64,000 bases of DNA from Sorangium aterium. Lineage in GTDB: Bacteria; Myxococcota_A; Polyangia; Polyangiales; Polyangiaceae. Made by a program: the position numbers and the translations under genes. Shown in pieces: positions 1 through 64,000 of the stretch. Every line of letters begins with the position of its first letter. Position 1 is the stretch's first letter. The DNA lies in contig NZ_JAQNDK010000006.1 of the NCBI RefSeq assembly GCF_028368935.1, positions 124,001 through 188,000 on the forward strand. The letters are read 5' to 3'. Below the pieces are notes generated by a model. It had not been told where the DNA came from. It made no database searches and worked only from the letters and a program-made list of their open reading frames with translations.

Positions 1-1
1 C

Positions 2-1342
2 GGCGGTACGGTGATCCGGCCGACCTCTCCCCGCCACGCTGAATCGCTGGGGATCAGCGCGGTGCACCAGGAAATCAGCCTGATCCCGCACCTCTCCATC
101 GCGGACAACATCATGCTGGGCCGGCAGCCTCGGCGCTTCGGCCTGATCGACGGGCGCGCCGTCCGCGCGAAGGCGCGTGAGGCCCTCGCGCGCCTCTCGC
201 TGGATCTCGACGTGTCGCGATCGGTGGCGGCGCTGCCCACCGCGCTGCAGCAGATGGTCGCGATCGCCCGCGCGCTCGCCGTGGACGCGCGGATCCTGAT
301 CCTGGATGAGCCCACCTCCAGCCTGGATGAAGCGGAGACGCTGCGGCTCTTCGACGTCATGCGGGGGCTGAAGGCGCAGGGGTTGGCGATCCTCTTCGTG
401 ACTCACTTCCTGGATCAGGTCTACGCGGTCAGCGACACGATCACGGTGCTCAGGAATGGCTGCTTGGTGGGGCAGTACGCGAGCAGCGCGCTGCCTCGCC
501 TGGAGCTCGTCCAGGCGATGCTGGGCGTCAAGCTCGGCGCAAAAGACAGGGCCGCGCCAGGCGGCCCCGCCGGTCCGGGAGGGGAGGCGAGCGCCGCGGA
601 GCCGGCGCTCACCGCGCGCGGCCTCGAGAGAAAGGGGGTCATCGGACCCATCGACCTCGCGCTGCGGCCCGGCGAGGTGGTGGGGCTGGCGGGGCTGCTC
701 GGCTCGGGTCGAAGCGAGACCGCCAGGATGCTCTTCGGGATCGAGCCCGCCGATCGCGGCGAGCTCGCGGTGAACGGACGCGCGACCGAGATCAAGACGC
801 CGCGGCACGCGATCCGGGCCGGCCTCGCGTACTGCCCGGAAGACCGCAAGGTGGATGGCATCATCCCGAACCTCTCCGTGCGAGAGAACCTCCTGCTCGC
901 CTTGCAGGCCTCCCAGGGGGCGCTGCGGGTGCTCCCGCGCCACGAGCGGGAGCGTCTGGTCCAGCACTACATCAAGACCCTGAGCATCAAGACGCCGTCC
1001 CCGGAGACGCCCGTCAAGCTGCTCTCGGGCGGCAACCAGCAGAAGGTGCTGCTCGCGCGTTGGATGGCCATGCAGCCGCGGATCCTGCTGCTCGACGAGC
1101 CCACGCGCGGCGTGGACATCGGCGCCAAGCTGGAGATCGAGGCGCTGGTGAAGTCGCTCAGCGAGAAGGGGGTCGCCACGGTCTTGATCTCGTCGGAGCT
1201 CGAGGAGGTCGCGCGCAACTGCTACAGGGTGGTGGTCCTGAGAGACCGCAAGCAGCAGGGCGAGCTCGTGGGAGAGTCCGTGACGCCTTCGTCCATCATC
1301 CAGGCCATCGCCCATCAGAAGGAGGCGCCGTCCGATGCTTGA
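2..1342 (+). CDS. ytfR: Sugar ABC transporter ATP-binding protein, YtfR-like, 5' end outside window
   Basis: This is the two-domain ATPase of a carbohydrate (CUT2) ABC importer and energises the two permeases that follow. The frame is open from base 2, so the first Walker A lies upstream of the window. The first domain keeps a Q-loop (VHQE) and Walker B (LILDEPTSS), but its signature is degenerate (LPTALQQ). The second domain is complete: Walker A-like GLLGSGRSE, signature LSGGNQQKVLLARW and Walker B LLLDEPTRGVD. Uneven N- and C-terminal signatures are normal in RbsA/YtfR/MglA proteins. The YtfR assignment rests on the downstream pair resembling E. coli YtfT and YjfF. The end overlaps the next gene by 8 bp, so translational coupling is likely. 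A periplasmic binding protein (YtfQ type) would be expected upstream, outside the window. Confidence 0.9.
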   Translation, partial: GGTVIRPTSPRHAESLGISAVHQEISLIPHLSIADNIMLGRQPRRFGLIDGRAVRAKAREALARLSLDLDVSRSVAALPTALQQMVAIARALAVDARILILDEPTSSLDEAETLRLFDVMRGLKAQGLAILFVTHFLDQVYAVSDTITVLRNGCLVGQYASSALPRLELVQAMLGVKLGAKDRAAPGGPAGPGGEASAAEPALTARGLERKGVIGPIDLALRPGEVVGLAGLLGSGRSETARMLFGIEPADRGELAVNGRATEIKTPRHAIRAGLAYCPEDRKVDGIIPNLSVRENLLLALQASQGALRVLPRHERERLVQHYIKTLSIKTPSPETPVKLLSGGNQQKVLLARWMAMQPRILLLDEPTRGVDIGAKLEIEALVKSLSEKGVATVLISSELEEVARNCYRVVVLRDRKQQGELVGESVTPSSIIQAIAHQKEAPSDA

Positions 1343-2417
1343 GAAGATCACGGAAGCGGCGCCCACGAACGCCAACCTCACCGGCATCGCAATCCTCCTC
1401 TTCACCGGGTGCGCCGGCGCCCTGCTGCTCCTGCGCGGGCGCCGCGAGGCCTGGCCTTTGCTCGGCCTCCTGGCGCTCCTCCTGTTCAATTCGGTCCTGT
1501 CCAAGAATTTCTTCTCCATCGTCGAGCGCGACGGGGCTTATTACGGGACGCCCATCAACCTGCTCAACCAGGGCTCGGAGGTGATGCTCCTCGCGATCGG
1601 CCTGACCCTGGTGATCGCCGTGAGGGGCATCGATCTATCGGTCGGCTCGGTCATGGCGTTGTCCGGCGCCACCTGCGTGATCCTGATGAAGGAGGCTCAC
1701 TGCGGGCCGCTCCTGGCTGCGCTCTTGTCGCTCGCCGTCGCCGGCGGCGTCGGTCTGTTCAACGGCGCGCTGGTGACGGCGCTGAACATCCAGCCCATCA
1801 TCGTGACCTTGATCAGCATGGTCGGTGTCCGCGGCGTCGCCATGCTCATCACCCGCGCCGAGCCCGTGACGCACACGGATGCGACGTTTGCGTTCATCGG
1901 CAACGGTCACATCGGTGGCTTGCCGTTCTCCATGGTGCTGGTGGCCGCCGTGTTCGTCGTCGCCGCGCTGCTCTGCCGGAGGACGGCGCTCGGCCTGTTC
2001 ATGGAAGCGATCGGCGACAACGAGCGGGCGAGCCGGCTCGCCGGCGTCGACGACCGCCGCATCAAGCTCTGGTTGTATGGCTTTTCCGGCCTGTGCGCCG
2101 GCATCGCCGGCCTCGTGGCCGCCTCGTACATCTCCACGGCCGACCCCGATCGCGTGGGGCGCCTGCGGGAGCTGGACGCCATCTTCGCCGCGGTGATCGG
2201 CGGTACGGCGCTCACCGGCGGGCGTTTCTACCTGGGTGGCACCCTGATAGGAGCGTTGTTGATACAAACGCTCTCCACCACGATGTACATCCAGCATGTC
2301 CCCTCGGAGATCGAGCCGATGCCCAAAGCCGGCGTGATGCTGCTCAGCTGTCTGCTGGTCTCGGAGGAGTCGCGCCGGCGGCTGCTCGAGCTGCTCGGCC
2401 TCAAGCGGGGGCAGTAG
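1335..2417 (+). CDS. ytfT: Galactofuranose-type ABC transporter permease, YtfT-like
   Basis: A 360-aa inner-membrane permease of the CUT2/BPD_transp_2 family with about 8-10 hydrophobic segments. It carries the family signature GIDLSVGSVMAL and a conserved LDAIFAAVIGGTALTGG block near the C-terminus. By memory comparison it matches E. coli YtfT closely, for example a DG..YGTPINLLN stretch before the first core helices and a shared IGALLIQ motif. It overlaps the ATPase gene by 8 bp and is followed after 2 bp by a second, different permease, which is the ytfR-ytfT-yjfF order. Substrate (galactofuranose or related hexose) is inferred from this organisation and the nearby galK. Confidence 0.88.
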   Translation: MLEKITEAAPTNANLTGIAILLFTGCAGALLLLRGRREAWPLLGLLALLLFNSVLSKNFFSIVERDGAYYGTPINLLNQGSEVMLLAIGLTLVIAVRGIDLSVGSVMALSGATCVILMKEAHCGPLLAALLSLAVAGGVGLFNGALVTALNIQPIIVTLISMVGVRGVAMLITRAEPVTHTDATFAFIGNGHIGGLPFSMVLVAAVFVVAALLCRRTALGLFMEAIGDNERASRLAGVDDRRIKLWLYGFSGLCAGIAGLVAASYISTADPDRVGRLRELDAIFAAVIGGTALTGGRFYLGGTLIGALLIQTLSTTMYIQHVPSEIEPMPKAGVMLLSCLLVSEESRRRLLELLGLKRGQ

Positions 2418-2419
2418 GG

Positions 2420-3424
2420 ATGCTCCGCTGGGATCGGCGGGATCTGCCGCTCATGGTGACCGCGGTCCTCCTGATCGCGCTCTACTCGGGGGTGCTGGTC
2501 TGTTACGACGCGGCGCGTAGCCTGCGTTTCCTGGTCGACCTGATCAAGGGGAACGCGGCGATGGGCCTCTGCGCGGTGGGGATGACCTTCGTCATCCTGT
2601 CGGGGGGCATCGATCTCTCGGTCGGCTCCGTCGTCGCGCTCACGACGGTCCTCGTGGGCACGCTGGTCGCCGGTGGTTGCCACCCGGTGGTGGCGTTCTG
2701 TGTCGGCCTCGCGGTGTCGGTCGCGTTCGGCGCGATGACGGGGCACCTGATCCATCGTTTCTCTCTGCCCCCGTTCCTCGTGACGCTCGCGGGCATGTTC
2801 TTCGCCCGCGGCGCGGCGTTCCTCGTCAGCATGCAGCCCATCGGCATCGATCACCCTGCGCTGGACTGGATCGTCGATGAGCTCGGCTTCGCGCTGGCGA
2901 TCCCGGGACTGGACCGGACCTGGGTCCCGGCGACGGCGCTCCTGTTCTTGATCGTCCTCGTGCTCGGCGTGATCCTTGGCCGTAGCACGAGCTTCGGCCG
3001 GAACGTCCTCGCCATCGGCGGGGACAGGCAGGCCGCGCTGCTCATGGGGGTGCCGCTGGGCGCCACGACGGTGTGTCTCTATGCGTTGTGCGGCCTGTGC
3101 GCGGGCCTCGGCGGGGTCACGACGGCGCTGATCGACAGCGCCGGAAAGCCGAACATCGGCGCGGGGCTGGAGCTCGAGGCCATCGCCTCGGTGGTGATCG
3201 GTGGAACGCTGCTGACCGGGGGCGCCGGCAGCGTCGTCGGCACCGTGATGGGCGTGATGATCACGGGCATCGTGCGGGCGGTGATCAACCTGGATGGACG
3301 GCTGCCGTCGCCCTGGCACCACATCAGCATCGGGCTGCTGCTGCTCGTCTTCATCGTCATGCAGCAGGTCCTGATCCGATCGGCCCCTGCAGCCAGGGGG
3401 GTGGAGTACGGTCATCATCCATGA
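2420..3424 (+). CDS. yjfF: Galactofuranose-type ABC transporter permease, YjfF-like
   Basis: A 334-aa multi-spanning permease. The ATG at 2420 is chosen because it lies 2 bp after the ytfT stop and begins a sequence (MLRWDRRDLPLMVT) that matches the N-terminal pattern of YjfF. Upstream codons in the same frame are read-through of the other permease gene. Diagnostic blocks include VGMTFVILSGGIDLSVGSV, PPFLVTLAGMFFARGAAFLVS and LEAIASVVIGGTLLTGG, all strongly YjfF-like. It presumably forms a heterodimeric channel with YtfT. The stop is 24 bp before the epimerase gene, so all four genes look like one operon. Confidence 0.88.
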   Translation: MLRWDRRDLPLMVTAVLLIALYSGVLVCYDAARSLRFLVDLIKGNAAMGLCAVGMTFVILSGGIDLSVGSVVALTTVLVGTLVAGGCHPVVAFCVGLAVSVAFGAMTGHLIHRFSLPPFLVTLAGMFFARGAAFLVSMQPIGIDHPALDWIVDELGFALAIPGLDRTWVPATALLFLIVLVLGVILGRSTSFGRNVLAIGGDRQAALLMGVPLGATTVCLYALCGLCAGLGGVTTALIDSAGKPNIGAGLELEAIASVVIGGTLLTGGAGSVVGTVMGVMITGIVRAVINLDGRLPSPWHHISIGLLLLVFIVMQQVLIRSAPAARGVEYGHHP

Positions 3425-3448
3425 TGCCGGAGAGCGAGGAGCGATAGA

Positions 3449-4441
3449 ATGAACGAGACCAAGCGAATTCTGGTCACAGGGGCGGCGGGCAAGGTCGGTC
3501 AGACATTCATCCGAAGGTTCCTGTCGAACCCCGCGTTCGAGGGGTGGAAGGTCCGTGCGCTGTGCCACAACCGCATGCTGGAGCGGACGGCGCGCGTGGA
3601 GGTGCTGCGTGGGACCATCGAGGACAGGGCCGTCGTCAACGAGGCGACCGAGGGGGTGAGCCACGTGCTGCACCTGGCGACCAGCAAGGAGACCCCCGAG
3701 AGCATCATGGACGTAGCCGTCAAAGGCATGTTCTGGCTGCTGGAGGCCTGCCGCGTCAGCCCTTCGTTCGAGCAATTCATCCTGGTCGGGGGCGACGCCG
3801 GGATGGGCCACTTCTTCTATCCGCACCCCGTCCCCGTGACGGAGACCCAGCGGCACAGCGCCTACCCGGGCTGCTACGCGCTGTCCAAGGTGCTCGAGGA
3901 GGTCATGCTCGAGCAATATTACATTCAATATGAGCTCAACGGATGCTGCCTGCGCGCGCCCTGGATCATGGAGAAGGACGACTTCAAGGCGCAGCTGTCC
4001 TTCGGCGACGACGTGTTCGGAGGGCCGAGGTGGCGCGATCTGGTCGGCGCCGAGGCGGCAGAGGGGTACGTCCGCTCGGGCGCCGTGCCGGTGATGCTCG
4101 ACCGCCGCGGCGAGCCGGTGAAGCGGAACTTCGTGCATGTGGAGGATCTGGTCACCGCGATCCTCAAGGCCGTCCATCATGAGAAGGCTCGCCAGCAGAC
4201 CTTCAACATCTGCATGGACGAGCCGGTGGACTACGGGGAGCTGGCGCGTTACCTGGAGGCGACGCGGGGCCTGCCGAGCGTGAGGGTGAAGACGCCGTTC
4301 CATTCGACGTGGCTGGACAACTCGAAGGCGAAGTTTCTGCTCGGTTGGCGGCCGCAGTACGACCTGGCGCGGCTCACGGATGCCGCCTTCGACTACGTGC
4401 GCGCGCCCGATGACCCGCGCGTCACGTGGTACCCCGGTTGA
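3449..4441 (+). CDS. NAD-dependent epimerase/dehydratase (extended SDR)
   Basis: A 330-aa Rossmann-fold enzyme. It has the N-terminal dinucleotide motif GAAGKVGQ (residues about 10-17), a HLAT segment typical of the family, and the catalytic YxxxK as YALSK near residue 146. The fold matches sugar-nucleotide epimerases and uronate/aldose dehydrogenases. An AGGAG-like site lies just upstream of the ATG, and the gene follows yjfF by 24 bp. It probably acts on the imported sugar or its activated form. The exact reaction cannot be assigned: the characteristic residues of GalE were not clearly recognisable, so a sugar 1-dehydrogenase remains possible. Confidence 0.8.
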   Translation: MNETKRILVTGAAGKVGQTFIRRFLSNPAFEGWKVRALCHNRMLERTARVEVLRGTIEDRAVVNEATEGVSHVLHLATSKETPESIMDVAVKGMFWLLEACRVSPSFEQFILVGGDAGMGHFFYPHPVPVTETQRHSAYPGCYALSKVLEEVMLEQYYIQYELNGCCLRAPWIMEKDDFKAQLSFGDDVFGGPRWRDLVGAEAAEGYVRSGAVPVMLDRRGEPVKRNFVHVEDLVTAILKAVHHEKARQQTFNICMDEPVDYGELARYLEATRGLPSVRVKTPFHSTWLDNSKAKFLLGWRPQYDLARLTDAAFDYVRAPDDPRVTWYPG

Positions 4442-4462
4442 CGGGCCCCGCTTCCCCACGGC

Positions 4463-4487
4463 GGCTCCTTCCCGCGGTGGAGGAGCC
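4463..4487. terminator. Candidate bidirectional terminator between epimerase and galK
   Basis: A 7-bp perfect inverted repeat (GGCTCCT / AGGAGCC) with an 11-nt loop lies in the 73-bp gap between convergent genes. It has no T-tract. The position is right, but the short stem makes the call tentative. Confidence 0.4.
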
Positions 4488-4514
4488 TGACGATCACGCC
4501 GCCGAGCTTCTCTG

Positions 4515-5627
4515 CTAGGGGACGAGCCCGCCTACAAGCACCCTCGCCCGGCGGTTCGGCGTGCGCGCGTAGGCCTCCACGACGGCCCGCCCCACGCTCG
4601 CTGCGCGCCCGCGCTTCACCAGGGCCACGATCGCGCCGCCGAAGCCGCCGCCGGTCAGCCGGGCGCCGAAGACGTCCGGCTGCGCCCGCGCGCTCTGCAC
4701 CAGATCGTCGACCGCCGGCACGGACACCTCGAAATCGTCGCGCATCGACCGGTGGGACGCGTCGAAGAGCTCGCCCAGACGGGCGAGATCTCCCGCGCGG
4801 AGCGCGGCCACGGCGGCGAGCACCCGGGCGTTCTCGGTCACGACGTGGCGCGCGCGCCGGTCGAGCGGCGCCGGCAGCGACGCGATGCGCGGCTCCACGG
4901 TCGCGTCGACGTCCCGGAGCTCCGGGACGCCCAGCGCCGCGGCCGCGCGCTCGCACTCCGCGCGCCGCGTCTTGTAGTCGCCGCTCGCGTGCTGGTGAGC
5001 CACCCCGGAGTCGATCACGAGCAGCTCGGCCTCCGCGGGCAGCGGGATGCGCTCGAACGCGAGCGTCCTCGTGTCGATGAAGAGCGCCGTGCTCTCGTCG
5101 GCGAGGCTCGCGGCCATCTGATCCATCGTCCCCACCGGCGCGCCCACGAAGTCGTGCTCTGCGGCGTGCGCGATCCGGGCGATCTCCACGTCGTCGATGG
5201 AGAGGCCGAGCATCGTCCGCAGGGCGCGGGCGAGCGCCACGAGCAGCGATGCGCTCGACGACAGGCCGCTTCCGAGCGGCACCGTCGACTCGATCCTCGC
5301 GTCGAAGCCGGGGATCGATGCGCCCCGGCTGCGGAGGACCGCGGTGATGCCCTGCACGTAGTCGAGCCACAGTCCGCGGCGCGCCTCCTCGCCGGCGCGG
5401 AACGAGAGCTGGGCGCCGCCGTCCACGTTCGCCGTCGCGACCTGGATGAGCCGGTCGTCCCGCGGCGCGAGTTCGACGCGCGTCTTCTGCGGGATCGCCG
5501 TCGGCAGCACGTAGCCGCCGCTATAGTCGGTGTGTTCGCCGATCAGGTTCACCCGCCCCGGCGCCTCGCCCAGGACCTTCACCGGGCGGCCGAAGACGAC
5601 CTCGAAGCCCTTCCCCTTCACCGTCAT
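4515..5627 (-). CDS. galK: Galactokinase
   Basis: Phosphorylates D-galactose to galactose-1-phosphate with ATP, the entry step of the Leloir pathway. The protein is 370 aa with the galactokinase signature GRVNLIGEHTDYSGGYVLP near residue 24, the GHMP ATP loop PLGSGLSSSASL, and the C-terminal glycine motif LTGGGFGGAIVAL. I chose the ATG at 5627 (MTVKGKGFEVVFG) because it leaves a normal-length N-terminus. An in-frame upstream extension to 5690 adds 21 unconserved residues. The gene converges on the sugar-uptake operon, which supports a local galactose/galactofuranose utilisation cluster. Three 11-bp direct repeats lie about 95-127 bp upstream of the start and may be a regulator site. Confidence 0.95.
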   Translation of the reverse strand: MTVKGKGFEVVFGRPVKVLGEAPGRVNLIGEHTDYSGGYVLPTAIPQKTRVELAPRDDRLIQVATANVDGGAQLSFRAGEEARRGLWLDYVQGITAVLRSRGASIPGFDARIESTVPLGSGLSSSASLLVALARALRTMLGLSIDDVEIARIAHAAEHDFVGAPVGTMDQMAASLADESTALFIDTRTLAFERIPLPAEAELLVIDSGVAHQHASGDYKTRRAECERAAAALGVPELRDVDATVEPRIASLPAPLDRRARHVVTENARVLAAVAALRAGDLARLGELFDASHRSMRDDFEVSVPAVDDLVQSARAQPDVFGARLTGGGFGGAIVALVKRGRAASVGRAVVEAYARTPNRRARVLVGGLVP

Positions 5628-5721
5628 TGCAGCGCACCCATGTCGACGGGGCACAGGAAACCCAAATGTTCCGGAGGCGTCAAGCCACAACTGCGGGATC
5701 TGCGCCGGGCTGGCAGAGCAG

Positions 5722-5754
5722 TTTTTACGTCGGTTTTACGCCGGTTTTACTCCG
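5722..5754. promoter_or_regulatory. Three 11-bp direct repeats upstream of galK
   Basis: Three head-to-tail copies of (G/T)TTTTAC(G/T)(C/T)CG at 5722-5732, 5733-5743 and 5744-5754. The 11-bp period is about one helical turn, so the copies fall on one DNA face. They are AT-richer than their surroundings and sit in the 286-bp gap between galK and the VWA lipoprotein gene. A binding site for a galactose-responsive regulator is a reasonable guess. No regulator gene is adjacent. Confidence 0.45.
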
Positions 5755-5913
5755 GTCCGCCCGGTCTCGTGAAGACGCGGTGCGTGCAACCGCGCTCGTC
5801 TCTGCGGCGATCGAAGGGGCGGTATTCACTCCGCGGCCCGCGGGAGCCGCCTTGGCTCCAGGGCCTGCGGGCGACGTCAGCCGCCGCAGCGGGGGCGACG
5901 ACAGGCGGTCCGA

Positions 5914-7116
5914 TCAAAACGCGAGCACCTCGCTCCCTGACGCGAGCTCGCACGCGCCGTCCTGGGGATCACCGCCGGTGCGGAGGATCTCGGACGGCTC
6001 CGGCTCGCGGTAGACGCCGGAGAGCGCGATGTCGACCATGCGCAGGATCGCGCGATCGAGCTTGGTCACGTAATAGCAGGGGATCGTCGGCTCCTTGTGC
6101 GCTCCGCCGACCCCGGAGTCATCCGTCAAGAAGAGGTATCGGCCGCCCGTGAGCTGTGCGGCAGAGCGCATGCTGAGCTCGGTGAGCTCATCCACGCCGC
6201 TCGACGCGACGGGATAGACAGCGACCCCGAGGTCCCTGAGGGCGCGTATCCCGCCTGCCATCGCCGCGGCGTTGTTCTCGTGGTGGGGCGCGTCCGCGAC
6301 CCAGAAGGCGAGGCGCGCGGTGTCGTCGCCCGTGCGCCAGGAGAGGTCGGCCGTCTTGGAGAGCGCCATGTCCGGCGCCTCCGGGAAGTCGCCGCCGCCG
6401 TTCGCCCCTTGCTCGGCGAGCTTCTCCTGGAACTCGTCGGGATCGGTGCGGAAGTCGAACCAGCGGACGATGTAATCGTCCTCGGTGTCCCTGTACAGGA
6501 CGAGCGACCAGCGCTGCTGGGCGTTCGGGTATTTGGCGAAGATGGAGTCGGAGAGCGCGATGAACTCCGTCTGGAGATACGTGATCTCGTCGCCCATGCT
6601 GCCGGTCGTGTCGATGACGAGCGCTACGTCCAGCGTCTCCTTCTTTCCTGGAGGCGCCGCGAAGAGGCTGTGCGCGGCCTGATGGTCGGCCGCGGTGAAG
6701 GGCAAGATGCCCGGGAGCTGCTGCGAATAGAGCGTGCTCCGGTACGAGAGGAAGAAGTCGAAGTTGCGGTTGTCGTCCCAGACGCCCGCGGTGAGCGTGC
6801 CAGGCGCGATGCTGGCTCCGCCGCCTGCGCCTCCGCCGCCTCCGCCGCCTGCGCCTCCGCTGCCTCCTGTGCCCAGGCTTCCGCCGGGGGAGCCTTCGCT
6901 CGGAGGACCGCTTCCATCCGACACACCTCCCGAAGCGGCTGAGCCGACCGCAGCGCCTGTGCCGAAGCTCGCATCGGGGCCAGCACCGGGGTCAGCGCCG
7001 GCGCCCCTCCCGGGGATCTCTCCGTCGCCGCCGTCTGCCGAGCTCGATCCGCCCGAGCACGCTCCCAGCGCGAGAAGGCCTCCCACCATGAAAGCGAAGC
7101 GGAAACGGGTATGCAT
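5914..7116 (-). CDS. VWA-domain lipoprotein
   Basis: A 400-aa exported lipoprotein. The ATG at 7116 is chosen because GAGGAG precedes it and it begins a lipoprotein signal (MHTRFRF, hydrophobic run, then LGAC|S). A long Gly/Ala/Ser/Pro linker follows, including a poly-Gly run. The C-terminal two thirds is a von Willebrand A domain with a metal-site motif DTTGSMGDE and later conserved Asp residues. Such proteins usually bind other proteins or surfaces through the bound metal; no enzymatic role is evident. A decayed fragment of a second copy lies at about 9232-9376 on the same strand, so the family was duplicated locally. Confidence 0.82.
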   Translation of the reverse strand: MHTRFRFAFMVGGLLALGACSGGSSSADGGDGEIPGRGAGADPGAGPDASFGTGAAVGSAASGGVSDGSGPPSEGSPGGSLGTGGSGGAGGGGGGGAGGGASIAPGTLTAGVWDDNRNFDFFLSYRSTLYSQQLPGILPFTAADHQAAHSLFAAPPGKKETLDVALVIDTTGSMGDEITYLQTEFIALSDSIFAKYPNAQQRWSLVLYRDTEDDYIVRWFDFRTDPDEFQEKLAEQGANGGGDFPEAPDMALSKTADLSWRTGDDTARLAFWVADAPHHENNAAAMAGGIRALRDLGVAVYPVASSGVDELTELSMRSAAQLTGGRYLFLTDDSGVGGAHKEPTIPCYYVTKLDRAILRMVDIALSGVYREPEPSEILRTGGDPQDGACELASGSEVLAF

Positions 7117-7287
7117 TGGGATCTCCTCGGCCGCCAGGGTCGTCACATGCCGACGTCGGACGCGGCCGGGCATGCCGCGATGCACGGCGCGTACCGAGTA
7201 AGAACAGTGTGATTTCATGTACTTGCGCGATTACACGTGGTGCGTTCTGTGCCAAGGCGCGCCGGAGCGTGACCTCGACGGCTCGGG

Positions 7288-7330
7288 CGTGCCCGTGAGG
7301 TCGCGGCCGAGGTTGTGGGTGATGTCGATG
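7288..7330 (-). pseudogene. Short aroE remnant
   Basis: Bases 7303-7327 are identical to 9859-9883 inside the intact aroE, and the similarity extends a few bases each side. On the minus strand the remnant reads DITHNLGR, the same peptide as in AroE. It lies in the 304-bp gene-free gap upstream of the VWA gene. Nothing else is recognised in that gap. Confidence 0.6.
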
Positions 7331-7420
7331 TGACGCGCTGCGCGGAGTGAGCGCACGGCGAACGCCGGTCAGCAGGCCGAGCCGCCCGCATGGCGCCCCA
7401 CGGGGGACCTGCTCCGCGCT

Positions 7421-8149
7421 CTAGACGGCATAGAAATCGTAGAACTCCTGCGCCGGAGCGTGGACTGCGAGCACCTGGAAGGGGAAGCACTCCTCCAGGC
7501 GATCGAGGCTCGCGCGCTGCGCGAGAGACCTCAGGAATGGACGCGTCATGGATTCCTTGACCTGGCCGTGATGATCAAGGAACTGACCCCAGAGCGTCAT
7601 GCTTTGGTACCGGGCGGGAACCACGTGAGCGGACGAGCCGTACGCCGGCGGGAACAGTCGGCGGTACGCGTCGAGGTTGTAGAGCCACGAACCGCCGGTC
7701 ACCAGGTTGACCTCGCTTGTCGTTCGTTTCATGTGCTCGACGAGCGCCGACAGGTCAGCCCGTCGCCGCTCGACTCGCGCGGCGCCGAGAGGCGAGCTGC
7801 CGTCCGTCTCTGCATTCCGGAAGTGCAAACGAGCGCGATCGACGCTCGACAGGGCGTAAGAAAAGCATCCAGAGGTCGCGACGACGGGCGGCGCGGTCGT
7901 CGCTTCGGGATCCTTCAGATAGAAATGGTACGTCCACTCGCGGCCGGCTTCCCCGCCTTCTGTGCCGGGCAGACCGGCTACATAGGCCTGCCACGTCTCG
8001 TTTTGCGCGTCGAACGCGCGCCCGAGGCCGAACCGAACATAGAGGTTCGTGTACCCGAAGAGGGCGCTTCCCAGGGACATCCCCGACAAGGCCCGCACCT
8101 TCTCCGCGAACGAGAACTGCAGGTCGAAAAAAGCCTTGGAGAACACCAC
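7421..8149 (-). CDS. Conserved-looking hypothetical protein
   Basis: A 242-aa protein I do not recognise. It has no signal peptide, membrane helix or known catalytic motif. The composition looks like a folded cytoplasmic protein, with aromatic-rich stretches (EWTYHFYL, GSWLYNLDAYRRLFPP) and a C-terminal FYDFYAV. The start is GTG, with a second GTG one codon later; a GAAGG sequence sits about 12 bp upstream. It lies 29 bp downstream of the dienelactone hydrolase gene on the same strand, so the two are probably co-transcribed. Confidence 0.65.
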   Translation of the reverse strand: MVFSKAFFDLQFSFAEKVRALSGMSLGSALFGYTNLYVRFGLGRAFDAQNETWQAYVAGLPGTEGGEAGREWTYHFYLKDPEATTAPPVVATSGCFSYALSSVDRARLHFRNAETDGSSPLGAARVERRRADLSALVEHMKRTTSEVNLVTGGSWLYNLDAYRRLFPPAYGSSAHVVPARYQSMTLWGQFLDHHGQVKESMTRPFLRSLAQRASLDRLEECFPFQVLAVHAPAQEFYDFYAV

Positions 8150-8178
8150 GCTCGCAGCCGACCTTCGGGGTTCAGCGC

Positions 8179-8943
8179 TCAGCTCTTCGGAGGTGCCGAC
8201 GTGAGCGTCGCGTCGAACAGCGCGAGCAATGTCTGGTAATGGCGCTCGGAGGCGGCCTTGTTGTACACAGCTGAATCGGAGGGGACCCAGCCGTGCTTCG
8301 CGCCCTCATACGTCTCGACCGTGTGCTGCACGCCCGCCTGCTGGAGGGCGTCGGTCAAGCGCTGTTTCTGCTGGTCAGGGAACGAGGCGTCCTCGATCGC
8401 GCCCGCCACGTACACGCGCGCGCGGATCTGCGGCGCGAGGAGGTGCGGGCTGTCTGGATCGTCGGTCGCCAGGTTGCCGCCGTGGTAGGACGCTGCTGCG
8501 ATCACGCGATCCGGGAAATGGCCGGCCGCCGCCAGCGACAACCCACCTCCCATGCAATAGCCGGTCGTGCCGATCGACAGGGAGCGGACATCGGGCTCGG
8601 CTGCCAGGAAGGCGAGGAACGCCTCCGTGTCCGAGCGCACGTTGGCCTTGGTGGCCGTGGCCATGTACTTCTGCTGCCACTGCTTGCGGAACTCCGGATC
8701 TCGGCTGAATGCCTCGGCGTCCGGCGCCTTGTAGGGCCCGCCGCGGTAAAAGAGATCTGGCAGCAGGACGAGATAGCCGCCCTGCGCGATGCGCTCCCCC
8801 AGCTCGAAGAGAGCGGGCCGAATGCCGCGGCCATCCTGGTACACAAGCACCGCGGGCCAGGGACCTTTGCCAGAGTCGGGACGGAAGACGGACGCTTCGG
8901 TCTGGCCATCTCGGGTCTTCAACGTGACTGTAGCTCGTGACAT
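8179..8943 (-). CDS. Dienelactone hydrolase family protein
   Basis: A 254-aa alpha/beta hydrolase. The nucleophile motif is GYCMGGG (Cys), as in dienelactone hydrolases, and the catalytic His lies in KHGWVP near the C-terminus. The Asp before it is probably in the GAIEDASFP segment. The ATG at 8943 is preferred because AGGAGG lies 8 bp upstream; the frame continues to 9060 but without a ribosome site. True dienelactone hydrolases open 4-carboxymethylenebutenolide in chlorocatechol breakdown, but many family members act on other esters, and no aromatic pathway genes are nearby. It is followed by an unknown gene after 29 bp. Confidence 0.88.
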   Translation of the reverse strand: MSRATVTLKTRDGQTEASVFRPDSGKGPWPAVLVYQDGRGIRPALFELGERIAQGGYLVLLPDLFYRGGPYKAPDAEAFSRDPEFRKQWQQKYMATATKANVRSDTEAFLAFLAAEPDVRSLSIGTTGYCMGGGLSLAAAGHFPDRVIAAASYHGGNLATDDPDSPHLLAPQIRARVYVAGAIEDASFPDQQKQRLTDALQQAGVQHTVETYEGAKHGWVPSDSAVYNKAASERHYQTLLALFDATLTSAPPKS

Positions 8944-9231
8944 CTGTTCCTCCTGCTCGACGTTTGGCGTGTGAATTACTCTCCTCCTCTCGCCGTGGCA
9001 AGCACACTTGCCTCGTGCGATGTCCTTCTCGGGCTGGCGGCGACAACGCTGCCTCGCCACGGCCTCGGTGTCCAGCGACCGGCGCTCGGTCCAGGTGACC
9101 AGTCACTCCATGACCGTCCTGCGCCTTGAGCAGCGGAGCTGCTGATCTGCTGCTTCTCAGGCAGCAGCGTCGCGCCGCCGTGGTGGCGAAAATGCCGTCT
9201 CGACGCGGTCTCCGTCGTTGGTACGCTATTG

Positions 9232-9376
9232 GCATGTTCGGTCGCGCAATCGCAGGGGCTCGTCTGCTCCTTGGCGTCCCGCCAGCCCCGGAGTCATCCG
9301 TCGAGACGAGGTGTCGGCGGGCCGTCAGCCATGCGCCAGAGCGCATGTCGAGCTCGGTGAGCTCATCCACGCCGTG
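9232..9376 (-). pseudogene. Decayed fragment of a VWA lipoprotein gene
   Basis: DNA here aligns with 6030-6195 of the intact VWA gene: near-identical blocks include CCCCGGAGTCATCCGTC and GAGCTCGGTGAGCTCATCC. On the minus strand it reads GVDELTELDMRSGAWLT then TDDSGAGG, against GVDELTELSMRSAAQLT and TDDSGVGG in the intact protein, then loses frame. The fragment ends within 10 bp of the aroE stop codon. The remainder of 8944-9384 shows no gene. Confidence 0.7.
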
Positions 9377-9384
9377 CGCGCCTC

Positions 9385-10209
9385 TCAGGCTTTCCGCAGC
9401 GCAGCGAGCACGGGCGCGGTGTCGGGCCGCATGCCGCGCCACAGGGTGAAGCACTCGGCGCCCTGCTCGACCACCATGCCGAGGCCGTCGGTGGTCTGAC
9501 CCACGCCGGCCGCGCGTGCGGCTTGCACGAAGGCGGTCGGTTCCTTTTTGTAGGCCATGTCGTAGGCCAGCGAGCCCTCGTTCCACACGTCGGCGGGCAG
9601 GGGCGGCACCTCGTTGGCCATGGAGGAGGCGGAGCCGTTGATGATCACGTCGAAGCGCCCGGCGATGTCGGCGAAGCCGCCGCCGGCGAGCTGGATGGCG
9701 CCGGCATGCGGGCCGAACTCGGCCGCGAGCTCCACGGCCTTGCTGGCCGTGCGGTTGGCGACGAAGATCTCGGCCGGCTGCTCATCGAAGAGCGGCAACA
9801 AGGCGCCGCGCACCGCGCCGCCAGCGCCGAGGAGGAGCACGCGCGCGCCCTTGAGGCAGCGGCCGAGGTTGTGGGTGATGTCGCGCACGATGCCGAAGCC
9901 GTCGGTGTTGTCGCCGAGGAGGGTGCCGTCGGCGCGCAACGTGAACATGTTGATCGCTCCAGCGGCACGGCCGCGCGGCGTCAGCTCGTCGGCCAGCGCA
10001 AAGGCCTCGAGCTTGAAGGGCATCGTGATGTTCATGCCCTTGCCGCCGCTCTTCTGGAACTCGCGCACGGCGGCGGCGAAGCCATCCAGCTCGCCGAGGA
10101 TCGCGCCGTACACCATGTCCTGCCTGCATTGCTGGGCAAAGGCGGTCTGCAGCGCCGGCGACTTGGTCTGGGAGATGGGATTGCCGATGATGGCGTAGCG
10201 GTCGGTCAT
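9385..10209 (-). CDS. aroE: Shikimate dehydrogenase
   Basis: Reduces 3-dehydroshikimate to shikimate with NADPH in aromatic amino acid biosynthesis. At 274 aa it has the usual AroE length. It shows the N-terminal GNPISQTKSP shikimate-binding segment, NITMPFK with the catalytic Lys, the nucleotide-binding GAGGAVRGAL, and the C-terminal DGLGMVVEQGAECF block. The ATG at 10209 gives the expected N-terminus directly. It stands alone rather than with other aro genes. A remnant of a second copy exists at 7288-7330, and a decayed VWA gene abuts its 3' end. Confidence 0.95.
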   Translation of the reverse strand: MTDRYAIIGNPISQTKSPALQTAFAQQCRQDMVYGAILGELDGFAAAVREFQKSGGKGMNITMPFKLEAFALADELTPRGRAAGAINMFTLRADGTLLGDNTDGFGIVRDITHNLGRCLKGARVLLLGAGGAVRGALLPLFDEQPAEIFVANRTASKAVELAAEFGPHAGAIQLAGGGFADIAGRFDVIINGSASSMANEVPPLPADVWNEGSLAYDMAYKKEPTAFVQAARAAGVGQTTDGLGMVVEQGAECFTLWRGMRPDTAPVLAALRKA

Positions 10210-10385
10210 GGGTGCGTCCAGGCCTCAGCGACGCGGGGCCACGCCCGCGAGCGCCGCAGATCTACGATATTGTCCAGCAGATTGCCAAGAGCGCGCGGCG
10301 TCGCCATGGCGGCTGAGAGGCAGAGCGCCTTGCACCGCCCTCCTCGGGAAGGGGCGAGAGAGGAGCCCCCATCGCCGCGCCGCGC

Positions 10386-11288
10386 TCAGTCCTGGTAGCT
10401 CTCGGCCTTCGACGCCATCACCAAGTTGAGCGGCGACGACCCCAGGAGGTCGCGCTCGATGGTGTCGCAGATGCGCGTGAGGGGCAGGTCGTTCGGCTCG
10501 TGGCCGAACGGGTCGTCGAGCTCACCGCCGAGCGCCTCGATCATCAGGACGGGATACGCCACCATCATCGTCACGAGGGGCGTCAGCACCCCGAGCGCCT
10601 CGACGAGGGCGAGGGGCAGCGTGGCCAGGTAGAGCGCCACGCCCCGCTGTAGCAGCAGGATGTAGCCGAGCGGCGTGGGGGTCTTGAGGATGCGCTCACA
10701 GCCTCCCAGGCAGTTGACGAGGACGCTCAGCTGCTCCTCGGCGCACACAGCCATGTTGCGCTCGAGGCTCCCGGCCCGGACGAAGGCCGCGAGGCGCTCG
10801 GAGATCTGCTGCGCTGCACGGAGCGGCGGGTGAGCGTGCTCCGCGAGGGCCCCGATCTGCTCCGCCGGGAGCAGCCGGTCGATCTCCGGGCGCTCGACCT
10901 GCCCGCGCAGCGAGCGCCGCGCGGCGTGGACGAACACCACCACCCAGACGGCGACCTCGCGCGCCGCGCCTGGGTCGACCCCGGCGTGCGCGTTCACGAT
11001 GCGCGTGATGTTGCGGCTCGAGTTCACGATCGAGCCCCAGAGGGTGCGACCCTCCCAGAAGCGGTTATAGGCCGTGTTCGTGCGGAACGCGAGGATGAGC
11101 GCGATCACCGCGCCGGCGACCTCGTGAATGCCGATCGAGAGCGACACGCGGGGGATGAGCCTGTGCGCCAGCCAGAGCGCCGCGGCGATGACCCCGAAGG
11201 CCAGCACGCGTCGCATCACGCCCGGCGACAAGGAGCCCCGCGGCGAGACCAGCATCGGCAGCCAAGCGCGTCGGGTGTAGGGGATCAT
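10386..11288 (-). CDS. Bestrophin-like (UPF0187) membrane channel
   Basis: A 300-aa membrane protein of the bestrophin/RFP-TM family, bacterial relatives of anion channels. The N-terminal pattern RRAWLPML and the block FRTNTAYNRFWEGRTLWGSI are characteristic, followed by long helices and a C-terminal helix pair with PLVTMMVAYPVLMIEALG. I chose the ATG at 11288; the frame extends to a GTG at 11324 with no better ribosome site. It is divergent from the metallophosphoesterase gene across about 200 bp. Ion selectivity cannot be predicted. Confidence 0.85.
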   Translation of the reverse strand: MIPYTRRAWLPMLVSPRGSLSPGVMRRVLAFGVIAAALWLAHRLIPRVSLSIGIHEVAGAVIALILAFRTNTAYNRFWEGRTLWGSIVNSSRNITRIVNAHAGVDPGAAREVAVWVVVFVHAARRSLRGQVERPEIDRLLPAEQIGALAEHAHPPLRAAQQISERLAAFVRAGSLERNMAVCAEEQLSVLVNCLGGCERILKTPTPLGYILLLQRGVALYLATLPLALVEALGVLTPLVTMMVAYPVLMIEALGGELDDPFGHEPNDLPLTRICDTIERDLLGSSPLNLVMASKAESYQD

Positions 11289-11489
11289 CGGGACGACCCT
11301 CGCGGCGATGCCCTCCCGGAGCACCGGAAGGAGCCATGGACATCATGAAGAGGCCTCAGCCCCTCATCGAACGTACCAATCCTCGCGCCGCAACGCCGCC
11401 GGGAGCGCGCCGGGCGGCGAGCGTGGCGAGCAGGGCGCCCGACCGGCGCGTCCACGCCGGCGCCCCGCAAATCAGGCGGTCGGTCTCCG

Positions 11490-12806
11490 GTGGCGCCTGG
11501 CGCGGACGCGCTGGACGCGGGACACTCCGCGTCCGTCCAGGCAGAGCTGACCACGGTGGTCCTGTGCGCCTGGGTCGCCTGGAGCCGTCGATTGAAGTTC
11601 GTGTCCCCCATCGTCCTGTTCTGGGCGGCCTCCGTCCTGGCCTGGCTCGTCGTCGTGGCGGCGGCGAGGCGCCGCCGGGGCGGGCTCTACGCGCGGTTCG
11701 TCGGCGTGTTGCTCGGCATCCACACGTTGATCTCGTGCGCGCTCTTCCGCCACGTCGGCCCGCTCGCGCCGGGGTTCGCGTACCTCCAGGGCGCGGTGTA
11801 CCTGCACTTCCTCCTGCTCTCGCGCCCCCGGATGCGGCCGCTCGCCTACCGCGTGCTCGTGAGCATCCCCGCGTCCTACTTCGTGGCGGCGATCTTCCTG
11901 TCATTCCCGTGGGCCATCGCGAGCGGGCTCGGGGCGACGCCGTACGGCCTCTGGGTGCCCTTCGCCCTCGCCGTCGTCGGTATCCTCCAGTCGCTCACCG
12001 CCCGCCGGGAGGAGATCGAGCTCGTCGTCGACCGCGCCCCCGTCGACGGGCTGCGCCGCTACCCGCTCCCGCGCGAGGGGGCGCCCGGCGCGCGCCGGCC
12101 CCTCCGCATCGTGCAGATCACCGATCCGCACCTCGGTCCGTTCATGTCGGTCGCTCGGCTCCGCGGCATCTGCGAGCGCGCGGTGGAGCGCGATCCCGAT
12201 CTCGTCGTGCTCACCGGTGATTACCTGACCATGGAGTCGCAGGACACCGCGGATCACCTCGCCGAGGCCCTGTCCCCGCTCCGCGCCCTGGAGGGGCGTG
12301 TGTTCGCGTGCCACGGCAACCATGATCACGAGTCGCCCCGCCACGTCGCGACCGCGCTCGCGCGCGCGGGGGCGCGCCTGCTCGTGGACGACGCGGCGCT
12401 CGTCGAGACCGCCGCCGGGCCGGTCCAGGTCCTCGGGATGGACTTCCATTACCGCGATCGGGCGGAGCGCATGGCGGCGGTCTGCGCCCGTCACCCGCGC
12501 ATGAAGGGGGCGCTCCGGCTCGTCCTGCTCCACGATCCGGGCGCGTTCCGCCACCTCGGCGAGGGGGAGGGCGATCTCGTGCTCTCGGGCCACACCCACG
12601 GCGGGCAGCTCGGCCTGGTCAGCCTCGGAGGCTCCTGGACCGCCCTCCAGCTCTTCGTGAAGATGCCCGATCATGGCCTGTGGGCCCGCGGCCCCGATCG
12701 GCTCTACGTCCATCGCGGGACAGGACACTACGGGTTTCCCCTCCGGCTCGGCGTGCCGGCGGAGGAGAGCGTGCTCAAGGTCCACCTCGCCGGCGACGGC
12801 GTCTGA
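11490..12806 (+). CDS. Membrane-anchored metallophosphoesterase
   Basis: The N-terminal about 170 residues form four or five membrane helices. The C-terminal half is a calcineurin-like phosphoesterase with the metal-binding series DPHLG, GDY, GNHDHE, LLHDPG and GHTHGG, resembling the YaeI/YkuE group that often cleaves lipid-linked or UDP-sugar phosphates. The predicted start is a GTG at 11490; there is no clear ribosome site, so an internal start closer to the first helix is possible. It is 23 bp from the end of the convergent sensor kinase gene. Its substrate is unknown. Confidence 0.87.
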   Translation: MAPGADALDAGHSASVQAELTTVVLCAWVAWSRRLKFVSPIVLFWAASVLAWLVVVAAARRRRGGLYARFVGVLLGIHTLISCALFRHVGPLAPGFAYLQGAVYLHFLLLSRPRMRPLAYRVLVSIPASYFVAAIFLSFPWAIASGLGATPYGLWVPFALAVVGILQSLTARREEIELVVDRAPVDGLRRYPLPREGAPGARRPLRIVQITDPHLGPFMSVARLRGICERAVERDPDLVVLTGDYLTMESQDTADHLAEALSPLRALEGRVFACHGNHDHESPRHVATALARAGARLLVDDAALVETAAGPVQVLGMDFHYRDRAERMAAVCARHPRMKGALRLVLLHDPGAFRHLGEGEGDLVLSGHTHGGQLGLVSLGGSWTALQLFVKMPDHGLWARGPDRLYVHRGTGHYGFPLRLGVPAEESVLKVHLAGDGV

Positions 12807-12829
12807 CGGGCCGACTTCCCGCAGTGGTG

Positions 12830-14632
12830 CTAGACCGAGCGCGCTTCCCCTGCGTCGGCCGAAGGCGGAGCAGCGGTCTCCTCGACCACCGGCATCAAAG
12901 GCAAGTCCACGATGAACACCGCGCCCCGACCCTCACCGGCGCTCTCGGCGTGAACCTCTCCGCCGTGCATCCTCGCCAGATCCTGCACGATCGAGAGCCC
13001 CAGGCCAAGTCCGCTGTGCCAGCGGGTGGTCGAGCTGTTTGCCCGGCGAAATTTGTCGAACACGTGGGGAAGAAAATCTGCGCTGATTCCCTCGCCGGTG
13101 TCGCTGATGCGGAGCTGGGTCTTCGCTCCCATCTCCTCCAGCGACACAGCCACGCGCCCGCCAGCGGGCGTGAATTTGACGGCGTTGCTCAGCAGATTGC
13201 GCACGATCTGCTCCAGGCGACCGCGATCGCCTAAGACCCGGCCGGTCGTTGAGCGGAGCGAAAGCGAAATGCAGACGTCCTTCGCTTCCGAGGCTGGAGT
13301 TACAGAGTCGACGACCGCCTGGATGACCTCGGCCATGCTGACCGGCTGCCGCTTCAGGTCCACCTGGCAGCAGAGGATGGCGGAGACGTCGAGCAGGGTC
13401 TCGACGAGCTCCAGCTCGGCCATGCCGTTGCGCTCGATGACCTCGAGGCCGCGCTGCACCCTGGCTACGTCCGACTTGTCCGCGCGGAGAAGAATATGCG
13501 CCCAGCCGAGGATAGAAGTCAGCGGCGTTCGCAGCTCATGGCCGAGCGTGCAGAGGAACTCGTCCTTCATCCGGTCGGCGGCCTCGGCCTTGGAACGCGC
13601 CGCCTGCTCGCTGGCCAGCAGCCTCTCCCGCTCTTCCTCCGCCCGCTTGCGTTCGGTGATGTCCGTGGAGATAGCGCACACAGCGTAGGGCTTGCCTTCG
13701 GCGTCGAACAGGGGGCACTTGACCGAGATATAGGTGTGCATCCCGTCGCCCTGCGGCACCACCTCCTCGGTCTCCAGGGGCTCCTGGGCCTCCAGCACCC
13801 GCCTGTCGAACGAGCGGAGTATCTCCGCCTGCTCCGGGGGGAAGAGATCGTGGTCGGTCGTGCCGATGATCGAATCGATCGACGCGATCGACGCGATCGG
13901 CTCGTTCGACTCCAGCGTCGCGTGGAACAGCTGCCTGAAACGGCGGTTGCTCAGCAGGTATCGGCCCTGCAGGTCCTTGACGTAGACCATGGCCGCCGAA
14001 TTGTCGATGATCGCGTGCAGCATGCCCTGGCTTTCGCGCAATGTCTCCTCGGCCCGCTTACGCTCGCTGTTCTCTTGTTTCAGGAGATCGTTGGCCGCGG
14101 CGAGCTCGGTCGTGCGCTCCGCCACTCTCCGCTCCAGCTTATCGTGGGCGCAGCGCAGCGCGGCCTGCAATCGCTCGCGCTCCTCGATCTCTCGCCGCAG
14201 CTGAACGTTCTGCGCCTCGAGCTCCGCGCGCATCGTATACAATTCCAGGTGTGTCTTGACTCGCACCAGAACCTCGTCGAGCTCCAGAGGCTTGACGACG
14301 TAATCGACGCCGCCGGCTTCGAACCCGGCCACCTTGTGGGCCGTCTCTCCCAGGGCGGTCATGAAGATCACCGGAATGCCCTTGGTGCTTTCAGACGCTT
14401 TCAGGCGCCGGCACGTCTCGAAGCCGTCCATCCCCGGCATCAATACGTCGAGCAGGATCAAATCGGGAGAGAGGAGCTCGGCCCGCTCCAACGCATCTTC
14501 ACCATCTTGAGCGACCGCCACCCGAAAGCCTCGCTCTTCGAGCTGAGCGGCTGTCACGGCCATGCTTTCCGGTACATCGTCGACCATCAGGATGGTATAC
14601 GACGGGACACCAGGCTCTGAGGTTCTGTTCAT
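12830..14632 (-). CDS. Response regulator-PAS-histidine kinase hybrid
   Basis: A 600-aa cytoplasmic signalling protein. Order: receiver domain (phospho-acceptor Asp at about residue 62 in LILLDVLMPGMDG), a coiled coil, a PAS domain (about 210-340, with VYVKDLQGRYLLSNRRF), a HisKA dimerisation domain with phospho-His in GHELRTPLTS near 363, and a HATPase with NLLSNAVKFT and GLGLGLSIV. There is no membrane segment. An N-terminal receiver suggests the kinase is itself controlled by another kinase. The ATG at 14632 is chosen over a TTG at 14677. It is 66 bp downstream of a giant hybrid kinase on the same strand, so functional linkage is possible. A short iterated GATCGACGC gives the peptide ASIASID. 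Confidence 0.9.
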   Translation of the reverse strand: MNRTSEPGVPSYTILMVDDVPESMAVTAAQLEERGFRVAVAQDGEDALERAELLSPDLILLDVLMPGMDGFETCRRLKASESTKGIPVIFMTALGETAHKVAGFEAGGVDYVVKPLELDEVLVRVKTHLELYTMRAELEAQNVQLRREIEERERLQAALRCAHDKLERRVAERTTELAAANDLLKQENSERKRAEETLRESQGMLHAIIDNSAAMVYVKDLQGRYLLSNRRFRQLFHATLESNEPIASIASIDSIIGTTDHDLFPPEQAEILRSFDRRVLEAQEPLETEEVVPQGDGMHTYISVKCPLFDAEGKPYAVCAISTDITERKRAEEERERLLASEQAARSKAEAADRMKDEFLCTLGHELRTPLTSILGWAHILLRADKSDVARVQRGLEVIERNGMAELELVETLLDVSAILCCQVDLKRQPVSMAEVIQAVVDSVTPASEAKDVCISLSLRSTTGRVLGDRGRLEQIVRNLLSNAVKFTPAGGRVAVSLEEMGAKTQLRISDTGEGISADFLPHVFDKFRRANSSTTRWHSGLGLGLSIVQDLARMHGGEVHAESAGEGRGAVFIVDLPLMPVVEETAAPPSADAGEARSV

Positions 14633-14698
14633 CGGAGACGATGGCAACGTAGCGCCTGCGTGAACCGGTCGCGACAATCTTCTAACACGTCCCCTCCA

Positions 14699-20668
<5,970 letters not shown>

Positions 20669-20958
20669 GGGGCATAATTCTCGCTCATGAGCTGACGAGC
20701 GTCATGCCTCATCGTGTACGAGCTCGCTCGTGCCATCCCTAAAAGCTCGTTGGGCTCGCCCGCACAGCACGGGGAAGAGAGGGGGAGGAAAGCAAAACGA
20801 TTCGAGGATATGAAGGGCGAATCATCGTACCCGTCGTACGTGCTCCCCTTGCCGAACTCCCCCCGCGGGCTGCACGTTGTAGAGGTACTGGATGTGCGAC
20901 CCATTGCCGTCGAGCTGCTGGTAGTCCCTGGCCGCGTGAGCGGACTCCAGAGGTGCGG
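20669..20958. other. Intergenic gap between the two giant kinases
   Basis: About 290 bp with no convincing gene. It must hold the promoter of copy 1 or be read through from copy 2, both on the minus strand. No strong terminator hairpin was found after the copy 2 stop. Confidence 0.5.
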
Positions 20959-23900
20959 TCAGGGGAGCTGCCGTGACACGCTCGCGACCTGTGCCCGGAG
21001 AAGGGCGCGGAGCCGCTTGATCTGGAAGCTCCGCGCCACCGCGCGCACCTGCTCGATCCACGCTCCGAGCCGCGGATCGGCCTCGTCGAGCCGACCGAGC
21101 TCGTTCAGCACCCCGGAGACGTGCCCTTGGTCGGCCAGATCGAGGAGCCGCGAAAGCTCCTCTGCCGATGGGGGGGTGAGCAGGCCGATCTCCGCATCGG
21201 TCATGGGGGGAGGGGTCACGGCCGCGCCCGGCCCTGCTTGGCGCTTCCACTCGAGCTGGAGCGTCGCTCGGAGCAGCTCCAAGAGTGCGCCGGCCTGCAC
21301 CGGCTTGGGCAGAAAGTCGTCGCATCCGGCGCTGAGGCTCGTTTGCCGCTCGGCCTCCGAGATGCTGGCGGACGAGGCGATGATCGCGACTCGGGCGAGC
21401 TCGGGCCGTTGCCGCAAGCGCCGTGTCGCCTCGCAGCCGTCCATGCCCGGCATGGCCAGGTCCAACACGATCACGTCCGGTGTTCGCTCGACGGCCAGCG
21501 CGAGCGCCCGCTCGCCGCTGTCGGCCTCCAGCAGCTCGAAGCCCAGCGGCTCTAGCAAGTCGCGCAAGAGCGCGCGGTTCTCGGCCTTGTCGTCCACCAC
21601 GAGGATCGTGCGGCGCTCGCCCTCGTACCCGAGGATCGCCTCCCACGACAGCCCCGCGCTGGCCTTGGCCGCGGCCACCTCGAGCAGCCGGAGCGTCACC
21701 GCGAAGACCGAGCCGTGGCCGAGCTGGCTTTTGGCCTCGATGCTGCCGCCCATCCGCTCGACGAGCCTCTTCGTGATCGCCAGCCCGAGGCCCGTGCCCT
21801 CGGCGTGCCGCCTTTCGTCACCGACCTGCTCGAAGGCCTCGAAGATGCGCCCCAGGTGCTCGGGGGCGATGCCGGGGCCGGTGTCCTCGACCTGGAAGCG
21901 CACCGTGCGCCCTCGCTCTTCCGGCGGCTCCAGCACCTCGACGTGCAACGTCACCACGCCCCGCTCGGTGAACTTGATGGCGTTGCCCAGCAGGTTGAGC
22001 AGCACCTGCATCAGGCGCTTCTCGTCGGCGCGCACCACCAGCCGCTCGGGGCCGGCACGCTCGTAAGCGAACGAGAGACCCTTCTCCACGGCGCGCACCC
22101 GGCAGAGGTTGGCCACGATCCGGAGGAGCGTGGGCAGGTCGACCGGGGTCGGGTGCAGGTCCATCTTGCCGGCCTCGATCTTGGCCAGATCGAGCACGTC
22201 GTTGATGAGGCTGAGCAGGTGCGTGCCGGCGGTGTGGATGATGCGGGCCGAGTCGGCGGCCTTGGCGGGCAGATCGGTCATCCGGCCGAGCAGCTGGGCA
22301 TAGCCGAGGATGCTGTTGAGCGGAGTCCGCAGCTCGTGGCTCATGCTGGATACGAACTCGCTCTTGGCGCGGTTGGCGTTGTCGGCCGCCTCCTTGGCGG
22401 CCTCAAGCTCGCCGGTGCGCTGCGCCACCTCGCGCTCCAGCCGCTCGTTGTACGCGGACAGCTCGGTGTAGAACGTGGCGTTCTCCACCGCCGTCGCCGC
22501 CAGCGCGCCGAGGAGCGTCACCAGCTCGACGCGGGCTTGGGGGAAGGCGTCCTCCACGCTCGGGTGCTCCAGGTACATCACCCCGGAGAGGCGCCCCTGG
22601 TGCACAAGCGGCACGGCGAGCACCGAGCCGGGCCGGTGGGCGAGCAGGTAGGGGTCCTCGTCGAAGCGGCTGTCGCGCGCCGCCTGCCCGAGCACCACCG
22701 GCTCCTTGCTGCGCGCGACGTACTGCACCAGCGTCGCCGGCAGCCGCGTCGAGCCGGCGACGGGCTCGTCGAGCGCCAACTTGACCTGCCGGGGATTGAC
22801 GGTGAGCAGCGCGGCGATGACGAGCTCGCCGCCCTGCATGAGGGCGAGCACGGCGCGCTCGGCGCCGGAGTACTCGGCGAGCAGGCGGAGCATGCGGCCG
22901 ACGAGCGAGCCGAGGTTTCGGTCGCCGGAGAGCGCCTGCGCGGCGCGCAGCGCGGAGGCGATGTCCAGGTACGCGTGGAGCGTGCGGTCGGTGATGATCG
23001 TGCTCGTCGGCGCGGACGCCCCCTCCGGCGGCTCGTCCGCGGCGAGCGCCGGGCGGCCCGGAGCCGCGATGCTGTCCGGGTAGCGCCGTGCGAGCCGCGC
23101 GGCCGCCGCGCGTGCCCCCCAGCGCAGGTAGGCGTCGTGCGCGGCCGAGAGATAGGCGCGGGCCAGCGCGCGGTGCCCGCGGGCGAGGCGGTGCTCGCCG
23201 GCCAAGCGCAAGCCGAGCGCCTCCGTGCTGACCAGATCCTGGTCGCGGGCGTGCTCGATGGCCTGGTCGTACAGCCGCCCGGCCTCCTCGTGCTCTTCCC
23301 GGGCGCGAGCGCGGCCCGCCTCCATCAGCAGGCGCACCGCCTCGAAGCTCTCGGGGCAACCCTGGGCCCAGAGGGAGAGGCGCGCGCCGTGAAAGGCCAG
23401 CCGATCCTCGATCAGCGCGCGCCGCTCGGCGGTGGCGGTGGGGAGGGCGTGCGCTCCGGCGACGCAGAGCGCGGACGTCAGGGCGATGAGCATGGGAGTT
23501 CCCCACGAGACCTGCCACTCCGGCTCGACGGCGAGGACCGCCTCGACCGCCCACGCGTCAGCGCCGAAATGGACCCCGGTCCACCCCGCCAGGGCCATCG
23601 TGGCGGTCAGGAGCGCCATCGCTGTCGCGTCTCGAGCGGGTCGCGCGATCTCCGCGAGCGTCCGCTCGACGGCGCGCGCGGCCTGGGCCTGCGAGAGCGC
23701 GGCGACCGAGCGGGCGATGATGTTCCGGAAGTCCATGGCCATCGGGTCGCGGTAGGCCATGCGGTCGAGGTCGCGCGCGACGCGATCGAGGTCATCTCCG
23801 GCGATCAGCTGGAACATCGCCCCCTGGATCTCGCTGAACGCCTCGGCGACAGGGTCGCGCTCCTCGGCGGCGGTGCGCGCCGCGCGCGCGTACAGCTCCC

Positions 23901-26778
23901 TCATCTTCGGAGGCGGCGTCCAGTACATGGCGGCCACCGTGGCGTTGAAGCGCGCGGTGGCGCGCGCGACGTCGTACCGATCGATGAGCGCCAGCATGGG
24001 CTCGTTCAGCTGGCGCGCCAGAGGCAGCTTCCCCAGGAGGTAGGCCAGGAGCAAGGCCGTGCACACGCAGCCCGCGAACGAGCTCTTCGTCAGCCCGTAC
24101 CGCAGCGTCTCCAGCACGATCATCGGCCAGCAGCACCGGCTCAGCGAGGACATCCAGAAGGCGGCGCAGGGCCCCAGCACCTCCAGGATCTTGCACCGCA
24201 GCGCGTGGGCGCGGTCGGCGCTCATCGGCAGCGCCTCCCAGTCCTCGACGGTCATGCGATGCAGGGCGGGCTCGATCTCGGTGATGAGCGCGTCGAACAG
24301 CGCCTGCTGCTCCTCCGGGGTCCTCGGCAGCGGCCGCCCGAGCCACGCCATCGCCGAGAGGCCGAGCTCGATGGCCTGCGCGGAGCGGCCTGTGACATGG
24401 AGAAACACGATCGAGACGCTGGCCACGCGCGCGCGCTCGAGCGGGTCCCGCGATCGCTCCAGGCAGCGCTGAAAGAGCCGCTCCGCTTCGTCGACCTGCT
24501 CCGCGAGCCAGAGGGCCTCGGCCATGACCAGGTGCACCTCGAAGGTCGTCTCCGGGGCCTCGGTCCACCCCTCCTCGCCCAGCAGCGACGCCGCCGTCCC
24601 GAGGAACGCCGCGGCCTGCGCGTAGGCCGCGCTGGCCTTGGCCCGCTGCCCCGCGCGCAGGTTCTGCTCGGAAAGATCGCGCTTTTCCTGGGCGTCCGTC
24701 AGCCGCTCGGCGGCCCGGTTGCGGTGGTAGAGCGTCGCGAACAGCTCCCCATCGGCGCACGCGACGCCGTGCCGAGCCCGCAGCGCTCGGCCGATCCGCA
24801 GGTGCAGCGACAGCCGCTGCTCTGCCGTGAGCGCCTCGTAGGCGGCCTGCTGGACCCGGTCGTGCACGAAGGCGTAGGCCTCGTGCCCCCGCTCGGCCTC
24901 GTGCACCAAGAGCCCCTCGCGCGCCGCCTCCGCCAAAAGGGCGCTGACCGTCTCCGCCTCTTGCCCCGAAAGGTGCGCCAAGAGCTCGGCGTCGAACCGG
25001 TCGCCGACGCACGCCGCCGTCTGCAGCGCGCGCTTCAGCTCGGGCGACAGCAGCTCTAGCCTGCGGGTCAGCAGCGCAACGACGTTGTCCGTGATCCCCG
25101 CCCGCTCGATCGCCTCTCGCTTCCATCGCCACCGCCCCGTCTCCGCGTCGCGCGAAAGCACCTTCCGCTCGTGCAAGAGCTGCAGAGACTGCCCGACGAA
25201 GAAGGGGCTGCCGTCGGTCTTGTCCTTGACCAGCCGCGAGAGCTCCTCCACCTCGGCCGCGGGCCGATCGAGCATGTCCGCCACCATCGCCGCGACCGCC
25301 TCCGCGCCGAGCGGCGAAAGCGCGATCCGTCCGGTCACGGCGCCCGGGGCCGCGGAGGCCGAGAGCAGCGCGTTCAACGGGTGCTCCGGGCTCACCGCCT
25401 CGTCCCGGTACGCCCCCACCACGAGCAGGTGCTGGCCCGCAGGCTCCTTCAGCAGCTCGCCCAAGAGCGAAAGCGACGCCGCGTCCGCCCACTGCAGGTC
25501 ATCGATGAACAGCACCAGCGGGTGCTCGGCCGTGGCCAGCGTCCGCACGAAGCGCAGCACCGTCGTCTGGAAGCGGAGCTTGGCCTCCATCGGCCCGAGC
25601 TCGACCAGCGGCTTCGGCTCGCCCAGGATGTGCGCCAGCTCGGGCATGAGCTCGACGAGGATCTGCCCGTTCGGCCCCGCGGCTCCCTGAAAGGCCTGCC
25701 TCCAGCGCTCCAGCACCTCGGCCGGATCCGCCAGCCGCCGCCGCACCACCGACCGCAGCGCCATCGCCAGCGCCGCGTGCGGCGTGCTGCGCTGCAGCTG
25801 GTCGAACTTGCCGGCGGCGAAGATCCCCCGCCGCGCGCGCACCTTTTCCTGCAGCGCCTGCACCAGCGCCGACTTGCCCACGCCCGAGGGCCCTGCCACC
25901 AGCGCCAGGACCGTCGCGCCGCCGCACGCCTGGTCGAACAGCGCCTCGAGCGCGGCGCCCTCGCGCTCCCGGCCGAACAGGCGCGAGGGCGCTCGGACCC
26001 GATCGTCCCAGTCGCGCCTCGCCAGCGGAAACGGCGCCACGGTTCCCGTCTCGACCCAGGCCCGCGCCGCCCGCTCCAGATCCCAGGCCGCGCCGCTCGC
26101 CGTCTGGTAGCGGTCCTCGGGGCTCTTGGCCAGCAGCTTGAGCACGATCGCGCTCGCGGCCTCGGGAATGTTTTGCTCGGGCGCGCGCTCGTGCGGGGGC
26201 ACGGGCGCCTGGGCGATGTGCGCGTGGATCAGCTCCAGCGCGTCGGTCGCGTCGAAGGGCAGCGCGCCGGTCAGCAGCTGGTAGAGCGTGGCGCCCAGCG
26301 CATACAGGTCCGCCCGGGCGTCCGGCGCTCGGTTCATCCGGCCCGTCTGCTCGGGCGCCATGTACGCCAGCGTTCCGGAGACCGCCTCCGGCGACCTCTG
26401 CGCGGCGAGCCGGGGCGCGCAAGAGGTCGCGAGCCCGACGTCGATCAAGCAGGCGCGCGTCCGCTCGGCGTCGACCAGGACGTTGTGCGGCTTGATGTCG
26501 CGGTGGAGGACGCCGCGCCGGTGCACCTCGCCCAGGCTGCGCGCAAGCGCGGCGCCCAGGCGCAGCGCGTCCCCCACCGGCAGCGGGCCCTGGTCGAGCA
26601 CGCGCGCCAGCGAGGTATCGCCCCAGGGCTCCAGCACGAGGACAGGCTTCGCGAGCGCGCGCGGACTCGGCGGCTCGTCGCAGGGAGCCTTCTGCATCGC
26701 TGGCGCGCAGCTCTTGGACTCGGCCGCTCGAGCGACGCACGTATCCGTCTGCAGGACCTCCCCCGTAACGTGGTCCAT
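20959..26778 (-). CDS. Giant hybrid kinase, copy 2, with degenerate Ser/Thr kinase domain
   Basis: A 1939-aa paralogue of the 14699-20668 product with the same downstream domains: ATPase (GPSGVGKS), helical region, GAF, HisKA (MSHELRTPLNS), HATPase (GTGLGLAI) and receiver (VIVLDLAMPGMDG). The N-terminal kinase is damaged. Against copy 1 about 28 residues are missing in frame between PSPRA and KPVLVLE, removing helix alphaC with its Glu and strand beta4. DFG has become DVG (113-115), while HRD (92-94) and a Lys at position 30 remain. This is most likely a pseudokinase used as a scaffold or sensor. The histidine-kinase half looks intact. It lies upstream of copy 1 on the same strand. Confidence 0.92.
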   Translation of the reverse strand: MDHVTGEVLQTDTCVARAAESKSCAPAMQKAPCDEPPSPRALAKPVLVLEPWGDTSLARVLDQGPLPVGDALRLGAALARSLGEVHRRGVLHRDIKPHNVLVDAERTRACLIDVGLATSCAPRLAAQRSPEAVSGTLAYMAPEQTGRMNRAPDARADLYALGATLYQLLTGALPFDATDALELIHAHIAQAPVPPHERAPEQNIPEAASAIVLKLLAKSPEDRYQTASGAAWDLERAARAWVETGTVAPFPLARRDWDDRVRAPSRLFGREREGAALEALFDQACGGATVLALVAGPSGVGKSALVQALQEKVRARRGIFAAGKFDQLQRSTPHAALAMALRSVVRRRLADPAEVLERWRQAFQGAAGPNGQILVELMPELAHILGEPKPLVELGPMEAKLRFQTTVLRFVRTLATAEHPLVLFIDDLQWADAASLSLLGELLKEPAGQHLLVVGAYRDEAVSPEHPLNALLSASAAPGAVTGRIALSPLGAEAVAAMVADMLDRPAAEVEELSRLVKDKTDGSPFFVGQSLQLLHERKVLSRDAETGRWRWKREAIERAGITDNVVALLTRRLELLSPELKRALQTAACVGDRFDAELLAHLSGQEAETVSALLAEAAREGLLVHEAERGHEAYAFVHDRVQQAAYEALTAEQRLSLHLRIGRALRARHGVACADGELFATLYHRNRAAERLTDAQEKRDLSEQNLRAGQRAKASAAYAQAAAFLGTAASLLGEEGWTEAPETTFEVHLVMAEALWLAEQVDEAERLFQRCLERSRDPLERARVASVSIVFLHVTGRSAQAIELGLSAMAWLGRPLPRTPEEQQALFDALITEIEPALHRMTVEDWEALPMSADRAHALRCKILEVLGPCAAFWMSSLSRCCWPMIVLETLRYGLTKSSFAGCVCTALLLAYLLGKLPLARQLNEPMLALIDRYDVARATARFNATVAAMYWTPPPKMRELYARAARTAAEERDPVAEAFSEIQGAMFQLIAGDDLDRVARDLDRMAYRDPMAMDFRNIIARSVAALSQAQAARAVERTLAEIARPARDATAMALLTATMALAGWTGVHFGADAWAVEAVLAVEPEWQVSWGTPMLIALTSALCVAGAHALPTATAERRALIEDRLAFHGARLSLWAQGCPESFEAVRLLMEAGRARAREEHEEAGRLYDQAIEHARDQDLVSTEALGLRLAGEHRLARGHRALARAYLSAAHDAYLRWGARAAAARLARRYPDSIAAPGRPALAADEPPEGASAPTSTIITDRTLHAYLDIASALRAAQALSGDRNLGSLVGRMLRLLAEYSGAERAVLALMQGGELVIAALLTVNPRQVKLALDEPVAGSTRLPATLVQYVARSKEPVVLGQAARDSRFDEDPYLLAHRPGSVLAVPLVHQGRLSGVMYLEHPSVEDAFPQARVELVTLLGALAATAVENATFYTELSAYNERLEREVAQRTGELEAAKEAADNANRAKSEFVSSMSHELRTPLNSILGYAQLLGRMTDLPAKAADSARIIHTAGTHLLSLINDVLDLAKIEAGKMDLHPTPVDLPTLLRIVANLCRVRAVEKGLSFAYERAGPERLVVRADEKRLMQVLLNLLGNAIKFTERGVVTLHVEVLEPPEERGRTVRFQVEDTGPGIAPEHLGRIFEAFEQVGDERRHAEGTGLGLAITKRLVERMGGSIEAKSQLGHGSVFAVTLRLLEVAAAKASAGLSWEAILGYEGERRTILVVDDKAENRALLRDLLEPLGFELLEADSGERALALAVERTPDVIVLDLAMPGMDGCEATRRLRQRPELARVAIIASSASISEAERQTSLSAGCDDFLPKPVQAGALLELLRATLQLEWKRQAGPGAAVTPPPMTDAEIGLLTPPSAEELSRLLDLADQGHVSGVLNELGRLDEADPRLGAWIEQVRAVARSFQIKRLRALLRAQVASVSRQLP
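21214..21701. repeat. 488-bp tract identical to 15008-15495
   Basis: The partner of the copy 1 tract, in direct orientation. Recombination between the two would delete about 6.2 kb and leave a single chimeric gene, so the pair is a potential instability point as well as a gene-conversion signature. Confidence 0.9.
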
Positions 26779-26897
26779 ATTTCATTCTCGACGATGCGAT
26801 GGCGCTTGTCACTCGCTATCGTGAATGAGCTCGATCGCACGCGCTGGTTTCTATGGTGCCTTGCGTTGCGTTCTCGCCTCCAGCACGCAGCGAGGGA

Positions 26898-27397
26898 TCA
26901 CGCGGCGTCGTCGAGAGGCTCTATCCGCGTGGCGTCACGGAGCTCCTGGAGGCGCTCGTCGGGCGGCGGCACCGGCCCGACCGCGGCCAGCTTGCCGGCC
27001 GCGAAGGCCGTCCCGAGGCGCCGCCTCTGGCACGACGAGGCCCGGCAGGTTGATGTCGGTGCCCCTCGGGCCCTCCGGGCCCAGGCGGTCGACCACCTTG
27101 ATGTCGACCCGGCTCGCGCCGGGCAGGCGCAGGCAGCGGTCCTCGATGCCGCGCTCGCGGAACAGCGCCTCGAAGGGCGCCGCGTCGTCGCTGCCGAGGA
27201 AGCCCGTCGTCGTGACCCGACCGGCGCGCCCGGCGCGCTCGGCCAGAAACGCGGCGACGTGGGTGCCCTTGCCGCCCGCCGTGAAGGTCTGGGCAGCGAC
27301 GCGGTTCACCGCGCCGGCCGCGAAGCCCGGGCACTCCCGTCTGGTCCACGGCCGCGTCGAGCGTCACCGTCACCAGACCGTCGCGACTCGATGTCAC
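26898..27397 (-). pseudogene. 1-phosphofructokinase-like (PfkB family) pseudogene
   Basis: The remains of a PfkB-family sugar kinase, most like FruK. From a GTG at 27397 it reads VTVTLDAAVDQTGVPG, then a frameshift, then AVNRVAAQTFTAGGKGTHVAAF and FLGSDDAAPFEALFRERGIED, then VDIKVVD and TDINLPGL. These are the N-terminal substrate-side motifs of 1-phosphofructokinase. After GLVVPEAAP the frame changes again to FAAGKLAAVGPVPPPDERL, a typical C-terminal end, with stop at 26898. About 180 central residues, including the ATP-binding GAGD region, are missing. The gene cannot make a working kinase. No phosphotransferase (PTS) genes lie nearby. Confidence 0.75.
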
Positions 27398-27470
27398 CGC
27401 GCTCCTGCTCCGAGCCACAGCGCTCCCGCTCCGGGGCGGGAGCGCTCGCCGGCGTGCGCCCCGAGAGGGC

Positions 27471-27737
27471 TCAGGCCGTCTCGAGGAACTTGCGCACCTG
27501 GGACTCGATCGCGCTGCCGGGCACGATGAAGGGCTTGTCCGTGATGTCCACGGAGAAGCTCTGAGCCGAGACGGCATACGTCCCCTTCACGGTCCCCGCC
27601 GGCGTCGGCACCGAGAAGTCGCCCTTGCCCTCGTTGCCCGTGAACTTGCCGCCGGCCTTCTCGATCGCCGCCTTGGCCTTCGCGACGATGTCTTGAGAGG
27701 AACCGCTGAAGGGGACTGAGAAGCTGTGCTTTGCCAT
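27471..27737 (-). CDS. Small PHA-granule-system-like protein
   Basis: An 88-aa protein starting MAKHSFSVPFSG, with AGGAG 6 bp before the ATG. The pattern of an N-terminal helix (DIVAKAKAAIEKAG), a beta-rich middle (GDFSVPTPAGTVKGTY) and a C-terminal DITDKPFIVPGSAIESQVRKFLE resembles the putative polyhydroxyalkanoic acid system family (PF09650), whose role is not established. The assignment comes from pattern only. It is divergent from the cellulase gene and downstream of the phosphofructokinase wreck. Confidence 0.6.
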   Translation of the reverse strand: MAKHSFSVPFSGSSQDIVAKAKAAIEKAGGKFTGNEGKGDFSVPTPAGTVKGTYAVSAQSFSVDITDKPFIVPGSAIESQVRKFLETA

Positions 27738-28052
27738 GTCGTCTCCTGGGGTGCTCGATCGCCATCCTGGTACGGCGCGAGGTGCGGCGGAGGTTAGTGC
27801 GGCCTCGCCACGGGTACCAGCGCGAACTTGCTGGGCCTTCCGCGCGCCGCAGATCGCGCGGAATCGCTGCGCGCCGCAGGGCCGCGCGGGATGGCGGGTG
27901 ATGGCAGGCTGCGCATCGCTGGCTGGCGAACGTTGACGGGACGGCCGCCGCGACGCCTCGAACCCGCGCGTCCGTAAGGATTGCGCTTGACAAGACGGAC
28001 AGAATCGCCGCTTTCTATGCGCCGATTGCTCCCAGTCGTGAACCGAGGACTT
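27738..28052. other. Divergent intergenic region upstream of the cellulase
   Basis: About 315 bp with no gene. At 27840-27861 there is an inverted repeat CCGCGCG/CGCGCGG with an 8-nt loop, and a similar GCGCGCCGCAG block recurs about 27 bp later. These could form hairpins in the leader of either gene, but GC-rich sequence makes chance pairing likely. Confidence 0.35.
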
Positions 28053-30434
28053 ATGAAGGACCTTTTTCTCAAGCAGTCGATCCTCCGCCGGGCGGGGCGG
28101 GTGTCCGCGCTCGCGCTCGCGCTCGGGCTGAGCGCTGGATGCGTTGTCACGCAGGGCCCCGGAGCGGGGGCCGCCCCTCCCGCCGGCGCGGGCCCCGACG
28201 CGAGCGCCTCGGGGGGCTCCGAGCCCGCGCGGACCAACCTGCTCAAGGCATCCGACTTCGACGACAACAAGAGCCTGCCCTGGAACACCTCGTTCACCGC
28301 GCCTGGCGCGGGCAGCGCCGAGGTGAAGAAGGGGGCCTATTGCGTCACGGTGACGAACAAGGGGTCAAACAACTGGGATGCCCAGTTCCGCCACCGGGAG
28401 ATGGTGATCCAGAAGGGGCACAGCTACACCCTCCAGTACAAGGCGTGGGCGTCCTCGCCCACGAAGGCGCGCCCGAAGGTCGGCATGTCGGGGCCGCCTT
28501 ACGAGGAGTACTGGTCGGACACCGTGATCCTCGGGACCGAGCCCAAGACCTTCTCCGGCAAGTTCACGATGGGGAAGGCCGATGACGCCACGGCGGAGCT
28601 CGCGTTCCACATCGGCGGCGCCATGGCGTCGGCCAAGGAGCCGTTCGAGGTCTGCATCGACGACATCCGCCTGGACGACCCGCAGTTCAAGGCCGCCGCG
28701 CCCGTGACCGAGTCGGCGGCGCCGAAGGTCGCCGTGAACCAGGTCGGGTATCTGCCCGGCGCCATCAAGATCGCCAGCGTGAACAGCGCGGCGACAGCGC
28801 CGGTCGCGTGGGAGCTGCTCGACGCCTCCGGCAAGCCGGTCGCCCACGGTCAGACCAAGGTCTTCGGAAAGGACGGCGCCTCCGGCGATCACGTCCACCT
28901 CGTCGACTTCACGGCCGTCAAGGCGCCGGGCCAGGGCTACGTGCTCAAGGTGGGGGAGGAGAAGAGCTTCCCGTTCGACATCGGAACGGGCCTTTACCAG
29001 AAGCTCAAGTACGACGCGCTCGCGTATTTCTACCACAACCGGAGCGGCATCGAGATCAAGATGCCGTTCGCCGGCAAGCCCGAGCTGGCGCGCCCGGCGG
29101 GGCACCTCAGCGACAAGAGCACGCGCTGCCTGAAGGACAGCGGCTGCGACTATGCGCTCGACGCGTCCCGCGGCTGGTACGACGCCGGCGACCACGGCAA
29201 GTACGTGGTCAACGGCGGCATCTCGGTGTGGACGCTGCTCAACTGGTACGAGCGCACGAAGCACCTCGGCGCCTCGAGCGCCGACTTCGCGGACGGCAAG
29301 CTCAACATCCCCGAGGGCAAGAACGGCGTGCCCGACATCCTCGACGAGGCGCGCTGGGAGCTCGAGTTCCTGATGGGCATGCAGGTGCCGGAAGGCAAGC
29401 CGCTCGCCGGCATGGTCCACCACAAGATGCATGACGAGTCGTGGACGGGCGTCGGCCTCGCGCCGCACGAGGACAAGCTGGCGCGCTTCCTCCACAAGCC
29501 GAGCACCGCGGCGACGCTCAACGTCGCGGCCACGGGGGCGCAGTGCGCGCGCATCTGGAAGACGGTGGACGCGGCGTTCTCGGCGAAGTGCCTGAAGGCC
29601 GCCGAGCGCGCCTGGGCGGCGGCGAAGCAGAACCCGGCCCTCTACGCGCCGCCCGGCGGCGACAAGGGCGGCGGGCCCTACGACGACACCGACGTCAAGG
29701 ACGAGTTCTACTGGGCGGCGGCGGAGCTCTTCGTCACGACGGGGAAGCCGGAGTACAAGAAGTTCCTTCAGGACTCGCCGCTCAACGCGCGGTTCCCGAC
29801 GGAGGTCGAAGGGGGCGCGGCGTCGATGAACTGGCGGGTCACCGACGCGCTCGGCCAGATCTCGATGGCGATCGTGCCCGGCCACGTGGACGCGGCGTGG
29901 CAGAAGGAGATCCGCGGCCGCATCGCGAAGGCGGCCGACCAGTACCTCGCCATCGCCGACAAGGAGGGGTACCGGACGCTCATCGCTCGGACGCATGAAG
30001 GCAAGTACGACTGGGGCTCGAACTCGGGCCTGCTGAACAACATGCTCGTGGTGGCGCTCGCCCACGACTTCACCAAGCAGCCGAAGTACCTCGACGGCGT
30101 GGTGCTGGGCATGGACTACATCCTCGGGCGCAACCCGCTCGGGCAGTCGTACGTGACCGGCTACGGCGACAAGCCGCTCGAGAACCCGCACCACCGGTTC
30201 TGGGCGCACCAGGCGAACAGCAAGTACCCGAAGGCGCCGCCCGGCGCCGTCTCCGGCGGGCCGAACTCCTCGCTCCAGGATCCTTATGCCCAGAGCGCCG
30301 GCCTCAAGGGGTGCGTCCCGCAGCGGTGCTTCGTGGACAACATCGAGGCCTGGAGCCTGAACGAGATCACGATCAACTGGAACGCGCCGTTCGCGTGGGT
30401 GACCGGCTTCCTCGACGAGAAGGCGAAGCCGTAG
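28053..30434 (+). CDS. Family 9 glycoside hydrolase (cellulase) lipoprotein
   Basis: A 793-aa secreted enzyme that should cleave beta-1,4-glucan. The ATG at 28053 follows CCGAGGAC and begins a lipoprotein signal ending LSAGC. After a Gly/Ala/Pro linker come a CBM4/9-like beta-sandwich (about 60-215), an Ig-like CelD_N domain (about 220-300) and a GH9 alpha/alpha barrel. The GH9 DAGD motif lies at 377-380 (GWYDAGDHGKYV) with the catalytic base Asp. The acid Glu is in LNEITINWNAP at about 771. A Gly-Pro-rich segment with GRNPLGQSYVTGYG and a conserved His is also present. Lipid anchoring suggests surface display. Cellulases of this type fit a cellulolytic myxobacterium such as Sorangium. Confidence 0.93.
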   Translation: MKDLFLKQSILRRAGRVSALALALGLSAGCVVTQGPGAGAAPPAGAGPDASASGGSEPARTNLLKASDFDDNKSLPWNTSFTAPGAGSAEVKKGAYCVTVTNKGSNNWDAQFRHREMVIQKGHSYTLQYKAWASSPTKARPKVGMSGPPYEEYWSDTVILGTEPKTFSGKFTMGKADDATAELAFHIGGAMASAKEPFEVCIDDIRLDDPQFKAAAPVTESAAPKVAVNQVGYLPGAIKIASVNSAATAPVAWELLDASGKPVAHGQTKVFGKDGASGDHVHLVDFTAVKAPGQGYVLKVGEEKSFPFDIGTGLYQKLKYDALAYFYHNRSGIEIKMPFAGKPELARPAGHLSDKSTRCLKDSGCDYALDASRGWYDAGDHGKYVVNGGISVWTLLNWYERTKHLGASSADFADGKLNIPEGKNGVPDILDEARWELEFLMGMQVPEGKPLAGMVHHKMHDESWTGVGLAPHEDKLARFLHKPSTAATLNVAATGAQCARIWKTVDAAFSAKCLKAAERAWAAAKQNPALYAPPGGDKGGGPYDDTDVKDEFYWAAAELFVTTGKPEYKKFLQDSPLNARFPTEVEGGAASMNWRVTDALGQISMAIVPGHVDAAWQKEIRGRIAKAADQYLAIADKEGYRTLIARTHEGKYDWGSNSGLLNNMLVVALAHDFTKQPKYLDGVVLGMDYILGRNPLGQSYVTGYGDKPLENPHHRFWAHQANSKYPKAPPGAVSGGPNSSLQDPYAQSAGLKGCVPQRCFVDNIEAWSLNEITINWNAPFAWVTGFLDEKAKP

Positions 30435-30461
30435 CCGCGCTGGCCGAAGGCGGGGTCTTTT

Positions 30462-30532
30462 GAACCGCCAAGGACGCCAAGGACGCCAAGTGAGATACAA
30501 AAATCTTGGCGTCTTGTGGCGCCTTGGCGGTT
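30462..30532. terminator. Long hairpin after the cellulase gene
   Basis: Two 29-bp arms built from iterated CCAAGGACG-like units (30462-30490 and 30504-30532) pair with few mismatches around an A-rich 13-nt loop. The right arm continues into TTTCATC. The position fits a terminator for the cellulase gene. The iterated AACCGCCAAGG-type arm also looks like a dispersed intergenic repeat seen in other GC-rich genomes. Confidence 0.7.
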
Positions 30533-30594
30533 TCATCCTTCCGGCAGGGTGGGGGAGTTCTCCCACCACCTGACGGCAGGCTCCGCCGGCCGCG

Positions 30595-32640
30595 GTGCAG
30601 CCGCCGGCGCGCCGGTGGTACCATCGCCTGGTCCTCGTGGAGCTCCGACCCGACCTCGTCATCGCGGACAAGCTGCACCTGTTGCGGCCCCTCGGGCAGG
30701 GCGGGATGGGGGTCGTGTGGGCGGCGCGGCACCTCGCCCTCGACACCGACGTCGCGGTGAAGTTCATCCGCCCCGAGCGGGCGGCGGAGCGTCCTGCCCT
30801 CGTCGCGCGCTTCCAGCGCGAGGCCAGGGCCACGGCGCGGATCGCGCACCCGCACGTGGTGCAGGTCATGGACTACGGCGTCGTCGGCGGCGCCGTGCCG
30901 TACCTCGTGATGGAGCTCCTGCGCGGGTTCTCGCTGGCCGAGCTCCTCGAGCGCGGCGGCCGCCTCAGCTTCGCCACCGCGAGGTCGCTCGTGCGGCAGG
31001 TGGGGAGCGCGCTCGAGAGCGCCCACGAGCTCGGCATCGTGCACCGCGACATCAAGCCCCACAACGTCTTCATCACGGAGGGGGGCCAGGGATACCCGCT
31101 CTTCGTCAAGGTGCTCGATTTCGGCGTCGCGAAGGTCGCGGGCGACGCGGCGGTGCCGGCGGCGAACCCCGCGCTCACCGAGACCGGGATGGTGATCGGA
31201 TCGGCTCCTTACATGAGCCCCGAGCAGCTCGAGGGGAGCAAGGACGTCGATCTCCGCTCCGATCTCTGGTCGCTCGGCGTCATTGTCTACGAGGTGTTGA
31301 CCGGCGCGCTGCCGTTCCAGGGCAGCTCGTTCGTCGCCGTCGGCGCGGCGGTCCTGAAGGGGAGGTTCCGCCCCGCCTGCGAGCAGAGGCCGGGCCTGCC
31401 GGCGCCGATCGACGACTGGTTCTCCAAGGCGCTCTCCGTCGATCCGACCTGCCGATTCCAGTCGGCGCGCGAGATGGTCGATGCGTTTCCGAGCCTGGAG
31501 GCCCGGACCGCGGAGGTCGACGCGCCCGCTGGCCGCCATCACCCCGCCGCGTTCGCGACGACCGTGGCCGCGCCGGTCGCTCTTCTGGGCGCGGCTGACG
31601 CTGCCGACGAGCTCGCGAGAGAGCCTGTCACCTCAGGCGCGCTCGCGGGCGATCCTGGGACGGCGAGCCCTGCCCCTGACTCCGGGGCTGGCCACACCGT
31701 GCTCCACCAGCGCGCCGCGGAGCGGCCCGGGGCGCGGGGCCCCTCGGGCGCGCGCGCCACGCGCCTCCGGCGGGCCGCGCCGCTCGCCGCCGCGGCGTGC
31801 GCTGCGGGCGCGGGGGTGGTCCTCTTCCTGTTCCTGCGCGAGCCGTCGGCCGGCTCGGGCGGCTGCCCGGACGGCATGGTGCTCATCGAAGGCGCCGAGT
31901 TCCAGATGGGCTCCAACGCGGACGCGGAGACGCCCAGCGACGAGACGCCGCGGCACGGCGTGACCGTGAGGCCGCTCTGCCTCGACATCACCGAGGTGAC
32001 GGTGAAGGCCTACTCGGACTGCCAGGCCTGCGAGCGCCCGCGGCGAACCGTCGAGTCGGAGGGGCTCACGCCCAACGGCCGCTCCTTCTGGAGCCAGTTC
32101 TGCAACGGCCCCGAGGCGCTGGACCACCCCATCAACTGCGTCGACTGGTACCAGGCAAAGGCGTATTGCGCCGCCTCCGGCAAGCGGCTGCCCACGGAGG
32201 CCGAGTGGGAGCTCGCGGCGCGCGGCAAGGACGCATGGACCTACCCCTGGGGCCACGCGCCCCCCTCGGGCGAACGCCTCAACGCCTGCGGGCCGGAGTG
32301 CAGCCGGATGCTGACGGAGCGGCTCGAGAAGGTGGGGAAGGGGCCGTGGCCTCGCATGTACAACGACGGCGACGCGGCCCCGGCGACTGCCCCCGTCGGG
32401 CGATCGCCGGCCGGGAAATCGCCTGCCGGCGCCCTGGACCTGGCCGGCAACGTCTGGGAGTGGACCGAGAGCCATTATTGCCCCTACGACAGGGACGATT
32501 GCGACGACTCCCGCCGTGTGCTCCGCGGCGGCGGGTGGGACACGGTCGAGAGCCAGTACGTGCGCTCCGCCCACCGCCGCCCGAGCGCTTCCACGGCGCG
32601 CGGCTGGAGCATCGGCTTCCGCTGCGCCAAGGACCCCTAG
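30595..32640 (+). CDS. Ser/Thr protein kinase fused to an FGE-sulfatase domain
   Basis: A 681-aa membrane protein. The cytoplasmic kinase domain (about 28-295) is complete: GQGGMG loop, Lys56 in VAVKFI, HRD at 150-152, DFG at 175-177 and APYMSPEQ. A linker and one membrane helix (about 392-415) follow. The extracytoplasmic part from about 422 is an FGE-sulfatase/SUMF1-like domain (PDGMVLIEGAEFQMGS, RLPTEAEWELAARG, LAGNVWEWT, RVLRGGGWD, GFRCAKD). In formylglycine-generating enzyme this fold oxidises a cysteine of sulfatases, but most bacterial relatives lack that activity and may act as binding domains. A GTG at 30595 opens the frame; a GTG at 30637 is an equally good start. It may sense an outside ligand and signal through the kinase. 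Confidence 0.92.
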   Translation: MQPPARRWYHRLVLVELRPDLVIADKLHLLRPLGQGGMGVVWAARHLALDTDVAVKFIRPERAAERPALVARFQREARATARIAHPHVVQVMDYGVVGGAVPYLVMELLRGFSLAELLERGGRLSFATARSLVRQVGSALESAHELGIVHRDIKPHNVFITEGGQGYPLFVKVLDFGVAKVAGDAAVPAANPALTETGMVIGSAPYMSPEQLEGSKDVDLRSDLWSLGVIVYEVLTGALPFQGSSFVAVGAAVLKGRFRPACEQRPGLPAPIDDWFSKALSVDPTCRFQSAREMVDAFPSLEARTAEVDAPAGRHHPAAFATTVAAPVALLGAADAADELAREPVTSGALAGDPGTASPAPDSGAGHTVLHQRAAERPGARGPSGARATRLRRAAPLAAAACAAGAGVVLFLFLREPSAGSGGCPDGMVLIEGAEFQMGSNADAETPSDETPRHGVTVRPLCLDITEVTVKAYSDCQACERPRRTVESEGLTPNGRSFWSQFCNGPEALDHPINCVDWYQAKAYCAASGKRLPTEAEWELAARGKDAWTYPWGHAPPSGERLNACGPECSRMLTERLEKVGKGPWPRMYNDGDAAPATAPVGRSPAGKSPAGALDLAGNVWEWTESHYCPYDRDDCDDSRRVLRGGGWDTVESQYVRSAHRRPSASTARGWSIGFRCAKDP

Positions 32641-32642
32641 GC

Positions 32643-32693
32643 CCCGTCCCTGAAGAGCGGGAGCCAAGTCATTTCGCGCTCTTCAGGGACGGG
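32643..32693. terminator. Bidirectional terminator
   Basis: A perfect 17-bp inverted repeat (32643-32659 and 32677-32693, arm CCCGTCCCTGAAGAGCG) with a 17-nt loop fills the gap between convergent genes ending at 32640 and 32697. The stem is strong and symmetrical, so it can serve both. Confidence 0.8.
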
Positions 32694-32696
32694 ACA

Positions 32697-33617
32697 CTAG
32701 AAGATCGGGAGCTCGCTGTCGGTCGAGGCGGGCACGATGCGCCGTGAGTCCCAGTGCTCGACGATGGCGCCATCGTCGATGCGGAACAGGTCATATACAC
32801 CGTAGGCGCCTCCGCCGCGCGACACTTCGGAGAGGGTGAATACGAAGTTTCCATCGGCGACGACGTGATGCACCTTGTAGTAGGTGAGGTAGTCCCTCTC
32901 CACGTACTCGATGAGCGCGGCGGGGCCGGTCGCCGTGGCATAGCGGTGCTCGACGTAGCTCGCGTCGAGGAACTCGGAGACGCGCGCGTGCTCCCCGTCG
33001 ACGAGCACGGCGTCGATGAAGCTCAGCGCGAGCGCGCGATTCTGCGCCGTGAGCGCCTCGTCCTCGATCTCCGTCGGGCCGGCGGCATCCGATGCTTCGG
33101 CCGTGTTGGAATCCCAGTGCTCCACGATCTTATCGTCTTTGACGCGGTACATGTCGAAGATCACGCCGGCGTCCGAGTAGCGGCCATGCACGACCACCAG
33201 GTCGCACTCGGCCAGCGTGCGCAGGCGCTCGTAGCCGAACCCCAGCGACGCGACTTCATAGCTCATCAGGGTCCTGAACGCCGCGAGGTCGCTCGGCGCC
33301 CCCGGATGGTGCCGGAGGTACGGGTCAGCCCAGGTGCGATCGACCGCCGTGACGTCCTTGTCGACGAGCAGCTCGTCGAGGGCCTGCCCGACGAGGGCCT
33401 TGTTCGCGCGCCCGAGCTCCGGATCACAGCCGCTTCCCCCTGCACCGCCCCCGCCGACGCCGGCTGGGTTGCCGCCGCTCCCCGCTGTCATCGTGTCACC
33501 GGCGGCGCCGCCGCGTCCGTCCGGAGGATCGTCCCGCTCCCCGGCGCACGCCACGAAGAAGCCGATTGACGCCAGTCCGAGCCAAGGAGCGAAGTGCACC
33601 TGTACCGTGTATCGCAC
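32697..33617 (-). CDS. Lipoprotein with two SnoaL-like domains
   Basis: A 306-aa exported protein. The GTG at 33617 is chosen because it begins a lipoprotein signal (hydrophobic LGLASIGFFVAC|A); upstream frame to 33797 is probably noncoding. After a Gly-rich linker there are two tandem SnoaL-like (NTF2-fold) domains, each ending in a matching KIVEHWD or AIVEHWD motif. The first lies at about 70-170 and the second about 185-300. Such domains are often ester cyclases or polyketide-tailoring folds, but many are of unknown role. No biosynthetic cluster surrounds it. Confidence 0.72.
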   Translation of the reverse strand: MRYTVQVHFAPWLGLASIGFFVACAGERDDPPDGRGGAAGDTMTAGSGGNPAGVGGGGAGGSGCDPELGRANKALVGQALDELLVDKDVTAVDRTWADPYLRHHPGAPSDLAAFRTLMSYEVASLGFGYERLRTLAECDLVVVHGRYSDAGVIFDMYRVKDDKIVEHWDSNTAEASDAAGPTEIEDEALTAQNRALALSFIDAVLVDGEHARVSEFLDASYVEHRYATATGPAALIEYVERDYLTYYKVHHVVADGNFVFTLSEVSRGGGAYGVYDLFRIDDGAIVEHWDSRRIVPASTDSELPIF

Positions 33618-34449
33618 CGCTCGCCGGTAGGCAATCCGCGGCGCGCGGACCTCGAATCGATCTTGCCCTCGCCGCGCCAGCCCACAGGCGGCCTCCGCGT
33701 CGCGTCGCGCGCTGTTTTGCTGCGCCCTCGCTCGCCTGTGGGCCGGAGGCGGCAGCGCGACCGCCAACGCCTCGATCCGCCCCCGCCGCACTGCCACCAG
33801 CGCCGTCCTCCTCGCCGCATCCGGCGGGGCTCCCGGTCTGACGTGTTACCAGGGCTCCGCTCGTCCCCATGGGGTCACGCTCGATCCGTGACATGTCACG
33901 CTCGATCCGTGACATGTCACGCTCGGGCATGACTGGGCGCCTCGTGCGGTGGAGCGAGCGCCGGGCGCCCGGCGAGGCGGTCGCTCGGGGACCAATCCCC
34001 GGCGACAAGGAGATGGTCTCAGCGCGGTGCAGGCAATCATCCACAGCCGATTGAGCTCGTTGAATCTGTTCGTTTTTATAGGCGGATCCGCACTTTCTGT
34101 ACGCTGTGTCGGCTGCCGGTCGTCGGCGGAAAATTCTGGGTCGGAATGGCTTTGCGCGGGCTATCGTCCCGCCTCCTCCTCCCGTCTTCATCTCTCGTCC
34201 GGTGTGCGCGTGCGCACGTGCCCTCGCGTCCGCGGCGCCGTCGAAGCACGAGCCACGCTCGCGCGCCCTCGTTGAGCGATCGCCACCCCGCGTCCCGAGC
34301 TCACCCACCAGGAATGGAACTTGCCATGGGCCTCGCTTCGCTCGCGATTCCGCGAGCGCGTCGTCCGCTGCGCAGCCCGGCACGTCGATCGCGATCACGG
34401 CCGGGCGCGGCGCTTCTTTCAGTCCCGTGTTGAGATGCAGGAGAAGAGC
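33618..34449. other. 832-bp divergent noncoding region
   Basis: No gene is supported here. Several long frames cross it but lack conserved motifs. It holds the tandem palindromic repeats at 33874-33933 and an AT-richer stretch near 34050-34090, a plausible promoter zone for the DUF1501 gene. Both flanking genes point outward, so two promoters are expected. Confidence 0.5.
33874..33933. promoter_or_regulatory. Tandem 21-bp palindromic repeats
   Basis: Two exact 21-bp units (33874-33894 and 33895-33915) and a partial third. Each contains GTCACG-7 nt-CGTGAC, and the junction forms the perfect 12-bp palindrome GTGACATGTCAC. Dyad symmetry plus helical phasing (two turns) suggests a cooperative dimeric regulator site for the divergent genes at 33617 and 34450. 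Confidence 0.5.
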
Positions 34450-35895
34450 ATGATCTCTCGACGAAAACTGTTGACGGGCGCCGGCGCGCTCGCCGCCGCA
34501 GCGGCGTTGCCTGGCCGACCCGTCTGGGCAGATGGCCCAGTGGGGGAGTCCTGGGCCCCGTATCCGAGCGTGGCCACCTGGGGTGGGCCGAAGAAGATCC
34601 TCGAGATCTTCCTCTACGGGGGGCTCTCCGCTTGGGAGTCGTTCCATGTCGATCTGCGAGACACCCTGTTCAAAGCCAACCTGCTCAGCGCATTCAATTC
34701 GACGGCGCTGCTGACGCACTGCGGAAGTACCCAGACTGGAGCGACCGTGCAGACGCTCGGGGGGATGAAATGGAGCGTCGCGACGTCCCCCCTGTGGAGC
34801 CGGCCCGACCTCCTGGCCCGTACGCGCGTCGTCACGATGACGCACGAGTTCTCCGCGCATCCTGTGGCGATCCCGCTCGCGCTCACGGGACGTCCTCTGG
34901 GCGATGCGCGCGCGGCGAGCCTCGGGGCCGCGATCAAGCGCCGCCACCCGGAACAGCACACGTCCTACGTCCTGATGCCCGACAGCGGGCGCTTCTTCGG
35001 CGGAGACGACAAGGCGTTCTCCGCGTGGCTCTCGGTCGGCGCGCACGGCTCCGCGGCGCGGCCCGTGCTCGTCCCCATGAGCTCCGGCGTGAGCGAGATG
35101 GCCGACTGGGCCTCGCGGACCGGCGTCAACGCGGGAGCCGATGCGCTGACGAGCTACTACGCCGACCTCTATGAGACCAACCTCGACGGATCTCGATCTC
35201 GCGGGTACGACGCTTACAGGGCCGCGCTCGACAGCCTGCCCGGGAGCCCGAACCTCACGAGCGTATTCAACTCGAGCCTCCGCGGCGAGGGCGCGTCGCT
35301 CGCGCATTGCTCGACGAGCGTGGTCGCCCCTGGAACGCCGTTCAACACCACGGCGGCATGCCTCGATATGGCGGCGTGGCTCTTCAACACGAAGAACACG
35401 CGTTACGTGGGCATGGTCGATGTCGGCATCGGAAAAGACACCGGAGCCGCGTACGACGGCCACGGGCATACCGCCGGCGTGACGTTCGGCAACTTGTTTC
35501 TGCTCCTCAAGGAGCTGTCTCGGGTGACGAGCACGGCCACGCCGGCGGCGAACCGCATCAGCGTCGACGACACGCTGATCATCCTCAACACGGAGTTCGG
35601 CCGCACCCCGGACCCGCAAGGAAGCGGAGGCACGGGCCGCGACCACTACGGTCGAGGCTACGTGGTCGTGCTCATCGGTGGTCCCATCCAGCCCACGGCC
35701 TCGGGGGAGCCGAAGCTGATCGGCACCATCGACTGGACGGCTGGTTCTCCGGCCGGCAGGTACACGCCGGCCAACCTCGCGTGCGTGGCCCTGACCGCGG
35801 CCGGCATCGATCCGCACGGCACGGACAACTTTGCGTTCCAAGAGCTGCCGCCGGGGATGCCGTCGTCGTACGAGCAGCCGTTCTTCCAGGCGTGA
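34450..35895 (+). CDS. DUF1501 protein with Tat-type signal
   Basis: A 481-aa exported protein. The ATG at 34450 has a GAGAAGAG ribosome site and begins MISRRKLLTGAGALAAAAALPG, a Tat-like signal. The body fits DUF1501, an alkaline-phosphatase/sulfatase-fold family: LEIFLYGGLSAWESFH near the start, DVGIGKDTGAAYDGHGHT and LNTEFGRTPDPQGSGGTGRDHYG, which ends in the typical GRDHY motif. Members are widespread in Planctomycetes and myxobacteria next to cytochrome-bearing DUF1549/1800-like partners, as here. The stop lies 11 bp before the next gene, which makes an operon. Activity is unknown. Confidence 0.87.
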   Translation: MISRRKLLTGAGALAAAAALPGRPVWADGPVGESWAPYPSVATWGGPKKILEIFLYGGLSAWESFHVDLRDTLFKANLLSAFNSTALLTHCGSTQTGATVQTLGGMKWSVATSPLWSRPDLLARTRVVTMTHEFSAHPVAIPLALTGRPLGDARAASLGAAIKRRHPEQHTSYVLMPDSGRFFGGDDKAFSAWLSVGAHGSAARPVLVPMSSGVSEMADWASRTGVNAGADALTSYYADLYETNLDGSRSRGYDAYRAALDSLPGSPNLTSVFNSSLRGEGASLAHCSTSVVAPGTPFNTTAACLDMAAWLFNTKNTRYVGMVDVGIGKDTGAAYDGHGHTAGVTFGNLFLLLKELSRVTSTATPAANRISVDDTLIILNTEFGRTPDPQGSGGTGRDHYGRGYVVVLIGGPIQPTASGEPKLIGTIDWTAGSPAGRYTPANLACVALTAAGIDPHGTDNFAFQELPPGMPSSYEQPFFQA

Positions 35896-35906
35896 GAGGA
35901 GATCGT

Positions 35907-38900
35907 ATGAAACTCAAGAGGTTGGAGTCGGCGCGGGGAGCGCTCGCCGTGCTGCTCGCCGGTGGTTTGCTGGCGGGCTGCAGCACGACCGAGCCGCAGC
36001 CGCAAGAAGCCCCTCCCGGCGTGAGCCAAGCGGCGCTCGCGCCGGAGCCTACGTCCCCCGGTGGAGTGGACGCGGGCAACGCGGCCTGGGTCGAGCAGGT
36101 CGTACCGGCGCTGCTCGGCAGGCCTGTGCGCAGCTTCGGCGAGCTCAAGTTCCTCACCGTCATGACCGCGCGCGTCGGCCGCGCCCGCATGGCCGAGGCG
36201 CTCATGAGCCATCCGGCCTTCGTCGATCGCTGGACCGGCGTGCTGCTCGACCGCATGCGCGTGGATCGGGAGGGATCGCGCAGCCAGTCGGACTGCTTCT
36301 CCCAGCCGCTGCTGTCGAGCGATAACGACAAGATCAGGGCGGCGAAGGTCGTCCTCTACACGCGGCGCCTCGGGAACGCCCTCTCCCTGTCGGAGGCCGT
36401 GGCGGAGCCCCCTGTTTCGGCGTCCCCGGGCACGTACAACATGGCCGATGTCGTGCGCGGGTCGCTCCTCATGGACAACGTCTTTCCGGCCTACCGCGGG
36501 TTCGTCTTCGCGCTGGTACGCCAGTATGGATCCGATGATGCAAAGACGCACGAAAAGCAGCGCCAGATCGCGGATCATTTCACGCAGGTCTATGCAAACA
36601 AATCGATGGAATGCCTGAAGTGCCATCGCACGCACTTCAGCTCGGTGTCGTCGTCGTCGGCGTCCCTCTTCACTCCCGGTTACGACTGGGCGAAGGGGCA
36701 GGAGGGGCGCGTCTTCTCGGGCCTCTCGGCATGGGCGACCGCCGGTTCGTTCCAGGCGCCGACGGACGCCGACTGGGTAGGGTCCTTCCGTCAGTCCCCG
36801 GGGACGAACGTCCCCTTCGCCGGCTGGGACGGGGCGAGCTGCGGCAGCTTCTCGAACGACACGTCGACCCAGACACCGGGCGGGACCGGCCTCCTGCTCC
36901 CCGACGCGAGCAGCACGACGGTGTGGGCGCTCGATGATCGGCTGAAGGAGGGGTTCCTCGCGCTGCGGAAATCGTACGACTCCGGTGATCTCGACACGGG
37001 GGCGAACCATGCGAATCAAGGCCGGACGCTCGGCGCTTTCTGGCTCGCGGCCGCCTTCGCCAACGACGTCTGGAGGGAGTTCTTCGGCGCTCCGCTGACC
37101 ATCTCGAACTTCACCTCCCGCAACACGCACGAGCACAAACTGCTCTGGAACCTCGCCGAGAACCACGTCGTCGGGCGGGGCTGGTCGCTCAAGGGGTTGC
37201 TCACCGAGATCGTCACGTCGCCCTACTTCAACCGTTTGGCTGAATCCTCGGCGACGATGCCCAAGGTCTTCGAGCCGTTCATCGATACGCCGGCCCAGGA
37301 CTACGTGGGCGACGCCGTTCATCGACGCTCAGCGGATCTGCTCTTTCGGATGAAGGCGTCGGCGCTCCAGTGGAAGGCCGGCGGCAAGCTCTGGGTCACT
37401 CACTTCCCCCAATCGACCACGTACCCGACGCCCTCCCAGGCGGAGGCGATGGGCCTTCATCTCTCGCGCCTGAGCGCGGCGAACCCGACGTCATCGCAGT
37501 ACTCCATGCTCGGGTGGGAGGCCTCCGCGGGCCGCTGCGATCGACCGGCGGCGATCTCACGCGACTGGATCGACGCGCTCGCCGACCGCGCCATGACCGG
37601 AGGGGTCACCGTGCGCGGCGCCGTCGAGGCGCTGCGCTTCCGCCTCCTCGGGCGCGGCCTCTCGGCCGGTTCCGGCGAGGCGACGGCCCTCAGCACGTTC
37701 CTCGGGAAATCGATGACCGCGACGTTTGCGAGCGCGTACACGACGGCGGGGCTGGGGAATGCCGCCCTGAGAGATCTCTGCGAGGTGTTCGTCAAGACGC
37801 CGCAGTTCATGCTGGAGGGCGTCCCCCACGGCGTCGGGGTCTCCGAGACCGACTTCGATTCGCCCCCGCAGCTCCAAGTGGGTGACATGAAGAACGACGG
37901 CACGCTCGCCGCTGACACGCCCTCTGCTGCCTGCGAGAGCTGGGTCGATCCGCAGACGGCGTTCGATGGCATCTCGGTCAACTGCGCGGACGAGTCGTTC
38001 CCTCAGAACATCGACTGGTCGAAGATCTGCCCCTCCGGGGGGTGCGTCTACCGAGAAGCGGTCCTGCCCGATCTGCCGCGGCCGTGGCCCTGCCTCGGCT
38101 GCTCGTTCGACTCGGACTGGTTCACGACGCTCCCGCCGCCGGTGGATCCGCGCGTGGTGACCGACCTGCCGATGCCGATGACGCCGGCGCGCGGCGGCGT
38201 CTTCCTGGCCTGGGCCGAGGGGGCGACCATCGTGCAAGTGAGCGGACAGGCGCGGTTCGTCCACGCGCACGGGCAGAGCACGCCGGCTGCGCCGGGCATG
38301 GTGCTCCAGCTCGGCGACAGCCTGGAGCTGTGGGCGGGAGACAAATTCAAGGTCGTGGCGCCCAGCGGGCAGGTATTCGAGAACCCCACGGGAGGCATGC
38401 CCCCCAATCAGAGCGCGCAGACCTATCTGTTCATGGCCACCGGTCCGAACGGCCTGCCCGATCCCACGGAGATGACGCCGACCACCGTCGACATGAACAC
38501 GGCGAGCACCGTCAAGGAGGCGATGCGCCAAGCGGCGCGAAACGAGGAGGCGGGGTCCGTCTCGTTGTTCCACGACGTGACGTCCACGACGGGTAACATG
38601 AGCCACATCAATCATCCGGCGCTCAACGGGAAGCCGGATCTCATCCTCCTCGTGTCGCCCGTCGCTGGCGCCGTCAGCAACGACCACCACGTGGGCGTCT
38701 GGTACGACACAGCGTTGCAGCGGTGGGCCGTCTACAACGAGGACCTCGCCGCGATGCCGCTGGGCGTGCGCTTCTCGGTCCGCGCGATGCCGCCCAGCGG
38801 CAGCGTCTTCATCCATGAGGTCACGGCTGCCAACAAACCCGCGGGCTCGATCTCGACCATCGATCATCCAGCGCTCAACGGGCGCTCGTCCATCGCCGTG

Positions 38901-39305
38901 CAGGTGAGCCGCATCTGGAACCTGCCGGGAGCACCGGGCGTCTACAACAACCATCCTGTGGGTGTCTCGTATGACACGAGCGTGCAGAAGTGGACCGTCT
39001 ACAACGAGGACCAGGGCACGCTCTCGCCCGGAGCGTTGTTCGCGGTCAAGCTGGGCGGCGACTTCAAGGTGACATCGAGCCCGGCGACACGGGTCGGTAC
39101 CGCCCTCGTCATCGACGAGCCGAACATCAACGGTGTGGCCGACGCCCGCCTCTTCTTCACGCACGGCTTCAGCGGCACGGGCACCCTGCACACAAAGCGG
39201 AGCGCGCTGCGCTACGACACGACGCTCCAGAAGTGGACGATCATCAACCGCGACGGCACCACCGTCGCGAACAACCTGGTCTTCCACGTGCACCGCGGCT
39301 ACTGA
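35907..39305 (+). CDS. c-type cytochrome lipoprotein with triple C-terminal repeat
   Basis: A 1132-aa exported protein. The ATG at 35907 has GAGAGGAG upstream and starts a lipoprotein signal (LLAGGLLAGC|S). A single haem-c motif CLKCH lies near residue 235, inside a region like the cytochrome/DUF1549-type partners of DUF1501 proteins. The C-terminal about 240 residues hold three repeats of roughly 70-90 aa. Each has an (A/N)-(L/I)-NG turn (HPALNGK, HPALNGR, EPNINGV) and a core of the form YDTxxQ(R/K)W(A/T)(V/I)(Y/I)N. The repeats look like a beta-sandwich binding module. It forms an operon with the DUF1501 gene. Confidence 0.85.
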   Translation: MKLKRLESARGALAVLLAGGLLAGCSTTEPQPQEAPPGVSQAALAPEPTSPGGVDAGNAAWVEQVVPALLGRPVRSFGELKFLTVMTARVGRARMAEALMSHPAFVDRWTGVLLDRMRVDREGSRSQSDCFSQPLLSSDNDKIRAAKVVLYTRRLGNALSLSEAVAEPPVSASPGTYNMADVVRGSLLMDNVFPAYRGFVFALVRQYGSDDAKTHEKQRQIADHFTQVYANKSMECLKCHRTHFSSVSSSSASLFTPGYDWAKGQEGRVFSGLSAWATAGSFQAPTDADWVGSFRQSPGTNVPFAGWDGASCGSFSNDTSTQTPGGTGLLLPDASSTTVWALDDRLKEGFLALRKSYDSGDLDTGANHANQGRTLGAFWLAAAFANDVWREFFGAPLTISNFTSRNTHEHKLLWNLAENHVVGRGWSLKGLLTEIVTSPYFNRLAESSATMPKVFEPFIDTPAQDYVGDAVHRRSADLLFRMKASALQWKAGGKLWVTHFPQSTTYPTPSQAEAMGLHLSRLSAANPTSSQYSMLGWEASAGRCDRPAAISRDWIDALADRAMTGGVTVRGAVEALRFRLLGRGLSAGSGEATALSTFLGKSMTATFASAYTTAGLGNAALRDLCEVFVKTPQFMLEGVPHGVGVSETDFDSPPQLQVGDMKNDGTLAADTPSAACESWVDPQTAFDGISVNCADESFPQNIDWSKICPSGGCVYREAVLPDLPRPWPCLGCSFDSDWFTTLPPPVDPRVVTDLPMPMTPARGGVFLAWAEGATIVQVSGQARFVHAHGQSTPAAPGMVLQLGDSLELWAGDKFKVVAPSGQVFENPTGGMPPNQSAQTYLFMATGPNGLPDPTEMTPTTVDMNTASTVKEAMRQAARNEEAGSVSLFHDVTSTTGNMSHINHPALNGKPDLILLVSPVAGAVSNDHHVGVWYDTALQRWAVYNEDLAAMPLGVRFSVRAMPPSGSVFIHEVTAANKPAGSISTIDHPALNGRSSIAVQVSRIWNLPGAPGVYNNHPVGVSYDTSVQKWTVYNEDQGTLSPGALFAVKLGGDFKVTSSPATRVGTALVIDEPNINGVADARLFFTHGFSGTGTLHTKRSALRYDTTLQKWTIINRDGTTVANNLVFHVHRGY

Positions 39306-39340
39306 CGGCCCTTCCCGTAGGTCCTTTCCGCGGCGAAGAG

Positions 39341-39380
39341 GGCCTGCTGCAGGGCACATCCATGCGCCCTGCAGCAGGCC
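39341..39380. terminator. Strong hairpin after the cytochrome gene
   Basis: A perfect 15-bp inverted repeat (39341-39355 and 39366-39380, arm GGCCTGCTGCAGGGC) with a 10-nt loop, 36 bp past the stop. There is no T-tract, as is common in GC-rich genomes. Confidence 0.75.
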
Positions 39381-39484
39381 GAGTCGATGCCATACACAGC
39401 CCGGCGCCTTCCGCGGTCGAGCTGCTCAGGGCGCCTGCGCCCGGCGGCTGCCAGCGGTGAGCCGGAGGGGCCGCCGCGGCGCGC

Positions 39485-40093
39485 TCAGACCTCCAGCGCG
39501 CTCTCGACGATGCGATGCACGAGGCCGTACTCCTGGGCCTCGCGCGCCGTCATCCACAGGTTGCGCTCGGTCTCCTGCGCGATCTTCGCGGGCGCCTGCC
39601 CCGTCGCCTCCGCGAAGATGCGGTTGAGCCGGTCGCGAGCGGCCATGATCTGGGCCGCCTCGATCTCGATGTCCGACGCGGGGCCGCGCACGCCGCCGAG
39701 CGGCTGGTGCAGGAGGAAGCGCGTGTTCGGGAGCGCGAACCGGTTCTCCCGCCGCGCCGCGACGAAGATCAGCGCGCCCGCGCTGGCGACCCACCCGGTG
39801 CCGATCACCTTGACCTCGGGCCGGATGAAGCGAATCACGTCGTGGATCGTGTCCCCCGACTCCACGTGCCCGCCCGGCGAGTGGATCAGGATCCGGATCG
39901 GCTTCTCGCCATCGTCGCTCGCGAGGGCGAGGAGCTGCGCGGTGGTCGCCTGCGCCAGCTCGCTGGTGATCTCCCCGAAGATCAGGACGGTCCGGCTCCT
40001 CAGCAGGCTGCTCTGGACCTTCTCGGACAGCGCGCGGGGGTGCGGCTCGTCGTTCGGCGTGGGATCGTTCGGCGTGGAATCGAGGCGCGTCAT
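39485..40093 (-). CDS. clpP: ClpP-family protease subunit with Asn in the triad
   Basis: A 202-aa serine peptidase subunit, close to normal ClpP length. The catalytic Ser104 is in GWVASAGALIF, His129 in FLLHQPLGG, and the oligomerisation handle DIEIEAAQIM follows. The third triad position aligns to Asn178 (ETERNLWMTA) where canonical ClpP has Asp (TDRDNFLTA in S. aureus, Asp172). Listeria ClpP1 carries the same Asn and is reported to depend on a partner ClpP. This is therefore probably a secondary ClpP paralogue, acting in a mixed ring or on special substrates. No clpX or clpA is adjacent. It is divergent from an AraC-type regulator. Confidence 0.88.
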   Translation of the reverse strand: MTRLDSTPNDPTPNDEPHPRALSEKVQSSLLRSRTVLIFGEITSELAQATTAQLLALASDDGEKPIRILIHSPGGHVESGDTIHDVIRFIRPEVKVIGTGWVASAGALIFVAARRENRFALPNTRFLLHQPLGGVRGPASDIEIEAAQIMAARDRLNRIFAEATGQAPAKIAQETERNLWMTAREAQEYGLVHRIVESALEV

Positions 40094-40216
40094 GGCCCCG
40101 AGCTTCCGGCGGCCCTCGCCCGCGCGCCATGACCGCGAGGCGCGGAGTCATGCTCGCGCGTCTCGATCCGCGAGCGAGCGCTGGACGAGCGGCCTCGGCG
40201 CGGGCAACCATGGGGC

Positions 40217-41131
40217 ATGGCGGACGAGATGGAGCGGCTGCTTCCCCGCGGCGTGGTGGTCTCCCGGCATCACGGCCATCCAGGCGCGCCCTGGCGCGCG
40301 AGCGCGGGCGATCCGCCGAGCCTCCACGTCGTCGTTCAGGGCGCCTTTCGCCTCTCGGAGGACGGCGTGTGCGCGCTGGAGCTCGACGCCGGCGACGTCG
40401 TGCTCCTCGGGTTCGGCCCGCGCGGCGCGGGGCCCCGCGAGCAGAGCCTCCGCTGCGTCGCGCCGCCGCCCGGGCGCGCTCCCGCCGACGCGGAGCTGAT
40501 CTCGGCGACCTACGCCGCCGCGCCCGGCGGGGCGCTCGCCTCGCTCGCGCCCGTGGTCCACCTGCCTGCCGGCGAGGTGCGGCGCGCGCGGGGGCTCTCC
40601 GCGGTCGTGGGCCTGCTGCGCGCCGCGCTCGCGGATGCTTCCCCGGGGCAGGCCCAGCTGGCGCGCTCGCTCCTCGAGCCGCTGCTCGCCTACGCGCTGC
40701 ACTGCCACGAGCATGCGCGCGAAGGGCGCGCGTCGCGCGCGCTCGACCGGCGCGGCGCGCGCGCCTTCGACCGTCGCGTCGCGCGCGTGCTCCGGCTCAT
40801 GCAGGAGAAGCCGGCCGAGCGCTGGGGGGTCGAGGCGCTCGCGAAGGCGGCGGGCCTCTCCCGCGCCGCGCTGGCGCGGCGGTTCCTCGCCGAGCTGGGG
40901 GTCCCGCCGCTCCGCTACCTCGCCGAGCTCCGCATGCAGCGGGCCGCCGAGCTGCTCGCCGAGGGCGACGGCTCCGTGGCCGCCGTGGCGGCCGAGGTCG
41001 GGTACGACTCGGAGTTCGCGTTCAGCCGCGCGTTCAAGCGGCACACGGGCGAGGCGCCGGGCGCGTTCCGCCGGCGCAGCCGCTCCGAGGGGGCCGCGTT
41101 CCGCCTGCCGCCGGTCCGCGCGGCGGCGTGA
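40217..41131 (+). CDS. AraC-family transcriptional regulator
   Basis: A 304-aa regulator. The N-terminal half is cupin-like (LHVVVQGAFRLSEDG, LDAGDVVLLGFG), the AraC_binding_2/cupin_6 type. The C-terminal 100 residues carry two HTH motifs: WGVEALAKAAGLSRAALARRF and VAAVAAEVGYDSEFAFSRAFKRHTGEAPGAFR split across about 205-290. Bacterial relatives usually control nearby oxidoreductase or efflux genes. Here it is divergent from clpP across 123 bp and upstream of a YCII gene on its own strand, so either may be a target. Confidence 0.9.
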   Translation: MADEMERLLPRGVVVSRHHGHPGAPWRASAGDPPSLHVVVQGAFRLSEDGVCALELDAGDVVLLGFGPRGAGPREQSLRCVAPPPGRAPADAELISATYAAAPGGALASLAPVVHLPAGEVRRARGLSAVVGLLRAALADASPGQAQLARSLLEPLLAYALHCHEHAREGRASRALDRRGARAFDRRVARVLRLMQEKPAERWGVEALAKAAGLSRAALARRFLAELGVPPLRYLAELRMQRAAELLAEGDGSVAAVAAEVGYDSEFAFSRAFKRHTGEAPGAFRRRSRSEGAAFRLPPVRAAA

Positions 41132-41291
41132 GCCAAGACGACGGCGCCGCGGGCTGGGCACCCTTGATTGTGCGTGGACTTCTCCACTGAAGAGTATCGT
41201 CGCTCCGCGATGTCGAGAACGCCGCCTGGGCTCCGACTCCTCTGTGAACGCGCGCCCGATGCGAGGGGCGCCCGCTGAAAGGGAGCTGACG

Positions 41292-41693
41292 ATGAAATAC
41301 GTCCTGATGATGCACGTGCCGACCAGAGATCCCTACGAGTTGATGAGCTGGCCGCCGAAGGACCTGCAGGCGCACCTCGCGTTCCTGAACAGCTTCAACC
41401 AGAAGCTCCGCGAGTCGGGCGAGCTCGTGGGGATCGAAGCGCTGACCGCGCCCGATCAGGCCAGGCTCGTGCGCGCCGGCAAGGACGGCAAGCCCATCAC
41501 CGACGGCGTGTTCCCCGAGACCAAGGAGTTCCTCGCCGGCTTCTGGATGGTGGACGTCGGGAGCCCCGAGCGCGCCTACGAGCTCGCCGCGCAGGCGTCC
41601 GCCGCGCCCGGGCTCGGCGGCGAGCCGCTCAACATGGCCATCGAGGTGCGGCAGGTGATGAGCGGGAGCGAGCTCCCCAAAGAGCTCCTGTGA
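41292..41693 (+). CDS. YCII/DGPF-domain protein
   Basis: A 133-aa cytoplasmic protein. The ATG at 41292 (MKYVLMMHVPT) follows GGGAGCTGAC. It has the family's alpha/beta dimeric barrel pattern and the variant signature DGVFPETKEFLAGFW, normally DGPF-ETKE-LGG-. YCII proteins are often encoded beside ECF sigma factors, and one lies 1.1 kb downstream with a single lipoprotein gene between. Function is not established for this group. Confidence 0.85.
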   Translation: MKYVLMMHVPTRDPYELMSWPPKDLQAHLAFLNSFNQKLRESGELVGIEALTAPDQARLVRAGKDGKPITDGVFPETKEFLAGFWMVDVGSPERAYELAAQASAAPGLGGEPLNMAIEVRQVMSGSELPKELL

Positions 41694-41807
41694 GCTCACC
41701 CGCGCTCGACACCGCGCTGGTGAACTTGTCGAGCGCGGTGAGCGGTGCGCCGCCCGACCTCGTTCGGGTTGTCGGCGACGACCCCCGCCCCTAGGCCGCA
41801 TGAGCTC

Positions 41808-42671
41808 TTACGGGCGCGTGCGCTCGCCGATGGTCAGGAGGACGCGGCAGCCGGCGCGCTCGCCGCTGCGGACCTCGAAGGCGCGGCTGCCGTCGCCGGC
41901 CAGGGCCCAGTGATGAAGCGTGAGCGGGCCGCAGCGCTGCGCCGGGGGGTCGAGCAGAGCGGTGTTGCCGTGGACCGCGAAGGTCCAGGTGCAGCCGTCG
42001 CCGTCGGTGGCGGCAGCGGTGTGCGGCCCGGTGCGCTCGATCGCGATGCTGCCGAGCTGGGGCTCGTAGCTCGGCGGCAGCGGGTCGCCCTCGGCGTCGG
42101 CGCAGGCGACGGTGGCGACGTTGGTGCGGGTGGCCGGATCGGGCGGGACGTAGGACCACGAACCGGCGAACGCGGCGGCGGGATCGTCGTCGGCATCGGG
42201 GTCGACCCAGGTGCGCTTGCCGGCGGCGAGCACGAAGTCGCAGTCGGCGCCGCCGGGGCGGTGGCTGATGGCGTCGACGACCTCGGCGGCGCCGACGCCG
42301 TCGCGGGCCAGTGTCCAGCCGGTGATGGTGTAGCTCGATCCGATGACCGGGTTATGGCAGGTCGCCTCCGCGGATGCGAAGCTCGCGTGCTCGTCGTCGG
42401 CCTCGTGGAAGCTCCACGAGCAACCCTGATCGGTGCGGCCGGCGAGCGTCTGGTCGCCGTCACGGGCCAGCACCAGGTTGCCGATCTGCGGGATATCGAG
42501 CTCCACCGCCGGGGCGTCGCCCTGGGCCGGACAGGACAGGTGAGCCAGGTTGGTGCCGCTGGCGCGGTCGGGCAGGTCGTAGTTCCAGGTGCCCTCGAAG
42601 CCCGACGGCGACGAGGAGCCGTTGCAGGCCGACAGCAGCGGGGCGAGAACGAACAAGGTGAGATTGCGCAT
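41808..42671 (-). CDS. Two-repeat lipoprotein of unknown function
   Basis: A 287-aa exported protein. The ATG at 42671 starts MRNLTLFVLAPLLSAC|N, a lipoprotein signal. Two similar halves follow, each beginning with a GxW block (FEGTWNYDLPD and FAGSWSYVPPD), then an aligned TN(L/V)A segment, IxxxxL or I clusters, and DG/QGC(S/T)W(S/T)F. This suggests a duplicated small beta-barrel of about 130 residues with paired cysteines. I do not recognise the family. It is divergent from the ECF sigma factor gene across 100 bp and may respond to it. Confidence 0.7.
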   Translation of the reverse strand: MRNLTLFVLAPLLSACNGSSSPSGFEGTWNYDLPDRASGTNLAHLSCPAQGDAPAVELDIPQIGNLVLARDGDQTLAGRTDQGCSWSFHEADDEHASFASAEATCHNPVIGSSYTITGWTLARDGVGAAEVVDAISHRPGGADCDFVLAAGKRTWVDPDADDDPAAAFAGSWSYVPPDPATRTNVATVACADAEGDPLPPSYEPQLGSIAIERTGPHTAAATDGDGCTWTFAVHGNTALLDPPAQRCGPLTLHHWALAGDGSRAFEVRSGERAGCRVLLTIGERTRP

Positions 42672-42771
42672 GGTGGCCCGCAAGACCGCGCAGCGGGTCG
42701 TCGTGTGACATCCGGGCCGATGTCACATCGGCGCCGGCCGCGCTGTCCATGATCGAGGCAAGCCAAGAACC

Positions 42772-43653
42772 ATGAAACCCGACGTCGAGCTCCACCGCCG
42801 CTTCCTGTTCGCGATCGCCTACCGCATGCTCGGCAGCGCGGCCGACGCCGAGGACGTGGTGCAGGAGGCCTACATCCGCTACCTGGCCGTGCCCGAGGCC
42901 GAGGTCGAGTCGCCGAAGGCCCTGCTCGGCACCATCGTCACGCGGCTGTCCCTCAACCTGTTGGACTCGGCGCGACGCCGGCGCGAGACCTACGTCGGCA
43001 GCTGGCTGCCCGAGCCGATCTGGAGCGACGCCGACGCGCTCGACGCCTCGTCCCCCTTGGCCCGCTGGCAGTCGGTGTCGGTGGCGTTCCTGGTGGTGCT
43101 GGAGCAGCTCTCGCCGCTCGAGCGCGCGGTCTTCGTCCTGCACGAGCTGTTCGATTACGACTACGCCGAGATCGGGCGGGTAGTCGAGCGCACGCCCGCC
43201 GCCTGCCGCCAGCTCGGGTCTCGTGCCCGCGAGCACCTCGAACGGCAGCGGCCGCGGTTTCCGCCCACCCCCGAGGCCCACCGCGAGCTCGTCGCGCGCT
43301 TCGCCCGCAGCGTGGGCTCGGGCGACCTGCGCGGGCTGGTCGACCTGCTCGCCGAGGACGTCGTGCTCGACGCCGACAGCGGCGGGCGATTTCCCGGCGC
43401 CGTGCTGGCGCCGTTGCGCGGCCGCGAGGCGGTGGCGGGCTTCGTCGCCTCGGCGCCGCGGCTCCCGGCCGGCCCCTTCGACGCGGCGATCGGCGACATC
43501 AACGGTGAGCCGGCGCTCCTCTTGCGCGGCCGCACGGACGCAGCGATCCGCGTCGTCATCACGCTCGAGATCGACGGCGGCGTGGTGCGCGCCATCCGGG
43601 CGATGGCCAATCCCGACAAGCTGCGGTGGCTCAACGCTGGCCGCGATCCTTGA
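42772..43653 (+). CDS. ECF41-type RNA polymerase sigma factor
   Basis: A 293-aa sigma factor. Region 2 (FLFAIAYRMLGSAADAEDVVQEAYIRYL) and region 4 (LSPLERAVFVLHELFDYDYAEIG) are clear. The linker contains WLPEPI, and a C-terminal SnoaL-like extension ends with NPDKL, both hallmarks of the ECF41 group, where the extension itself controls activity without a separate anti-sigma factor. The other group motif, DGGGK, is altered here (DADSGGRF). ECF41 genes normally sit beside a carboxymuconolactone decarboxylase or oxidoreductase; none is seen here. Confidence 0.9.
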   Translation: MKPDVELHRRFLFAIAYRMLGSAADAEDVVQEAYIRYLAVPEAEVESPKALLGTIVTRLSLNLLDSARRRRETYVGSWLPEPIWSDADALDASSPLARWQSVSVAFLVVLEQLSPLERAVFVLHELFDYDYAEIGRVVERTPAACRQLGSRAREHLERQRPRFPPTPEAHRELVARFARSVGSGDLRGLVDLLAEDVVLDADSGGRFPGAVLAPLRGREAVAGFVASAPRLPAGPFDAAIGDINGEPALLLRGRTDAAIRVVITLEIDGGVVRAIRAMANPDKLRWLNAGRDP

Positions 43654-43679
43654 GCGGATAAGAAGTCCAAGCGCCTTTG

Positions 43680-43736
43680 TGGATGTCAACAGAGATCGAC
43701 GACAGCCGAAGGCCGGTCGATTGGAATTGACATCCA
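43680..43736. terminator. Inverted repeat after the sigma factor gene
   Basis: A perfect 10-bp inverted repeat TGGATGTCAA / TTGACATCCA (43680-43689 and 43727-43736), with a nested GTCGA-type pairing in the 37-nt loop and an A-rich tail. It lies 26 bp after the sigma factor stop. Terminator is the first reading; an operator upstream of 43871 is an alternative. Confidence 0.5.
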
Positions 43737-43740
43737 AAAT

Positions 43741-43768
43741 GTGAACGCTCACACTGGCGTGTGAGGGG
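43741..43768. promoter_or_regulatory. Paired palindromes upstream of the hydrolase lipoprotein
   Basis: Two adjacent short dyads, GTGA-4 nt-TCAC and CACAC-4 nt-GTGTG, followed by an AT-richer TTATCC stretch, about 100 bp before the ATG at 43871. This arrangement could be a regulator site overlapping a promoter. Short dyads can arise by chance. Confidence 0.3.
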
Positions 43769-43870
43769 TTATCCTTTTGCTTCGGCGATCGACGGTGTGC
43801 CGCCAGGGTCCGTGAGGCGCCTGACGACCGTGACCGTGTGCCCCGTCGTTCGAGCCAATACGGTGTCGCT

Positions 43871-45001
43871 ATGAAGAACAAATTGAGTTGGGCTTTCACC
43901 TGCGCCGCGCTGGGCATGATCGTCGGCGCCTGCAGCGGTTCGAATGACGACGGCAACCTTGGTGGGAGCGGCGGAGCCACGGCGGGGGCGGGAGGGAGCG
44001 TGAGCGGCTCCGGCGGCGAGCAGGCGAGCACCACCGGAGGGCCTCTGCCCACGGGCCCGGGCGGCTCACAAAGCACCGCCGGAGGGGCTGAGCCCGCCGG
44101 CTCGGGCGGCGCGCCTGCGGGCGGCGGGGACATGACGGGCGGGAACGGAGGCTCGGGCGACGGCAGCGGCGGCGCCTTTACAGGCACGTGCACCGCGTCA
44201 AAATCGGCTGGTCGAAACGTGTCGGGGAGCGGCCCTCATAAGGTGGTCGTCGAGACGAATTCAGACCCGGGCATCAACCAGGGCACCATCTTTCGTCCGG
44301 CGGATCTCGACGGGGACGCCAAGTATCCGATCTACGTCTGGGGGGAGGGCGCATGTTCGCGAGACGGGCTCGCGACGGAAGCGGCCATGGCCGAGATCGC
44401 CTCGCATGGCTACTTCGTGGTGGCGGACGGGACACCGGGGGGCAAGGAGCCCAACCGCGAGCTCGGGGGCGGAGGTGACGTGCTGCTCGCCTACGTCGAC
44501 TGGGTGATCGCCGAGAACGACAAGCCTTGCAGCGCCTACTACCACAAGATCGACACCAAGAAGGTCGCCGCGAACGGCTTCTCCTGCGGCGGCTTGATGG
44601 CGGCGGGGACCGCCGCAGATCCCAGAATGACGACATGGGGACACACGAGCAGCGGCTCTTTCTCGGTGAATCAGGCCTTCTACAACTCGATTCACACCCC
44701 CGTATTGATCGTCACCGGCACCGCGGATAGCCTGGGCGCGAACGAGAACGGCGCGAGAGACTTCGAGAACATCGCCGCCCAGGGGGATATCCCGGTCATG
44801 ATGTTCGCCAAGGTCGGCGCGGACCACGGGGGCGATCTGTGGGCCCGGAACGGCGGCGAGTTCACGCAGGTCAGCCTGGCGTGGCTCAACTGGTGGCTCA
44901 AGGGCGACGAATCGGCCACCGGCAAGGGCATGCTCGTCGGCGCGAACTGCCGCTTCTGCAGCGACAGGACCTGGAACATCTCTTCTGCCAATCTGCCCTA
45001 G
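43871..45001 (+). CDS. Alpha/beta-hydrolase-like lipoprotein
   Basis: A 376-aa exported protein. The ATG at 43871 (MKNKLSWAFTCAALG) begins a lipoprotein signal ending VGAC|S; the frame upstream adds 11 residues without a ribosome site. A Gly/Ser/Thr-rich linker of about 80 residues follows. The enzyme part resembles poly(ester)/chlorophyllase-like hydrolases: IYVWGEGACS oxyanion region, nucleophile GFSCGG, and a later VTGTADSLGANE and GADHGGDLW that should supply Asp and His. Substrate is unknown. It converges on the HdeD-like gene with a small hairpin between. Confidence 0.82.
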   Translation: MKNKLSWAFTCAALGMIVGACSGSNDDGNLGGSGGATAGAGGSVSGSGGEQASTTGGPLPTGPGGSQSTAGGAEPAGSGGAPAGGGDMTGGNGGSGDGSGGAFTGTCTASKSAGRNVSGSGPHKVVVETNSDPGINQGTIFRPADLDGDAKYPIYVWGEGACSRDGLATEAAMAEIASHGYFVVADGTPGGKEPNRELGGGGDVLLAYVDWVIAENDKPCSAYYHKIDTKKVAANGFSCGGLMAAGTAADPRMTTWGHTSSGSFSVNQAFYNSIHTPVLIVTGTADSLGANENGARDFENIAAQGDIPVMMFAKVGADHGGDLWARNGGEFTQVSLAWLNWWLKGDESATGKGMLVGANCRFCSDRTWNISSANLP

Positions 45002-45002
45002 A

Positions 45003-45037
45003 GGGGATCGCCCTCGAACCGGCGTCCGATGATCCCC
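45003..45037. terminator. Candidate terminator between convergent genes
   Basis: A 7-bp inverted repeat GGGGATC / GATCCCC with a 21-nt loop fills the 43-bp gap. Position is supportive; the stem is weak. Confidence 0.4.
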
Positions 45038-45044
45038 GTCTCCG

Positions 45045-45638
45045 TCACGCTCGCGTGTGGAGCACGCGAGCGGCGCCCAGCGCGATCAGGATCATCGACA
45101 TGCCGCCCGTCAGGAGGCTGATTCCGACGAGCAAGCCGAGCACCCTCACGGCGGTGGTGACGCCGCCCGTGAGGATCAGAATCCCGAGCGCCAGCGACAG
45201 GACGCCGTCGAACACGAGCCACCCCGAGCCCCGCAGCCCGCGGTGCTGATAGGCGCGGATGAGCTTGAGCGCGCCCTCGGCGACGAAGTACGCCGCTGCG
45301 ATCACCATCAGCGCGAGTTTGCCGGTCATCGGGGAGAGCACAAGGAGAAGCCCGAACGCCACCTGCACGAGGGCGCTCACGAACTCCCCGCCGGCGCCGG
45401 CCCAGCCGCGGCTCTGGATGGCGTGGCTGCCCTCGACCACGCCGGCGAGCACGATCAACCAGCCGAGGGCGATGGCGGTGGCCCGAGGGGCGACGAAGGG
45501 CAGGAGGAACGCGAGCACCCCGAGCACCATCGAGGCCACGCCGATCGCGAGGAACCAACCGCGGTTCTCCCGCACGGTGGCAACGTCGACGGGCGCGAAG
45601 CGCAGCGGCTTCGGGGACTCTCCGAGCGGACCGACCAT
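45045..45638 (-). CDS. HdeD-family (DUF308) membrane protein
   Basis: A 197-aa inner-membrane protein with about six hydrophobic segments arranged as three repeated pairs, the DUF308/HdeD pattern (LGVLAFLLPFVAPR, IVLAGVVEG, FGLLLVLSP). The ATG at 45638 has GAGGAG 6 bp upstream; longer frames lack one. HdeD of E. coli is linked to acid resistance at high cell density, but most homologues are uncharacterised. No acid-stress genes are nearby. Confidence 0.85.
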   Translation of the reverse strand: MVGPLGESPKPLRFAPVDVATVRENRGWFLAIGVASMVLGVLAFLLPFVAPRATAIALGWLIVLAGVVEGSHAIQSRGWAGAGGEFVSALVQVAFGLLLVLSPMTGKLALMVIAAAYFVAEGALKLIRAYQHRGLRGSGWLVFDGVLSLALGILILTGGVTTAVRVLGLLVGISLLTGGMSMILIALGAARVLHTRA

Positions 45639-45817
45639 GGACACTCCTCTGGTTCGTGGAGCATGCGTGTCCCGTCGGTCGCCCGCCGCGCGCGGACGAG
45701 GTGGCCGGGACCATGTCCGCTTCGAGCATCGTCCGTGCCAGCGCGCCGGCGGGAACATTGTGCCTGGCGCTCGTAGGAGGCGTCACGGCCGAGGGCGGCC
45801 AGGAGCGCACCGCCGGA

Positions 45818-46654
45818 TCAGCGGGCGGTGGCCTTCGCGGCCCTGGCGCTCGGAGTGGCCGCCTGCCGGACCTGGCGTCGCTGGAGCTTCGAGCCCTGCT
45901 TCGCGCGATTGGCGCTCTTGCGCGTCGACTTGCGCGACGGGCGGTCCTGCGCCGAGTCTTCCAGCGTCGCGGTGGCCTTCCGTGCCCTCCGCATCGTGTT
46001 ACGCCGCGCCGTCGAGCCGCCGCCCGCCTTTCGGTCGGTCGCGCTCCGCCCCGGAGCGGCCGTGTCGACCGGAAAGTCACGCCGCGACTTCTCCGGCCGC
46101 TCCAGCGCGCTCTCGAGGTTCTCCTCGCTGCGCCCCACGCGCCGCCCGATGAAGCTGCCCTCGGGCGACGGATGGCCGAGCCGCGCCGGAGCCGCGGCGC
46201 TGCGCTTCGCCGCTCGGGCCGTGCGCTTCGTGCCGCGCGCCGGCGCGCGTGGTGCGGCGCGCGGCGCGCGCTCGAGGGCGCTCTGCACTGCCCGTACGAT
46301 CCCCGGGATGGCTCTGTCGATCGTCTCGCGCGGCTCGTGGCCTCGCATCTGGTAGACGACGCTGGGGTGCCCGCTCAGGACGACCTTCACGTCGCACGCG
46401 ACGTCGACGCCGCCGCGTGGCCCGTTCACGTCCGTGAAGCGCACCGTGAGCCGCTCGATGCTACGCGCGAACCGCCCGAGCTTGGCCCCGAGGCTCTGGC
46501 GCACGTGCGCTCTTGTCGCCTCGTCGACGCCGACGCCGAAGGTCCGCACCGCCAACGGAGTCTGCTCGGTCGGTGTGCGCCCGGCGCGCGCCCGGACCGG
46601 TCGTGGCACCGTGGAAGGGAACTGCGGACGTCGCCCGGTGGATGGTCGCCCCAT
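45818..46654 (-). CDS. HPF/RaiA-like protein with long basic tail
   Basis: A 278-aa protein. Residues about 34-130 match the sigma-54 modulation/ribosome hibernation fold (S30AE): PLAVRTFGVGVDEA, LTVRFTDVNGP, VDVACDVKVVLSG, then DRAIPGIVRAVQSALERA. The remaining about 140 residues are low-complexity and rich in Arg, Lys and Ala, without the usual HPF C-terminal dimerisation domain. The tail should bind nucleic acid, so ribosome or RNA association is likely. The ATG at 46654 lacks a strong ribosome site. It is upstream of and on the same strand as the HdeD gene, 179 bp away. Confidence 0.7.
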   Translation of the reverse strand: MGRPSTGRRPQFPSTVPRPVRARAGRTPTEQTPLAVRTFGVGVDEATRAHVRQSLGAKLGRFARSIERLTVRFTDVNGPRGGVDVACDVKVVLSGHPSVVYQMRGHEPRETIDRAIPGIVRAVQSALERAPRAAPRAPARGTKRTARAAKRSAAAPARLGHPSPEGSFIGRRVGRSEENLESALERPEKSRRDFPVDTAAPGRSATDRKAGGGSTARRNTMRRARKATATLEDSAQDRPSRKSTRKSANRAKQGSKLQRRQVRQAATPSARAAKATAR

Positions 46655-47176
46655 GCGCGCTACATCGAGTCCGGCCCCCCGTCGTCAAGCGTCGCGGCCA
46701 CCGGCGAGATCGTGTTCCTGCCACCTCCGCCGCACCTCGGTCGGCTGTCAGTCCTCGCCCGCGCCTGCCCGCGCCTGCCTCGCCCGCGCCTGCCCGCGCC
46801 TGCCCGCGCCCCGCCCGCGCCGGCCCTCACGAGCAGGGCCGCCGGCCTGGTTGATTTTACATTTTACCCCTGCAGGTGATGGTGCCCGTCGCCGTTGACG
46901 ATTTCGCTCAGTGGATGCGCTTCACCTGCCCACTCCGGCTGACGAGGGCGCCGCGAGCGGACGGAGCGTCCCCATCCGCACCCCGGGCTTACCCCAGGTT
47001 GCCCGCCTCTCGGTCACCACGCGTCCGCCGCTGGCGTCGGAGCCGCTTACCAGCGCGGAGGACGGCCGCCCTTCAGAGCGGCTGTGCGGTGGGACGGCCA
47101 CTACGAGGAGATTGACTTTCGGATCGCGTTTGGATTTCCTGACCCCCGTGCCGCTGCGATCAGAGAGGAATTCATC
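46655..47176. other. 522-bp gene-free region with GC microsatellite
   Basis: At about 46752-46820 a GCCTGCCCGC-like unit of about 10 bp is repeated seven times, some copies degenerate. The rest shows no gene. A short AT-rich TTTTACATTTTACC block at 46855-46868 could belong to a promoter for the lipoprotein gene at 47177 or its divergent neighbour. Confidence 0.6.
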
Positions 47177-47842
47177 ATGAATGCGCGTTATGCGATTGGG
47201 TTCATCTTCATTGGTTTTGGTTGCGCGGGGTCGACGCCGAGCCCCTCGAGCCCGCCGCCGAGCGAGCCGCCTGCGAGCGCCGAAGCTCCCGCGCCCGTCG
47301 CGCCCCCGCCGTCGGCACCGGCGCCTGTGCAAGCGACGCCCGCGACCGAGCCTGCGGCGCCTGCGAGCGTCCCCAAGCTGGCGCCCCCCGAAACACCCGA
47401 TGCCATCAAAGCGCCGAGCACGGCCAACCTCGTATTGAAGGCGAACGCCAAGGGCGCACAGATCTACGTGTGCGGCAAGAAGAAGGAGCCCAAGGCGAAA
47501 TTCGAATGGACGCTCAAGGCCCCGGACGCGACGCTGTCGGACGAGGCAGGAAAAACGCTGGGCAAGCACTACGGCGGCCCGACGTGGGAAGCGGCAGACG
47601 GCAGCAAGGTCGTCGGCGCCATGAAGGCCAAGGTCGATGCTCCCGACGCCACCGCGATCCCCTGGCTGCTCCTGGAGATCAAATCGACCGAGGGGCAAGG
47701 CGTGCTCAGCCACGTCGCGTGGATTCAGCGCGTTCAGACCGTGGGTGGCAAGGCTCCGGCGGACGGCTGCGACAAAGCGCACGACGGCGCCGAGGCGCGC
47801 GTCGATTACAGCGCGGCCTACTACTTCTACGCGAACCCGTGA
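47177..47842 (+). CDS. DUF3455-like lipoprotein
   Basis: A 221-aa exported protein. The ATG at 47177 follows GAGAGGAA and starts MNARYAIGFIFIGFGC|A, a lipoprotein signal. A Pro/Ala/Ser linker of about 60 residues leads to a folded domain with GAQIYVCG, FEWTLKAPDA, HYGGPTWEA, GSKVVG and IPWLLLEI, matching the DUF3455 pattern. That family is common in soil bacteria and fungi and has no known function. The gene stands alone. Confidence 0.82.
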   Translation: MNARYAIGFIFIGFGCAGSTPSPSSPPPSEPPASAEAPAPVAPPPSAPAPVQATPATEPAAPASVPKLAPPETPDAIKAPSTANLVLKANAKGAQIYVCGKKKEPKAKFEWTLKAPDATLSDEAGKTLGKHYGGPTWEAADGSKVVGAMKAKVDAPDATAIPWLLLEIKSTEGQGVLSHVAWIQRVQTVGGKAPADGCDKAHDGAEARVDYSAAYYFYANP

Positions 47843-48160
47843 GCTTGCTCGATCTCTGAGCCCGCTGCGATCCTCTCGAACAGCATCTGCTCATCGCCCT
47901 TTCGTCCGAGCGGCGCGATCTCTGCCGCGGCGCAGCCGCGGAGGCGATCGTAGGCGCACGCCAACGGGTGGTGGTCCCCGCCTACGTCCTGCGGCCGGCG
48001 CCTGGGCTCGAGGGTGCGCCTGCGTAGCCAGCGGAGCGCACTCTCCTCCCTGGCCTGACGCGTGCATCGGTCGCGGGTGAGACGCGCGAGCCATCCGCTG
48101 GCTGCTTTCGGCCAGCGGCTGCCGAACAGGGGCGTTCTGGGCCGGCTGAGCCGGTTGGGC
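47843..48160. other. Gene-poor stretch
   Basis: About 318 bp. A 127-codon minus-strand frame (47827-48210) crosses it and ends in a fairly protein-like segment (FERIAAGSEIEQAHGFA), but it has no ribosome site or recognised domain. I see nothing else. Confidence 0.4.
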
Positions 48161-49582
48161 TTATTGAGCCGGTCGCGCCGATTCACCTGGTTGCGCTGGC
48201 CGCGCTTCACCTGGTTGCGCCGGTCTCTCGTTCACGACCAGCTCGACATACCAGCTGGGCACCTCGCCTGATGGCTCCTCGGAAGATGGATCCTCGGCAG
48301 GAGGAGGAGCGCCGGCGGTGATGCCGATCCCGATCCGGGTCGCCCCGGGAGAAAGGAGAGCATACCTCGACGAAGGGTTCTGAAGCATCACGGCCACGTG
48401 CTCGGAGATGAACTCAGCGCTCCCCGTGAACTGCCAGGTTTGCCTTGGCAATACCCCGTTCGCCTTCAGCTGTGCAGCGAGGGTATCGTCTGGCGGCAGA
48501 ACCTCGTCCGCGCGCGCGGTCGACTCGCTCCGCCTCGCCGCGATCGCCCCCACCGCCGGGTCCAGAGTGAGCGGCGCGAGGCCGAACCGACGCCGCTCCG
48601 CGTTGTACGCGGCCACGATCGCATCCGCCCAGGCCGCGCGGTCCGGCGGATTGGGCGATGGGTTCAGGATGAAGCTGTCGGGCGCCGCCGGCTCGGCGAC
48701 CCCGACATGGACGGGAAACAGCAAGACTGGCCGGTGCCAGAGCTCGTCGGGAGCCACGTCGGATCTCGTGACCTGAATCGCGTTCAGCTCGACGAAGTAG
48801 CGTCCGGGCTTCATGGGCAGCTTGTGACGCAACGTGATCTTCCCGTCCGGCCCGGGCGTGACGCGCTGTCTTGTCACCTTGCCCCCCTCCGCGCCGATGT
48901 AGAACGCGGGATCGACCAGGCCGGGAGGGGCGCGCAGGTCGAGCGCCAGGGTGTCTCCGGGGGAGAAACGCTTCGGCGTCGGGGCCAACACGACCCCGCC
49001 ACTGTCGAGCACGACGCCCTGGACTCCCCATTGCCCCCGGGTCCTCCGCGCGACACCGTAGGCGGTATCCGCTGGATTCAGCGCCCATAACCGGCGCGCG
49101 AACGCGGCGAGCCGTCGATCGAGGCGCCCGCTCTTGTCGCGCCCGCGCGCTGCGTCGACCCGCCATGTGAGCATGGCGGAGGCCACGCCGCACTTCCAGG
49201 CGAGCCACTGTCTCAGCGATTTGACCGGTCCTCGGTTCGCCTCGATGTACACCTCGGCCGTGGCGCCAGCGAGGCAGTCGAGCGCCAGGTCATGCCGCAG
49301 TCTGCCGTGCGCCGCAGGCGGCCCCGCGCCCTCGAGGATCTGGCCTAGCTCGTCGCCGCCCGAGAATCCTTGCATCTGCGCGGGCGACGGCTGGTAGGTG
49401 CCCGGCGCTGCGCGAAGGAGATCGGCTGCATTTTCCGGCAGTACGCGTCCTGGGATCACGGCTGCGCCGGCCCCGCAGCCGGCAACCCAGATGAGGCCGA
49501 GCAGGGCGTGCCCGGCAGCTCTCTGTGCGGAGCGCCGCTGCATCGCTCGCGAGGCGCGCCCGAAGCCCCCCAGGCCCTTCAT
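48161..49582 (-). CDS. Lipoprotein with C-terminal CAP/SCP-like domain
   Basis: A 473-aa exported protein. The start is uncertain: the ATG at 49582 or the one at 49543 both lead into a lipoprotein signal ending WVAGC|G. The middle (about 60-330) is unrecognised, with a beta-rich section (GQWGVQGVVLDSGGVV, RVTPGPDGKITLRH). The C-terminal part (about 345-430) looks like a CAP/SCP domain: VAAYNAERRRFGLAPLTLDPAV, AARRSEST, EHVAVMLQNPSSR. The end is a Pro-Ala-Gln-Gly repeat. CAP domains are often secreted and bind lipids or other proteins. No operon partner is evident. Confidence 0.72.
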   Translation of the reverse strand: MKGLGGFGRASRAMQRRSAQRAAGHALLGLIWVAGCGAGAAVIPGRVLPENAADLLRAAPGTYQPSPAQMQGFSGGDELGQILEGAGPPAAHGRLRHDLALDCLAGATAEVYIEANRGPVKSLRQWLAWKCGVASAMLTWRVDAARGRDKSGRLDRRLAAFARRLWALNPADTAYGVARRTRGQWGVQGVVLDSGGVVLAPTPKRFSPGDTLALDLRAPPGLVDPAFYIGAEGGKVTRQRVTPGPDGKITLRHKLPMKPGRYFVELNAIQVTRSDVAPDELWHRPVLLFPVHVGVAEPAAPDSFILNPSPNPPDRAAWADAIVAAYNAERRRFGLAPLTLDPAVGAIAARRSESTARADEVLPPDDTLAAQLKANGVLPRQTWQFTGSAEFISEHVAVMLQNPSSRYALLSPGATRIGIGITAGAPPPAEDPSSEEPSGEVPSWYVELVVNERPAQPGEARPAQPGESARPAQ

Positions 49583-49744
49583 TGGCGCTGAATTTAATCG
49601 GCCCTTCTTTCCTGCGTCAATCGTTCCGGTGCCCGTTTCCTCTCGCGCGGCTCGGGCGAGTCCGGCGATGCCCCCCGCGCCGCGCGTGGCGCTCGCGCTG
49701 GTCGGTCCGGCCGCCATCGTCGAGCTCGATGGCGAAGGTCCTCC

Positions 49745-49960
49745 TCAACCGCGGTGAGCGCGCAGCGGGTAGAGAGCCCGAGCACGATGGCCGACCGCGC
49801 ATGCGAGCACGTCGATGCCGCACGTCCGGCGAAGGAGCCTGGCCAAATCGACGCGCGGCGAGGTCGCGTGCGAGAGGCCGCCAAGCAGGCGACCCATGGG
49901 GTGCACCGGGATTCCTGGCGGGACGATTCCGTGGGGGCGAACCGTCGCGATCCGTCGCAT
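49745..49960 (-). pseudogene. IS91-family transposase remnant, minus strand
   Basis: A minus-strand frame reads LARLLRRTCGIDVLACA then GHRARAL, close to the C-terminal LLRRTF-IDVLACP-CGGRMR zinc-finger region of IS91-type transposases. The two C-terminal cysteines are disrupted. Nothing of the rest is recognisable in this orientation. Confidence 0.55.
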
Positions 49961-50039
49961 CCCCGGGGATTTCCGGAGGGCGTGACGACGGATCGCACCC
50001 GTTCGGAGGGCGTGGACCCAACCCGGGCCCAGCGGCCAA

Positions 50040-50217
50040 GCCCCGGGCTTGGGGAGCTCGCCGTGAGCGATCCGTCGCGTCGGGCTGCGGTGGTCGCCTC
50101 GCTCGCCAGCACCCTATGCCGCGCCGTCGCCCTCGGGGATGAGGTGGCGGCCCGGGTCGTTCACGAGGCGATCGGACGGCTGCTCGGGCTGCCGGTGGCG
50201 CCGCGCGCCGAGGCGCG
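50040..50217 (+). pseudogene. Truncated gene end of unknown family
   Basis: The frame ends with DPSRRAAVVASLASTLCRAVALGD and EVAARVVHEAIGRLLG, an Ala/Arg-rich helical tail of the kind seen at C-termini of other GC-rich hypothetical proteins. Codon use looks coding. It is interrupted directly by the IS91 remnant at 50218, and its upstream part overlaps the minus-strand remnant, so the gene is probably broken. Low confidence. Confidence 0.35.
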
Positions 50218-51215
50218 TGCGGCGCGGTGACCGTCGTGCAACGCACGTCCGGCGACATGCGGCTCAATCCGCATCTGCACGTGGTCTTCCTCGACGGGGC
50301 TTATCACGAAGACGGCACCGAGCTCGTGTGGAACGAACTCGGTCACCTGCGAACGCGCGAGGTCGGTCAGGTCATAGAGCACGCCGTCGGGCGGATGCTC
50401 CATTAGCTCCGGCGGCACGGGCATCTCGACATCGAGCACGACGTCGAGGAGGACGACGAGCCCGAGGCAGCGCTCTGTGCCTCCGCCGTCTCGGGACGAG
50501 AGCCGCGCCATACGTCGTCGCCCCGCAATGGCTCCGCGGGCTCTCGCCGTCTTCTCCGAGCGCGCTCGCGTACGACAAGCCGCTGTGCGCTGCGCTCGAC
50601 GGCTTCACCTTGCACGCAGCGACGCGCGCCGGTGCGCACCATGCCGCGGCGAGGGAGGCGCTGCTGCGTTACGTGCTGCGACCCCCGATCGCAAAGGAGC
50701 GCGTCGAGCCGCAGCAGGACGGCCTGGTGCGGCTCTCGCTCAAGCGCGCCTTCGCTGACGGGACTGTCGCGGTGGACATGGATCCGCTCTCGCTCCTGTG
50801 CCGCCTCGCGGCCAGCGTCCCGCCGCCGAGCTTTCACACCGTCAAGTACGCTGGCGTGCTCGCCTCGGCAAGTCGCCCACGTTGGCGCGCAAACGCATCG
50901 GACCGCGCCCTGCGAAGCCACAAGAGCCTACGAAGGCGGACGATGACGCCGCTCCGAAACGCAAGCGTGGCGGCTATCGAGCGGTCGACAAACCGCGCCG
51001 AGATCTTGCGCCGCACATTTGCGATCGATGTCCTCGAGTGCCCAGCTTGCAAGGGGCGGATGAAGCTCGTCGCCATGGTGACCGAGCCAAGGAACATCGC
51101 CCGCTTCCTCTCCGCGCTCGGCGAGCCGACCGACGTCCCAGCTCGCTCTCCCAGCGCCGACGCGGCGGCCGCCGTACTGGAAGAGCACCGTTCTGCGCCG
51201 CAAGGTGCCCGGTAA
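50218..51215 (+). pseudogene. IS91-family transposase pseudogene
   Basis: A decayed rolling-circle transposase. It opens with GAVTVVQRTSGDMRLNPHLHV, where HLHV matches the HUH-type metal motif of Y2 transposases. An in-frame TAG at 50404 and at least one frameshift follow. The later part reads DGFTLHAATRAGAH, LLRYVLRPP, LKRAFADGTVAVDMDPL and PPSFHTVKYAGVL, and after another shift LRRTFAIDVLECPACKGRMKL (split zinc finger CPAC) with ARFLSALG. These are all IS91-type blocks. The element is inactive. Its ends (GAAC/CTTG type) were not found. Confidence 0.75.
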
Positions 51216-51353
51216 CGCCGCATAGCGTCTCGCGACGCGCCTCCCGGGCCAGACCAACGCCCGGACGGACACGTGTGCCCACGGCACGTCGATGCGCCCC
51301 GTAGCGCGCTCGGCGCCGCCCGGACCACGCTCTTTCGACCCAGGACCGAGCCA

Positions 51354-51656
51354 TCACGACGCCCGCGGTCCCACCCTTTCGGTTTGCTGCGCTACACTGC
51401 CTCGCGCTGCGATGCGGCTTCTTTTACCTACGCGCTCCGCGAAATCGGCGAGGACCTGCTCCGGCGGCGTGGCGTAGCTGCCGAGGAACGTCGCGATGCA
51501 GTCCTGCGTGGGGTCGGCATACCAGCCGAGGACGTCGTACGTGACGCCGGCGATGGCGTCGAGGAGGCCCTGATCCTCGTCGTGGAGCCCGAAGACGCCG
51601 CGGCAGTTCGGGTAGAACGCCGCGAACGTCGCCTTTACGTGATCGAGCGTCGACAC
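51354..51656 (-). pseudogene. Fragment of an unknown protein gene
   Basis: A minus-strand frame of 100 codons with natural-looking protein (FAAFYPNCRGVFGLHDEDQGL, VTYDVLGWYADPTQDC), ending in unrelated sequence. The opening GTG lacks a ribosome site. It reads like an internal piece of a larger protein, truncated at both ends next to the IS91 debris. I do not recognise the family. Confidence 0.4.
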
Positions 51657-51814
51657 CCGCTCAGAGGCTGCGTCCCTTGAGGAAGCGCCGCCTCTCCCAA
51701 AGACGCAGGCTCCCGGAGACGCCTGCCAACCCGGAAGCCTCAGCCATGCGGCCTGCTACTGTCGGCGCGACCTTGCTCGCCCGTCCGCTGCTGGCGTCAG
51801 GCGAGGCGGCCGAA

Positions 51815-51934
51815 TCCGCTCGGAAGGATTGAGCTACCCTCCACGAAGCCGCATCGAGCCGTAGGCATGGATGCTGGCATGACTGTTGCTCCTGTGGGAC
51901 CACAGAACGCGATACAGGTCGCAGGAGAGTCATC
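51815..51934 (+). promoter_or_regulatory. Conserved leader of small gene A
   Basis: About 120 bp resembling the leader of gene B (52449-52563). Shared blocks include GAATCCGCT(C/T)GGAAGG, CCGTAG, GTTGCT and ACAGAACGCGA, ending in the common ribosome region GGAGAGTCATCATG. A shared promoter or 5' UTR control element is likely. Confidence 0.55.
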
Positions 51935-52258
51935 ATGGGATCCGACAAGAATACCCCGGGAACTGTTTTGCTTTCGAACGACGATCTCTACTACTTGCTG
52001 TATCGAGCCGCGCAAGAGTCGAGTAGTTTGGACGGGTTCAACAACAACGTCACGAGTCTCCTCGACCAGAAACTGGGGTCAGGCGCCTACATTCTCACCC
52101 TCGCCGTCAGCCAGGGGGGGCAAAACGGAGTGCTCTACAAGAAAAACCCCAGGCTCGATAGCAGCGCCTCCTGGTCGGGAGATACCGGGAGTCTGCCAGG
52201 GTCCGTGAGCAATTACGGCGTCTATTGCTTCGTGGCGTGGGGCAGCGCTCCCGGATGA
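51935..52258 (+). CDS. Small protein of unknown family, paralogue A
   Basis: A 107-aa protein, MGSDKNTPGTVLL..., with GGAGAG 9 bp before the ATG. No signal peptide or membrane helix. It aligns along its length with the product of 52564-52935: DDLYYLLYRAAQESS, SLLDQKLGSGAYI, NPRL and WSGDTGSLPG all have clear partners. I do not recognise the family. A beta-rich, possibly lectin- or toxin-like small domain is conceivable, but nothing in the sequence proves it. It follows the gene-fragment zone and precedes gene B by 305 bp. Confidence 0.7.
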   Translation: MGSDKNTPGTVLLSNDDLYYLLYRAAQESSSLDGFNNNVTSLLDQKLGSGAYILTLAVSQGGQNGVLYKKNPRLDSSASWSGDTGSLPGSVSNYGVYCFVAWGSAPG

Positions 52259-52448
52259 AGGCGCCCTTCTCGCCTGCGCGGCGACGATACAGCCGAAGCG
52301 CCTCCCGCGACGGCGCCAGAGCCATCTCCTGAGGCGGATGCGCTCCCGGCGAACGGGACCCCGCCCTCCGGCCGAGCCTGTCGTTCACCGTGTCCGAGGT
52401 GAGATGCACCGTTACGGCACCACGCCGCTCCCCTCGTCCGACGGCTGA

Positions 52449-52563
52449 ATCCGCTTGGAAGGGTCTTCTCAAAAAAAGATGCGCCGAACCGTAGAAGGGC
52501 GGCAGGCATCGTTGTTGCTTTGCTAGACGACAGAACGCGACGCGCGTCGCAAGGAGAGTCATC
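52449..52563 (+). promoter_or_regulatory. Conserved leader of small gene B
   Basis: The counterpart of 51815-51934 with the same start region (AGGAGAGTCATCATG). The 190 bp before it (52259-52448) shows no gene. The retained leader suggests each copy keeps its own promoter. Confidence 0.55.
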
Positions 52564-52935
52564 ATGAATACGCCGATGAAAGCCCAAACCTCCATCACGG
52601 AAGCGGTCAAGACCAGGACGCTCGAGCAAGTCGTCGCAGCGGGGAGATCCGGTGCGTTTGCGGGAGATGATCTCTACTGGATCTTGTATCGAGCAGCGAC
52701 AGAGGCATCGGATACGAATGGGTTCTACTTCGGGATCATCAGTCTGCTCGACCAGGCTCTGGGGCAAAACGCCTACATTTTCGCCTGGACAATCAGCAAG
52801 AACGGATACAGTGGCTTTATCGATAATACTAATCCCCGGCTCCCCAATGGCATCCAGTGGGGTGGAGACGCCGGGGTCCTGCCAGGAGTCGCGAGCGCTT
52901 ACGCCGTCTCTGTCTTCGTGTTCTGGGGCGGCTGA
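52564..52935 (+). CDS. Small protein of unknown family, paralogue B
   Basis: A 123-aa protein, 16 residues longer than A because of an N-terminal extension (MNTPMKAQTSITEAVKTR). The shared core includes DDLYWILYRAATEAS, SLLDQALGQNAYIF, NPRLPN and WGGDAGVLPG, ending FVFWGG. Pairs differ mostly at surface-type residues. No signal peptide. A tandem duplication with conserved leaders indicates selection for dosage or for diverged partners. Function unknown. A GC hairpin follows the stop. Confidence 0.75.
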   Translation: MNTPMKAQTSITEAVKTRTLEQVVAAGRSGAFAGDDLYWILYRAATEASDTNGFYFGIISLLDQALGQNAYIFAWTISKNGYSGFIDNTNPRLPNGIQWGGDAGVLPGVASAYAVSVFVFWGG

Positions 52936-52952
52936 AGCGCGCAGATGCATCG

Positions 52953-52976
52953 CCGGGCCCCCGCCGCGGGGGGCTC
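52953..52976. terminator. GC hairpin after small gene B
   Basis: GGGCCCCCG and CGGGGGGCTC pair as an imperfect GC-rich stem 17 bp after the stop. The rest of the gap to 53194 shows no gene. Confidence 0.45.
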
Positions 52977-53194
52977 GGATCTCGACTGTACATGATACAC
53001 CTCTGGCACAGCGGTGATACAGTAAACAGGACCACAATTGGCGCTGGGACGCGACCATCCCTACCGAGATGGGGCTCGGTTTCGTGGGATGCGCTACACG
53101 AGGCCTCCGCCGGTTTAGCGCAGGGGCTTGGCATGCCTCCTGCGAAGAGCTCACCAAGACGCGGATCATCCGACACGCGCACGACGAGATTACA

Positions 53195-55021
53195 ATGAAC
53201 CGAAACAGACTCATGCATGGTTGGCATATTTCAGGACACGTATTGGTGGGTGCGGGGGCGTTCTTCGCGATGTCGTGTAAAGGAGCCGAGACGCAGCGCC
53301 CGGCGGCATCGACCTCCGCGGCGGTCCAGGCGCCGCGCCCGGAGAGGAAAGACTCCTGCGAGACCCAGCCCTCGTACATCAACGTCGCGGCCTGCGCGCC
53401 GCCCACGGATGTCGCTGCAGGCGCGGACCTCAACCAGGCTGCCACCTTCGCCTGGCAGGAGTTCATCTCGCTCAACTGGCCCGCGGTGAAGCAAACCTTC
53501 ACGTCAGGTACGCGCGGACAGCTCGATGCCAATGCCCGGCTCGACGCCATCAACGACAAGAATGGCACCACGCCCACGTGGATGACCTACCGCCACAAAA
53601 TCGAGGTCTTCCCGGGTGGGGGCAACAAGGACGGCGTGAAGCCGTACAACTACGACGATAAGCCGCAATACATCTACGATTCGACGAAGGTGGGGGGGGA
53701 TGGCACGATTCCCTTGTGCGACGGCGGGGACCCCCAGAACCTCAAGGACACCGAGGGCGCGCTCTTCCTCAACGCGGACGAGGCCACCCAGATCGGGCAG
53801 AACTCCATGTTCGCGGGCGTCGTCGAGGCGGCGAAGGTCGACCCGAACGACCCCGCGGCGTCCCAGATCGTGTTCATGGTGAAGGCCAATCCCATTTACG
53901 TCAAGTACGTGCAGCAAACCGGCTGGTTCACGGGCATTCCAAGTGATATCGAGACGAAGACCAAGCAGTACGTGCAGGACAACAAGAAAGACCCCGAGGC
54001 GGGGAGCACGGACCTGGTCAGCCTCCCCCTCAATACCATTCTCACCAAGTCGGCTTGGCGCCGCGCGGTCCCGGGGGACGAGCAGACCCACCTGGTCAGG
54101 CCCTTGCGCCGGTACAAGCTGAACGGGTCGAACTACTGCTACGCGGTCAACTATTACACGCTGGTCGCGCTCCACATCATCCAGAAGACCAATTCGGCGC
54201 CGCAGTTCATCTATGCCTCCTTCGAGGCCGCCGACAACATCCTCACCCAGGACGGGCAACGGGCCGAGGACGACAGCGGCCGCATCACGAGCCAGGGCCA
54301 GCCTGCCCGTTACCCCGCGATCACCTCCGTTCCCGCCACCGGCTGGAACAAGGCGTCGCGCCAGAAAATCACGGCGGCCTCCGACGTCTGCACGCCCGGC
54401 TCGAGCCTCTACTACGAGAACAACCCCAAAAATAAGAACATCCCCCAGGCCAAGGTGTGCGTCCGCGCGCGGCTGTCCCCGATCCCCCAGACCATCATCC
54501 GAGCGAACGACGCGGCGCACCAAGCCTTGGACAGCTACGCCGAACAGAATGGCTCCCCCAAGAGCGTCCTCAGGTACTACAAGCTCGTGAACGTCCAGCA
54601 TGTCCCCGCCACGAAGGAGGCCATGGCGGAGTACACAGGTGGCGGTGGTGTCGAGCCCGCGACCTACTACATGGCCAACATGGTCCTCGAGACCAGCCAG
54701 GTCTTGCAGCATTTCTCCGGCGGCTTCGCGGGCAACCCGGATCCGAACAGCTCGAATGACCCGGCCGACGGCACCATCACCGACTATGCGTACGGCGGCG
54801 ACACGCCTCAGGTGGGGCCGAACCTCTCCGTCAACGGCACGAACTACCTCATGGGCGGCTGCATGGGTTGCCACGGCCAGGCCCAGAAGGAAGGTGGCGG
54901 GTTCAGCTTCGCGCTCGACGGGATCGCCAAGGGCTTCAGCGCCAAGCCCGAGTACCCTCGCGGACCGGGTAACCAAAACGGATTCGACGACTTCGCCGCC
55001 CGCTGGCAAAGGCGACGCTGA
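53195..55021 (+). CDS. c-type cytochrome lipoprotein 1
   Basis: A 608-aa exported protein. The ATG at 53195 gives MNRNRLMHGWHISGHVLVGAG, a lipoprotein signal ending FFAMSC|K; longer upstream frames lack a ribosome site. A single haem-c motif CMGCH lies near residue 570. The large central part is of a type seen in myxobacterial periplasmic cytochromes and has no known enzyme motif. It is 19 bp upstream of a second cytochrome gene, then 14 bp to a molybdenum hydroxylase, so it probably belongs to that electron-transfer chain. Confidence 0.83.
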   Translation: MNRNRLMHGWHISGHVLVGAGAFFAMSCKGAETQRPAASTSAAVQAPRPERKDSCETQPSYINVAACAPPTDVAAGADLNQAATFAWQEFISLNWPAVKQTFTSGTRGQLDANARLDAINDKNGTTPTWMTYRHKIEVFPGGGNKDGVKPYNYDDKPQYIYDSTKVGGDGTIPLCDGGDPQNLKDTEGALFLNADEATQIGQNSMFAGVVEAAKVDPNDPAASQIVFMVKANPIYVKYVQQTGWFTGIPSDIETKTKQYVQDNKKDPEAGSTDLVSLPLNTILTKSAWRRAVPGDEQTHLVRPLRRYKLNGSNYCYAVNYYTLVALHIIQKTNSAPQFIYASFEAADNILTQDGQRAEDDSGRITSQGQPARYPAITSVPATGWNKASRQKITAASDVCTPGSSLYYENNPKNKNIPQAKVCVRARLSPIPQTIIRANDAAHQALDSYAEQNGSPKSVLRYYKLVNVQHVPATKEAMAEYTGGGGVEPATYYMANMVLETSQVLQHFSGGFAGNPDPNSSNDPADGTITDYAYGGDTPQVGPNLSVNGTNYLMGGCMGCHGQAQKEGGGFSFALDGIAKGFSAKPEYPRGPGNQNGFDDFAARWQRRR

Positions 55022-55040
55022 TCACCGAGGAGCTCTTCCG

Positions 55041-56468
55041 ATGAAAAATTACGCTTTCGCGTCCGTGCTCCTCACCATCGCGGCGGGGGTATCCCTCGGC
55101 GCCTGTGGGAATGGGAATCAAGCCGGCCCCAAAGTCGTCGACGGAAAGGGCGAGCCCGAGGAGCTCGCCACGGCAAGGTCGCTCGCCTTCCGGGACGCGG
55201 TCAAGGCTCCCCCCGCGGGCTGGTCGGGGCCCGTGTTCAAGCTGAGCCACGACTATCCGAAGGAAAAGCCCACGTGCGACTCGCCTTGGCTGCGCCGCAA
55301 CGTGGATTTCAGCGGCAAGAGCTCCACGTGGAACGCGGATTGGCAGGGCTACGTGCAGGACATCGTCAATTACGTCAAAGAGGGCCAGGAGCCGAATCTC
55401 CCCGATGACCCCGGCTGGCGTATTCAGGTGTCCGGCCAAACCCGCTGGTTCAACGTCCCCTGGATGGCCTACGACGGCGAGCGGGGCCGCGAGTTCGTGC
55501 ATGGCTTGACCAACGAGCTGTCGACCGCGGAAACGGCCTTCATCGGGCGAGGCAGCGGCAAGCACATCCTGCCGGGCGCCAGGAAGAGCGGCGGTGACGA
55601 CCCGCTCTTCGAGACCTGGTCGATCGGCTACTACAATCCCTGCGGCGCGTGGTCGATCGGGCAGCAGTGGCCCGAGAGCGGCGCGCCGGCCACCTACGAG
55701 GAGAACGGGCGGCTCCTGGCTCGCGGCATGCCGTTCCCGGAGGGCACCGTCGTCGTCAAGCTGCTCAATACCACGGCGACCGAAAAGGACGTGCCCTACA
55801 TGAAGGGCTCCACCAACTGGCAAGCCAACGGCCACAAGCAGACGGGGCCGCGCACCTACGCGACGTGCGAGCGCGAGGTGCGCGAGGTCCACCTCGTGCA
55901 AATGGACCTCGCGGTCGTCGACACGCGCTCGCCCACGCGCTGGGTCTACAGCACGCTCGTCTACGACGGCACCCTGCCCGGCGCCACGATCTGGGATCGC
56001 ATGCGGCCGCTCGGCGTGCAGTGGGGCAACGACCCCCAGACCTTCCCCGCGGTGCCCCTGGCCAACAGCAAGCCGCTGAGCCAGTCGGTCGCGGCCCCCG
56101 TCAACATCCACGAGCACTACGGTTGCTTCAAGCGCCTCGCCGGCGACGTGGACCAGAGCAACTCGAGCTGCACGTCGTGCCACATGGGCGCCTACGCGGC
56201 CGCGCCGGGGGTGGAGATCAAGCCGGGCGAGAACGTACCGCCGATCTTCAAATTCGACGGGATATGCGACACCTACAACGCGACGAACGCGAGTTATTTC
56301 GCTAACTATGCCTATCCGAGCCCGTTCCCTGGCAGCAGCGGCGATGTCGCGGCAGCGATCCCGCTGGACACCTCGCTGCAGCTCCAGGTGGCCTTCGCCC
56401 AGTACGCCTACTTCAAGAACAGCGACCCGAAAGTCGTACCCAAGTCCACCTGCCCACCGGCGCGCTGA
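55041..56468 (+). CDS. c-type cytochrome lipoprotein 2
   Basis: A 475-aa exported protein. The ATG at 55041 has GAGGAG upstream and starts a lipoprotein signal ending VSLGAC|G. One haem-c motif, CTSCHMG, lies near residue 380. No other family motif is recognised; short aromatic blocks (WRIQVSGQTRWFN, IGYYNPCGAWSIGQQWP) suggest a folded beta-rich domain before the haem region. It sits in an operon between cytochrome 1 and the Mo hydroxylase gene and is the most direct candidate for the hydroxylase electron acceptor. The hydroxylase itself has no export signal, which leaves a membrane-crossing step unexplained. Confidence 0.85.
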   Translation: MKNYAFASVLLTIAAGVSLGACGNGNQAGPKVVDGKGEPEELATARSLAFRDAVKAPPAGWSGPVFKLSHDYPKEKPTCDSPWLRRNVDFSGKSSTWNADWQGYVQDIVNYVKEGQEPNLPDDPGWRIQVSGQTRWFNVPWMAYDGERGREFVHGLTNELSTAETAFIGRGSGKHILPGARKSGGDDPLFETWSIGYYNPCGAWSIGQQWPESGAPATYEENGRLLARGMPFPEGTVVVKLLNTTATEKDVPYMKGSTNWQANGHKQTGPRTYATCEREVREVHLVQMDLAVVDTRSPTRWVYSTLVYDGTLPGATIWDRMRPLGVQWGNDPQTFPAVPLANSKPLSQSVAAPVNIHEHYGCFKRLAGDVDQSNSSCTSCHMGAYAAAPGVEIKPGENVPPIFKFDGICDTYNATNASYFANYAYPSPFPGSSGDVAAAIPLDTSLQLQVAFAQYAYFKNSDPKVVPKSTCPPAR

Positions 56469-56482
56469 GCGCGAGGACCACC

Positions 56483-60799
<4,317 letters not shown>

Positions 60800-60803
60800 G
60801 CAG

Positions 60804-60827
60804 AGCGGGCCGCGGTAGCGGCCCGCT
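60804..60827. terminator. Perfect hairpin after the Mo hydroxylase
   Basis: A 10-bp perfect stem AGCGGGCCGC / GCGGCCCGCT with a 4-nt loop, 5 bp past the stop and with no T-tract. It may attenuate rather than end transcription, since xdhC follows on the same strand after 111 bp. Confidence 0.6.
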
Positions 60828-60910
60828 CCTCGAGCCGCGAGCATCGCCACGATGACCCTTGCCTCCATGCCGCGCTGTTCGCGTGGTCAATCCACTCGTG
60901 GAGCACGACG

Positions 60911-62260
60911 ATGACCCCCTCTGATCCCAGGTTCTACGTCACGCTCCTCGAGATGCTCGGATCCGAACGCAGCTTCGCCGTCGCGACGGTCGTGAACGTG
61001 CGCGGCTCCGCGTCAGGCAAGCCCGGGGCCAAGGCGATCTTCGACGAGCACGGCCATAACCTCCACGGCTGGGTGGGGGGCGGCTGCGTCGAGCGCTTCA
61101 CCGGCGAGCAGGCGGTCGCGGCGATCGCCGAGGGTCGACCGCGGCTCGTCGTGGCCGATCTCGACGACGAGGTGCTCGGCCTGGGCATGCCGTGCGGTGG
61201 CGTGATGGACATCTACATCGAGCCGGTGCGCCCGCGGCCACCGCTGTTCGTTGCCGGTGATGGGCCGAGCGCGAAGGCCGTCGTCACGCTGGGCGCGCGG
61301 CTCGGCTTTCGGGTCGTGGCCCATGCGCCGGGGCTCGTCGATGACTGGCAGGACCCGATGGTGTCCGTGCGTGACGCCGCCTACGAGGTCTGTGATCCCC
61401 CTCGAGGGGCGCGGATGGTGGTGGCCTCCCGCCATCGTGGCGACGAGGCGGCGCTCGCGGCCGGGCTGCGAGCCGACGCGAGCTACCTCGGCCTGGTCGC
61501 CAATCGCACCCGCGCGGCGGCGACCCGCGCGCGGCTCGCCGAGGTGGCCGCGCCGGAGCGCGTCGCGGCCATCCGCGCTCCCGCGGGCCTTGATCTCGGA
61601 GGGCGCCGCCCCGTCGAGATCGCCATGAGCGTGCTCGCCGAGATCCTGGCCGAGGAGCGCGGGGTCGACGTGGATGCCCTCGAGCGAGCGGCCGGAGCGG
61701 GGCCCGCCGCGTGTCCCTCCCCGGGCTGGTCGAGCCCCGAGCTCGTGGTGGTCGGACACAGCCGAATTGCCGAGGCGCTCGCTGACCTCGCCGCGATGCT
61801 AGAATGGCCGATCACCCTGCATGCCGTCGCGCCCGCACCCCATCAGCGCGCAGGCTACCCCGCGACGGTCCGCTGGGTGAGCGAGGATCCCGGCTTTCAA
61901 CGGCTGCCGGCGTCCCCGAGCACGGCCGTGGTGGTGGCCTCGCACCACAAGGGGGACGAGCGGGCCATCGCGGCGGCGCTCGGGGCCGGAGCGCCTTACG
62001 TAGGTCTGGTTGCCAGCGCCAGCCGGTCGCGGTTGATCCGCGAGCGGCTCCCGGGTTCGCTCGCGGATACGCCCGGCGTGCTGCGAGCCCCGGCCGGGCT
62101 GGCCATCGGGGCGCGCACGCCTGCCGAGATCGCGTTGAGCATCGTGGTCGAGATCCTTGCCTTGCTGCACGGCCGCAGCGGCCGCGCGCTGACTGCGCTC
62201 GAGGAGCTCCCGGCCCGGCGCGGGGGCCCCTGCCTCGATGCGGGCGTAGGCGAGCGATGA
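60911..62260 (+). CDS. xdhC: XdhC-like molybdenum cofactor chaperone with extra Rossmann unit
   Basis: A 449-aa protein. The N-terminal XdhC/CoxI region includes VNVRGSASGKPGAK, GGCVE and a MPCGG motif. A first XdhC_C Rossmann domain (PLFVAGDGPSAKAVVTLGARLGF, about 120-250) and then a second related unit (ELVVVGHSRIAEALADLAAML and VVVASHHKGDERAIAAAL, about 275-430) follow. XdhC of Rhodobacter binds Moco, shields its sulfido ligand and passes it to xanthine dehydrogenase; a single Rossmann unit is usual. The stop overlaps the next ATG by 4 bp (ATGA), so it is coupled to the cysteine desulfurase. Confidence 0.87.
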   Translation: MTPSDPRFYVTLLEMLGSERSFAVATVVNVRGSASGKPGAKAIFDEHGHNLHGWVGGGCVERFTGEQAVAAIAEGRPRLVVADLDDEVLGLGMPCGGVMDIYIEPVRPRPPLFVAGDGPSAKAVVTLGARLGFRVVAHAPGLVDDWQDPMVSVRDAAYEVCDPPRGARMVVASRHRGDEAALAAGLRADASYLGLVANRTRAAATRARLAEVAAPERVAAIRAPAGLDLGGRRPVEIAMSVLAEILAEERGVDVDALERAAGAGPAACPSPGWSSPELVVVGHSRIAEALADLAAMLEWPITLHAVAPAPHQRAGYPATVRWVSEDPGFQRLPASPSTAVVVASHHKGDERAIAAALGAGAPYVGLVASASRSRLIRERLPGSLADTPGVLRAPAGLAIGARTPAEIALSIVVEILALLHGRSGRALTALEELPARRGGPCLDAGVGER

Positions 62261-63477
62261 GCACGGCCGTGGCAGCGCGCAGCGACTTCCCCGCGCTTGC
62301 GGCCCCGGGCTTCGTCTACCTCGACAACGCGTCGACCACCCAGGCGCCGCTCGCGGTGATCGAGGCCATCGCGGCCTTTTACCGAAACGGCCACGCCAAC
62401 GTAGGCCGCGGCGTGTACGGGCTCGCCGAACGCACGACGGCGGCCTACGAGGCGGCGCGGGCACAGGTGGCGCGCTTCTTGGGCTTGCGCCATCCGAGCG
62501 AGCTGGTGTTCACGTCCGGCGCAACCGACGCGATCAACCTGGTGGTCGAGGGCTGGGCGCGGCGACGCGTGACCGCGGGGAGCAGGGTCCTCACGACCGT
62601 CCTCGAGCACCACGCCAACCTACTGCCCTGGCAGCGCCTCACCCGCCAGCACGGAGCCCGGCTCGAAACGATCGACATCGACGAAGAGGGGCGGCTCGAT
62701 CTCGATGACGCCGCGGCCAAGCTCCCGGGGGCGACGGTGCTGGCCGTGACCGCCATCTCCAACGTGCTCGGCGTTCGCATGCCGCTGCCGGCCCTCGCGG
62801 CGCTGGCCCGCGAGCACGGCGTGTGCATGGTCGTCGACGCGGCCCAGGCCGTGGGGCACGAGCCAGTCGACTTCGCGGCGATCGGCTGCGACTTCATGGC
62901 GCTGTCGGCCCACAAGATGCTAGGGCCCACGGGCATCGGCGTGCTGGCGGCGCGTCGCGAGCGGCTGCTCGAGCTCGAGCCGGTGCGGGTGGGCGGCGGG
63001 ATGGTCCGGGAGGTCGCCGCCCTGGGGAGCGACGGGCCGTCGCGATGGCGCGAGCCGCCGTGGGGCCTCGAGGCCGGAACCCCGCACATCGCCGGGGCCA
63101 TCGGCATGGCCGCCGCTGCCGAGTACCTCGCAGCCCTTGGCCTACCGCGGATCGCCGCGGCCGAGGAGAGCTTGGTCCGCGCGCTGCTCGACGGCTTGCG
63201 CGAGCTCGAGGGCATCCGGGTGCTGGGGCCCGGGCCCGGTGCGGCGCGCGCGGGGATCGTGTCCTTCACATTTGCGAGCCACCACCCCCACGACGTGGCG
63301 GGGCTACTGGGCGAGCTGGGTGTGGCCGTGCGCGCGGGCCATCACTGTGCCGTGCCACTCATGCGACACCTCGGAGCGCCATCGACCGTACGGGTAAGCC
63401 TGGGGCCGTACAACGACGAGGGCGACGTCACGGCCCTGCTCGCGGGCCTGCGGCACGTCACGCGGGTGCTCGCGTGA
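62257..63477 (+). CDS. SufS-like class V aminotransferase, probable cysteine desulfurase
   Basis: A 406-aa PLP enzyme. The Schiff-base Lys is Lys220 in SAHKMLGPTGIG, and the sulfur-accepting Cys is Cys364 in GHHCAVPLMRHLG, the SufS-type spacing and context. YLDNASTTQAPLAV and HANVGRG are typical N-terminal blocks. It is coupled to xdhC by a 4-bp overlap and to the next gene by another. In Rhodobacter capsulatus a NifS-type desulfurase (NifS4) sulfurates Moco on XdhC, so the context suggests that role here rather than general Fe-S assembly. A dual role is possible. Confidence 0.88.
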   Translation: MSTAVAARSDFPALAAPGFVYLDNASTTQAPLAVIEAIAAFYRNGHANVGRGVYGLAERTTAAYEAARAQVARFLGLRHPSELVFTSGATDAINLVVEGWARRRVTAGSRVLTTVLEHHANLLPWQRLTRQHGARLETIDIDEEGRLDLDDAAAKLPGATVLAVTAISNVLGVRMPLPALAALAREHGVCMVVDAAQAVGHEPVDFAAIGCDFMALSAHKMLGPTGIGVLAARRERLLELEPVRVGGGMVREVAALGSDGPSRWREPPWGLEAGTPHIAGAIGMAAAAEYLAALGLPRIAAAEESLVRALLDGLRELEGIRVLGPGPGAARAGIVSFTFASHHPHDVAGLLGELGVAVRAGHHCAVPLMRHLGAPSTVRVSLGPYNDEGDVTALLAGLRHVTRVLA

Positions 63478-64000
63478 GCCAGCATCCCCGGAGCCTCTAC
63501 CGCGAGGCCTTGCTCTGGCTGGCTCGCGCCCCCGACCACCGCGGGCCGATGCCCCACGCCGATCGGCGCGGGCGGGCGGTCAATGCCCTGTGTGGCGACG
63601 AGCTGCTGGCCGAGCTCACCCTCGGGCAGGACGATCGCATCGGCGAGCTGCGGTGCACCGTCCGCGGCTGCGCCGTAGCCGAGGCCTCGGCCCACCTCTT
63701 GGCCGAGCTCGTGCCCGGAGCGGATCACCAGCAGATTGCGGGTTGGCAAGCGCGATTCGAGGCGGCGCTCACTGGCGCTGCCCTGCCTGCCGAGCTCGCG
63801 CCCCTCGAGCCGCTGCTGGCCCTGCGCGAGCGGCCCAGCCGGCATGGCTGCGCGCTGCTTCCCTGGCACGCACTCGCCGAAGCGCTGAGGCCGGTGGGCG
63901 TCGCGCCATCGCGCGATGATCTCGGGGAGGCGGCCCAGCCCCCGGCCGGAGCCGCATCGATCGGGCCCGTCATTTCGACTGTAGGTCGTCAGAATCGCTA
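63474..64000 (+). CDS. SufU/IscU-like sulfur-acceptor protein, 3' end outside window
   Basis: The GTG at 63474 overlaps the desulfurase stop (GTGA). The first 140 residues show the SufU/IscU pattern: NALCGDEL (Cys40, Asp42), RGCAVAEAS (Cys66) and HGCALLPWHAL (Cys126). SufU proteins accept sulfur from SufS on a Zn-bound cysteine. From about residue 140 the frame continues into a low-complexity tail, open at the window edge, so the end is not known. An extra Cys61 sits near the second motif. Pairing with SufS and XdhC makes a dedicated sulfur relay the best reading. Confidence 0.75.
   Translation, partial: MSQHPRSLYREALLWLARAPDHRGPMPHADRRGRAVNALCGDELLAELTLGQDDRIGELRCTVRGCAVAEASAHLLAELVPGADHQQIAGWQARFEAALTGAALPAELAPLEPLLALRERPSRHGCALLPWHALAEALRPVGVAPSRDDLGEAAQPPAGAASIGPVISTVGRQNR

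What the first reader, a model, noticed from the sequence alone, without database searches (positions are those of the whole stretch)
53195..64000. A Mo-hydroxylase island with its own cytochromes and sulfur relay
Two c-type cytochrome lipoproteins (CMGCH, CTSCH), a fused 1438-aa Mo hydroxylase, XdhC, a SufS-like desulfurase and a SufU-like protein lie in line on one strand, with gaps of 19, 14 and 111 bp and then two 4-bp overlaps. Known: XdhC with a NifS-type desulfurase sulfurates Moco in Rhodobacter. Inference: SufU would act as intermediate sulfur carrier, and the cytochromes would drain electrons from the FAD or Fe-S domain. I do not know of a described set of this composition.
Basis: partly seen in the sequence, partly recalled or inferred. 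Interest (0 to 1): 0.8.

Follow-up and report, generated by a model that had tools for sequence, protein, structure and literature searches.

The report
Mo-hydroxylase operon with borrowed sulfur relay
A bacterium of the class Polyangia carries, in one gene row, a large molybdenum enzyme with two unusual heme proteins and the sulfur-handing half of a lost iron-sulfur assembly machine, and the same half turns up beside molybdenum-enzyme genes in many of its relatives, which suggests it has been reused to arm the molybdenum cofactor.

Summary
In detail: six co-directional genes with the stated gaps (SufU stops one base past the window). The set is two modules joined at a 24-bp hairpin (60804).

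Module 1 is CytA-CytB-fused Mo hydroxylase. It recurs (hydroxylase 59%, CytB 66%, CytA distant), without XdhC/SufS/SufU, on a conjugative Methylobacterium plasmid; CytB genes also flank fused hydroxylases in other Myxococcota and an Opitutaceae MAG. The hydroxylase keeps its Mo base and Fe-S cysteines but lacks xanthine-binding residues. CytA and CytB resemble cytochrome P460/c'-beta (weak evidence) and are exported, while the hydroxylase has no export signal; 'cytochromes drain electrons' is therefore weakly supported.

Module 2 is XdhC-SufS-SufU. This genome has no SufB/D. Of 40 SufS-SufU pairs in the class, 19 sit by sufB and never by XdhC/Mo hydroxylase, 19 sit by XdhC/Mo hydroxylase and never by sufB, 2 by neither; 39 of 40 Acidobacteriota SufU loci are sufB-linked. 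Zn-relay residues are conserved. Most likely SufS-SufU sulfurates the molybdenum cofactor on XdhC. No published description was found in the library searched. New variant of a known kind.

The parts
53195..55021 (+). CytA: 608-aa exported mono-heme c protein (CMGCH at 556-560), widespread family without a Pfam/NCBIfam name, P460/c'-beta-like by fold (weak)
55041..56468 (+). CytB: 475-aa mono-heme c lipoprotein (lipobox LGAC, CTSCH at 377-381), divergent Cytochrome_P460 relative
56483..60799 (+). Fused 1438-aa molybdo-iron-sulfur-flavin hydroxylase (2x[2Fe-2S], FAD, Moco), xanthine-oxidase family, not a xanthine dehydrogenase by substrate residues
60804..60827 (+). Perfect 10-bp inverted repeat with 4-nt loop in the 111-bp gap that separates the two modules; no T-run
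60911..62260 (+). XdhC-family Moco chaperone (XdhC_CoxI plus two XdhC_C Rossmann stretches, 449 aa)
62257..63477 (+). SufS-type cysteine desulfurase with catalytic Cys364 and the SufU-docking His345/Asp346
63474..64000 (+). SufU-type zinc sulfurtransferase (Cys40, Asp42, Cys66, Cys126); reading frame ends at 64001, one base beyond the window

Best explanation
The island joins two modules. Module 1 is a cytosolic aldehyde-oxidase/xanthine-dehydrogenase-like Mo hydroxylase of unknown substrate with two exported P460-like heme proteins; it moves between phyla as a unit. Module 2 is a Moco maturation relay: SufS strips sulfur from cysteine, zinc-SufU takes the persulfide on Cys40, and the sulfur ends as the equatorial Mo=S ligand of Moco held by XdhC, which then loads the hydroxylase. 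In Polyangia the SufS-SufU half of the SUF machine was kept, or recruited again, for this after the SufBCD scaffold was lost. Shown here: gene order, families, residues, linkage pattern, absence of SufB/D. Inferred: sulfur flow from SufS to SufU to XdhC-Moco, and any joint action of heme proteins and hydroxylase.
For: xdhC, sufS and sufU overlap by 4 bp. The genome has no SUFBD core and has a separate IscU with an IscS-like gene nearby. 19 of 40 SufS-SufU pairs in Polyangia lie by XdhC/Mo hydroxylase and none of those by sufB; 19 lie by sufB and none of those by XdhC/Mo hydroxylase (Fisher p 1.6e-9, not corrected for relatedness). xdhC is usually within 7-600 bp of sufS. Nearly all Mo-linked genomes lack SufB/D; one (G265) has a SUF locus and a second, Mo-linked SufS-SufU pair. 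Neighbours include MoCo-binding subunits (10), XdhC and MobA/MocA-like NTP transferases (5) among 78 genes scanned. Control: 39 of 40 Acidobacteriota SufU loci are sufB-linked. The equivalents of SufU Cys40, Asp42, Cys67, Cys131 and SufS His354, Cys373, needed for the relay in M. tuberculosis (PMC10216065), are kept in essentially all Mo-linked pairs. XdhC plus a desulfurase sulfurating Moco is established for R. capsulatus (PMC2997495). Module 1: Methylobacterium plasmid cytB-hydroxylase-cytA; CytB next to fused hydroxylases in six further loci.
Against: No direct evidence of sulfur transfer to XdhC or Moco. In R. capsulatus the desulfurase acts on XdhC without a carrier, so SufU might only activate SufS. 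SufU scores under the NCBIfam SufU cut-off (75.0 vs 92.5) and SufS just under its own (452.8 vs 475.1). The window's SufS is a long branch that does not group firmly with the other Mo-linked SufS. Of 11 other fused hydroxylase copies only one (L133) has XdhC next to it and none has SufS-SufU, so module 1 does not need a local module 2.
Confidence: 0.6

Rival explanations
1. SufS-SufU make Fe-S clusters for the hydroxylase: SufU acts as a local scaffold or sulfur donor for its two [2Fe-2S] clusters, and nearness to xdhC reflects the same target enzyme rather than Moco sulfuration.
For: The hydroxylase needs two [2Fe-2S] clusters and its cluster cysteines are present; SufU belongs to the IscU/NifU fold family.
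Against: The genome has its own IscU and no SufB/D scaffold. SufU zinc ligands are conserved, as in sulfurtransferase SufU. In Mo-linked loci xdhC is the nearest and most constant partner, in several loci without any Mo-hydroxylase subunit found within reach.
Confidence: 0.2
2. One reading: the two c-type cytochromes take electrons from the FAD or Fe-S domain of the hydroxylase, making a respiratory Mo dehydrogenase like periplasmic AldFGH or NicAB (these two named from general knowledge).
For: CytB-hydroxylase adjacency is conserved across phyla. The FAD domain lacks the acidic NAD loop of xanthine dehydrogenase (RPENA instead of RREDD) and scores best against aldehyde oxidase, so the acceptor is probably not NAD.
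Against: CytA and CytB have export signals; none of 12 fused hydroxylases examined shows a Tat or Sec signal by eye. P460/c'-beta hemes are ligand-binding, not classic electron carriers (PMC11928373). Each protein has a single heme motif.
Confidence: 0.2
3. The neighbourhood is not functional: SufS-SufU is a general sulfur relay for the cell (for example tRNA thiolation or dithiolene formation), and its place by xdhC is an inherited accident.
For: Loci share ancestry, so the count is not independent; the SufS tree needs only 2-3 label changes.
Against: Two different arrangements (divergent and co-directional) keep xdhC next to sufS across several families, and one genome holds a Mo-linked pair beside a separate SUF locus.
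Confidence: 0.12

Closest known systems
Rhodobacter capsulatus XdhC-NifS4 Moco sulfuration (PMC2997495)
   Same: XdhC-family chaperone plus cysteine desulfurase serving a xanthine-oxidase-family enzyme
   Different: No SufU carrier described there; here desulfurase and carrier genes overlap xdhC
SUF sulfur relay SufS-SufU (M. tuberculosis, PMC10216065; Myxococcus xanthus risR-sufBCDSUT, PMC9973013)
   Same: Same two proteins with the zinc-swap residues
   Different: No SufB/D in the genome; linked to the Moco chaperone instead
Eukaryotic aldehyde oxidase / xanthine dehydrogenase
   Same: Fused Fe-S, FAD, Moco order on one chain; aldehyde-oxidase-like FAD loop; catalytic Glu kept
   Different: E802 to T, R880 to C, F914 to M; bacterial; gene paired with heme proteins
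Cytochrome P460 / cytochrome c'-beta superfamily (PMC11928373)
   Same: C-terminal CXXCH after a large beta-sheet; weak profile and fold match
   Different: About three to four times longer (475-608 aa against about 140-190)
Selenium-dependent Mo hydroxylase loci with SelD and a NifS-like protein (PMC2276186)
   Same: Desulfurase-type enzyme and XdhC-related protein near a Mo hydroxylase
   Different: Hydroxylase scores far under the Se-dependent model (230.6 vs 830.45); no SufU in that description

Membership tests
Xanthine-oxidase family Mo hydroxylase | Two [2Fe-2S] domains with their Cys, FAD domain, two MoCo-binding domains | tested here: met
   Pfam over cut-off; cluster cysteines kept
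Xanthine-oxidase family Mo hydroxylase | Catalytic Glu (bovine E1261) | tested here: met
   GEPP motif in the window and all ten aligned relatives
Xanthine dehydrogenase | Purine-binding E802, R880, F914 | tested here: not met
   T, C and M in the alignment to rat XDH; NCBIfam XDH cut-offs not reached
XdhC Moco chaperone | XdhC_CoxI and XdhC_C domains over gathering score | tested here: met
XdhC Moco chaperone | Moco binding and transfer to the enzyme | not testable with these tools
   needs protein work
SufU zinc sulfurtransferase | Acceptor Cys40 and zinc ligands Asp42, Cys67, Cys131 (Mtb numbering) | tested here: met
SufU zinc sulfurtransferase | NCBIfam TIGR01994 equivalog cut-off | tested here: not met
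   75.0 bits, cut-off 92.5; still its best family, so called SufU-like
SufS, SufU-partner type | His354 and Asp355 docking residues, catalytic Cys373 | tested here: met
   subfamily cut-off TIGR01979 narrowly missed (452.8 vs 475.1)
SUF Fe-S assembly system | SufB/SufD scaffold | tested here: not met
   No SUFBD_core in the genome
Cytochrome P460/c'-beta | Fold | tested here: inconclusive
   CytA: top 17 rows all P460/c'-beta at Z 4.9-5.9, next row 3.5, but Z under 8 and no Foldseek E under 0.001; CytB model poor
Cytochrome P460/c'-beta | PF16694 gathering score | tested here: inconclusive
   11 of 17 CytB-family members match, best E 5e-7; the window's CytB only 9.4 bits against 27
Cytochrome P460/c'-beta | Heme-Lys cross-link (P460) or its absence (c'-beta) | not testable with these tools
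   Both families hold an invariant Lys after a GT motif (K285 in CytA, K240 in CytB); equivalence to P460 Lys70 unproven

The most novel reading that the evidence does not exclude
After loss of the SufBCD scaffold, Polyangia turned the zinc SufS-SufU pair into a dedicated Moco sulfurase that feeds XdhC, so SufU has a second, Fe-S-independent job; and the window's hydroxylase works with exported P460-like heme enzymes on a substrate not yet described.
Probability: 0.45. Interest if true: 0.75.

Novelty: new variant of a known kind. Interest (0 to 1): 0.62.

Why it matters
How bacterial xanthine-oxidase-family enzymes get their essential Mo=S ligand is known in detail for a system with a lone desulfurase. 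A conserved XdhC-SufS-SufU set in genomes that lack SufB/D makes a testable case that SufU can hand sulfur to a cofactor other than Fe-S clusters, and shows an Fe-S machine being taken apart and reused. The mobile hydroxylase-heme protein unit points to an undescribed oxidation pathway shared across phyla.

Tried and rejected
CytA as a Mo-hydroxylase partner in general: rejected; 78 CytA loci across many phyla show no linked fused hydroxylase, and only two Pseudomonas loci have a Mo-hydroxylase Fe-S subunit several kb away. Xanthine dehydrogenase: rejected on substrate residues. The nucleoside hydrolase next to one Hyalangium hydroxylase copy and near CytA/CytB in some Pseudomonas hinted at purines but is not seen in the other hydroxylase loci. 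PDB sequence searches with CytA, the CytB profile and two CytB relatives gave nothing. Foldseek with CytA gave no match under E 0.001. AlphaFold of CytB failed (pLDDT 40). Direct CytA-CytB homology: the profile match is confined to about 70 columns, so only suggestive. Plasmid search with SufU found only weak hits, the one opened being a normal SUF operon. Paper searches: no paper holds XdhC and SufU together; related searches gave none whose listing describes this set. Selenium donor idea: selD was not searched in this genome.

Full report
Observation. The window is G000:C6:124001-188000 of a 13.5-Mb genome. The downstream sequence shows that sufU stops at 64001 and that the next called genes are on the other strand, so the row ends there. 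Domain content was confirmed with Pfam and NCBIfam; the two cytochromes match no named family over cut-off.

Maturation module. The genome has no SUFBD core, one ordinary IscU elsewhere with an IscS-like gene nearby, and three XdhC genes. I searched 280 genomes of the class with the window's SufU, took neighbourhoods and asked what lies near. Among 40 SufS-SufU pairs, 19 have sufB close by and no XdhC or Mo hydroxylase; 19, the window included, have XdhC and/or Mo hydroxylase and no sufB; 2 have neither. One of those two lies beside a type 2A encapsulin shell gene, so it is probably the encapsulated desulfurase. Fisher p is 1.6e-9, uncorrected for shared ancestry. A SUFBD survey of the same sample found 50 of 280 genomes positive; nearly all genomes with a Mo-linked pair are negative, and G265 has both a SUF locus and a separate Mo-linked pair. 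Neighbours of Mo-linked pairs include MoCo-binding subunits, XdhC, MobA/MocA-like transferases and CoxG. As an outside control, 39 of 40 Acidobacteriota SufU loci are sufB-linked; one of those also has XdhC nearby, and the fortieth is cut by a contig end. The SufS tree clusters Mo-linked rows (2-3 changes against 13-16 in shuffles), but the window's SufS is a long branch of unsure place, so a separate recruitment here is possible.

Residues. M. tuberculosis SufU takes persulfide on Cys40; zinc is held by Asp42 and further Cys and swaps to SufS His354 on docking (PMC10216065). The window and nearly all Mo-linked pairs keep these residues. R. capsulatus XdhC holds Moco while the desulfurase NifS4 sulfurates it (PMC2997495). 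Putting these together gives the SufS to SufU to XdhC-Moco relay; the last step is inference.

Hydroxylase. The [2Fe-2S] cysteines and the catalytic Glu are present; purine-binding residues are replaced (T, C, M for E802, R880, F914), and the FAD domain is closest to aldehyde oxidase, with the xanthine-dehydrogenase NAD loop missing. The substrate is unknown; an aldehyde or N-heterocycle is the family default. No export signal is seen in the window's protein or its relatives.

Heme proteins. CytA belongs to a family spread over Pseudomonadota, Bacteroidota, Acidobacteriota, Myxococcota and others, mostly unlinked to Mo hydroxylase. Its AlphaFold model is good (pLDDT 85); the best structural neighbours are uniformly cytochrome P460 and c'-beta (Z 4.9-5.9 against 3.5 for the next row), below the level that proves a relation. 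CytB-family members match the Pfam P460 model (11 of 17, best 5e-7), and one is annotated as cytochrome P460 family. That superfamily binds ligands such as NO and hydroxylamine (PMC11928373). CytB sits next to fused hydroxylases in six other loci of Myxococcia and Opitutaceae, while four fused-hydroxylase loci lack it (L133, L235, L237, L252). On Methylobacterium indicum plasmid pVL1_1, CytB (66%), hydroxylase (59%, full length) and a CytA-family protein are consecutive, with no XdhC, SufS or SufU in the region shown. Hence module 1 is a mobile unit, and the hairpin at 60804 marks the seam to module 2.

Verdict. The relay is the stronger and more general finding; the heme-hydroxylase unit is real but its mechanism is open. 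Limits: the linkage count is not corrected for phylogeny; all six genes together were seen only here; no biochemical evidence exists; absence of literature refers only to the open library searched.

Noticed in passing
window 51935-52258 and 52564-52935 (+): Two similar small proteins (107 and 123 aa) without Pfam match lie just upstream of cytA.
   Followed up: partly
L005 8748-16947 (C6, about 8-16 kb past the island): Recombinase-like and transposase-like genes, including a pair that looks like IS21 istA/istB, lie downstream of the island; the region may be mobile.
   Followed up: no
L185 93-3864: A SufS-like protein and SufU next to a type 2A encapsulin shell gene and a FeS_assembly_P gene, without SufB or XdhC nearby.
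   Followed up: partly
L253 1454-10842: Fused hydroxylase followed by CytB, a multicopper oxidase with a Tat-like signal, and a second CytB on one strand.
   Followed up: partly
L237 8175-13454: A nucleoside hydrolase gene ends 3 bp upstream of a second, more distant fused hydroxylase in Hyalangium; similar hydrolases lie near CytA/CytB in some Pseudomonas.
   Followed up: partly
L235, L236, L238, L250-L254: These fused hydroxylases carry an insertion of roughly 50-90 residues after the first [2Fe-2S] domain that the window's enzyme lacks.
   Followed up: no
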